Below are positions 1 through 35,465 of a DNA stretch of 35,465 bases, in pieces; position 1 is the stretch's first letter, and each line of letters begins with the position of its first letter. Below the pieces are notes generated by a model. It saw nothing but the letters and a program-made list of their open reading frames with translations. It was not told the origin of the DNA and did not search any database. This DNA comes from an uncultured Rhodospirillales bacterium (GTDB lineage: Bacteria; Pseudomonadota; Alphaproteobacteria; CAAGCB01; CAG-977), in assembly GCA_902777205.1 (NCBI GenBank), contig CACYSU010000019.1:1-35465 (forward strand), written 5' to 3'. The translations under genes were made by a program, and so were the position numbers.

Positions 1-612
1 GTTGACCGTCTGTCCCGTTTTGACGGGGACGGAAACGATGATGCCGTCCAGCGGTGCGGTGATTTTCGTGTAACCCAAGTTCGTTTGCGCCGTGTTCAAA
101 GCCAGCGCGGTTTCGGCAATCGACGCTTTCAGTTCGGTGACTTTGGCTTTGGCGGCTTCAAAAGCGTCCTTGGCGTTTTCAAAGTCTTCCTGCGAGGCGG
201 CATTCTTTTTCAGCAAACGTTGTTCGCGGACGAATTGCTTTTCGGCGATTTTGGCGGAAATTTCGGCGGCGTTCAACTGCGCTTTCAAACTGGTCAGCTT
301 GGCTTTTGCACTGTTGACATCGTTTTCCTGCGTTGTCGAATCGATTTGGGCGATAAGGTCGCCTTTTTGAATCCGTTGCCCGACTTTGACGGGCAGGTAT
401 TCGATTTTGCCCGACGTTTGCGCGCCGACGGTGACCAGTTCGATGGCTTTGACTTCGCCCGTGGCGTTGACTGCTTTTTCGATGTTTTTGCGAATAACGG
501 GTTCCGTGATGTAGGAAACGGGTTCATCTTTGAACCAAGCCTTGCACCCGAACAGGGCGGCAAGAGCGACCAAAGCGAACAAAAAGACGTTTTTTTTCGA
601 TAAATGCAACAT
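1..612 (-). CDS. macA: MacA-like periplasmic adaptor subunit of an efflux pump (3' part cut by the window edge)
   Basis: Periplasmic membrane-fusion protein that would link an inner-membrane transporter (MacB-type ABC or RND) to an outer-membrane channel. Only the first 204 codons are in the window and the frame is open to the edge. The N-terminus has a hydrophobic segment ending in Cys23 (LFGC), so it may be a lipoprotein or signal anchor. Residues about 62-90 form the biotinyl/lipoyl half (VGAQTSGKI, VGQRIQKGDLI). About 95-185 is a helical hairpin rich in Lys, Ala and Glu. The second lipoyl half begins with LGYTKITAPLDG. These stretches closely resemble E. coli MacA (VGAQVSG; LDYTRIVAPMAG). 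ATG at 612 was chosen because it gives the complete signal segment. It lies 82 bp downstream of the kinase gene, with a palindrome in the gap. The partner transporter should lie to the left of the window. An HlyD or RND adaptor is the alternative. Confidence 0.88.
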   Translation of the reverse strand, partial: MLHLSKKNVFLFALVALAALFGCKAWFKDEPVSYITEPVIRKNIEKAVNATGEVKAIELVTVGAQTSGKIEYLPVKVGQRIQKGDLIAQIDSTTQENDVNSAKAKLTSLKAQLNAAEISAKIAEKQFVREQRLLKKNAASQEDFENAKDAFEAAKAKVTELKASIAETALALNTAQTNLGYTKITAPLDGIIVSVPVKTGQTVN

Positions 613-629
613 GTTTCGTACTCGACCAA

Positions 630-657
630 AATCGTTAAAACCAAATGTTTAACGATT
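630..657. repeat. Perfect 10-bp inverted repeat upstream of the efflux adaptor (possible operator)
   Basis: Arms AATCGTTAAA (630-639) and TTTAACGATT (648-657) are perfect reverse complements separated by 8 bp. The repeat lies 18-45 bp upstream of the adaptor start codon. There is no T-tract, so it is unlikely to be an intrinsic terminator. The position suits a repressor binding site (for example TetR-type) controlling the efflux genes. That role is inference; no regulator gene is in view. Confidence 0.5.
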
Positions 658-694
658 CCATAGTCAGGATACTTACGTTTTACCGAAAATTTTT

Positions 695-1696
695 TTACGG
701 TTTGATTTTTTCCGCGATTAAATCACACAAAGGCGTTTCGGGACGCGCGCCGTAATGGGAAATGATTTCCGCGGCGGCAAGCGCCCCCATTTGCAGACAT
801 TCGGAAACCGGCCGGTTTTGGGACAGTCCCGTCAGATAGCCGGCGGCGAACAAATCGCCCGCTCCGGTTGTGTCGATCACGCGGTTGATCGGTTCGGCGG
901 GGATTTCATAACGCGTTTCGCCGCAAATCGCGACCGCGCCTTTCGCCCCGCGGGTGACGACGACCGTTTCGCACAGGGTTTTGCATTTTTCAAACGCATC
1001 TTCGGCGTTGTCCGTTCCGAACAGGGCTTTGATTTCGTCTTCGTTGCAAAACAGGATGTCAATGCCGTTTTTGATCAGCTGTAAAAAGCTGTCGCGGTGG
1101 CGGTTCACGCAAAACGGGTCGGACAGCGACAGCGACACCTTGCGGTGATGTTTGTGCGCCAATTCAACCGCATAGGCCAGCGCGTCCTTCGCCTCCGGCC
1201 GGTCCCAGAGGTATCCTTCCATATAAACGATTTTGGTCTGGCGGATCAGTTCCTCGTCGATATCCTTGCGCGACAGCTTGGAACACGCCCCCAGATAGGT
1301 GTTCATCGTGCGTTGGGCGTCGGGACTGACGATGACCATGCACCGCGCCGTCGGCCGTTCGTTTTCCAGACACGGCGTCGTGAAATGCACGCCCGATTTC
1401 GTGATGTCTTCGCGGAACACTTCGCCCAGCCGGTCGTCGGCGACTTTGCCGATGAAAGCGGGCTTTCCCCCCATCGCCGCGATGCCGACCGCCGTGTTCG
1501 CGGCCGATCCGCCGGAGCATTCGACACCGTTTTGCGCGATATGACCGTAAATCTTTTCCGCCAGATCGGCGTCGATCAGGGTCATCATTCCCTTGGGCAT
1601 ATTGTGTTGCGCCAGAAAATCGTCGTCCATATTGGCCAGCACGTCAACCATGGCGTTTCCGATTGCCACAACGTCAAAACGTGTCAGAGCGTTCAT
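695..1696 (-). CDS. PfkB-family carbohydrate/nucleoside kinase (adenosine-kinase-like)
   Basis: Cytoplasmic ATP-dependent kinase of the ribokinase/PfkB superfamily, 333 aa, the family's usual size. The N-terminal substrate-binding signature is present (VVAIGNAMVDVLA, then GGSAANTAVGIAAMGG near residues 60-75). The C-terminal PfkB signature DTTGAGDLFAAGYL carries the anion hole and the catalytic Asp at about residue 281. The exact substrate (adenosine, another nucleoside or a sugar) cannot be read from the sequence. Adenosine kinase is the usual annotation for alphaproteobacterial proteins of this type. ATG at 1696 has GGAGG six bases upstream. It diverges from the EI24-like gene across a 107-bp region with overlapping promoters. 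The adaptor gene follows on the same strand, but with its own palindrome-containing upstream region. Confidence 0.88.
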   Translation of the reverse strand: MNALTRFDVVAIGNAMVDVLANMDDDFLAQHNMPKGMMTLIDADLAEKIYGHIAQNGVECSGGSAANTAVGIAAMGGKPAFIGKVADDRLGEVFREDITKSGVHFTTPCLENERPTARCMVIVSPDAQRTMNTYLGACSKLSRKDIDEELIRQTKIVYMEGYLWDRPEAKDALAYAVELAHKHHRKVSLSLSDPFCVNRHRDSFLQLIKNGIDILFCNEDEIKALFGTDNAEDAFEKCKTLCETVVVTRGAKGAVAICGETRYEIPAEPINRVIDTTGAGDLFAAGYLTGLSQNRPVSECLQMGALAAAEIISHYGARPETPLCDLIAEKIKP

Positions 1697-1731
1697 CTAA
1701 AACCTCCGTATGGGGTGAACAAATACGACGC

Positions 1732-1773
1732 AGTATAAAGGAACTTACATTTCAAACAAGACTCTGCTACAAA
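1732..1773. promoter_or_regulatory. Overlapping divergent sigma70-like promoters for the kinase (minus) and EI24-like operon (plus)
   Basis: On the minus strand TTGTTT (1754-1759), a 16-bp spacer and TATACT (1732-1737) face the kinase gene. On the plus strand TTACAT (1745-1750), a 17-bp spacer and TACAAA (1768-1773) face the EI24-like gene. Because the two core elements interleave, the polymerases should compete. The calls are by eye and the plus-strand one is the weaker. Confidence 0.45.
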
Positions 1774-1803
1774 AATAAAGGATTTTTTTTCAAGGAGGCG
1801 GCC

Positions 1804-2478
1804 GTGCTGTTGGAACTGAAAAATGCGTTAAAGGATGTTTTTTCAAATAAAATCAGAGGGTTATTGTGGCTGACGGCGGTAACGACGCTGCTGGTTTTCA
1901 TCGGGTTGTTCGCGTTGTTCGCCTATGGCGTGTCGTTGATCGAGCTGACGGATTGGCCGAAGATGGAAAAAGTGTTTCAGATTCTAGGTTTTCTGGCTTT
2001 TTTCATTATGTCTTTGATGCTTTTTCCCGCCGTTGCGACGTTCGTTTCCGGATTCTTTGTCGATTCGGTCGTCGAACGGACGGCGAAAAAGAATCATGTC
2101 GCGGGGCTGCGCGACGTTCCGTTGTCGGAAAGCCTGATCCTGTCCGGAGTCGCTTCGCTGAAAGGCGCGACGCTGTCCGCCGCTTTGATCCCCGTTTCGC
2201 TGGTCTGCGGGTGGATTCCCGTTGTCAACCTGATCCCCGCCGTATTATATTACGTTTTGAACGGGCGGCTCTTGGCGCGGGAATATTACTACGCCGTCGC
2301 GCTGCGCTACGCGGATCGCGCGGCCGCCGACGAAATGTTCGACCGGTTCAAACCCTATTGGACGCGGGCGGGCGTCGTGATCGCGCTGTTGATGACCGTT
2401 CCCGTCGTCAACGTGATTTCCCCGCTGGTCGCCATGGCGTTTATGCAGCGGTTGTTTTTGGAAAAACGGCAGGCATGA
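1804..2478 (+). CDS. EI24/CysZ-like integral membrane protein
   Basis: 224-aa polytopic inner-membrane protein of the EI24 (etoposide-induced 2.4)/CysZ family; CysZ proteins handle sulfate uptake, but the substrate here is unknown. Hydrophobic segments lie at about residues 20-43, 60-85, 120-150 and 195-215. The loop motif LIPAVLYYVLNGRLLAREYY matches the conserved family region before the last helices. The frame is open further upstream, but GTG at 1804 is preferred because AAGGAGG (1792-1798) sits five bases before it and the translated upstream part is not protein-like. Its stop overlaps the ATG of the next gene (ATGA), indicating translational coupling. First gene of a three-gene plus-strand unit. 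Confidence 0.82.
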   Translation: MLLELKNALKDVFSNKIRGLLWLTAVTTLLVFIGLFALFAYGVSLIELTDWPKMEKVFQILGFLAFFIMSLMLFPAVATFVSGFFVDSVVERTAKKNHVAGLRDVPLSESLILSGVASLKGATLSAALIPVSLVCGWIPVVNLIPAVLYYVLNGRLLAREYYYAVALRYADRAAADEMFDRFKPYWTRAGVVIALLMTVPVVNVISPLVAMAFMQRLFLEKRQA

Positions 2479-2879
2479 AAAAGGCACTTCTTTCGATTTT
2501 ATTGGGGGTTACGACGGCTTGCGCGACGGACGCGGCGGTTCAAACGCCCGCGACGGCCGGCGTTCCCGCCAAAAAGGCCGCGCCCGTTCACGCTCATGCT
2601 CCCGAATCCGTCATCCGGTCGGGGCGCAAGGATCCGCTGTTGAAAGCCGGATATGTTCGGGATGTTCTGGGCGAACCGGCGCTGAAACGCCGCGACCCGC
2701 CGTCCGAAGTGTGGGTGTACGCCCAATCGGGATGCGTTTTGTTCATTTACATGGATGAAACGGACGCGGCGGATCAAAGCGAGGCTTTGGTGCGGCATAT
2801 GGAAATCGGCACGCCGACGTTTCGGGCGACGCAGAAAAATTCCCTGCCGTGTTTGGAAAAGGCCGCGCAGCTGAGGTGA
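2475..2879 (+). CDS. Small predicted lipoprotein of unknown function
   Basis: 134 aa. The N-terminus MKKALLSILLGVTTAC looks like a lipoprotein signal peptide with Cys16 as the lipidation site, although Thr at -3 is unusual. A Pro/Ala-rich linker (about residues 20-45) follows. A compact domain then carries LLKAGYVRDVLGEP, PSEVWVYAQSGCVLFIYMDE and a late Cys. This resembles the small SmpA/BamE-like envelope fold in outline (a conserved helix before a strand pair around W-Y), but I do not recognise the family with certainty. It overlaps the preceding gene by 4 bp and is followed 3 bp later by the PAP2 gene, so it is in an envelope-protein operon. Confidence 0.7.
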   Translation: MKKALLSILLGVTTACATDAAVQTPATAGVPAKKAAPVHAHAPESVIRSGRKDPLLKAGYVRDVLGEPALKRRDPPSEVWVYAQSGCVLFIYMDETDAADQSEALVRHMEIGTPTFRATQKNSLPCLEKAAQLR

Positions 2880-2882
2880 GAT

Positions 2883-3416
2883 ATGGGATTTGATTTTTTG
2901 CTGCCCTTTGACAGGGCGGTTTCGCAGTTCGTCCTTTCCCTGCGTTCAAACGCCGCGGACGCGGTGATGACCGCCGTAACGTCGGCGGGGGACGCGGGGG
3001 CGGTGTGGATCGCGCTGGCGGTCGGGATGATCTGTTTCAAAAAAACGCGGACGACGGGATTGTTGATGCTGGCCGCGATCGCGGCGACGTTCGTGATCAG
3101 CACGCTGGGGCTGAAGCATTTGTTCGCGCGGCCGCGTCCGTGCGTCGCTTTTCCGGTCGCGGGGTTTTATCCCTGCCCGTCGGGGTTTTCGTTTCCGTCG
3201 GGACATTCGATTTCGTCGTTCGCGGCGGCCGGCGTTTTGTTTTTCCGGAAAACGGCCGGACGGTGGTTCGCTGTCGCTTTGGCGGTTTTGATCGCGTTTT
3301 CCAGAGTGTATTTGAACGTCCATTATTGCACGGACGTTTTGGCGGGGGCTTTGCTGGGCGTCGGCGCGGCGTACCTGACCGTCCGTTGGTTCGATATGAA
3401 AAAGGCGGGTGTCTGA
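2883..3416 (+). CDS. PAP2-superfamily membrane phosphatase
   Basis: 177-aa integral membrane phosphatase of the type-2 phosphatidic acid phosphatase family, which dephosphorylates lipid phosphates such as undecaprenyl pyrophosphate or phosphatidylglycerophosphate. All three catalytic signatures are visible: KHLFARPRP (KX6RP), PSGH (catalytic His of motif 2) and SRVYLNVHYCTD (SRX5HX3D). Hydrophobic segments surround them. ATG at 2883 follows GAGGTGA, which is the end of the preceding gene, so translation is probably coupled. Its stop codon lies inside the shared terminator hairpin with convergent trxA. Which lipid it acts on is not decidable here. Confidence 0.9.
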   Translation: MGFDFLLPFDRAVSQFVLSLRSNAADAVMTAVTSAGDAGAVWIALAVGMICFKKTRTTGLLMLAAIAATFVISTLGLKHLFARPRPCVAFPVAGFYPCPSGFSFPSGHSISSFAAAGVLFFRKTAGRWFAVALAVLIAFSRVYLNVHYCTDVLAGALLGVGAAYLTVRWFDMKKAGV

Positions 3417-3426
3417 CCCGCCTTTT
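3400..3426. terminator. Bidirectional intrinsic terminator between the PAP2 gene and trxA
   Basis: Arms AAAAGGCGGGT (3400-3410) and ACCCGCCTTTT (3416-3426) pair perfectly around a 5-nt loop, with A and T runs on the two sides so it works in both directions. The PAP2 stop codon (3414-3416) is inside the hairpin and the trxA stop is 6 bp beyond it. Confidence 0.85.
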
Positions 3427-3431
3427 AAGCA

Positions 3432-3746
3432 TTACATCTGTTCGTTGATCCACGCGGCCAGTTTCGATTTGGTCATCGCGCCGGAATGGGTGGCGACAGC
3501 CTGACCGTTTTTGAACATGATCAGCGTCGGAATGCCGCGCACACCGAAATTGGTCGGCGTTTCGGGGGATTCGTCAATGTTCATTTTGACGACTTTCAGC
3601 TTGTCGCCCAATTCTTTGGAAACGTCTTCCAAAACGGGCAGCATCTGGCGGCAGGGCGAACACCATTCGGCAAAGAAATCGACCAGAACGGGAACGTCCG
3701 AATTTTGGATTTCGTTGGCGAATTCGCTGTCTTTGATCACTTTCAT
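3432..3746 (-). CDS. trxA: Thioredoxin
   Basis: Cytoplasmic thiol-disulfide oxidoreductase reduced by thioredoxin reductase. 104 aa, single thioredoxin fold, full length. The active site is WCSPC at residues about 28-32 (FFAEWCSPC), one residue different from the classical WCGPC. The cis-proline loop GVRGIPTLIMF and the C-terminal helix are present. AAAGGA precedes ATG 3746. It lies directly downstream of addA on the same strand, as in many alphaproteobacteria, but has its own good promoter overlapping the addA stop. Confidence 0.96.
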   Translation of the reverse strand: MKVIKDSEFANEIQNSDVPVLVDFFAEWCSPCRQMLPVLEDVSKELGDKLKVVKMNIDESPETPTNFGVRGIPTLIMFKNGQAVATHSGAMTKSKLAAWINEQM

Positions 3747-3781
3747 GAGTGTAGTCCTTTCTGTAAAAACCTGTCTGTTCC

Positions 3782-3810
3782 TATATAAGGGGCTTTCGCG
3801 CGCCGGTCAA
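3782..3810 (-). promoter_or_regulatory. Sigma70-like promoter of trxA
   Basis: Minus-strand TTGACC (3805-3810), 17-bp spacer, TATATA (3782-3787), then the trxA start 36 bp further on. The -35 box overlaps the addA stop codon, so trxA can be transcribed independently of addAB. Confidence 0.65.
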
Positions 3811-6800
3811 TACTCCATTGTGTCAACCAAAGCCGTGATTTCGACCAGTTCGGGCTTTTCCGTCCACAGCAGGAAACAGCGCACGGCCTTGTCCGGATAG
3901 ATTTGCCCGATCAGCTGTTTATAAGCGGCCATTTGTGCGACATAGGCCGCGGGCGTGTCGTTGACGTTTTCGGGGACGGCGCGGCCGGATTTATAGTCGA
4001 TCAGCCGGACTTCGCCGTCCGAAACGGCCATGCGGTCGATTTTGCCGTTGACGACGCGGTCGCCGATGATGCCGGAAACGGGGACTTCGGCCAGAGAATC
4101 CGGCGTGAACAGTCCGGCGGCCGACGGGGTGTCCAGCAAAGCCAGAACGCGGGCGGTCACTTCGCCGCCGTCGTTCAATCCGGCCGTCAGTTTCTTTGCG
4201 ACGCTTTCGCGGTCGGCGGCGGGATAGCGCGGCAGGATTTCCAACAGCGTGTGCACGGCCGTGCCGCGTTTGATCGCCTGCAGCCGTCCGGCGGACAGCG
4301 GGGACAGCGCGGCGGGTTCCGCGACATCGGGACGCGACGGCGCCAGCGGTTTGGGCGGCGCGGGTTCGGCCGGCGCGGGGCGATCCGCCCAATCGGGCAG
4401 GGGGGCGGTCGTTTTCGCGGCGGATTGTTCCGCCGCCGGCGCGGGGGGCTGTTCCTGCGCGCACGTCAGGCGCAAAACGGGTTCGTCAAACAGGGGGGAG
4501 GCGACCTCCTGCACGCGGTATGAAACGGAACCGTCGCCGTTTTCGACGCTGACCGCCCCGCGGATCAGGTCGTACCATCCGCCGTCGCCGTTTTTGCGGC
4601 TTTCCCACCCCGTGACGTACAGGCGGTCGGCCGCGCGGGTCAACGCCACGTACAGCAGGCGGCGATATTCGTCCGCGTCCTTTTCTTTCAGCGTTTCGAT
4701 TTCGGCGTTGACGGATTCGTTGCGGTATCCGGCCTTGGGCGTCCACAGGCACAATTCGCCGTTTCCGTCGTCCGGCCAGTATGTTTTGGGGAAATGAAAC
4801 CGCGCCGGCCGCGTGTCGGGCAGGAACACGACGGGCGCCTGCAGCCCTTTGGCCGCGTGAACGGTCATGATGCGCACGGCGTCGAACGATTGTTCGGGGT
4901 CGCGTTTGATCTCAACGTCGTTTTGCCGCAGCCGGCACAGGAAATTTTGCAAAGAGGGGGCTTCGGCCGTATCGAAATCCAACGCCAGATTCATAAACTC
5001 GTCCAGCGCGTCCAACGCCTGCACCCCCAGCCGCGCGACGAAATTCCGCCGCCGTCCCAGCGTCCCCAAAACATAGGCGTACAGTTCATAGGGGCGCATA
5101 TTGTCCACGCGGCTCAGCAAATCCTTTAAAAACGCGTATGCTTCGCCCAGCGGCGTCGGCGTTCCCTCGTATTGTTTCAGCCGGTCGAACAGCGTCCGTC
5201 CCCCGCGGCCGTGCGCCAGCCGGAACAGGTCGTTTTCGCCGATCCCGTTCAAAACCATGCCGGCGCGGTCGGCTTTCGCTTTGTCCTCGTCCGACAAATC
5301 GTCGGGCGACGTGCCGCACAACGGGGATCGCAGAACGGTCGCCAAAGCCAGATCGTTTTCGGGCAGCAGCAGGAAATCGCCCAGCACCATCAAATCCTTG
5401 ACGGCGATGTGCGTCGTGATTTTCAGCCGGTCGATGCCGGAAACGGCGACGCCCATGCTTTTCAATTCGCGCGACAGGTCGTTGATGAACCCGTCGCGGC
5501 GGCGCACCAAAACCATGATGTCGCCCGCGCGGATCGGCCTGTTTTCCGATTCCAGCCGTTCGCCGGACAACACCATGTCCGCGATTTTCGACGCGATCTT
5601 GTGCGCCAGCCGCGCCGCCGGCGTTTGCGCGAACACGCGTTCGACGGGTTTCGTGAACGGCCGTTCCGTGTCGTCGTCCCGCGGTTTTTCCGTCGGCCAT
5701 ATTTCGACCAGTCCGGCCTGTTTTTTGCGAAACGAGATGTGCGTGGCGTCTTCGGCGCCGTCAACGACGCCCGCGCGCGCGGGATCGAACTGCAAAACGA
5801 AATTGACGATGTCGATGACGGCTTGGACGGAACGGAACGAAATGTACATCGGCACGTCGTTCCATTTCTTTCCCGCGTTTTCGACGGCCGTTTTAAAAAA
5901 GGCGCGCATCCGTTCAAATTCTTCGGGAACGGCGCCCTGAAAACTGAAAATCGACTGCTTTTTGTCCCCGACGGCGAAAATCGTCCGTTCCTGCGAACGC
6001 AATCCGTTTCCGGCGAAAAACTCTTCGGCCAGCGCGCGGATGATCGCCCATTGGTCGGGACTGGTATCCTGCGCTTCGTCCACCAGAATGTGATCGACGC
6101 CGCCGTCCAGTTTGTACAACACCCACGCGGCCGCCCCCGATTTTTCCAGCAAACGGCGCGTCGCGGCGATCAAATCGTCGTAATCCATGACGCCGCGTTC
6201 GTCTTTCATCGCCGTGTATTCGTTCAAAATCGCCGAAGCGAGCGTGAACAAAGCCAGCGACAAACGCATGACCGCCGCGTTCGCCGTCCGCTGCTGATAG
6301 CTCAGCGCGCGCCGCGCTTCGGTTGTCAGGGCGGGAAGCGCCGATTCGGATTCTTTGCAGGCCAGCTTGCTGCGGATTGTGCCGGATTTTGTCAGGAAAA
6401 CGTCCAGATAGTCGGCGATCAATTCGCGCCGTTCGTCCCCGTCCGCGCCCAGAAACGCGCCGATGCGCGCGGCACTGCCCGTGTCCGATTTCGTTTTGGA
6501 AACATTTAAAACCGTGACGGCTTGCCGCAATTCGGCGGTTTGTTCCTCCGTCAGGGCGCAAAAATCGTCCGTCAGGCTTTCGGCCGTGCAGTTTTCCGGC
6601 AGGTTCAAAGCCCGTTCATAGGCGCGCTTTAAATCCCGCCCTGTCGGAAAGCGGTCGCCGATGCGCTTGATTTTCGGCAGGTGCTGCGTCATTTCCGTCA
6701 GAACGCCGAGGAATCCGTCTTCGTCCGTCGCGGCCGTGACCGTTTTCAGACAATCGGCGAAGCGGGGCTGTCCCAGAATTTTGTTTTGCGCCAGCTTGAT

Positions 6801-7262
6801 CAAATCTTTCGCGCCGCGTTCGTCCAAAACGTCGAATTGCGGGGAAACGCCGGCCTCCAGCGGAAAGCGTTTCAGCACGGATTGGCAGAACCCGTGCAAA
6901 GTCGTGACTTTCAATCCGCCCGCCGTGTCCAGCAGACGCGCGAACAACCGGCGCGCGCGGGTGATCAGGCGTCCGTCCGGCGCGGCGGCGCGCAGCTTCG
7001 TCAGATCGGCGATCAGGTCGGATTCGTCCTCGGCCGCCCATTTCGCCAGCCGGTCGGCGATTTTGTTCGCCATTTGCGCGGCCGCGGTGCGCGTAAAGGT
7101 CAGGCACAGGATTTTTTCGGGCGGCGTTCCCGTCAGCAGCAGGTTCAAAACGCGGTCGGACAGCACTTTGGTCTTGCCCGAACCGGCGGAGGCCGCCACC
7201 CATGCGGATTCGCGGGGATTGGCCGCCTGCCGCTGCAAATCGTCGGGATCGGGTGAAGCCAT
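3807..7262 (-). CDS. addA: AddA, helicase-nuclease subunit for double-strand break repair
   Basis: UvrD/Rep-type (superfamily 1A) helicase fused to a RecB-type nuclease. With AddB it resects DNA ends to load RecA. 1151 aa, full length. Helicase motifs in order: Walker A ASAGSGKT (Lys30), motif Ia LTFTRTAAAQM, motif II VDEAQD (about 394-399), motif III GDKKQSIFSFQGA (about 432-444), motif V TVHAAKGLQAPVVFLP and motif VI LLYVALTRAADRL. The C-terminal nuclease shows GTAVHTLLE, GKID (Asp about 1076), DYK (1089-1091) and AQMAAYKQ, so it should be active. ATG 7262 starts one base after the addB stop. The addB tail (codons GAA GAG GAG GAA) doubles as its ribosome binding site, so the two subunits are coupled. 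Confidence 0.96.
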   Translation of the reverse strand: MASPDPDDLQRQAANPRESAWVAASAGSGKTKVLSDRVLNLLLTGTPPEKILCLTFTRTAAAQMANKIADRLAKWAAEDESDLIADLTKLRAAAPDGRLITRARRLFARLLDTAGGLKVTTLHGFCQSVLKRFPLEAGVSPQFDVLDERGAKDLIKLAQNKILGQPRFADCLKTVTAATDEDGFLGVLTEMTQHLPKIKRIGDRFPTGRDLKRAYERALNLPENCTAESLTDDFCALTEEQTAELRQAVTVLNVSKTKSDTGSAARIGAFLGADGDERRELIADYLDVFLTKSGTIRSKLACKESESALPALTTEARRALSYQQRTANAAVMRLSLALFTLASAILNEYTAMKDERGVMDYDDLIAATRRLLEKSGAAAWVLYKLDGGVDHILVDEAQDTSPDQWAIIRALAEEFFAGNGLRSQERTIFAVGDKKQSIFSFQGAVPEEFERMRAFFKTAVENAGKKWNDVPMYISFRSVQAVIDIVNFVLQFDPARAGVVDGAEDATHISFRKKQAGLVEIWPTEKPRDDDTERPFTKPVERVFAQTPAARLAHKIASKIADMVLSGERLESENRPIRAGDIMVLVRRRDGFINDLSRELKSMGVAVSGIDRLKITTHIAVKDLMVLGDFLLLPENDLALATVLRSPLCGTSPDDLSDEDKAKADRAGMVLNGIGENDLFRLAHGRGGRTLFDRLKQYEGTPTPLGEAYAFLKDLLSRVDNMRPYELYAYVLGTLGRRRNFVARLGVQALDALDEFMNLALDFDTAEAPSLQNFLCRLRQNDVEIKRDPEQSFDAVRIMTVHAAKGLQAPVVFLPDTRPARFHFPKTYWPDDGNGELCLWTPKAGYRNESVNAEIETLKEKDADEYRRLLYVALTRAADRLYVTGWESRKNGDGGWYDLIRGAVSVENGDGSVSYRVQEVASPLFDEPVLRLTCAQEQPPAPAAEQSAAKTTAPLPDWADRPAPAEPAPPKPLAPSRPDVAEPAALSPLSAGRLQAIKRGTAVHTLLEILPRYPAADRESVAKKLTAGLNDGGEVTARVLALLDTPSAAGLFTPDSLAEVPVSGIIGDRVVNGKIDRMAVSDGEVRLIDYKSGRAVPENVNDTPAAYVAQMAAYKQLIGQIYPDKAVRCFLLWTEKPELVEITALVDTMEY

Positions 7263-7263
7263 G

Positions 7264-10203
7264 CTATTCCTCCTCTTGCGTTTCCGCGTCGTCGGACGCC
7301 GCCCATTCGTCGAACCGCGCCAAATGGTCATAGTCGTTGTATTTCAGGGAAACGCTGGTGTCCGGCGTGGCCAGATAGGGGGTCGCCGGATCGTCGTAGG
7401 CGTCGATCAGGTCTTTCAGCCTGTCCAACGCCTCGTCCGCCAGCTTGTCCGTTTCCTCGACGGCCGCGGTGACGGAACGCACCGAACCGCCGTCTTGTTT
7501 TCCGCGCAGACGCCAGTATTGCGCCGTCGCGACGGGGCGGGCGCCGATCTTTTCAAATCCGCCGCGGCGCAAAATGGCGGCCTCCAGCGGCAGTTGGGGC
7601 GAATAACCGGCAAACACGCTGGTGTTCGCGGGCGGCGTCCCCGTTTTGTAATCAATCAGCGCGCACGCGCCGTCCCGCATCACGTCAACGCGGTCGGCGA
7701 AACACCGCAGCCGGAAATCGCCCGCTTTCGTTTGAAAGCAAAGATTGCCCTCCTGTTCGCAAAAGACGCGTTCAATGCCGGCCGCGCGTTTTTTCTGCTG
7801 TTCGACGAACCAGATCAGGGCGGAATCCAAACGCGGTTTCCAAAACGCCCGTTCGGTTTGCGAAAAGTTCAATTCCTTGAACAGCTTGTCGCCGATGGCC
7901 AGAATTTCCGTTTCGGGATCGGCGGGCAGGCGCGACGGGTGGCGGGTGCAAAACGTTTCGACGGCTTTGTGAACGATCGTGCCGTAATCGGCGGCGTCGA
8001 AAGCTTTGTCAATGTCGTCCAGCTTTTGCAGTTTCAAAATGAATCGGGCGTAGATCGAATACGGATCGCGCATCAGCGTTTCAATCCGCGTGACGGACAG
8101 TTCGCGCGGCCGCGCCGCGACGGGCGGCGCCGGATGCGGCGGCAAAAAGGACAGGGCGGCGGCGGGGGCGTCGATTTCGCGCGCCCAATCCAGCTGGTCG
8201 CCCGCGGGAAAATCAAGGCCGGAAATCCCCAAAACGGTTTGCAGGCGCATCAGCCACCGCGACGGAATCCCCGGCGTTCCGCCCTGTTTGACCGATCGGG
8301 TCAGCACCAGATTTCCGGCGCAGAACGCTTGGGCGAAATCGTGGGCGGACAGGGCGATTTTGCGTTCCGGCGGCGGCAGCCCGCATTGTTCCCGCATCGG
8401 GCGGGACAGCCACGGGTCGGCGTCGGGCGTTTTCGGCCACGTCCCTTCGTTCAGCCCGCCGAGGATCAGAACGTCGGGCTGGATCAGCCGCGCCTCCATC
8501 GTTCCCAGAATGTCCAGCCGCGGGTGCATCCCGTATTTCGGGCGCACGGTCACGCCTTTGAACAACGCGGCCAGCAAAGCCAGATATTCCGCCGGCGTCA
8601 CGGGGTCGATCAGGGCGGCCTGCTCTTTCAATCCGGCCAGAAAAGCGGCGGCGGCTTCGCCCGCGTCCCCCGCCCACAAACGATCCGCGCCCGATCTGTC
8701 CGCGCTTTGCGCCAACCGTTCGGCGGCGGCCAGATGCGCGTCCAGCAGCGTTTCAAAATCCTGCGCCGCCGGATCGGTCATCAGGCGCGTGAATTCACCC
8801 GTCCGGCGTTCCAGATCGTCGATGAAAGCCGCGGCGACCGCGTCGCCGGCGTTTTCGGCGGCCGCTTTCAACCCCGCGAACCCGTCCCCCGGCCGCTTGC
8901 CGCGCAGGAATTTCAGCTCGAACCGGCGGACGGCCGGACGGAACGCGGCGAAATTTCCGCTGCACAACGCCATCGGGTGCTTCAGGCACGCCAGAAAATC
9001 GGCCGGCGCCTGATTGTTGAGGGCGGCCTGTCCCGCCAGCATCAAAAACGTGCCGACGCCCGTCAGGCACAGGTTCGTTCCGGCGGAATCGTCCATGACG
9101 ATCCCCCACCGGTTCATTTCGGCGACCACGCGGCGTGCCAACGCCCGATCCGGCGTGATCAGGGCGGCCGTTTTTTCGGGCGTTTCCAAAACCTCGCGCA
9201 GCGTCAGGGCGATGACGGCGGCTTCCTCCTGCACATTGGCGCAGTCGATCATTTTGACGCCGTCAACGGCCGCGGCGGTGAATTTTTCCGCCGTCCGCCA
9301 TTTGTCCGTCGTCGCGGCGGGACGCATCGCTTCGCTGATCAGGCGCAAACGTTCCGACCGCTTGCCGTCATCCGGACGAAACGGGCGCACGTCGGCGCGC
9401 TTGATCCCCATTTTATCCAGCAGCCGTTTCAGGTTATATTGCGGATGCGACGGTTCGCAGGCTAGGAAGCTTTCCTCGTCCAGCAGCATATCCACCCCCG
9501 GCAGGACGACCGTTCCGTTTTCCATGGACGCGATCGTGTCCAGCAATTCGGCCGTCGCGGGCTGCGAACCGGTCGAACCGGCCGCGACGACGGGGAAATC
9601 GGGCGGCGTTTCGCGCCACAGGGCGGATTGGGCGGCGAACAGGCGGACTTGGCGGTCGGCGGCGTCGATGACGCCCTCTTCCTTTAAAATCTCCGGCCAC
9701 GCCGCGGTGACGATTTCCAAAAAGCTCAGCGTTTCCTGCCAATGTCCGGCGAATTCGTCGGGGACAAGGTTTTTCAGCCGGTCGAACGGCACGTTTTCGA
9801 TATAGCTTTCATCCAGAAACTCCGCCAAAGCGTCGGCCAGTTTCAACGCCTTTTCGGCGCTGACGGGATCGGACGCGCGTTTGCGGATCAGCTTTCCCAG
9901 CAGCAGCCGGCGGCGCAAAGGGGAAATCGCGTCGGGCAAATCGACCGCGTTCAACAGGCACAGCCGCCCCTGCGTTTCGTCGTTTTCAACGGCGGAAAAG
10001 GGGATCAGCCGCGGCAGCATCAGCGGTTTTCCGCCGCTTTGACGCAAAAAAGCCTCGTGCACCGTGCGGCACGCGCGCCGCGTCGGCAAAAACAGAACCG
10101 TTTTCGCCAATCGGGCGGGATCGAAACCGTTTTGTTCCAGCAATCCGGCCGCCAGCGTGTCGGCGAACGGCAGGACGGGCGCGATCGAAAAAACGTTTTT
10201 CAT
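7264..10203 (-). CDS. addB: AddB, second subunit of the AddAB helicase-nuclease
   Basis: 979 aa, matching alphaproteobacterial AddB. The N-terminal part begins with a remnant helicase domain (VLFLPTRRACRTVHEAFL) without a functional Walker A. The rest resembles the long RecC-like scaffold used for Chi scanning. The C-terminal nuclease has GTIVHKAVETFC, ALIDYKTG (Asp851, Lys853) and GYSPQLPLEAAI, the expected metal-binding and catalytic set. No cysteine occurs after the DYK motif, so the C-terminal cysteines that hold an iron-sulfur cluster in Bacillus AddB are absent. The ATG overlaps the stop of the MurU-like gene (ATGA, 10200-10203), and addA follows after one base, giving a tightly coupled unit. 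Confidence 0.94.
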   Translation of the reverse strand: MKNVFSIAPVLPFADTLAAGLLEQNGFDPARLAKTVLFLPTRRACRTVHEAFLRQSGGKPLMLPRLIPFSAVENDETQGRLCLLNAVDLPDAISPLRRRLLLGKLIRKRASDPVSAEKALKLADALAEFLDESYIENVPFDRLKNLVPDEFAGHWQETLSFLEIVTAAWPEILKEEGVIDAADRQVRLFAAQSALWRETPPDFPVVAAGSTGSQPATAELLDTIASMENGTVVLPGVDMLLDEESFLACEPSHPQYNLKRLLDKMGIKRADVRPFRPDDGKRSERLRLISEAMRPAATTDKWRTAEKFTAAAVDGVKMIDCANVQEEAAVIALTLREVLETPEKTAALITPDRALARRVVAEMNRWGIVMDDSAGTNLCLTGVGTFLMLAGQAALNNQAPADFLACLKHPMALCSGNFAAFRPAVRRFELKFLRGKRPGDGFAGLKAAAENAGDAVAAAFIDDLERRTGEFTRLMTDPAAQDFETLLDAHLAAAERLAQSADRSGADRLWAGDAGEAAAAFLAGLKEQAALIDPVTPAEYLALLAALFKGVTVRPKYGMHPRLDILGTMEARLIQPDVLILGGLNEGTWPKTPDADPWLSRPMREQCGLPPPERKIALSAHDFAQAFCAGNLVLTRSVKQGGTPGIPSRWLMRLQTVLGISGLDFPAGDQLDWAREIDAPAAALSFLPPHPAPPVAARPRELSVTRIETLMRDPYSIYARFILKLQKLDDIDKAFDAADYGTIVHKAVETFCTRHPSRLPADPETEILAIGDKLFKELNFSQTERAFWKPRLDSALIWFVEQQKKRAAGIERVFCEQEGNLCFQTKAGDFRLRCFADRVDVMRDGACALIDYKTGTPPANTSVFAGYSPQLPLEAAILRRGGFEKIGARPVATAQYWRLRGKQDGGSVRSVTAAVEETDKLADEALDRLKDLIDAYDDPATPYLATPDTSVSLKYNDYDHLARFDEWAASDDAETQEEE

Positions 10204-10916
10204 GCGGATTGTTCCGCGACCGCTTTTTGCGCCAACGCCAACGCTTCGGGCGTTCCGACGTGGTACCAGTCGCCGTCGCCGACGACCGCTTTCAACCGGC
10301 CGGATCTTTGCGCGGCGTCGTACAGGACGTTTAGGGAAAACTTGCCGTCGGGCGCGTTTTCAAATATCCGCGGATGCAGAATCTGCGCCCCCGCATAGAC
10401 ATAGGGCGCGGCGGGTTCGTCGGGGCGTTTGCGCCGCGGCGTCCCGTTTTCAAGGAAATAGTCGCCTTTGCCGTCGTGGCCGAACACGCGTTCCATCGGC
10501 CACAGCAGCAGCAGGATGTCCGTCGTTTCGGGATCGAACGCCCGCGCCATCCGGTTCAAGGCGGGCGATTTTTCCGTCCACAGCGGGTCGGCGTTGATCA
10601 CGAAAAACGGATTCTTTCCCAACAGCGGCAGGGCTTTTTTCACGCCGCCGCCCGTTTCCAGCGCGGTTTCCTCGACCGAATAGGCGAAGCGCAGATCCGT
10701 CCGCGCGGACAGATCCGACCGGATCAAATCCCCCAGATAGCACAGGTTTACGACGCAATCCTTGATTCCGAACGCCGCGATTTTGTCCGCGATCCGGTCG
10801 ATCAGCGTTTTTCCGCCGACCGTGATCAGCGGTTTGGGCAGTTCGTCGGTCAGCGACCGCATCCGCGTGCCGCGTCCGGCGGCCAAAATCATCGCTTTGG
10901 TTATTTCAGCAGGCAT
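10200..10916 (-). CDS. murU: MurU-like nucleotidyltransferase (MurNAc-1-phosphate uridylyltransferase)
   Basis: 238-aa cytoplasmic NTP-transferase. By family it would convert alpha-N-acetylmuramate 1-phosphate plus UTP to UDP-MurNAc in cell-wall recycling. The signature MILAAGRGTRMRSLTDELPK (residues 9-28) and metal-binding NADPLW are visible, as is ETGGGVKKALPLLG, which matches Pseudomonas MurU closely. The start overlaps the upstream kinase gene by 16 bp; an internal ATG at 10892 is possible, but the first is kept. The adjacent AmgK-like kinase supports this function over a generic sugar nucleotidyltransferase. The gene is coupled to addB by a 4-bp overlap although the two have no obvious functional link. 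Confidence 0.82.
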   Translation of the reverse strand: MPAEITKAMILAAGRGTRMRSLTDELPKPLITVGGKTLIDRIADKIAAFGIKDCVVNLCYLGDLIRSDLSARTDLRFAYSVEETALETGGGVKKALPLLGKNPFFVINADPLWTEKSPALNRMARAFDPETTDILLLLWPMERVFGHDGKGDYFLENGTPRRKRPDEPAAPYVYAGAQILHPRIFENAPDGKFSLNVLYDAAQRSGRLKAVVGDGDWYHVGTPEALALAQKAVAEQSA

Positions 10917-11917
10917 GGCGGGATGTTCCGGTATTCGGCGGGGACGTTTTTATCGAACCAGACTTTCAGCTTGCCCAGCGCGGGGTGTTCCAGCGCGCGT
11001 TCCAGCAAACGCCACAGCCGCGGCAAATGCTGCAGATAGCGGGGTTTGCCGTCGCGCACGCACAGGCGCACGAAAATGCCCAGCACTTTGACGTGACGCT
11101 GCGCCGCCCAAACGGCCCAGGACGCCAGAAAACCGTCCCTGTCCGGCAGCGCGCCGCCCATGCCGGCGATATAGCGGTCGCGCATGGCGTTCAGCAAACC
11201 GGCGTCGATGTCGCGGCGCGCGTCTTCCATCAACGACATGATGTCGTAGGTCGCGGCGCCGTGCAGGGCGTCTTGGAAATCCAGCAGACCGCCCGCCTTG
11301 ATGCCCGCCCTGTCTTTCAACAGCAGCAGGTTGTCAACGTGGTAATCGCGCAGAACCAGCGTTTGCGGCACGTTGTTCGCGACGGGAAAGACTTCCTCCC
11401 ACAGCAAAATGAAATCGTCAACGGCCGCTTTGTCCGTTTCCCGACCGAACGCGGCCGGCATGAACCAATCGGGGAACAGCATGACCTCTTTTTTCACCGC
11501 TTCAATGTCATAGCGCGCCAATCCCGCCGGAACCGCCGCCGTTTCGCCGCGGTGGTGCAGGTCGATCAGCAGATCGACGGCCAATTCGTACAATTCGCGT
11601 TCGTCCGCGCCGTTTTTCAACAGGCGGGTATAGGTGGAATCGCCGAAATCCTCCAGCAAAACGAAACCGTTTTCAACGTCCTGCGCATAGACGTGCGGCG
11701 CGCTGAACCCCAATTCCTCCAGCTTCCGGTCGATTTGCAAAAACGGGCGCACATCCTCCATCGGCGGGGGGGCGTCCATCAAAACGCGCGATTCGCCGCC
11801 GCGCGTCAAACGGTCGTAATGGCGGAACGACGCGTCCGCGGCCAACAGCTTTCTGTCGGCGTCGCCCCAGCCGCAGCGGTTTAAAAATTCGGTCAAGCGT
11901 TCTGTGCGTTCCGACAT
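10901..11917 (-). CDS. amgK: AmgK-like anomeric sugar kinase (aminoglycoside phosphotransferase fold)
   Basis: 338-aa protein-kinase-like-fold enzyme. The neighbour and family suggest phosphorylation of N-acetylmuramate/N-acetylglucosamine at C1. The phosphotransferase signature LRDYHVDNLLLL (catalytic Asp and Asn) and the metal-binding LLDFQDA are present. An N-terminal lobe carries SFRHYDRL and VLLEDFGDSTY. An in-frame TTG at 11947 would add ten residues, but ATG 11917 with GGAG eleven bases upstream is preferred. It overlaps the end of tsaE by 25 bp and the MurU-like gene by 16 bp. Plain aminoglycoside resistance is unlikely in this conserved block. Confidence 0.8.
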   Translation of the reverse strand: MSERTERLTEFLNRCGWGDADRKLLAADASFRHYDRLTRGGESRVLMDAPPPMEDVRPFLQIDRKLEELGFSAPHVYAQDVENGFVLLEDFGDSTYTRLLKNGADERELYELAVDLLIDLHHRGETAAVPAGLARYDIEAVKKEVMLFPDWFMPAAFGRETDKAAVDDFILLWEEVFPVANNVPQTLVLRDYHVDNLLLLKDRAGIKAGGLLDFQDALHGAATYDIMSLMEDARRDIDAGLLNAMRDRYIAGMGGALPDRDGFLASWAVWAAQRHVKVLGIFVRLCVRDGKPRYLQHLPRLWRLLERALEHPALGKLKVWFDKNVPAEYRNIPPCLLK

Positions 11918-12396
11918 CTGTTCAGTTTCTCCGTTCTTTTTTGCCAATCATCGCCCCGCGGCGTCAGCGTCATCGTCCGGACATCCGGATCGTCGGGCGG
12001 GATTTGAATGTCGATTTCCAACCGGTTGCGCGGCAGCAGCCGTTCGGCGCGCTGCGGCCATTCGATCAGGGAAACGCCGTCCTCCAACGCTTCCTCGAAA
12101 CCGATTTCATAGATTTCCTGCGCCGATTTCAGCCGGTAAAGGTCGAAATGCCAGATCGTCAGCCCCGCCGGCGCGTCGTATGTTTGAACCAATGTGAACG
12201 TCGGGCTGGGAACGTCCTCGTCCCCGTTTGTCAACGTGCGGATGAACGCGCGCGCGAACACGGTTTTCCCCGCCCCCAAATCGCCGTAAAGGGCGATCAC
12301 GTCGCGGGGTTTGACCAGCCGCGCCAAACTGGCGGCGACGCTTTCCAATTCCGCCCGCGACAGTTTTTCCAACACAACGGGATCAGAAGAAGTCAA
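11893..12396 (-). CDS. tsaE: TsaE, ATPase for tRNA threonylcarbamoyladenosine synthesis
   Basis: 167-aa P-loop ATPase that works with TsaB and TsaD to make t6A37 in ANN-decoding tRNAs. Walker A is YGDLGAGKT (around residues 41-49). The family motif VPSPTFTLVQTY follows, then WHFDLYRL, IGFEEAL and SLIEWPQRAERLLP. The start codon appears to be TTG at 12396, with AAGGAA about eight bases upstream, overlapping the preceding gene by 14 bp. Full length for the family. Its position between the PAS/DivL-like region and the AmgK-like gene matches an alphaproteobacterial gene order I recall. Confidence 0.94.
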   Translation of the reverse strand: MTSSDPVVLEKLSRAELESVAASLARLVKPRDVIALYGDLGAGKTVFARAFIRTLTNGDEDVPSPTFTLVQTYDAPAGLTIWHFDLYRLKSAQEIYEIGFEEALEDGVSLIEWPQRAERLLPRNRLEIDIQIPPDDPDVRTMTLTPRGDDWQKRTEKLNRCRNAQNA

Positions 12397-13321
12397 AGAC
12401 GCTTTTCCTTTTCTTTTTGGAAACGGGCGCGGGCAGTTTCGGCACGGTGATTTTCGCCGTTTCGGCCTGAATCTGGCGCTGTTCCGCTTTCCATTCCCAT
12501 GGCATTTGGAAACGTCCCGCCCACAGGCCGCTGCGGTTTTGCTGCGCCTTTGTCTGATAGGGCAGGTAGATCGTCGTCACCGCGGGCAGGGCGACCGCCC
12601 ATCCCGCTTCGACCATCGCGGCGCCGATGTCGAACGTTGCGACCGTACACGCCGCCATCAGTTCGTTTTGGGCGTTGATGCTCATCACGCGGCACGTCAC
12701 TTCGTCCCCGCTGACGAAATCTTTCAATTTGCGGGCGGCGACGTATCCGCATTCATAGGAATGCCCGCCGGCGTCCAGACATTGCTGGTCGATCGTCGGC
12801 GAAGCGATGCCGAACAGGCGCACGGTGTGCGGCGCGATGCGGAAAACGTCGGCCGCGACGATCGACGCGATGTGGCCTTTGATCATCTGCGGAATCTGCA
12901 TGGACTGCGGCACGTTTTTCATGTCGGGCGGCAATCCGACCATGGCTTCGGCGGGCAGGGGGTGCGCCGGATCGGCTGCGGGAACGGCGACGGCGACCGT
13001 ATCGGGGTCAACCGCCGGAACGGTTTCTTCGACGGCGGGCCGGTCGGATTTGTTCAAAAATCCGCCGATTGCGTCTTTGATCATATCGGAACCCGATATA
13101 AGGAAGAAAATGACGGCGACGATGACAGCCATCAAAATGAATGTGGACATACATCCCAAAAAACGCCACAACCCTTTGCCCAAAAAGAAAAAGCACAGCA
13201 TGGCGACCAACAGCGCGCCGCCGCCGGCCGCCATGTCGGAGGCGGAACCCGTTTGAAAACACAAACTGCCGGCGTAAGAGGATACCAAACCGATCAGCAA
13301 AAGGGTCAATCGCAAAAACAC
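12383..13321 (-). CDS. Membrane-anchored protein with a degenerate staphylococcal-nuclease-like domain
   Basis: 312 aa. Three hydrophobic segments (about residues 3-20, 33-50 and 56-76) precede a Pro/Ala/Asp-rich linker and an SNase/OB-like domain at about 145-278. The latter is recognised by VRLFGI, YVAARKLKDFVSGDEVTC, MVEAGWAVALP and QQNRSGLWAG. Catalytic positions look lost. In the VRLFGIASPT segment the Asp40 and Glu43 equivalents are Ala173 and Thr176. In the AQNELMAA segment the Arg87 equivalent is Glu220. Only the Arg35 equivalent (Arg168) and perhaps Asp21 (Asp158) remain. It is therefore probably a binding or scaffold protein, not a nuclease. GTG start at 13321 has AAGGAA six bases upstream. 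It overlaps tsaE by 14 bp. A basic tail (SKKKRKS) ends the protein. Confidence 0.72.
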   Translation of the reverse strand: MFLRLTLLLIGLVSSYAGSLCFQTGSASDMAAGGGALLVAMLCFFFLGKGLWRFLGCMSTFILMAVIVAVIFFLISGSDMIKDAIGGFLNKSDRPAVEETVPAVDPDTVAVAVPAADPAHPLPAEAMVGLPPDMKNVPQSMQIPQMIKGHIASIVAADVFRIAPHTVRLFGIASPTIDQQCLDAGGHSYECGYVAARKLKDFVSGDEVTCRVMSINAQNELMAACTVATFDIGAAMVEAGWAVALPAVTTIYLPYQTKAQQNRSGLWAGRFQMPWEWKAEQRQIQAETAKITVPKLPAPVSKKKRKSVFDFF

Positions 13322-13370
13322 GTCAAATTCCTTTTCGGATGAAAAAAAGCGTTACACCATTAAAAATAAA

Positions 13371-13398
13371 GCAGCGGATAAAGTCAAGAATCCGCTGC
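13371..13398 (-). terminator. Intrinsic terminator after the basic-protein gene
   Basis: GCAGCGGAT (13371-13379) and ATCCGCTGC (13390-13398) pair across a 10-nt loop, followed on the minus strand by a T-rich stretch (TTTATTTTT). It ends transcription of the 13423-14148 gene before the SNase-like gene begins. Confidence 0.7.
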
Positions 13399-13422
13399 CG
13401 TATTTTTTTACTTCAAGCGCAA

Positions 13423-14148
13423 TCAGCGCGAATATTCGTCGCGTTTGCGAATACGCAAAGCCGTGCGCCCCGATTCCTGTTCGCGGCGTTTGGACATCTG
13501 GTATTTTTTGGCGAAATCCGTGTCGCGTTTGGTAATGGCCTGATCCTTCTGCAATCCGCGCAGTTTGCGCAATCTGGAAACGCTGATCTTCTGTCCCTTG
13601 GCGTCGGTGATATACAGTTCCTTTTTGGCTGTCTTTTCCAACACTTTTTTGCGGTTGCGCTCGATTCTGGCGCGGGACAGACGGCGGCGGCGTTCGGACG
13701 GCAGCAGACGGCCGGCGGAATGGCGTTTGCGTTTGGTTTTGCCGCCCAATCCGCGAACGTCGCGTTTTTTCAATTCCATCGGTTTGCTGCGCCCGACGTA
13801 CAATCCGGATTCCTGCGCGCGGGAAATATCGTCGAACGACAGCGCGCCTTCGATTCCCAGACGGCGTTCCTGACGCAACAGGTTGTTGCGTACATCAATC
13901 TTTTCGGCTTCACGGCGGACAACCTCGCGGCGTTCCTTTTCGGCATCGGAAACGCGCGGCTGACGGTTCTGTTCGGCTTTTTCGGCGTAACTGCGATCCT
14001 CGGCCTCTTTGGCCGCGCGCGCCGTGCGGTACAGGACGCTGTCGTCGCGCACCGTGTTGGAATGGACGCTTTTATCGGCGTGACGCTGTTGCCAGACCAA
14101 AGCGCTGTTGTCTGTCAGGCGGATGCGTTTTTTCTTGTTTTCTTCCAT
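13423..14148 (-). CDS. Extremely basic protein of unknown function
   Basis: 241 aa, dominated by Arg, Lys, Glu and Ser, without hydrophobic or signal segments. The first half alternates acidic and basic residues (AKEAEDRSYAEKAEQNRQ) and probably forms long helices. The middle (about 130-180) is a dense basic patch with clusters such as RRRRLSRARIERNRKK, and the C-terminus is again basic. I recognise no family. The charge suggests binding of RNA, DNA or another polyanion, which is inference only. Translation from ATG 14148 is supported by a TATAAT box upstream (minus strand, 14199-14204) and by the terminator right behind the gene, so it is a single-gene unit. It and the SNase-like gene separate tsaE from the DivL-like gene. 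Confidence 0.62.
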   Translation of the reverse strand: MEENKKKRIRLTDNSALVWQQRHADKSVHSNTVRDDSVLYRTARAAKEAEDRSYAEKAEQNRQPRVSDAEKERREVVRREAEKIDVRNNLLRQERRLGIEGALSFDDISRAQESGLYVGRSKPMELKKRDVRGLGGKTKRKRHSAGRLLPSERRRRLSRARIERNRKKVLEKTAKKELYITDAKGQKISVSRLRKLRGLQKDQAITKRDTDFAKKYQMSKRREQESGRTALRIRKRDEYSR

Positions 14149-14198
14149 TTTTATGACCCCGATTCTGAAAAACCGAAACCTTTTTTATCACGTTTTCC

Positions 14199-14204
14199 AT
14201 TATA
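14199..14204 (-). promoter_or_regulatory. Consensus -10 box upstream of the basic-protein gene
   Basis: A perfect TATAAT on the minus strand 51 bp before the start codon. No convincing -35 hexamer is seen at 16-18 bp; the region upstream is T-rich. Confidence 0.4.
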
Positions 14205-14289
14205 CAGCAAAGAAAACAAAAGGAAAGGGGTTTTGAAGAAAAAATCGACAAAAAAAGACAGGGGCGATACCTCCGGAAAACGGCGGAAA

Positions 14290-16686
14290 TCAATGGACGG
14301 GCAGAGTGATTTGCGTTCGCTTCGTCCCGTTTTTGTCCGAAACGTTCAGTGTCCCGCCGTGCATTTCGATGAACCCGCGGATCAGGGACGCGGCGAATCC
14401 GTTTCGGGCGGCGAAATTCACCGTGTCGGATTCGTTTTTAACGTCCAGCGACGTTTCTTCGATCGCGACGATCAGGTTTTTGTCGCCGGTTTGAACGGAC
14501 AGGGACACGCCGCCATCTTTGAACGCCGCGGCGACGGCGTTGTTGACAAGGTAGAACAGAACCTGCTTCAGCCTTTTTTTGTCCGCGACCAAGGTCGGCA
14601 GTTCGTCCGGACACGTCAGGTTCAGCGCGACGTTTTTCAGGCGCGCCTGTTCCTTGACCGCGTTCAAAACGCCGTTCAGCAGCGCGCCGATGTCGATGCA
14701 TTCCAATTCTAAAACGGCCGATCCCGTTTCGATCAACGCCAGATCGACCATGTCGCCGAACAGGTTTTTCAATTCGGCCGACGCGTCGAAAATCGTTTGC
14801 AGGCACGCTTTTTGCCGCCGGTTGAACCGCAGGTTTCCGCCGTCCGACAATTTTTTGACGGTGTCGGTCAGCGCGGACAGCTGCGGATTGATTTCGCGCC
14901 CCAGCTGTTCCAAAAACACGGCGCGCAGTTTTTCGGCCTGCACGGTCGTTTGTTTGAAACGGCTCAGCAGCATTTCCTTTTCCTGCGCCAAAGACGTGTT
15001 CCGCTCCTCTTCCGTCACGTCCAAAAACGAAACAAAGACGCCGCCGTCGGGCAATCCGGCCGCGGAAAATTCCAACACTTTGCCGTCGGGGCGCAGAATC
15101 TGGAAAATTTCGCCCGTGTGCGCCGTCGCGACGCCCAGCAGCTGTTCTTTCAGCGTTTCCCAGTTGTCCTCGTTTTCAAAAAACGGCTTTTGCTTTTCGA
15201 TGACTTCGAGGACGGTCAGCGGCGGCGTGTTGAAATCCGGATCGCCGATCTGCCACAAATTCAGGTACGCCGCGTTCGCCAGACGCAGCCGGCCGTCGGA
15301 ACCGAACAGCAAAACGGCTTCACGCAGGTTGTTCAAAACGGTGTACTGCGTTTCGTTCAGCATGGTCATCGACCGTTCCATGGTCAGATGTCCCGTCACG
15401 TCTTCGTAAGTGATCAGCAGGCCGCCTTGCGGATGCGGGGTCAGCATCCGGCGCAGCGTCACGCCGGACGGCAGGTGCAGGATGTCTTCGGTCGTGGAGA
15501 CCAGCGACGTGAAAAACTTTATTTCGCGGGTTTTATAGGCGTTGAAATCCCTGTTTTCCGGCAGCCGGCGTTTTTCGCGCAGCATATCCAGAATGTGGGA
15601 ATACGTCGGCGATTTGTCCAGCCATTCGGCCTCCAAATCCCACAGGTTCATGAACGACGTGTTGTAAAATTGCAGCCGCATGTTCACGTCGAACGTGGCG
15701 ATGGCCGTTTTCAGATGTTCCAAAACGCTGTTGTGGGACGCGATGTGGCTTTTCAGGTTGTCTTCCAATTCCCGTTCGCGCGTGACATCGCGCACGAAAC
15801 CGATCGTGCCGCGTTTTCCCGACGCGCGGGCGGGCAAGGGGATTTCGGATACTTCCACCCGCCGGCGTTTGCCGTCGATGACGACGAATTCGCCGGTTTT
15901 GTTTTCCTTGCCGGATGTGCGGGCGGCGACGGCCAGCACTTTGGCTTTGCGCGGGGCTTCTTCGTACACAAGTTCGCCGCCCAGCAAAACGGCCTGTTCG
16001 GGCGAACCGGCGCGCACGGCCTTGGCATAGGCGGGATTGCACGCCGCGATCTGCAGGTCTTCGCCGCGCATCCATACGGGAAAGGGCAGGGCGTCGAACG
16101 CCTGTTTCAATAAAACGTTTTTGCGTTCCGCCTCTTCCGCCCGACCGGTCAAAGCGGCCAGCCGCGCGTTGCCGTCCGTCGTTTCCCGCACCCACAGCGT
16201 ATCCACCGCGCCTTTGTTTCCGTTTGTGCGGGTTCTGAAACCTGAAACCAGAAAGCTGCGCGCGCCCGCCGCGTCGCCCAGTTCCAGCGTGAACGGCCGG
16301 TCGTCGGCGCGCATGGCATTGATCGCGCCGCTCAACGCTTCGGCGCCGGCGGCGGAAAAATGTTCCAGCAAAGCGTCAAAGGACGAATTGACGCCCTGCG
16401 ACAAATCCATCATGACGGCCAGACGGCGCGAACAATGCGTTTCGCGCAGAAAACCGATCGAATCGAACACCCACGAATACCAACCGTCGGGAAAGCTTTC
16501 CAGCGTTTCGCGCGCCGTGTCGCGCTTTTCGGCGTTCAAAACGGCCTGCCGCCGCCATTTCAGCGCGCACCGGACGCCCGCGGCCGACAACAGGACGAGC
16601 GCGATGAAAACGGCGCACAGCGCTTTCGGGTGGAAAAACGCCGATATCATCAGTTTGGTCAGGATCGAATCGAATGCCGTTGTCAT
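14290..16686 (-). CDS. DivL-like multi-PAS sensor pseudokinase
   Basis: 798 aa. One membrane helix (about residues 20-40), three PAS domains (about 190-300, 320-430 and 440-555; for example FDALPFPVWMRGEDLQIAAC and DGRLRLANAAYLNLWQIGD), then a histidine-kinase-like core. The dimerisation helix reads FLEQLGREINPQL where active kinases have FxxxxSHELRTPL, so the phosphoacceptor is Arg597 instead of His. The ATPase domain keeps the N box (FYLVNNAV, Asn715/716) but lacks DxGxG and GxGLGL (it has VAIEETSLDV and RNGFAAS). It should not autophosphorylate. Caulobacter DivL, also multi-PAS with Tyr at this site, regulates the CckA-CtrA cell-cycle pathway. Location near tsaE/addAB agrees. The DivL assignment is inference; a generic PAS sensor is possible. 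Confidence 0.78.
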   Translation of the reverse strand: MTTAFDSILTKLMISAFFHPKALCAVFIALVLLSAAGVRCALKWRRQAVLNAEKRDTARETLESFPDGWYSWVFDSIGFLRETHCSRRLAVMMDLSQGVNSSFDALLEHFSAAGAEALSGAINAMRADDRPFTLELGDAAGARSFLVSGFRTRTNGNKGAVDTLWVRETTDGNARLAALTGRAEEAERKNVLLKQAFDALPFPVWMRGEDLQIAACNPAYAKAVRAGSPEQAVLLGGELVYEEAPRKAKVLAVAARTSGKENKTGEFVVIDGKRRRVEVSEIPLPARASGKRGTIGFVRDVTRERELEDNLKSHIASHNSVLEHLKTAIATFDVNMRLQFYNTSFMNLWDLEAEWLDKSPTYSHILDMLREKRRLPENRDFNAYKTREIKFFTSLVSTTEDILHLPSGVTLRRMLTPHPQGGLLITYEDVTGHLTMERSMTMLNETQYTVLNNLREAVLLFGSDGRLRLANAAYLNLWQIGDPDFNTPPLTVLEVIEKQKPFFENEDNWETLKEQLLGVATAHTGEIFQILRPDGKVLEFSAAGLPDGGVFVSFLDVTEEERNTSLAQEKEMLLSRFKQTTVQAEKLRAVFLEQLGREINPQLSALTDTVKKLSDGGNLRFNRRQKACLQTIFDASAELKNLFGDMVDLALIETGSAVLELECIDIGALLNGVLNAVKEQARLKNVALNLTCPDELPTLVADKKRLKQVLFYLVNNAVAAAFKDGGVSLSVQTGDKNLIVAIEETSLDVKNESDTVNFAARNGFAASLIRGFIEMHGGTLNVSDKNGTKRTQITLPVH

Positions 16687-16725
16687 TTCTTTAAAATAGC
16701 GCGGGCGCGGGAAAAGGCAAAATAA

Positions 16726-16753
16726 AAAACGCCGGAGTTTCCTCCGGCGTTTT
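16726..16753. terminator. Intrinsic terminator after the first HNH-like gene
   Basis: AAAACGCCGGAG (16726-16737) and CTCCGGCGTTTT (16742-16753) form a perfect 12-bp stem with a TTTC loop and A/T flanks. It separates the HNH-like gene at 16771 from the DivL-like gene on the same strand. Confidence 0.85.
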
Positions 16754-16770
16754 GAATGTGTCGCGCGGGC

Positions 16771-17517
16771 TTAACGCTGCGCCTGTTTCGCCATCGCGGC
16801 GACCAGAATCGGTTTTTTCGCGCCGTTCTGGGGCGGGGCGAATTTTTCCAGTTCGCTTTTGCGCTGGGCGGCGTCGGCGACCTGTTTCGCCGTGTAGATC
16901 TTGGGATAATGGGACGCGTTGACGCGCGAAGCGTAATTCGGATGCACCGGCTGGTTTTCCTTGGTGATGCCGAACGATTTCGGGTCGTAAATCATTTCGT
17001 CCGTCCACGGCAGCATGACTTCCTTTTTCTGTCCCGTTCCCATGCAGTCCGCGATTTGCGGATCCAGCACGTCGTGATGCCACTGGTCGTGCGGGTACAG
17101 CGGGGTCATGATGAAGTTGGAAAATTCGTTTTTGCCGCCGCCGTGCAAAGGCAGTTTGTGATGCACGTTGTACCCCGGAACGGAACGGCCTTTTTTCATC
17201 ATGGCGATTTCGGAATCGGTCAGGCCGAGTTTGGCGCGCAATTCCGGTTCGTGTTCGTTGGCCAGCATTTTCAGGAATTTGGAACGGACGCCTTCTTTGT
17301 CGCCGGAACCGTTGAATTCGGCGCGCTTGGCTTCGCGTTCCGATTTGGGCGGAACTTCATAGGTGACCTTTTTCAGGCTCATCCCGTGGATTTTGTCAAA
17401 GTTGAACTTTCCGGCGCGCTGTTCGGCGGTGTAGCCGCTTTGTTTCTGACCTTTGTCCCTGCCGCCTTTGCCGTGGCCGCGTTTCTCGTGAACGTATTTG
17501 TAATCAATATCCAGCAT
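16771..17517 (-). CDS. HNH-type nuclease-like protein, copy A of a tandem pair
   Basis: 248 aa, soluble, no signal peptide. A Gly/Lys/Arg-rich N-terminus (about 10-35) precedes a conserved helical part (GVRSKFLKML, LGLTD). An HNH core follows: NVHHKLPLHGGGKNEFSNF (His119, His120, Asn134) and TPLYPHDQWHHD (His143, His147/148). The spacing recalls colicin E7/E9 DNases (HHxxPIxxGG, then TPxxHIxIH). A C-terminal PWTDEMIYDP / TKENQPVHPNY region is shared with copy B. It may cut nucleic acid as a stand-alone enzyme, a toxin or an effector; no immunity-like gene is adjacent. ATG 17517 has GGGGGA upstream, with its own promoter and terminator. Confidence 0.78.
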   Translation of the reverse strand: MLDIDYKYVHEKRGHGKGGRDKGQKQSGYTAEQRAGKFNFDKIHGMSLKKVTYEVPPKSEREAKRAEFNGSGDKEGVRSKFLKMLANEHEPELRAKLGLTDSEIAMMKKGRSVPGYNVHHKLPLHGGGKNEFSNFIMTPLYPHDQWHHDVLDPQIADCMGTGQKKEVMLPWTDEMIYDPKSFGITKENQPVHPNYASRVNASHYPKIYTAKQVADAAQRKSELEKFAPPQNGAKKPILVAAMAKQAQR

Positions 17518-17555
17518 GAATTCCCCCGTATGCTTTAAAGGACTCTGTTAAGATC

Positions 17556-17584
17556 AACATAGGAAAAATGGACAAAAAAATCAA
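17556..17584 (-). promoter_or_regulatory. Sigma70-like promoter of HNH-like copy A
   Basis: Minus-strand TTGATT (17579-17584), 17-bp spacer, TATGTT (17556-17561), with the start codon 38 bp downstream. Together with the upstream terminator this makes copy A an independent transcription unit. Confidence 0.5.
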
Positions 17585-17627
17585 CAAAAATTTTGCCGCT
17601 TTTTCATATTTGTTCCGGCCGCGCATG

Positions 17628-17662
17628 AAAAAGGCGGAAAACCGCGCCGGTTCCCGCCTTTT
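17628..17662 (-). terminator. Intrinsic terminator after the second HNH-like gene
   Basis: AAAAAGGCGG (17628-17637) pairs with CCGCCTTTT (17654-17662) around a loop that itself contains GC-rich pairing. On the minus strand the stem ends in a T run, 22 bp after the stop of copy B. Confidence 0.7.
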
Positions 17663-17683
17663 GTTTTTTTTTGCGCCGGAAAG

Positions 17684-18496
17684 TTATCCGCGCTGTCTGT
17701 CGCGCACGATCTGACGCAGAGCCGTTTTGACCGGCGCCTGTTTCTGCGCCTGCTTTTTCTGTTCGGCGTTTTTCGCGTCGATGGCCGCGTAGAATTCCTT
17801 CATATCTTTCTGCCGTTTGGCCACGCTGATGTGTTCGGGCTTGTACAGCTTCGGATAGTTCGCCGGATCGACGTTGGATACATAGTTCGGCTTGACGGGC
17901 TGGTTTTCCTTGGTGAATCCGAACTGTTTCGGATCATAGATCATTTCGTCCGTCCAAGGGATTTTGATTTTGCGCGTTTCGCCTTCGCGAATCCCCAAAA
18001 GCTGCGCGTCCATCACGTCCTTGTGGAACTGGTCGTGCGGGTACAGCGGGGTCAGGATGAAGTTTTTGAATTCGTTTTTGCCGCCGCCGTGCAAAGCCAG
18101 TTTGTGGTGGACGTTGAACCCGTTCGGCGTGTAGCCTTCGCGCATTCCCTGAATGTCGCGGTCGGTCAGCCCCAAACGGTCAACCAATTCCTTTTCGTGG
18201 TCTTTGGCCAGCATTTTCAGGAATTTGGAACGCACGCCTTCGACCAGAACGTTGCCGTCTTCGTCGCGCACGCCGTTGAATTCCTCGCGTTTCGCGACGC
18301 GTTCGGCCTTTGACGGGACGGTGTATTCAACCTCTTTCAATTTCAAACCGTGGATCGTGTCGAAAGAGAATTTGCCCTCGCGCTGGTCGCGGTTGTGATG
18401 CCCTTCGGAATAAAAACCGCCGTTTCCCTTGCCGTTGTTGTTGGAACGGCCTTTGCCGTTTTGGCGTTTGGCGTGAACGTACTTGTCATCAATCAT
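17684..18496 (-). CDS. HNH-type nuclease-like protein, copy B of a tandem pair
   Basis: 270-aa paralogue of the gene at 16771. The HNH region is almost identical (NVHHKLALHGGGKNEF, His130/His131; TPLYPHDQFHKD, His154 and His158). So are EGVRSKFLKML, PWTDEMIYDP and TKENQPVKPNY. Differences: a longer Asn/Gly/Lys-rich N-terminus with GHH, a 12-residue insertion (VRDEDGNVLVEG region), and a Lys/Gln-rich C-terminal tail. All putative catalytic His and Asn residues are conserved, so both copies are probably under selection for the same chemistry. ATG 18496 has GGGAG nine bases upstream. No signal peptide, no partner gene. Substrate and role are unknown. Confidence 0.78.
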   Translation of the reverse strand: MIDDKYVHAKRQNGKGRSNNNGKGNGGFYSEGHHNRDQREGKFSFDTIHGLKLKEVEYTVPSKAERVAKREEFNGVRDEDGNVLVEGVRSKFLKMLAKDHEKELVDRLGLTDRDIQGMREGYTPNGFNVHHKLALHGGGKNEFKNFILTPLYPHDQFHKDVMDAQLLGIREGETRKIKIPWTDEMIYDPKQFGFTKENQPVKPNYVSNVDPANYPKLYKPEHISVAKRQKDMKEFYAAIDAKNAEQKKQAQKQAPVKTALRQIVRDRQRG

Positions 18497-18584
18497 CGCA
18501 AAATACTCCCGATAGAAAAAGCCGGAACGGCGTCAGGCCGTTTGTTGACAAAAATATACAAAAAAACGGAAAAGCTGTCCAGCG

Positions 18585-18926
18585 TTATTTGCGTCCGTCC
18601 GCCGGTTCGCCGTCGTTTTCCGGTTCGACCGGCGCGGGTTGGCAGCGAAAGTAAACCCTGTGGGGCAGAAACACGCGGCACGACCAGTATTTGTGGCCGT
18701 CATAGGCGGCTTCGCGGCCGGTGCGGGCGCATTCCTCCTGCGCCATTTTGAAAATTTCGGCCGCGTTGGTGGAATAGGCGTTGTAACAGATCGCCACGCG
18801 GTCGGGCGTCGATTCGCCCACCGTTTTTGAAAATCCGGCTTCGCGTCTGGAATCGACGAAAGGCTGCTGGACGCATCCGGCCAGCGTCAGCGCAAACAGC
18901 AGCAGCGATTTTTTCACGACGGTCAT
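18585..18926 (-). CDS. Small predicted lipoprotein
   Basis: 113 aa. The signal MTVVKKSLLLFALTLAGC has a good lipobox (LAGC, Cys18). The mature part has conserved-looking cysteines in AICYNAYSTNAAEIFKMAQE, EECARTG, YWSCRVFLPHR and FRC, likely forming two disulfides in the periplasm. I do not know a function. GGAG precedes ATG 18926 by five bases. It diverges from the DHH gene across a 163-bp region and precedes the HNH-like copy B, but 88 bp separate the two, so co-transcription is uncertain. Confidence 0.75.
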   Translation of the reverse strand: MTVVKKSLLLFALTLAGCVQQPFVDSRREAGFSKTVGESTPDRVAICYNAYSTNAAEIFKMAQEECARTGREAAYDGHKYWSCRVFLPHRVYFRCQPAPVEPENDGEPADGRK

Positions 18927-19089
18927 ATCCGCTCCGCACAGTTATATAAAGACGGTTCATCATCCACGAAACGCGCCGGATATTCAACACCGAAAACGTT
19001 TTTTTTTCATTTGTCAAAGCGACGGTTGATTTTAACGCCGGATTTCGCTTATCCTGATTGCGGCGAATAATGACGAGGGAGCGGTTTTC

Positions 19090-20016
19090 ATGCTGGCAAA
19101 AAAACGGTTGCTGACGCGCAGCGATTTCGACGGACTGGTCTGCGCGGCTTTGCTTAAAGAGTTGGACATTATCGACGAGATACGCTTTGTCCACCCGAAG
19201 GATATGCAGGACGGGCGAATTTCCATCACCGACATGGACATCACCGCGAACCTGCCGTACGTGGACGGAGTATATATCGCGTTCGACCACCACATCAGCG
19301 AGCTGTCCCGCATCATCAGCCCCCCGAACCACGTCGTTTACCCGAACGCCCCTTCCGCCGCCCGCGTCGTTTACGAATATTACGGCGCCGAAAAACGGTT
19401 CAAAAACATTCCGCCGGCTTTGATGCAGGCCGTTGACGTTGCCGATTCGGCCAAATACACGATCGACCAGATCATGAACCCGACAGGGTGGATTTTGCTG
19501 GCGTTCATCATGGACGCGCGCACGGGGCTGGGGCGGTTCAAGAATTTCCGCATCACGAACTACCAGCTGATGATGAAGCTGGTTGACCTGTGCCGCACGC
19601 AAAGCGTCGATGAAATTTTACAAGACGAGGATGTCAGAGAGCGCGTCGATTTGTATTTCGCGCACAAGGATAAATTTCTTGAACAGTTGAAACGTTGCAC
19701 CCGCATTCACAAAACGGCGGCGCACATCTATCTGCGCGACGAGGAAACCATTTACGCCGGCAACCGGTTCATGGTGTACGCCCTGTTTCCGCAGGTGAAC
19801 ATTTCCGTGCACGAAATTTGGGGCAAGAACAAACGCAACGTCGTTTTCGCCGCCGGCAAGTCGATTTTCAACCGGACATCGAAAATGAACATCGGCGAAT
19901 TCATGCTGCAATACGGCGGCGGCGGCCACATCGCCGCGGGAACGTGTCAGGTTCCCATTGATCAGGCGGACAGAATCCGCGAAGAAATCATCACCGCCAT
20001 GGTTCAGGACGTGTAG
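19090..20016 (+). CDS. DHH/DHHA1-family phosphoesterase, copy 1
   Basis: 308-aa cytoplasmic phosphoesterase. The DHH family includes RecJ, cyclic-dinucleotide and oligoribonucleotide phosphodiesterases and exopolyphosphatases. Motif I SDFDGLVCA (Asp12, Asp14), motif III FDHH (Asp66-His68) and later Asp residues (AVDVADSAKY) supply the two-metal site. DHHA1 ends in QYGGGGHIAAGTC (about 274-286), the nucleotide-binding Gly-rich loop. Closely related alphaproteobacterial proteins are annotated as exopolyphosphatase, but nanoRNase or cyclic-dinucleotide hydrolysis cannot be excluded. ATG 19090 has GAGGGAG upstream and a plausible promoter (TTGATT 19026-19031, 17 bp, TTATCC). The stop is TAG. Copy 2 starts 5 bp later. 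Confidence 0.85.
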   Translation: MLAKKRLLTRSDFDGLVCAALLKELDIIDEIRFVHPKDMQDGRISITDMDITANLPYVDGVYIAFDHHISELSRIISPPNHVVYPNAPSAARVVYEYYGAEKRFKNIPPALMQAVDVADSAKYTIDQIMNPTGWILLAFIMDARTGLGRFKNFRITNYQLMMKLVDLCRTQSVDEILQDEDVRERVDLYFAHKDKFLEQLKRCTRIHKTAAHIYLRDEETIYAGNRFMVYALFPQVNISVHEIWGKNKRNVVFAAGKSIFNRTSKMNIGEFMLQYGGGGHIAAGTCQVPIDQADRIREEIITAMVQDV

Positions 20017-20021
20017 AGGCC

Positions 20022-20969
20022 ATGGTTGACGACAGGTTCCGGCTGGTGACCCGCAGCGATTTCGACGGGCTGGTCAGCGCGATTTTGCTCAAAGAACTGG
20101 ATTTGATCGACGACATCAAATTCGTCCACCCCAAGGATGTGCAGGACGGGCTGGTCGATATCCGCGCGGGCGACATCCTGACCAACCTGCCGTATTCCAA
20201 ATCGGCGTCCTATGTGTTCGACCACCATATCAGCGAATTGGCGCGCGTCGGCAAAAAAAGCAACAATTTCATCAATCCGGACGCGCCGTCGGCCGCGCGC
20301 GTCGTGTGGGACACGTTCGGCGGAAAGGAACGGTTCCGCAACATATCCGAAGAAATGATGGCCGCCGTGGATAAAGCCGACAGCGCCGATTACACGATCG
20401 ACGACATCCTGCATCCGACGGGGTGGACGCTGCTGAGTTTCATCATGGACGCGCGCACGGGGTTGGGGCGGTTCCACAATTTCCGGATATCGAATTACCA
20501 GCTGATGATGAACCTGATTGATTTCTGCCGGTCGCACGACCCGTCCGAGGTTTTGGAAATGCCCGACGTTCAGGAACGCGTCGATCTGTATTTCGCCCAG
20601 CAGGACAAGTTTGTCGAACAGTTGAAACGCATTACGACCGTTCACAAAAATCTGGCCTATGTCGATATGCTGAACGAAGATGTCATTTACGCGGGCAACC
20701 GGTTTATGATTTACGCGATTCATCCGGAAATCGACGTTTCGATGCACGCGATGTGGCGGGTCAACGGCCAGCGCGTCGTTTACGCGGTCGGCAAGTCGAT
20801 TTTGAAACGCACGAACATCATCAACGTCGGCGAACTGATGCTGCAATACGGCGGGGGCGGCCACGCGAACGTCGGCACCTGCCAGATTGATCTGGATCAG
20901 GCGGCGCGCGTCAAGGACGAGCTGATCGCCGTGCTGACCGATCCGCAATATACGGAAAAGAATCCTTAA
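20022..20969 (+). CDS. DHH/DHHA1-family phosphoesterase, copy 2
   Basis: 315-aa tandem paralogue of the preceding gene in the same operon. All metal-binding motifs are kept: SDFDGLVSA (Asp13, Asp15), FDHH (67-69), AVDKADSADY and QYGGGGHANVGTC. The long identical stretch MDARTGLGRF(K/H)NFRI shows recent common origin. The DHHA1 loop differs (ANVG instead of IAAG), which could change substrate choice. The two might form a heterodimer, since DHH enzymes are commonly dimeric; that is inference. The 3' end converges on the cyclophilin-like gene with only 6 bp between stops. Confidence 0.84.
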   Translation: MVDDRFRLVTRSDFDGLVSAILLKELDLIDDIKFVHPKDVQDGLVDIRAGDILTNLPYSKSASYVFDHHISELARVGKKSNNFINPDAPSAARVVWDTFGGKERFRNISEEMMAAVDKADSADYTIDDILHPTGWTLLSFIMDARTGLGRFHNFRISNYQLMMNLIDFCRSHDPSEVLEMPDVQERVDLYFAQQDKFVEQLKRITTVHKNLAYVDMLNEDVIYAGNRFMIYAIHPEIDVSMHAMWRVNGQRVVYAVGKSILKRTNIINVGELMLQYGGGGHANVGTCQIDLDQAARVKDELIAVLTDPQYTEKNP

Positions 20970-20975
20970 GTTTTC

Positions 20976-21482
20976 TTATTTTTTGACGCTTACGTCCGCT
21001 TCGACCACGGCGGGCAGCTGATCCAGCGCGTCGTAGGATTCCAGCCGTCCGACGGGAACGCCGGCCGCGGGCAGCATCGGCGTGTTCGTCGTCACGCCCG
21101 CCGGCGTCGCCCCGAACATCAGGCACAGCGCGTTGCCGTGCGGCAGCAGGGCGGCTTCGCCCGCGTGATAGGCGCGCCGTTTGGAAACGCCGCGAACCTT
21201 TGACATCGTTTTTTCGGGCAGGGGCGCGAAATACATTCCGTCGCCCCGCCGGCTCATCATCAGTTTTGCAGGCAGGTTTTTCGCCAAAGCGCGCGCCGTT
21301 TCGTTGTCGTACAGGCGCAGGATGAACGCGGTGTCTTCCACCGTCAAAACAACGGGCGGCAAATCGGCGGCGGGGGCGTCGTTCGCTTTTTCCATACGGG
21401 AAACCTCGATATTTTCGTCAACGGCGATCACAATGATCCCGACCGCAAATACCAGCAGAATGATCAGAAAGACTTTTTTCAT
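20976..21482 (-). CDS. Membrane-anchored cyclophilin-like-fold protein
   Basis: 168 aa. One N-terminal hydrophobic segment (about 3-22), a short linker, then a domain resembling the small bacterial cyclophilin-like fold: NETARALAKNLPAKL, GDGMYFAPLP, AYHAGEAALLPHGNALCLMF, GVPVGRLESYDAL. Those proteins lack the proline-isomerase active site and have no established function. The frame is open further upstream, but ATG 21482 starts the signal anchor and the upstream part runs through the terminator at 21551-21586, so it is not coding. Likely periplasmic and tethered to the inner membrane. Confidence 0.72.
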   Translation of the reverse strand: MKKVFLIILLVFAVGIIVIAVDENIEVSRMEKANDAPAADLPPVVLTVEDTAFILRLYDNETARALAKNLPAKLMMSRRGDGMYFAPLPEKTMSKVRGVSKRRAYHAGEAALLPHGNALCLMFGATPAGVTTNTPMLPAAGVPVGRLESYDALDQLPAVVEADVSVKK

Positions 21483-21550
21483 CAGCCGCGTCCCCCGACA
21501 AAACGGAAACCTTTTCGGGATTTCCCACAAAAGAAGGGACGCGTCAATAA

Positions 21551-21586
21551 AAAAAAGCCCCCCTTTGCACAAAGGGGGGCTTTTTT
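21551..21586. terminator. Strong bidirectional intrinsic terminator
   Basis: AAAAAAGCCCCCCTTT (21551-21566) and AAAGGGGGGCTTTTTT (21571-21586) form a perfect 16-bp stem with a GCAC loop. It ends the minus-strand unit starting at 22749, just after the helical-protein gene. Confidence 0.92.
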
Positions 21587-21597
21587 TATCAAACGCT

Positions 21598-22215
21598 TCA
21601 TTCAATGCAGCAATCAACCGCTTTACGCACGAACGCTTTCATTTTCGACAACGCCGATGCCGGTTTTCCGTCATCGGCCGGTTCTGCGGCAGAGGCGGAT
21701 ACGGTGCCGGATTTTTCCGTCGCGGGATTGATGTCCGCCTGTTCCAACTTTTCGGAAATCTTCGCCATATCTTCGCGCTTGTCTTCAATCCATTTGACAT
21801 CCGCCGTATCCAGCATATTCATGTTCAGCCCCCAGAACAGGCAGTAGAGTTCATAGGCGTTGTTGAACAGTTTGTACGCGTCTTCGCGGTGGCCGAGGCT
21901 TTGCTGTTTCGTGCCGACCTCCATCAATCGCATCGCCGACGCCAGCAGGTGTTTGGAAATGCACCAAACTTCGCCTTCGTACTGCGGAATGACCTTTTGC
22001 ATCAGGGTCTTACGCAGTTCGCGGACTTCCTCGATCAAATCGTAGAACGAGCTTTTGCCCGTTTTCGCGCCGCTGAACACCAGATGTTCCTCGATCGAAA
22101 TCAGGTTCATGATCGCGATCGTCAGATCCTGATCCGACGACAGGTCTTTGGGGTTGACTTTTTTCGTCGCGTCGATTCGTTCGACGAATTCCTGAACGTC
22201 TTTCGCTTTTTTCAT
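21598..22215 (-). CDS. Predicted all-helical cytoplasmic protein of unknown function
   Basis: 205 aa, no signal or membrane segment. Predicted mainly helical: LTIAIMNLISIEEHLVF, FYDLIEEVRELRKTLMQ, SKHLLASAMRLMEVG and GHREDAYKLFNNAYELY. The order of helices with EDAYKLFNNAYELYCLFWGLN is reminiscent of HEPN- or TPR-like bundles, but no diagnostic motif is present. The C-terminus is Ala/Ser/Pro-rich and ends in DCCIE. ATG 22215 follows AAGGAG eight bases upstream. The stop codon of the preceding membrane-protein gene partly overlaps that ribosome site, so the two genes are an operon. Regulation is presumably by the divergent ArsR-type protein. Confidence 0.68.
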   Translation of the reverse strand: MKKAKDVQEFVERIDATKKVNPKDLSSDQDLTIAIMNLISIEEHLVFSGAKTGKSSFYDLIEEVRELRKTLMQKVIPQYEGEVWCISKHLLASAMRLMEVGTKQQSLGHREDAYKLFNNAYELYCLFWGLNMNMLDTADVKWIEDKREDMAKISEKLEQADINPATEKSGTVSASAAEPADDGKPASALSKMKAFVRKAVDCCIE

Positions 22216-22227
22216 TGTGAACACTCC

Positions 22228-22749
22228 TTAGAACAACAACAGGTCGGGGTAATAGTTCAGCGCGACGCTGACCAACGCCAGAACGGCGACGGGCATGACC
22301 ACCTTTTCAAACGGGAAATGCGCGTGGCCGCCGTTGCGCGCCTTCATCCGAAAATACAGCTTTTCCGTATAGATGAACAGCAACGCGCCCGCCAGCGTCC
22401 AGAACAGGAACGGATCCAGATACAGCACGAACAGCACCGGCTGGGGCACATACATCAAATCGCGCACGTACATAAAGCCGATCGACCCGACGGACACGAT
22501 CATCAGCAGCGCGTCGCGCCCGCGAAAATGCCATTTCTTTTTATCGAACCACAAAATCAGCCAGTATCCCAGCAACGCCAGCAGCGCGCCCGCCCACAGC
22601 CCGACAATGTTGTCGTCCACGCCCAGTTTGCGCGCGATTTCCAGCGACGCGCCGATCGCCACCGTGCAGACCGCGCACGCGGGATTCGCCAAAGCCGGTT
22701 TCGCGGCGACGCCCAAAACGGCCAAAAGCGTCAAAAACAGTTTTTTCAT
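22228..22749 (-). CDS. Polytopic membrane protein with an N-terminal CxxC (ACAVC) motif
   Basis: 173 aa. The signal peptide MKKLFLTLLAVLGVAAKPALA is followed directly by NPACAVCTVAIGASLE, which places a CxxC at the mature periplasmic N-terminus. The conserved phrase KLGVDDNIVGLWAG follows. About four membrane helices come next (roughly 47-65, 78-95, 105-130 and 150-170), with a basic cytoplasmic loop WFDKKKWHFRG. I recall similar uncharacterised proteins with ACPVCTVA and LGVDD motifs, but no established function. The CxxC suggests metal or disulfide chemistry. ATG 22749 has GGAGG seven bases upstream. It is the first gene of a two-gene operon divergent from the double-ArsR regulator. Confidence 0.72.
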   Translation of the reverse strand: MKKLFLTLLAVLGVAAKPALANPACAVCTVAIGASLEIARKLGVDDNIVGLWAGALLALLGYWLILWFDKKKWHFRGRDALLMIVSVGSIGFMYVRDLMYVPQPVLFVLYLDPFLFWTLAGALLFIYTEKLYFRMKARNGGHAHFPFEKVVMPVAVLALVSVALNYYPDLLLF

Positions 22750-22783
22750 TCCGGTTCCTCCGAACACACATATATCAAAAACA

Positions 22784-22819
22784 ATATGTATCATAATCAC
22801 TACATATCAAACTTGTCAA
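22784..22819 (-). promoter_or_regulatory. Promoter with overlapping palindromic operator between the CxxC membrane protein and the double-ArsR regulator
   Basis: The minus strand has a perfect -35 TTGACA (22814-22819), an 18-bp spacer and TATGAT (22790-22795), firing toward the membrane-protein gene. An inverted repeat ATATGTA (22784-22790) / N10 / TACATAT (22801-22807) covers the spacer and touches the -10 box. A dimeric winged-helix repressor bound there would block polymerase. The AT-rich sequence suits ArsR-type operators. On the plus strand a weaker TTGGCA (22828-22833), 17 bp, TAGGTT (22851-22856) could serve the regulator gene. Confidence 0.68.
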
Positions 22820-22879
22820 CAATTAGATTGGCAAGTTTTCCCTTTTTTGCTAGGTTAGAAAAAAAACGGGGGTTTGACA

Positions 22880-23500
22880 ATGCAAAAACAGCTGGATATC
22901 GCGACAATGGAAAAAGCGGTTCGGGGCGTATATGACATCGCCCACCCCGTCCGGCTGCGCATTTTGGAATTTTTGGATGTCAACGGCGCGTCGTCGGTGT
23001 CGGCGATCGCGGCCGGCGTCGGCGAAGACCGGCTGGCCGTGTCGCAAAGCCTGAAAAAAATGCGCGACGCGGAATTGGTGAAAACGCGGCGCAGGGGCGT
23101 GTTCGTCTATTACGAACTGAACGGCGACTATCCCGCCAGCCTGTTCGTTTGCGCGCGCAAACTGTACGGATACATGACGGACGATTTTTCGTATCTGGCG
23201 GACGGGTGCAAAAAGATTCTGCCGCGTGATTTCACGACGATGACCGCCAACCATATCAAGCTGTTCGCCCATATCGACAAAATGCGGATTCTGGAATGTC
23301 TGACGCTGTTCGGGGAATGCTGCGTTTCCGACATCGTCGAAAAAACGGGCATCGACCAGATCAAGGCGTCGCAGTATTTGAAACGGATGCGCGACAACGG
23401 ATTCGTCACGGCGCGCAGGGACGGGCGGTTCGTTTTTTACACCATTACGGACGGCATCCACAAAACGGTCGTCAAGTGCCTGCGCCGCCGGTTCGCCTAA
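22880..23500 (+). CDS. Transcriptional regulator with two ArsR-type winged-helix domains
   Basis: 206 aa. Two consecutive ArsR-like domains: residues about 12-95 (AHPVRLRILEFLDVNGASSV, RLAVSQSLKKMRDAELVKTR, RRGVFVYYEL) and about 123-203 (IDKMRILECLTLFGECCVSD, IKASQYLKRMRDNGFVTARR, DGRFVFYTIT). Most ArsR proteins have one domain of about 100 aa and dimerise, so this may act as a pseudo-dimer in one chain. In domain 2, ECCVSD (Cys147, Cys148) falls where metal-sensing ArsR proteins have ELCVCDL, hinting at metal or redox sensing. A TTG six bases upstream is possible; ATG 22880 is preferred. It diverges from the CxxC membrane-protein operon and probably represses it. Confidence 0.84.
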   Translation: MQKQLDIATMEKAVRGVYDIAHPVRLRILEFLDVNGASSVSAIAAGVGEDRLAVSQSLKKMRDAELVKTRRRGVFVYYELNGDYPASLFVCARKLYGYMTDDFSYLADGCKKILPRDFTTMTANHIKLFAHIDKMRILECLTLFGECCVSDIVEKTGIDQIKASQYLKRMRDNGFVTARRDGRFVFYTITDGIHKTVVKCLRRRFA

Positions 23501-23512
23501 CCTTTTTCCGGC

Positions 23513-23540
23513 TTGTTTCGCGGCGGTTTCGGGCTATAAT
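23513..23540 (+). promoter_or_regulatory. Sigma70-like promoter of the coiled-coil membrane-protein operon
   Basis: TTGTTT (23513-23518), 16-bp spacer, consensus TATAAT (23535-23540), 38 bp before the ATG at 23579, which has AAAGGA eight bases upstream. Confidence 0.6.
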
Positions 23541-23578
23541 GCGGCTATCGTTTTGTTTTTTATGAAAGGATTTGCGAT

Positions 23579-24457
23579 ATGGCCACGGCGACGACGGGCG
23601 AGGAGTACAAACTGCTGCATTCCACGCCGAAACTGGTGAAAATGGCGAAACTGTTTTCCATTGTCTGGATTTTGGCGGTGACGGTTCCCGCGCTTTACTT
23701 TGTTTCCAAAAACGCGCAGAGCTTGAAAGAATACGCGGTCGTTCGGGCGGTCGGCGAAGCGAACGGCGTTTTGTCCGAACAGTACGACGCCTTTTCCGGC
23801 AAAGTGTTGAAAAGCGTTGACGTGAGCAAATACACCGCGAAAATCAAAGTGCCGGAAATCAAGCTGGACAAGCAGGCGGCGCAGATCGAAAAAACGACCA
23901 AAAAGACAAAGGACATCGCGTCCAAACTGGCCAGGCTGGGCGTCAAAGAGGCCGCCAAGGTCGAAAATTCGGCCGATGTGCTGCAAAAACAGGTGGACAA
24001 GGTCAACAAACAGCTGAAAACGGCGACGGACGATTTGAAAACCGCTTTGAACAAAAGCGTGCAGGACGGGTTGAAAAAGGAAATCGCGTCGCTGGCGGAA
24101 ACGCAAATTCAAAAACAGCTGGCGCTGAGCGATTCGTCGTATAAAAAGCTGGCGGCCGGCAAATACGGTTTGACATCCGAATCCGGCCGCGCCGCGACCG
24201 CGGCGATTTACAAGGAATTGGCGAAAAACAAAAAAGGCGTGTTCGCCGATGTCGTCAAAACCGTCGATAAAAACTTCCGCTACGGATATTGGACGGTGTT
24301 GGCGCTGGTGCTGATCGTGTCTTTGATCCCGCCGTTCATCGTGACAAAACTGGCGAAGAAATTTTCGGCGTTCTACACCCAATGCCCGTATTGCCACAAG
24401 GTCTTCGTTTCCAAGAAAAACGCCTTTAACATCTTGAAAGTGTTGAAATTCTGGTGA
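23579..24457 (+). CDS. Two-helix membrane protein with a long extracytoplasmic coiled coil and a C-terminal CPYC motif
   Basis: 292 aa. Membrane helix 1 is at about residues 22-42 ([17 protein letters not shown]). A 190-residue Lys/Ala-rich region with heptad-like helices follows ([38 protein letters not shown]). Helix 2 is at about 237-258 ([18 protein letters not shown]). The short C-terminal tail carries CPYCHKVF, half of a zinc-ribbon. The likely topology is N- and C-termini inside, coiled coil in the periplasm. No family recognised. Its TGA stop overlaps the start of the acetyltransferase gene (TGATG), so they are coupled. Possible role in envelope organisation is speculation. Confidence 0.68.
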
Positions 24458-25080
24458 TGACAAAGCATTGGTCGAACGTCGAATACCTGCACCAAAGCGT
24501 CAAAAACCCGAACATCGTCGTCAAAGGCACGAAAAGCTATTACAGCGACGCGTGGACGGGCGGGTTTGAAGACAGCGTCGTGCGCTATCTGTACGGCGAC
24601 GCGTACAGCTTGGCGCATTGGGAACCGCAATGGGATCTGGACAAGCTGTACATCGGCGATTACGTCTGCATCGGCGCGGAAACGGTCATTGTCATGGGCG
24701 GCAACAACACCCACCGCATGGATTGGTTTTCGGACTATCCCTTTATGGACAGGATCGTCGAAAGCTACGCCCGCAAAGGCGACACCGTGATCGAAGACGG
24801 CGTTTGGATCGGGATGCGCGCGATCATCGGCGCGGGCGTCCGTTTGGGCGAAGGGTGCGTCGTCGCGATGGGCGCGGTCGTGACAAAGGATGTCGAACCT
24901 TACACGATCGTCGGCGGAAATCCGGCCAAGGTCATCAAAAAACGGTTTGACGACGACACGATTCGCGAATTGCTGGCGTTGAAGATCTACGACCGCCCCG
25001 AATCGGAATTGGACGCGCTGCACGACGCGCTGTGTTCCAACGATTTGGACGCGCTGAAACGGGCGTTGAAAAAATCGTGA
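24457..25080 (+). CDS. CatB-like hexapeptide-repeat O-acetyltransferase
   Basis: 207 aa, left-handed beta-helix acetyltransferase of the xenobiotic/CatB type, using acetyl-CoA; usually trimeric and cytoplasmic. The family block [20 protein letters not shown](N)THRMDWFS contains the catalytic His (about residue 87). Hexapeptide repeats run from there: [40 protein letters not shown], then the signature [14 protein letters not shown]. CatB homologues acetylate chloramphenicol or streptogramins, but chromosomal ones often act on sugars, so resistance should not be assumed. ATG 24457 overlaps the preceding stop by one base; a GTG one codon earlier is also possible. Confidence 0.88.
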
Positions 25081-25166
25081 TCCGAATCGAATCGAGCGGA
25101 AAAGCGAATCGAAAACGAATCGGAAAATAGCGCGAATCGGTAAAAAAGAATCCGGACAAAGAAAAA

Positions 25167-25186
25167 CGGGACTGTTTCCAGTCCCG
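25167..25186. terminator. Bidirectional terminator between the acetyltransferase and D-lactate dehydrogenase genes
   Basis: CGGGACTG (25167-25174) and CAGTCCCG (25179-25186) pair around a TTTC loop, with AAAAA on the left and CTTTTCC on the right, serving two convergent genes. Confidence 0.78.
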
Positions 25187-25212
25187 CTTTTCCGTTTCCG
25201 ATGAATTAAAAA

Positions 25213-26244
25213 TTACTTGTTGAGGACAGAGTTGATCGTTTTTCCATTCAGGAACGAAGCAATGCTGTCGTCCGACGTTTTCAAAATACGGTGCACGGCG
25301 TCAATCGAATTGAATGCGACGTGCGGCGTAATGATCACGTTCTTTAATTGAAGCATACGCAAATTTATCAAAGAACGCAACAGTGTATCTGATTCATGAC
25401 GCTCAATTGCGGATAAATACAGGTCGTCGTGGATCAAAGGCGACTCGTATTCCAGCACATCCAGCCCCGCGCCGTACACTTTTCCGTTCGACAACGCCTT
25501 GTACAACGCTTCGGTGTCGATCAATTCGCCGCGGGCGGTGTTGATGATGACGACGCCCTGTTTCATTTTCGCGAAAGCCGAGTCGTCCAGCAGGTGGTAG
25601 TTTTCCTTGGTCAGCGGGCAATGCAGGGTGACGATGTCCGACTGCGCCAGCAATTCGTCCAGCGAAACGTATTTGAAACCGTATTCGGCGGCGAATTTTT
25701 CGTTGGGGTACGGGTCGAACGCCAACAGGGTCATGTCAAAGCTTTTGGCGATTTTGGCGACATAGCGGCCGATCGCGCCCGTGCCGATGATGCCGATCGT
25801 GCGGCCGCGCAGGTCGAACCCCAGATAACGGTCGGTGCTGACGTGGCTTTCCTGAACGGCGCGGAAGGAACGGCTGATTTTGCGGGTCACGTCGATCAGC
25901 AGGCCGAACGTGTATTCCGCGACCGTCGAATCGCCGTAACCGGGGACGTTCGTGACTTCGATGCCGTGTTCGCGGCAATAGGCCAGATCGACGTTGTTGT
26001 AGCCCGTCGAACGCAAAGCGACCAGCTTCAGGTTCGGGAATTGGGACAAAACGCGCGCGCCGACATCGACGGCGTGGACGAACACGGAAATCACGTCCGC
26101 GTCGGCGACGGTTTTCAATTCGTCCTCGGTCAGGTCGGACGGGCTTTTTTCCATGAAAACGATTTGCGCGTCAACCGGCAGGGGATTCTTGTTGTAATAA
26201 TCGCGGGCGATTTCCGAAACATTGAAGTAAACGATTTTAGTCAT
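25213..26244 (-). CDS. ldhA: D-2-hydroxyacid dehydrogenase, probably fermentative D-lactate dehydrogenase
   Basis: 343 aa, cytoplasmic NADH-dependent reductase; for the LdhA group, pyruvate + NADH gives D-lactate. NAD-binding GTGAIG is at 154-159 with Asp177 at the end of the second strand (NAD preference). The catalytic triad of the D-isomer family is visible: Arg238 (TARGELID), Glu265 (LDVLEYE) and His308 (TPHVAF). The substrate-side motif STGYNNVD and the overall length fit D-LDH better than phosphoglycerate dehydrogenase. AAAGGAG precedes ATG 26244 and a good promoter lies upstream. The neighbouring alanine transaminase also consumes pyruvate, which supports a fermentative role. Confidence 0.88.
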   Translation of the reverse strand: MTKIVYFNVSEIARDYYNKNPLPVDAQIVFMEKSPSDLTEDELKTVADADVISVFVHAVDVGARVLSQFPNLKLVALRSTGYNNVDLAYCREHGIEVTNVPGYGDSTVAEYTFGLLIDVTRKISRSFRAVQESHVSTDRYLGFDLRGRTIGIIGTGAIGRYVAKIAKSFDMTLLAFDPYPNEKFAAEYGFKYVSLDELLAQSDIVTLHCPLTKENYHLLDDSAFAKMKQGVVIINTARGELIDTEALYKALSNGKVYGAGLDVLEYESPLIHDDLYLSAIERHESDTLLRSLINLRMLQLKNVIITPHVAFNSIDAVHRILKTSDDSIASFLNGKTINSVLNK

Positions 26245-26272
26245 TGAAGCACTCCTTTGAATGTACGCGAAT

Positions 26273-26300
26273 GATATAGCGCGTTTTGCGGAAAAATCAA
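26273..26300 (-). promoter_or_regulatory. Sigma70-like promoter of the D-lactate dehydrogenase gene
   Basis: Minus-strand TTGATT (26295-26300), 16-bp spacer, TATATC (26273-26278), 28 bp before the start codon. The gene can thus be transcribed apart from alaA upstream. Confidence 0.5.
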
Positions 26301-26322
26301 TAGTCCGTTCGGCGATGAACGG

Positions 26323-27540
26323 TCATTCCTGCCGGTATCCCGCCAAAAATTCCTTCAGGCGGTTCAGCGCTTTTTCCAAATCGTCCGTGCGGGGCAGAAA
26401 AACGACGCGGAAATGATCCGGCTTGTCCCAGTTGAATCCCGTTCCGTTGACCAGCAGAATCCGTTTTTCCATCAACAGATCCAAAACGAATTTCTGGTCG
26501 TCGTAAATGTTGAACTTTTCCGTGTCGATTTTGGGGAACATATACAGCGATCCTTTGGCTTTGACGCACGAAATTCCCGGAATGTCGTTCAGCAGCTTGT
26601 GGCACAGGGTGCGCTGTTCGTACAGCCGCCCCCCCGGTTTGACCAGATCGTTGATGCTCTGGTATCCGCCCAGCGCCGTTTGAATCGCGTATTGCCCCGG
26701 AACGTTGGAACACAGCCGCATATTGGCCAGCAGATCCAGCCCGTCGATATAGTCTTCGGCGATTTTCTTGTTGCCGCTCAACACCATCCACGCGGCGCGG
26801 AACCCGCAGGCGCGGTAGTTTTTGGACAACCCGTTGTAGGTGATGCAGAACGTGTCATGGATCAGCGACGCCAGCGACGTGTGAACCGCGCCGTCGTACA
26901 AAATCTTGTCATAGATTTCGTCGCAGAAAACGGCCAGCTTGTGCTTTTCGGCGATGGCGGCGATTTTTTCCAAAACTTCCTTGGGGTAAACGGCGCCCGT
27001 GGGGTTGTTCGGGTTGATGACGACGATGCCCTTTGTCTTGGGCGTGATCTTGCTTTCCAGATCGTCCAGATCGGGATACCATTCGGACTGTTCGTCGCAA
27101 ACGTAATGCACGGGTTTCCCGCCCGCCAGACAGATCGCCGCCGTCCACAGCGGATAATCCGGCGCGGGGACGAGGATTTCGTCGCCGTTGTCCAAAAACG
27201 CCTCCATGCTGAGCAAAATCAGGTCGGAAACCCCGTTGCCCAGATAGATGTCGTTGATTTGGACGCCGTCGATCCCCTTTTGCTGGCAATAGTGCATGAC
27301 GGCCTTTCGCGCGGGAAAGATGCCCTTTGAATCCGAATAGCCGTCAGCGAACGGCATATTCAAAATCACGTCCTTGACGATTTCCTCGGGCGCGTTCAAA
27401 TCGAACACGGCGGGGTTGCCGATGTTCAGTTTCAAAATTTTATAGCCCGCTTCCTCCAGCTGGTTGGCGGCTTTCAGGACGGGGCCGCGGATCTCGTAGC
27501 GCACGCCGTTCAAACGCGATGATTTTTGGAATTCTTTCAT
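26323..27540 (-). CDS. alaA: Glutamate-pyruvate aminotransferase (alanine aminotransferase AlaA)
   Basis: 405-aa PLP-dependent class I/II aminotransferase, making alanine from pyruvate and glutamate. It is extremely similar to E. coli AlaA over its whole length: YEIRGPVLKAANQLEE, KLNIGNPA, VPAPDYPLWTAA, INPNNPTGAVYPKE, CDEIYDKILYD, and the PLP lysine in YNGLSKNYR (Lys240, the same position as in E. coli). The frame is open 22 codons upstream, but ATG 27540 has AAGGAG eight bases before it and matches the E. coli start. It follows the FAD-dehydrogenase gene by 62 bp and precedes ldhA by 78 bp on the same strand. Confidence 0.95.
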   Translation of the reverse strand: MKEFQKSSRLNGVRYEIRGPVLKAANQLEEAGYKILKLNIGNPAVFDLNAPEEIVKDVILNMPFADGYSDSKGIFPARKAVMHYCQQKGIDGVQINDIYLGNGVSDLILLSMEAFLDNGDEILVPAPDYPLWTAAICLAGGKPVHYVCDEQSEWYPDLDDLESKITPKTKGIVVINPNNPTGAVYPKEVLEKIAAIAEKHKLAVFCDEIYDKILYDGAVHTSLASLIHDTFCITYNGLSKNYRACGFRAAWMVLSGNKKIAEDYIDGLDLLANMRLCSNVPGQYAIQTALGGYQSINDLVKPGGRLYEQRTLCHKLLNDIPGISCVKAKGSLYMFPKIDTEKFNIYDDQKFVLDLLMEKRILLVNGTGFNWDKPDHFRVVFLPRTDDLEKALNRLKEFLAGYRQE

Positions 27541-27602
27541 TGACGAAGCTCCTTGGTCGAATTTGCGGGCAGGATACCCCTTTGCGCCGACGAAAGCAAC
27601 CG

Positions 27603-29225
27603 TCATTCGGCGGTGTCGGGTTCGCTTTCGTCCGCCATGATCTTATAGGCGCACCGCAGCCCGTCCGCGGCGGCCGACATGATGCCGCCCGCGTATCCCG
27701 CCCCTTCGCCGCACGGATACAGCCCCGCGACGCTGACGCTTTGCAGCGTTTCGGGGGAACGCAGCATCCGGATCGGGGACGACGTGCGGGTTTCGGCCGC
27801 GGTCAAAATGGCGTCGTGACCGGAAAAACACCGGATCTTGCGATCCATTTTTTTGAACCCCTCTTTCATCGTTTCGATGACATAAGGGGGCAGGACGGCG
27901 CGCATATCCGCCATTTCCACCCCCGGACGGTACGACGGCCGGACTTCGCCGAATTTGACGGTTTCCCGATCGTGCAGGAAATCGACGACGCGCTGGACGG
28001 GCGCGCGGAACAAACCGCCGCCGGCGCGGAACGCGTTTTCCTCGATCTGACGCTGAAATTCCATGCCGGCCAAAGGATGGTCGGAACCGAAATCGGCGGG
28101 CGTCACGTCCACCAGCAGCGCGCTGTTGGCGTTTTCGCCGTCGCGGGCGAACGTGCTCATCCCGTTGGTGACCAGACGGCCGGCTTCGGACGCCGCGGCG
28201 ACGACCGTCCCCCCCGGACACATACAGAACGTGTAAAGCGACCGGCCGCTGTCCATGTGCACCGCCAGCTTGTAATCGGCGGGACCCAGAACGGGGCGGG
28301 GTTTGACCATGCCGTACTGGCTTTTGTTGATGTACGATTGCGGGTGTTCGATGCGCGCGCCGACGGCGAACGGCTTTTGAATCATTTGAACGCCGCGTTC
28401 GTACAGCATTTCAAACGTGTCGCGCGCGCTGTGCCCGACGGCCAGAACGACGCAATCCGTCGCGATTTCCTCCGTTTCGCCCTGCGCGTTGACGGTTTTG
28501 ACGCCGATCAGGCGGCCGTCCCTGACGATCAGGTCGGTCAGACGCGTTTCAAAACGGTATTCGCCGCCCGCCGCCATGATCTTGCGCCGCAGGTTGCCGA
28601 CCATGTACCCCAGCTTGTCCGTGCCGATGTGCGGTTTCGCCAGATACAGGATTTCCGCGGGCGCGCCGGCGGCGACGAATTCCTGCAGCACTTTGCGCGT
28701 CCACGCGTCCTTTTTGATGCCGGTGGTCAGCTTGCCGTCGGAAAAGGTGCCCGCGCCGCCTTCGCCGAATTGGACGTTCGAGTTTTCGTTCAGTTCGCCG
28801 ATTTTCCACAACCGGTTGACATCCTTGCGCCGTTTGGAAACGGGTTTGCCGCGTTCCAGCAAAATCGGGTTCGCCCCCGCCTGCGCCAAAGCCAGACCGG
28901 CCATCAATCCGGCGGGACCCGTCCCGACGACGACGGGGCGCGGACGGTTGACGGCGCGCCATACGGGGGACGGCAGTGATACCGGTTCGTTCATGACGAC
29001 GATGTCCTTGTACGGACATTCGGCGGCGGCCGCGTTTTCGTCGCCGTCCAAAACGATGTCGAAAACGTACAGCAGGCACAGGTTTTCTTTTTTGCGGGCG
29101 TCAACGGATTTTTTCGCCACGCGCAGGGAAACGATGTTTTTGAAACCGGTCAGTTCCTCGATATAGGGTTTGAAATCGTCGGGAACGGCTTTGGGTCTGA
29201 ATTTGACGTTGGATATTCTGATCAT
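27603..29225 (-). CDS. Large NAD(P)/FAD-dependent dehydrogenase (COG2509-type)
   Basis: 540-aa flavoprotein oxidoreductase of unknown substrate. An N-terminal domain of about 90 residues (ISNVKFRPKAVPDD) precedes the Rossmann FAD-binding motif VVGTGPAGLMAGLALAQAG (Gly101, Gly103, Gly106) and LLERG. A C-terminal FAD motif is LYPCGEGAGYAGGIMSAAAD. The middle carries LAVGHSARDTFEML, typical of this uncharacterised dehydrogenase family. Full length. A TTG start three codons earlier exists; ATG 29225 with AAAGGA at nine bases is preferred. It lies just after mscL (13-bp gap) and before alaA on the same strand. Nothing in context identifies the electron donor or acceptor. Confidence 0.87.
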   Translation of the reverse strand: MIRISNVKFRPKAVPDDFKPYIEELTGFKNIVSLRVAKKSVDARKKENLCLLYVFDIVLDGDENAAAAECPYKDIVVMNEPVSLPSPVWRAVNRPRPVVVGTGPAGLMAGLALAQAGANPILLERGKPVSKRRKDVNRLWKIGELNENSNVQFGEGGAGTFSDGKLTTGIKKDAWTRKVLQEFVAAGAPAEILYLAKPHIGTDKLGYMVGNLRRKIMAAGGEYRFETRLTDLIVRDGRLIGVKTVNAQGETEEIATDCVVLAVGHSARDTFEMLYERGVQMIQKPFAVGARIEHPQSYINKSQYGMVKPRPVLGPADYKLAVHMDSGRSLYTFCMCPGGTVVAAASEAGRLVTNGMSTFARDGENANSALLVDVTPADFGSDHPLAGMEFQRQIEENAFRAGGGLFRAPVQRVVDFLHDRETVKFGEVRPSYRPGVEMADMRAVLPPYVIETMKEGFKKMDRKIRCFSGHDAILTAAETRTSSPIRMLRSPETLQSVSVAGLYPCGEGAGYAGGIMSAAADGLRCAYKIMADESEPDTAE

Positions 29226-29238
29226 GGCGCGCAATCCT

Positions 29239-29712
29239 TTAGAGGTTGTTGTTGTTCAAATCGGCGGTGCAGTGCGGGCATTTGACGGCGTTTGCCGGAA
29301 TGTCCGAACAGCAGAACGGGCAGGTTTTCGTCGCGGGTTCGGGGGTTGCGGCACTCAGCCGGTCGCGCAGGGTGTTCATCGCTTTGATCAACAGGAAAAC
29401 GGCGAAAGCGACGATCGCAAAGCTGATTACCGCGTTTAAAAAATTCCCGACGTTCAAGGTCACGGCGCCGGCGTTCTGCGCGGCCTGCGCCGAAACGTAG
29501 GGGGCGGCGGGCGTTCCGTCCTTTAACACGAAATACAGGTTGGCGAAGTCGATTTTCCCCAATACCAGTCCCAAGGGCGGCATCAATATGTCCTTGACCA
29601 GCGAATCCACGATTTTCGTGAAGGCCGCGCCGATGATGATGCCGACCGCCATGTCCATGACGTTGCCGCGCATCGCGAATTTTTTAAATTCGGACAAGAT
29701 GCTTTTAATCAC
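29239..29712 (-). CDS. mscL: Large-conductance mechanosensitive channel MscL with a C-terminal zinc ribbon
   Basis: 157-aa inner-membrane channel that opens under hypo-osmotic stress; pentameric in the family. The N-terminal amphipathic helix and first transmembrane helix read EFKKFAMRGNVMDMAVGIII and IIGAAFTKIVDSLVKDILMP, nearly the E. coli sequence. The second helix is AVISFAIVAFAVFLLIKAMN. The tail adds two CxxC pairs (CPFC and CPHC, about 134-152), a zinc-ribbon known in a subset of MscL proteins and absent from E. coli. The upstream frame is open but not MscL-like. GTG 29712, with AAGGGGG four bases upstream, gives the expected N-terminus. Confidence 0.93.
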   Translation of the reverse strand: MIKSILSEFKKFAMRGNVMDMAVGIIIGAAFTKIVDSLVKDILMPPLGLVLGKIDFANLYFVLKDGTPAAPYVSAQAAQNAGAVTLNVGNFLNAVISFAIVAFAVFLLIKAMNTLRDRLSAATPEPATKTCPFCCSDIPANAVKCPHCTADLNNNNL

Positions 29713-29795
29713 GTTTCCCCCTTGAATCCTTTTGTTCCGGAACACGATATTTCTACCCCGTAAACCCCGCGCGATCAAGGCCGATGAAAAACAAT

Positions 29796-29823
29796 TTGCG
29801 GTTTCGGGCGGACACGCTATAGT
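29796..29823 (+). promoter_or_regulatory. Sigma70-like promoter of the TM1266-type regulator/hydG operon
   Basis: TTGCGG (29796-29801), 16-bp spacer, TATAGT (29818-29823), then about 55 bp of leader before ATG 29878, which has AAAGGAA upstream. No FNR-type box (TTGAT-N4-ATCAA) was seen. Confidence 0.5.
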
Positions 29824-29877
29824 GAAAACGTTCTGAGGCCAAAGGTTCGCCCTGCGGTTCAAGAAAGGAAACACACA

Positions 29878-30120
29878 ATGGAAACAAAAGTCGCTTTGAT
29901 CGGCATCGTTGTCGAAAACCCCGAATCCGTGATGACGCTGAACGCTTTGCTGCACGAATACGGCGCGCACATCATCGGACGCATTGGCATTCCCTATCAC
30001 AAACGCGGGATCAGCATCATCAGCGTGGCCATGGACGCCCCGCCCGACGTGATCAGCGCGCTGGCCGGAAAACTGGGAATGTTGGACGGCGTTTCGACGA
30101 AAACCGTTTATTCAAAATGA
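29878..30120 (+). CDS. TM1266-family iron-only hydrogenase system regulator
   Basis: 80-aa ACT/NikR-C-like small protein of the family named iron-only hydrogenase system putative regulator. Such genes accompany hydEFG and [FeFe]-hydrogenases, though the ligand and mechanism are unproven. The sequence shows VALIGIVVENPESVMTLNAL, HEYGAHIIGRIGIPY, GISIISVAMDAPPDVISALA and KLGMLDGVSTKTVYSK, the standard length and pattern. It lacks a DNA-binding domain. The ATG has AAAGGAA upstream. hydG follows 47 bp later on the same strand. Confidence 0.87.
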   Translation: METKVALIGIVVENPESVMTLNALLHEYGAHIIGRIGIPYHKRGISIISVAMDAPPDVISALAGKLGMLDGVSTKTVYSK

Positions 30121-30167
30121 CACAGCTGACGGGCAGGGCGCGTCCCGACCCGAAAGGAGATAAAACA

Positions 30168-31577
30168 ATGTACGATCCCAAATCGTTAAAGGCGGAAGAG
30201 TTCATCAACCACGACGAAATTCTGGCGACGCTGGACTACGCCGAAAAAAACAAGCACAACGCGGAGCTGATCGACCAAATCATCGCAAAGGCGAAATTGT
30301 GGAAAGGCCTGACCCACCGCGAGGCGTCCGTTTTGCTGGCCTGCGACCTGCCCGACCGGAACGATCAAATTTTCAAATTGGCGGAACAGCTGAAAAAGGA
30401 TTTTTACGGCAACCGCATCGTTTTGTTCGCGCCGCTCTACCTGTCGAATTATTGCGTGAACGGGTGCGTGTACTGCCCCTATCACGTTAAAAACAAGCAC
30501 ATTCCCCGCAAAAAGCTGACGCAGGAGCAGATCAAGGCCGAAGTCATCGCTTTGCAGGACATGGGGCACAAGCGGCTGGCACTGGAAGCGGGCGAAGACC
30601 CCGTCAACAACCCGATCGAATACATCCTTGAAAGCATCAAGACCATTTATTCGATCAAACACAAAAACGGCGCGATCCGCCGCGTCAACGTCAACATCGC
30701 CGCGACGACGGTTGAAAATTACAAAAAGCTGCACGACGCGGGCATCGGCACCTACATCCTGTTTCAGGAAACCTATAACAGGGAATCCTATGAAAAGCTG
30801 CATCCGACGGGACCCAAGCACAATTACGCCTATCACACCGAAGCGATGGATCGCGCGATGCAGGGCGGAATCGACGACGTGGGGCTGGGCGTGCTGTACG
30901 GGTTGGAAAACTACGCCTACGAATTCGCCGGCCTGCTGATGCACGCCGAACATCTGGAAGCCGTCCACGGCGTCGGGCCGCACACGATTTCCGTGCCGCG
31001 CATCTGTCCCGCGGACGACATCGACCCCGCGTCGTTCAAAGACGCCCTGCCGGACGACATTTTCGCTAAAATCATCGCCTGCATCCGCGTTTCGACGCCC
31101 TATACGGGCATGATCATTTCCACCCGCGAAAGCCAGCGGATGCGCGAACGCGCCCTGCATCTGGGCATTTCGCAGATCAGCGGCGCGTCGTCCACGTCGG
31201 TCGGCGGATACGTCGTGCGCGAAACGGAAACGGCGCAATTCGACCGCGCCGACACCCGCACGCTGGACGAAGTGATCAAATGGCTGATGGACATGGGATA
31301 CATCCCCAGTTTCTGCACCGCGTGCTATCGCGCCGGACGCACGGGCGACCGGTTTATGGATCTGTGCAAATCGAAACAGATTCTGAACTGCTGCCACCCG
31401 AACGCGCTGATGACGCTGAAAGAATATCTGGAGGATTACGCGTCCCCCGAAACGAAAGCGGTCGGATACGACCTGATCCGCCGCGAATTGGGCAACATCA
31501 CGAACCCGAAAGTCCGCGAAGTTTGCGAAGATCATCTGGAACACATCGCCGCGGGCGAACGCGATTTCAGGTTCTGA
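30168..31577 (+). CDS. hydG: HydG, radical-SAM tyrosine lyase for [FeFe]-hydrogenase H-cluster assembly
   Basis: 469 aa. HydG cleaves tyrosine to p-cresol, CO and CN and builds the Fe(CO)2(CN) synthon for the hydrogenase active site. The radical-SAM motif is CVNGCVYC (Cys96, Cys100, Cys103). The auxiliary C-terminal cluster CX2CX22C is intact (CTACYRAGRTGD, second Cys of NCC). The long LEAGEDPVNNP, YETYxRESYEKLHPTGPK-type and STRESQRMRERALHLGISQI regions are family hallmarks. ATG 30168 has AAAGGAGA upstream and aligns with known HydG starts; an earlier in-frame ATG is rejected. hydE, hydF and a hydrogenase are not in this window. A terminator follows at once. Confidence 0.96.
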   Translation: MYDPKSLKAEEFINHDEILATLDYAEKNKHNAELIDQIIAKAKLWKGLTHREASVLLACDLPDRNDQIFKLAEQLKKDFYGNRIVLFAPLYLSNYCVNGCVYCPYHVKNKHIPRKKLTQEQIKAEVIALQDMGHKRLALEAGEDPVNNPIEYILESIKTIYSIKHKNGAIRRVNVNIAATTVENYKKLHDAGIGTYILFQETYNRESYEKLHPTGPKHNYAYHTEAMDRAMQGGIDDVGLGVLYGLENYAYEFAGLLMHAEHLEAVHGVGPHTISVPRICPADDIDPASFKDALPDDIFAKIIACIRVSTPYTGMIISTRESQRMRERALHLGISQISGASSTSVGGYVVRETETAQFDRADTRTLDEVIKWLMDMGYIPSFCTACYRAGRTGDRFMDLCKSKQILNCCHPNALMTLKEYLEDYASPETKAVGYDLIRRELGNITNPKVREVCEDHLEHIAAGERDFRF

Positions 31578-31593
31578 TTCCGACACCAAACAA

Positions 31594-31622
31594 AAAAAGC
31601 CTTTCACGACGAAAGGCTTTTT
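31594..31622 (+). terminator. Intrinsic terminator of hydG
   Basis: AAAAAGCCTTTC (31594-31605) and GAAAGGCTTTTT (31611-31622) pair perfectly around ACGAC, 17 bp after the hydG stop, ending in a T run. The left end of an IS200/IS605-type element starts within a few bases of the T run. Confidence 0.88.
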
Positions 31623-31633
31623 GTATTTCCGAA

Positions 31634-31656
31634 AACCCCGTGCCAGGCGCGGGGTT
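31634..31656 (+). repeat. Left-end hairpin of the IS200/IS605-type relic
   Basis: AACCCCG (31634-31640) and CGGGGTT (31650-31656) pair around TGCCAGGCG. The copy at 35384-35406 has a compensating base-pair change (AACCACG/CGTGGTT), showing that the fold, not the sequence, has been kept. Confidence 0.75.
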
Positions 31657-31753
31657 CTAAAAAGCTTACAGCTATGCACAGGGAAAGCACTCCTTTGATA
31701 CAATAGGCGCCGGTCTGGTGAACCGCGTCTGTTGATGTCAAAGGAGTAATCGA

Positions 31754-31873
31754 ATGAATGAAGTGCATATATTATCACACACGACGTGGAACTGCAAATA
31801 CCACTTGGTGTTTGCGCCGAAATACCGCCGAATCCGCTCTTTATCACAATGCCCTTACCACGATAGCGGTTAA
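31754..31873 (+). pseudogene. tnpA: Truncated tnpA, IS200/IS605 Y1 transposase
   Basis: The reading frame starts at ATG 31754 after a good AAAGGAG. Its first 26 codons encode LSHTTWNCKYHLVFAPKYRR, preceded by NEVHI, which is the canonical N-terminus of IS200-type TnpA. After KYRR the sequence loses similarity and stops at TAA 31871-31873. Intact proteins have about 140-150 residues, including the HUH motif and catalytic Tyr, all missing here. It is a deletion remnant and cannot transpose by itself. Confidence 0.82.
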
Positions 31874-31898
31874 TTTCTGTTTCGCCCGCGCGGCAACA

Positions 31899-31954
31899 CC
31901 GCACATTAAAAAAGCACCCTTACGGGTGCTTTTAATGGCGGAGAGAAAGGGATT
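31899..31954. repeat. Copy 1 of a 56-bp direct repeat: tRNA-Ser terminator plus 3' end of tRNA-Ser
   Basis: It matches 32063-32118 at 55 of 56 positions (only the loop base A/G at 31922 differs). It contains the terminator hairpin and the last 22 bp of the tRNA-Ser gene (acceptor 3' strand and part of the T arm). The rest of the tRNA is missing in this copy. It looks like a decayed integration or recombination scar at the tRNA 3' end. Confidence 0.85.
31910..31933 (-). terminator. Duplicated, orphan copy of the tRNA-Ser terminator
   Basis: AAAAGCACCC (31910-31919) pairs with GGGTGCTTTT (31924-31933) around TTAC. It is identical to the functional hairpin at 32074-32097 except for one loop base, and stands behind a tRNA fragment only. 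Confidence 0.75.
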
Positions 31955-32062
31955 GCGGACGTACCGTCCGCCGGTCAAGCCGGCCGCTCGGCACTGTCGT
32001 GCCTGCGCGTCGTTCGCTGTCGCTCACCGAACCCATTATCAAGGGGTCTTCTCCACTTTCAC
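31955..32062. other. 108-bp non-coding spacer between the direct repeats, rich in short inverted repeats
   Basis: No gene seen. The spacer opens with a perfect palindrome GCGGACG-TAC-CGTCCGC and continues with GC-rich small dyads (GGTCAAGCCGGCC, GGCACTGTCGTGCC). With the IS relic and the tRNA this makes the 31578-32349 interval free of intact protein genes. It may be left over from an excised element. Confidence 0.5.
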
Positions 32063-32118
32063 CCGCACATTAAAAAAGCACCCTTGCGGGTGCTTTTAAT
32101 GGCGGAGAGAAAGGGATT
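32063..32118. repeat. Copy 2 of the 56-bp direct repeat, overlapping the intact tRNA-Ser 3' end
   Basis: Same sequence as 31899-31954 with one mismatch. This copy belongs to the intact tRNA-Ser gene and its terminator. Confidence 0.85.
32074..32097 (-). terminator. Intrinsic terminator of tRNA-Ser
   Basis: AAAAGCACCC (32074-32083) and GGGTGCTTTT (32088-32097) form a 10-bp stem with a TTGC loop; on the minus strand a run of six T follows. It starts three bases after the encoded CCA. Confidence 0.88.
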
Positions 32119-32191
32119 CGAACCCTTGATAGGCTTTGACACCTATACTTGATTTCCAATCAAGCTCCTTCGGCCTCTCGGACATCTCTCC
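32100..32191 (-). tRNA. tRNA-Ser (anticodon GGA)
   Basis: A class II tRNA of 92 nt including encoded CCA. The acceptor stem GGAGAGA pairs with TCTCTCC, followed by discriminator G and CCA. The anticodon arm is CTTGA-TTGGAAA-TCAAG, giving anticodon GGA (reads UCC and UCU). A long variable arm (TATAGGTGTCAAAGCCTAT) and a GGTTCGAATCC T arm confirm serine. It has its own promoter and terminator. Confidence 0.96.
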
Positions 32192-32205
32192 ATCGGATAG
32201 GGGTA

Positions 32206-32234
32206 GGAATACCCCATTCCCTTTCAAAAAACAA
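32206..32234 (-). promoter_or_regulatory. Sigma70-like promoter of tRNA-Ser
   Basis: Minus-strand TTGTTT (32229-32234), 17-bp spacer, TATTCC (32206-32211), 14 bp before the first base of the tRNA. Confidence 0.5.
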
Positions 32235-32349
32235 CATCTTTTTTGATTTTTTTGCGCCGAACGTCACTTTTCCCTTGTATTTTTAATCATTTTTAAAAAT
32301 ATTCATCCCAACCTTGATGCACAGGAAAGATTTAAACAAAAGGTTCAAT

Positions 32350-32631
32350 ATGTTTTTCGGACGTCTTTTCGGTTGGCTTTTTCTCTTACTCGCCGTTTTC
32401 ACCGCGTCGGCGGAGGCCGTCGCCGCGTTGGGCGCGGGCGAACACGTCGGATTGGCCACGTCGGACGTTTTGACCATCATCACGGGATTGTCCGTCGAAC
32501 CCGACGGTTCTTTCATCGAACGCCTGCTGCGCGGGCCGGCGTGGCTCAGCATCGGCGTGACGGGACTGGCGCTGATTTTCCTCTGCCGTAAAAAGAAGTA
32601 CAAAACCGCCTTTTCACCCAAGGGCGAATAA
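32350..32631 (+). CDS. Small two-helix membrane protein of unknown function
   Basis: 93 aa. The first hydrophobic helix or signal anchor is MFFGRLFGWLFLLLAVFTAS. A short loop with LTIITGLSVEPDGSFIERLL follows, then a second helix (PAWLSIGVTGLALIFLC) and the basic end RKKKYK. Similar small proteins (GWLFLL..., then RLPAW...G..LLL..RRRR) are common in alphaproteobacteria, without known function. ATG 32350 with AAAAGG upstream is preferred; an in-frame ATG at 32317 lacks a ribosome site and would put polar residues before the helix. It converges on lepA with 9 bp between stops. Confidence 0.7.
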   Translation: MFFGRLFGWLFLLLAVFTASAEAVAALGAGEHVGLATSDVLTIITGLSVEPDGSFIERLLRGPAWLSIGVTGLALIFLCRKKKYKTAFSPKGE

Positions 32632-32640
32632 AAACGCGTC

Positions 32641-34443
32641 TTATTCGTCCCCGATGCGCAAAGCGGAAATGAACGCCGATTGCGGAATTTCGACCTTGCC
32701 GAACTGGCGCATCCGCTTTTTACCCTCTTTCTGCTTTTCCAGCAACTTGCGTTTGCGGGTGATGTCGCCGCCGTAACATTTCGATGTCACGTCCTTGCGA
32801 AACGCCGCGATGTCCTCGCGCGCGATGATTTTGCCGCCGATCGCCGCCTGAATGGGGATTTTGAACTGGTGACGGGGGATCAGGACTTTCAGCCGTTCGC
32901 AAATCTGCCGTCCGCGGCGTTCCGAATCCGACCGGTGCGCCAAAAACGACAGCGCGTCCACCGTTTCCCCGTTGACCAGAATGGTGACTTTGACCAAATC
33001 GCCGACGCGGTATTCCTCGACTTCGTAATCGAAACTGGCGTAGCCGCTGGTGATGGATTTCAACCGGTCCTAAAAATCGAACACGATTTCGTTCAACGGC
33101 AAATCGTACACCAGCATCGCGCGGTTGCCGACATAGGTCAGGTCTTTCTGCACGCCGCGGCGTTCGGTGCAAAGCTGAATCACTGACCCCAGATACGTGT
33201 CGGGAACAAGGATCGTCGCCTTGACCCACGGCTCTTCGATCGAAGCGATGCTCGTCACATCGGGGAAATCGGCCGGATTGTGCAGCTCGACCGTTTCGCC
33301 GTTCGTCATGTGCATTTTATAGCTGACGCTGGGCGCGGTCGTGATCAGATCCAGATTGAACTCGCGCTCCAACCGCTCTTCGATGATTTCCATGTGCAGC
33401 AACCCCAAAAAGCCGCAGCGGAACCCTTGCCCCAGCGCGGCGGATTTTTCGGGCGTGTAATCAAAGCTGGCGTCGTTCAGCTGCAATTTCGCCAAAGCGT
33501 CGCGCAAGCTTTCGTAATAGCTGGTGTCCAGCGGAAACATCGAACAGAAAACGACGGGGACACTGGGCTTGAACCCCGGCAAAGGCTCGGCCGCGGGACG
33601 GCGGTCATCCGTGATCGTGTCGCCGACCTTGGTATCGCCGACGGTTTTGATTCCCGCCGTGATGAAGCCCAGCTCGCCCGCTGTCAACTCCGGAACATCC
33701 TTCATTTTTGGGGTGAAGATGCCGACGCGTTCGACTTCGTGCGTCGTGCCGTGCGCCATCATGCGGATCTTCATGCCTTTTTTCAAAACGCCGTCTTTTA
33801 CGCGCACTAAAATGATGACGCCCAGATACGGATCGTACCACGAATCGACCAGCATAGCCTTCAACGGCGCGTCAATATCGCCCTGCGGCGGCGGCAGCTC
33901 GTTCACGATGCTTTCCAAAACGTCGTCGATGCCGACACCCGTTTTGGCCGAAGTTTCAACCGCGTTCGACGTGTCGATGCCGATCACGTCCTCGATCTGC
34001 GCCTTGACCTGTTCGGGATGCGCGGCGGGCAGGTCGATTTTGTTGATGACCGTCACCAATTCGTGATTGGCATCCAAAGCCTTATATACGTTCGCCAAAG
34101 TTTGCGCTTCGACGCCCTGCGACGCGTCCACGACCAGCAGCGACCCTTCGCACGCGGCCAAAGAACGGCTGACTTCATAGGTAAAGTCAACGTGCCCCGG
34201 CGTGTCGATCAGGTTCAGCTGGTATTCCTGCCCGTTTTTGGCTTTGTAATTCAGACGGACGGTCTGCGCTTTGATCGTGATGCCGCGTTCGCGTTCCAAA
34301 TCCATGGAATCCAACACCTGATCGTGCATTTCGCGTTCGGTCAAACCGCCGCACCGCTGGATCAACCGGTCGGCCAGCGTCGATTTGCCGTGGTCGATGT
34401 GCGCCACGATGGAAAAATTGCGAATATGGGATAAGTCCGTCAT
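32641..34443 (-). pseudogene. lepA: lepA (elongation factor 4) interrupted by an in-frame amber codon
   Basis: EF4/LepA is a ribosome-associated GTPase that helps initiation and back-translocation. The reading frame from ATG 34443 covers all domains: HIDHGKST (G1), GITIKAQ (G2), DTPGHVDF (G3), NKID (G4), SAKTG (G5), then [20 protein letters not shown]. The C-terminal LepA domain includes [11 protein letters not shown] and [20 protein letters not shown]. Total length is 600 codons, as in E. coli (599 aa), with no frameshift. Codon 458 (33072-33070) is TAG where E. coli has the second Phe in LDFFDRLKS. As read, this yields a 457-aa protein lacking the C-terminal domain. A single base change from TAC or TAT would explain it. 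Real mutation, readthrough and sequence error are all possible. Confidence 0.9.
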
Positions 34444-34583
34444 TTCAGAAACCTCTGTCAGCCTGCAACAGGCATAAGATATATAAACCGCGGCGTCAGG
34501 ACAACAAAATCTTTTTTCCCCTCTTCCTTTTTGCGCCGGCCTTATGCTATCCTGTTCAAAATAATACAAAAAGGACAAATTTT

Positions 34584-35204
34584 ATGGGTAATTTTTTCTC
34601 TCTTTTCATTCCGATGTTCACGATGCTTTTCGTCGTTTTGGACCCGATCGGGAATATGCCGCTGTTTCTGGCGCTGACCAACAGCCCGCGCGAAGGATAC
34701 CGCGAACAGGTCGCCAAACGCGCGTGCCTTGTCGGCTTTTTCATTTTGGTCGTTTTCGCTTTCATCGGTGAAAAATTCCTGAACGCGATGGGCATTTCGC
34801 TGCCGGCGTTCCGGATCGCGGGCGGCATTTTGCTGTTCATCGTCGGCCTGCAAATGGTCTTCGGCGAAGAAAACAAAGAAGAAGCCAGCGAAGACAAACC
34901 CGAAGGCACAAACGACGTCGCCATTTTCCCGCTGGCCGTGCCGCTGATCGCCGGCCCCGGAACGATCGCGTCCATCGTCCTGCTGATGAGCTCGCACCAC
35001 GGCGACGTCACCAGCCAAATGATGATCATCTTCACGCTCGCCGTCGTCCTGCTGGCGAATTACGGCCTGTTCCGCATCGCCGCGTGGCTGTCCAGAATCG
35101 TGGGCGAAACGGTCAACACCGTCATTTCCAAAATCTTCGGCATCGTGCTGTCCGCCCTGTCCGCCCAATTCATCATTGACGGCATCAACTCGCTGATTGA
35201 ATAA
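34584..35204 (+). CDS. marC: MarC-family integral membrane protein
   Basis: 206 aa with six predicted membrane helices, the standard MarC/UPF0056 size. The family motifs are clear: FVVLDPIGNMPLFLALT near the start, FRIAGGILLFIVGLQMVFG in the middle, IFPLAVPLIAGPGTIASIVL in the fourth helix, and SKIFGIVLSALSAQFIIDGI at the end. A charged cytoplasmic loop (EENKEEASEDKPEG) separates the halves. Related archaeal proteins were described as amino-acid transporters, but bacterial MarC function is unsettled and it does not cause multidrug resistance itself. AAAAGGA precedes ATG 34584. It diverges from lepA. Confidence 0.93.
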   Translation: MGNFFSLFIPMFTMLFVVLDPIGNMPLFLALTNSPREGYREQVAKRACLVGFFILVVFAFIGEKFLNAMGISLPAFRIAGGILLFIVGLQMVFGEENKEEASEDKPEGTNDVAIFPLAVPLIAGPGTIASIVLLMSSHHGDVTSQMMIIFTLAVVLLANYGLFRIAAWLSRIVGETVNTVISKIFGIVLSALSAQFIIDGINSLIE

Positions 35205-35222
35205 AAAAACGAAAAAAAACAC

Positions 35223-35251
35223 TTGCCAATCCCGCCGGAAAGGGGTATATA
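35223..35251 (+). promoter_or_regulatory. Sigma70-like promoter of tRNA-Gln
   Basis: TTGCCA (35223-35228), 17-bp spacer, TATATA (35246-35251), 14 bp before the first base of the tRNA. Confidence 0.68.
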
Positions 35252-35265
35252 GTTCGTACATTCGT

Positions 35266-35339
35266 TGGGAAATAGTTTAATGGTAGAACAGCGGACTCTG
35301 ACTCCGTTAGTCTTGGTTCGAGTCCAGGTTTCCCAGCCA
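35266..35339 (+). tRNA. tRNA-Gln (anticodon CTG)
   Basis: 74 nt including encoded CCA. The acceptor TGGGAAA pairs with TTTCCCA, with discriminator G. The U1-A72 pair is typical of bacterial tRNA-Gln. The anticodon arm GCGGA-CTCTGAC-TCCGT gives CTG, reading CAG. D-arm GTTTAATGGTAGAAC and T-arm GGTTCGAGTCC are normal. Confidence 0.95.
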
Positions 35340-35343
35340 CTTC

Positions 35344-35370
35344 AAAAGCCGTTGAAAATCAACGGCTTTT
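35344..35370 (+). terminator. Intrinsic terminator of tRNA-Gln
   Basis: AAAAGCCGTTGA (35344-35355) and TCAACGGCTTTT (35359-35370) pair perfectly around AAA and end in a T run, 4 bp after the CCA. The left end of an IS200/IS605-type element starts immediately behind it. Confidence 0.9.
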
Positions 35371-35371
35371 T

Positions 35372-35465
35372 TGTATCCCCGAAAACCACGTGCTAGGCGC
35401 GTGGTTCCGGAAAGCTTACAGCTATGCGTAAAAAAACTCCTTAGTTACAATCGAACTGCGGTCTG
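35372..35465 (+). mobile_element. Left end of a second IS200/IS605-type element (runs out of the window)
   Basis: The hairpin AACCACG (35384-35390) / CGTGGTT (35400-35406) around TGCTAGGCG is followed by AAAGCTTACAGCTATGC, as at the relic at 31623. Both end in a similar leader (ACTCCTT..., CGGTCTG). This copy may be intact beyond the edge; its transposase would start roughly 40 bp outside if the spacing is the same as in the relic. Confidence 0.75.

What the first reader, a model, noticed from the sequence alone, without database searches (positions are those of the whole stretch)
16771..18496. Tandem pair of colicin-like HNH nuclease proteins of unknown role
Two paralogues (248 and 270 aa) share an almost identical HNH core with all candidate catalytic residues kept (HH, N, H, H), plus a conserved PWTDEMIYDP / TKENQPV block that does not belong to the HNH fold. 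They have no signal peptide, methylase, helicase or immunity partner, and copy A at least has its own promoter. Retention of both active sites after duplication and divergence of the termini argues for a selected function: stand-alone DNase, secreted effector without a classical signal, or a self-protection or competence nuclease. I do not recognise the family beyond the HNH core.
Basis: partly seen in the sequence, partly recalled or inferred. Interest (0 to 1): 0.62.

Follow-up and report, generated by a model that had tools for sequence, protein, structure and literature searches.

The report
T4SS-linked HNH nuclease effector pair (candidate)
Two neighbouring genes of an uncultured rumen-type alphaproteobacterium encode intact colicin-like DNA-cutting enzymes that belong to a larger family, apparently borrowed from bacterial toxins, that is tied genetically to a type IV secretion machine and to immunity-type proteins, so they are more likely injected weapons than housekeeping enzymes.

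Summary
In detail: two tandem paralogues (248 and 270 aa, 54% identical) with all HNH residues intact. They are not stand-alone. The genome holds at least seven family members plus a divergent AHH-like one. The HNH domain is homologous to the C-terminal domain of an SPbeta-type phage toxin-like protein and of plasmid HNH proteins, whose next gene is SUKH/YrhA immunity. SUKH genes occur in exactly the same 17 of 61 sampled genomes as the HNH family, usually two per genome.

One SUKH follows a monophyletic HNH paralogue ('T') that has lost the catalytic-base histidine and is encoded directly after a VirD4 coupling ATPase. The other lies beside an active HNH gene and is 85-92% identical across the bacterial family. 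Active members mostly start with a Y-h-H-x-K-R tag and nearly all have Arg in the last two residues (46 of 47; background 17%). The VirD4 tail is strongly acidic.

Best explanation: DNase effectors of a VirB/VirD4 secretion system, derived from polymorphic toxins and neutralised in trans by SUKH proteins. Delivery is inferred, not shown. The dead HNH-SUKH pair at virD4 may be a domesticated toxin-immunity pair acting as docking module; this is the most novel part.

The parts
17684..18496 (-). copy B: HNH nuclease-family protein, 270 aa
   Evidence: ORF; orthologues 81-86% identical in congeners; dN/dS 0.055-0.064
16771..17517 (-). copy A: HNH nuclease-family protein, 248 aa
   Evidence: ORF; 54% identical to B; orthologues 61-72% identical, dN/dS about 0.11; AlphaFold2 model mean pLDDT 83
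17053..17175 (-). HNH beta-beta-alpha core of copy A (residues 115-155; H119, H120, N134, H143, H147)
   Evidence: invariant in 43 aligned sequences; strands 116-120 and 135-139, helix 140-155 in the model
18002..18121 (-). HNH core of copy B (residues 126-165)
   Evidence: alignment
17480..17496 (-). N-terminal tag YVHEKR of copy A
   Evidence: pattern search; conserved in the family and in the divergent AHH-like members
18465..18481 (-). N-terminal tag YVHAKR of copy B
16774..16833 (-). basic C-terminal tail of copy A, ending ...AKQAQR
   Evidence: Arg in the last two residues in 46 of 47 active members; mean charge of the last 20 aa +4.3 versus +0.6 background
17687..17746 (-). basic C-terminal tail of copy B, ending ...VRDRQRG
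17637..17655 (-). terminator-like hairpin after copy B
   Evidence: consensus match only
16726..16753 (-). terminator-like hairpin after copy A (12 bp stem plus T-rich tail)
   Evidence: consensus match only
18585..18926 (-). small lipoprotein-like gene, conserved upstream neighbour of copy B; no family match
   Evidence: same position in relatives L037, L039, L040, L041, L042

Best explanation
Copies A and B are metal-dependent HNH DNases derived from a polymorphic-toxin nuclease domain, and are substrates of the bacterium's VirB/VirD4 type IV secretion system. Inside the producer they are held inactive in trans by a conserved SUKH protein. They are recruited to the VirD4 coupling ATPase through their basic, Arg-ending C-terminal tail, possibly with the N-terminal Y-h-H-x-K-R tag. 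Docking may involve the catalytically dead HNH paralogue plus its SUKH protein, encoded directly after virD4. They are then injected into a neighbouring cell (competitor bacterium or protist), where they cut DNA. Shown by sequence: family membership, intact versus lost catalytic residues, SUKH homology, virD4 linkage, co-occurrence, conserved ends. Inferred: DNase activity, SUKH neutralisation in trans, secretion, docking, target.
For: (1) HNH core invariant in 43 active relatives; fold model matches E9, E7 and AP41 DNase domains, though weakly (no Foldseek E under 0.001; VIA Z 4-6). (2) The family profile matches the C-terminus of a 628-aa SPbeta-like phage protein (E=1e-38), a Cytobacillus HNH gene next to an LXG gene (2e-34) and a plasmid HNH protein (4e-26); the SUKH profile matches the next gene each time (9e-22, 1e-20, 2e-11). 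(3) HNH and SUKH families occur in the same 17 of 61 genomes; 16 of these have two SUKH copies. (4) The dead paralogue T is monophyletic (97/98) and lies next to VirD4 in 13 of 14 distinct loci checked, with SUKH next; a VirD4 orthologue of at least 52% identity is found only in genomes of that same set, 16 of 17. (5) T4SS genes in this genome: VirB8 four times, a TrbL/VirB6 protein near virD4, VirD4. (6) Arg in the last two residues in 46/47 versus 17% of background; charge of the last 20 residues +4.3 versus +0.6; VirD4 tails carry charge -18 to -38 in the last 60 aa in eight f1 genomes. C-terminal Arg-rich translocation peptides are known for Agrobacterium effectors (PMC8525350). (7) The tag and an Arg-ending tail recur in the divergent AHH-like group. 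(8) LXG nucleases such as YokI and YobL are toxic DNases neutralised by their partner (PMC8321402); TfdA shows that a T4SS can deliver an HNH-superfamily DNase (PMC11253643).
Against: No SUKH gene lies beside the window pair here or in the relatives checked. SUKH-S is more conserved (92/85/85%) than its adjacent HNH (70/58/51%) and even than QueA next door (86/77/76%), unlike a classic fast-evolving immunity protein. Some active members in other families (L095, L097, L102, L109, L110) have no SUKH within 1.5 kb and were not tested for VirD4. Orthologues are stable over genera, unusual for polymorphic toxins. The conserved ends could be DNA- or SUKH-binding elements, not secretion signals. The background ORF set includes spurious ORFs. 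Twelve of the 17 genomes come from one family, so co-occurrence counts few independent events.
Confidence: 0.55

Rival explanations
1. Intracellular nucleases with a conserved housekeeping or defence role (for example restriction of incoming DNA or processing of DNA during uptake), controlled by SUKH proteins. The link to virD4 is historical.
For: Stable orthologous loci across genera with low dN/dS; no linked SUKH at the window locus; highly conserved SUKH-S.
Against: Homology to toxin-like domains with adjacent SUKH; basic Arg-ending tails and N-tags kept while cores diverge; co-occurrence with VirD4-T-SUKH; no match to a known defence family.
Confidence: 0.2
2. A T4SS-linked nuclease system whose job is DNA, not protein, transfer: the HNH proteins nick or trim DNA at the coupling ATPase during export or uptake.
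For: Dead paralogue directly after virD4; an HNH-YrhA pair also lies beside a TraG-like conjugation gene on an IncHI2A plasmid; a NERD-like (nuclease-related) membrane protein just upstream of virD4.
Against: Closest external relatives are toxin-like domains with adjacent SUKH genes; the T protein has lost the general-base histidine; up to seven paralogues per genome is more than a processing step needs.
Confidence: 0.12
3. Orphan remnants of a polymorphic toxin arsenal, kept by drift or as decoys, with no delivery.
For: No signal peptide or linked immunity at this locus; one orthologue is broken (G004 second copy has stops).
Against: Catalytic residues invariant in 43 sequences; orthologue dN/dS 0.055-0.12.
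Confidence: 0.05

Closest known systems
HNH C-terminal domain of SPbeta-type phage / LXG-associated toxins with SUKH (SMI1/KNR4, YrhA) immunity
   Same: Same HNH domain by profile (E=1e-38) and same SUKH partner family (9e-22) in the next gene
   Different: No LXG or other long N-terminal delivery domain; short N-tag and basic C-tail instead; SUKH in trans for the window pair; tied to T4SS, not T7SS
Colicin E7/E9 and pyocin AP41 DNase domains (Tox-ColE7 in the polymorphic-toxin catalogue, PMC3482391)
   Same: HH...N...H...H core and beta-beta-alpha metal-site fold
   Different: Z only about 4-5; no receptor or translocation domains; sequence relation weak (AP41 E=0.014)
Antibacterial T4SS effectors of Xanthomonas/Stenotrophomonas (for example the DNase TfdA, PMC11253643)
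   Same: Proposed delivery of an HNH-superfamily DNase by a VirB/VirD4-type system with an immunity partner
   Different: TfdA is an 899-aa GHH protein with a C-terminal XVIPCD and linked immunity gene; here about 190-330 aa, another HNH family, basic Arg-ending tail; XVIPCD was not tested for
Legionella DotL-DotM-DotN-IcmSW coupling complex
   Same: Works-like analogy only: accessory proteins beside the coupling ATPase recruit effectors, some by charged C-terminal tails (PMC5802825)
   Different: VirB8/VirB6-type genes here; charge pattern reversed; the neighbours are a dead HNH protein and SUKH. No DotI/IcmL was found, but that search had no working control

Membership tests
HNH (His-Me finger) nuclease | HH, N, H, H residues in a beta-beta-alpha fold | tested here: met
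HNH (His-Me finger) nuclease | match to a curated HNH family above its cut-off | tested here: not met
   PF01844 12.4 bits versus cut-off 21.4; nothing in NCBIfam. This family is not modelled there; residues and fold carry the assignment
HNH (His-Me finger) nuclease | metal-dependent DNA cleavage | not testable with these tools
   needs an assay
Polymorphic toxin with SUKH immunity | nuclease domain shared with recognised or annotated polymorphic toxins | tested here: met
Polymorphic toxin with SUKH immunity | immunity gene directly downstream of the toxin gene | tested here: not met
   not at the window locus; met for the sister gene on C9 (L043:5880-6320, SMI1_KNR4 over cut-off)
Polymorphic toxin with SUKH immunity | multi-domain protein with N-terminal trafficking domain | tested here: not met
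   248 and 270 aa; only a short tag and linker precede the nuclease
VirB/VirD4 T4SS effector | genome encodes a VirB/VirD4 apparatus | tested here: met
   VirB8 x4, VirB6-type, VirD4; completeness not tested
VirB/VirD4 T4SS effector | C-terminal positively charged, Arg-containing signal | tested here: met
   a sequence feature only
VirB/VirD4 T4SS effector | VirD4-dependent translocation | not testable with these tools
   needs an experiment
Xanthomonas-type antibacterial T4SS effector | C-terminal XVIPCD domain | not tested
   no XVIPCD model was searched by name; no Pfam/NCBIfam match appeared

The most novel reading that the evidence does not exclude
A polymorphic toxin-immunity pair has been domesticated as part of a type IV secretion coupling complex. 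A dead HNH protein (T) and its SUKH partner, encoded directly after virD4 in the eight alphaproteobacterial families where this was seen, act as a docking module for active HNH paralogues such as the window pair. The highly conserved SUKH-S protein serves as both antitoxin and secretion chaperone, and the acidic VirD4 tail reads their basic Arg-ending tails.
Probability: 0.35. Interest if true: 0.82.

Novelty: new variant of a known kind. Interest (0 to 1): 0.62.

Why it matters
If right, uncultured gut and host-associated alphaproteobacteria carry an unrecognised family of T4SS DNase effectors with a compact sorting code, and a secretion machine has recruited a toxin-immunity pair as one of its own parts. 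That would explain how several related nucleases can be made without a linked antidote each, and it gives a simple sequence handle (virD4 neighbour T-SUKH, N-tag, C-terminal Arg) for finding such effectors in lineages that cannot be cultured.

Tried and rejected
Pfam, NCBIfam and PADLOC scans gave no family for A or B. Single-sequence PDB search gave nothing relevant. A Dot/Icm (T4BSS) assignment was considered from the VirD4 neighbourhood and dropped: PF11393 gave no hit, but its controls also gave none, so absence is not shown; VirB8 and CagX matches favoured a VirB-type system. A wider tag pattern over five relatives was too loose (112 matches, 52 with the control pattern); only hits near an ORF start in readable loci were used, and all seven of these were HNH-type proteins. 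One further tag match on C14 of the own genome was not seen at an ORF start. Fold search with the T model was weak (best E 0.25), so T's fold rests on homology and its predicted strand-strand-helix order.

Full report
Observation. Both ORFs are present as described and are 54% identical. In an alignment of 43 family members, R65, F68, R78, F81, L93, G110, G115, N117, H119, H120, G127, G128, N130, N134, H143, H147, Q154 and P170 of copy A are invariant, so all HNH residues are kept. The AlphaFold2 model of copy A (mean pLDDT 83) shows strand 116-120, strand 135-139 and helix 140-155, the beta-beta-alpha arrangement, plus outer strands 46-54 and 164-171. Foldseek's best matches are pyocin AP41 and colicin E9 DNase domains, but no E-value is below 0.001. 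VIA-align gives Z 6.2 to the HNH domain of Cas8-HNH, 5.1 to Rhs2-CT and about 4-5 to the colicin/pyocin DNases. These scores are modest: they support the fold, not a close relation.

Selection and synteny. Orthologues sit beside the same small lipoprotein-like gene and divergent DHH-type genes in relatives. Orthologue dN/dS is 0.055-0.064 for B and about 0.11 for A; synonymous sites are near saturation, so these are rough. The tree puts A and B in separate groups, each with several congeners, so the duplication is older than the species. One second copy, in G004, contains stops.

Family. The own genome holds seven members at E below 1e-8: the window pair, four on contig C9 and one on C14, plus a divergent one on C20. 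Relatives in the same family carry three to seven. In a 385-genome sample of the class, 24 genomes have members. Named relatives are MAGs such as Alphaproteobacteria bacterium RGIG5000 from roe deer rumen.

Origin. tblastn finds the domain in Bacillus SPbeta-like phages and in 456 plasmid records, 432 of them predicted conjugative. The profile matches the C-terminus of a 628-aa phage protein (E=1.4e-38), a Cytobacillus HNH protein beside an LXG gene (1.9e-34) and a Pantoea plasmid HNH protein (3.8e-26). The next gene in each case matches the SUKH profile (9e-22, 1e-20, 1.8e-11). In published work the B. subtilis toxins YobL, YokI, YqcG, YeeF and YxiD deplete chromosomal DNA and are neutralised by their partners (PMC8321402), and SUKH is a dominant immunity superfamily, listed for Tox-ColE7 among others (PMC3482391). 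That the phage protein is itself an LXG toxin rests on its length and on annotated plasmid relatives; its own record says 'hypothetical protein'.

SUKH partners. L043:5880-6320, beside an active HNH gene on C9, matches SMI1_KNR4 above the curated cut-off. Its homologue L044:5570-6004 follows the C14 paralogue; it has no Pfam match, but the two align and one profile joins them. The SUKH profile hits the same 17 of 61 genomes as the HNH family: 16 with two copies and G010 with one, whereas HNH numbers vary from one to seven. Twelve of these genomes are one family; the other five are from five different families. SUKH-S identity to relatives is 92/85/85% against 70/58/51% for the adjacent HNH and 86/77/76% for QueA: it behaves as a constrained component, not a fast-evolving antidote.

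Link to type IV secretion. On C14, a 779-aa VirD4-type ATPase (T4SS-DNA_transf E=1.3e-56) is followed after 36 bases by a 353-aa HNH paralogue with a Pro/Gln/Tyr-rich N-terminus, then by SUKH. This T class is monophyletic (97/98). Its first histidine is kept in 12 of 14 sequences, but the second (general-base) position is I, L, M or F in all 14. VirD4 lies next to T in 13 of 14 distinct loci checked, from eight families, and in the f1 genomes fetched later. In the 61-genome set a near full-length VirD4 orthologue of at least 52% identity occurs in 16 genomes, all within the 17; G010 lacks VirD4, T and one SUKH together, perhaps an assembly gap. VirB8 homologues and a TrbL/VirB6 protein show a VirB-type apparatus; its completeness was not tested. 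The scattered, duplicated genes resemble the Rickettsiales rvh system, an impression from general knowledge, not a test.

Ends of the proteins. Of 47 active members, 35 end in Arg and 46 have Arg in the last two positions, against 8% and 17% of 238 background ORFs (the background contains some spurious ORFs). Mean charge of the last 20 residues is +4.3 versus +0.6. An N-terminal (Y/F)-h-H-x-K-R tag is widespread. A pattern search in the own genome returned seven places, five of them starts of HNH-type genes; the backward control pattern gave six places. In five relatives, all seven tag hits near an ORF start in readable loci lie in HNH-type proteins, including an AHH-like orthologous group (own-genome member: PF14412 E=0.0073, below cut-off) whose members also end in GR, SR, TR or QR. 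VirD4 tails in eight f1 genomes carry net charge -18 to -38 over 60 residues and end in a conserved DNENYDDFIDEKF-like motif. More distant VirD4 tails are less acidic, and one (L061) is not acidic, so the charge idea applies mainly to this family. Arg-rich C-terminal signals are known for Agrobacterium effectors (PMC8525350).

Interpretation. Together these favour DNase effectors delivered by the T4SS and controlled in trans by SUKH. The antibacterial precedent is TfdA (PMC11253643); recruitment of charged tails by coupling-complex accessories has a precedent in Legionella DotM (PMC5802825). Nothing here shows secretion, toxicity or the target. Whether the dead HNH-SUKH pair is an adaptor, a decayed effector-immunity pair or a regulator is open; its conservation beside VirD4 across families argues for a role in the machine.

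Novelty. HNH toxins, SUKH immunity and T4SS DNase effectors are all known. The combination, a small HNH effector family with SUKH in trans and a dead HNH-SUKH pair locked to virD4, was not found in the papers searched, which cover only an open-licence library.

Noticed in passing
L121 (NZ_CP157111.1 140741-142318) and the plasmid hits: HNH-YrhA(SUKH) pair next to a TraG-like gene on an IncHI2A conjugative plasmid; 432 of 456 plasmid records with the domain are predicted conjugative. A conjugative T4SS might deliver it.
   Followed up: partly
L045:3326-4027; L152:825-1523; L158:1495-2190; L160:942-1727; L161:995-1675: Divergent AHH-like HNH orthologues carrying the same N-terminal Y-I-H-x-K-R tag and Arg-ending tail.
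   Followed up: partly
L044:937-1998: NERD-like (nuclease-related, below cut-off) membrane protein directly upstream of virD4, apparently paralogous to the gene before it.
   Followed up: no
window 13423-14148, minus strand: Very basic 241-aa protein without a family match that also ends in Arg (...RKRDEYSR); could be another candidate effector.
   Followed up: no
L119:3498-5095: Cyclase and Pycsar effector genes right next to the LXG-HNH-YrhA genes on a Cytobacillus plasmid.
   Followed up: no
G000:C4:37342-39420: A second, distant VirD4 homologue (35% identity) in the same genome; most f1 genomes have one.
   Followed up: no
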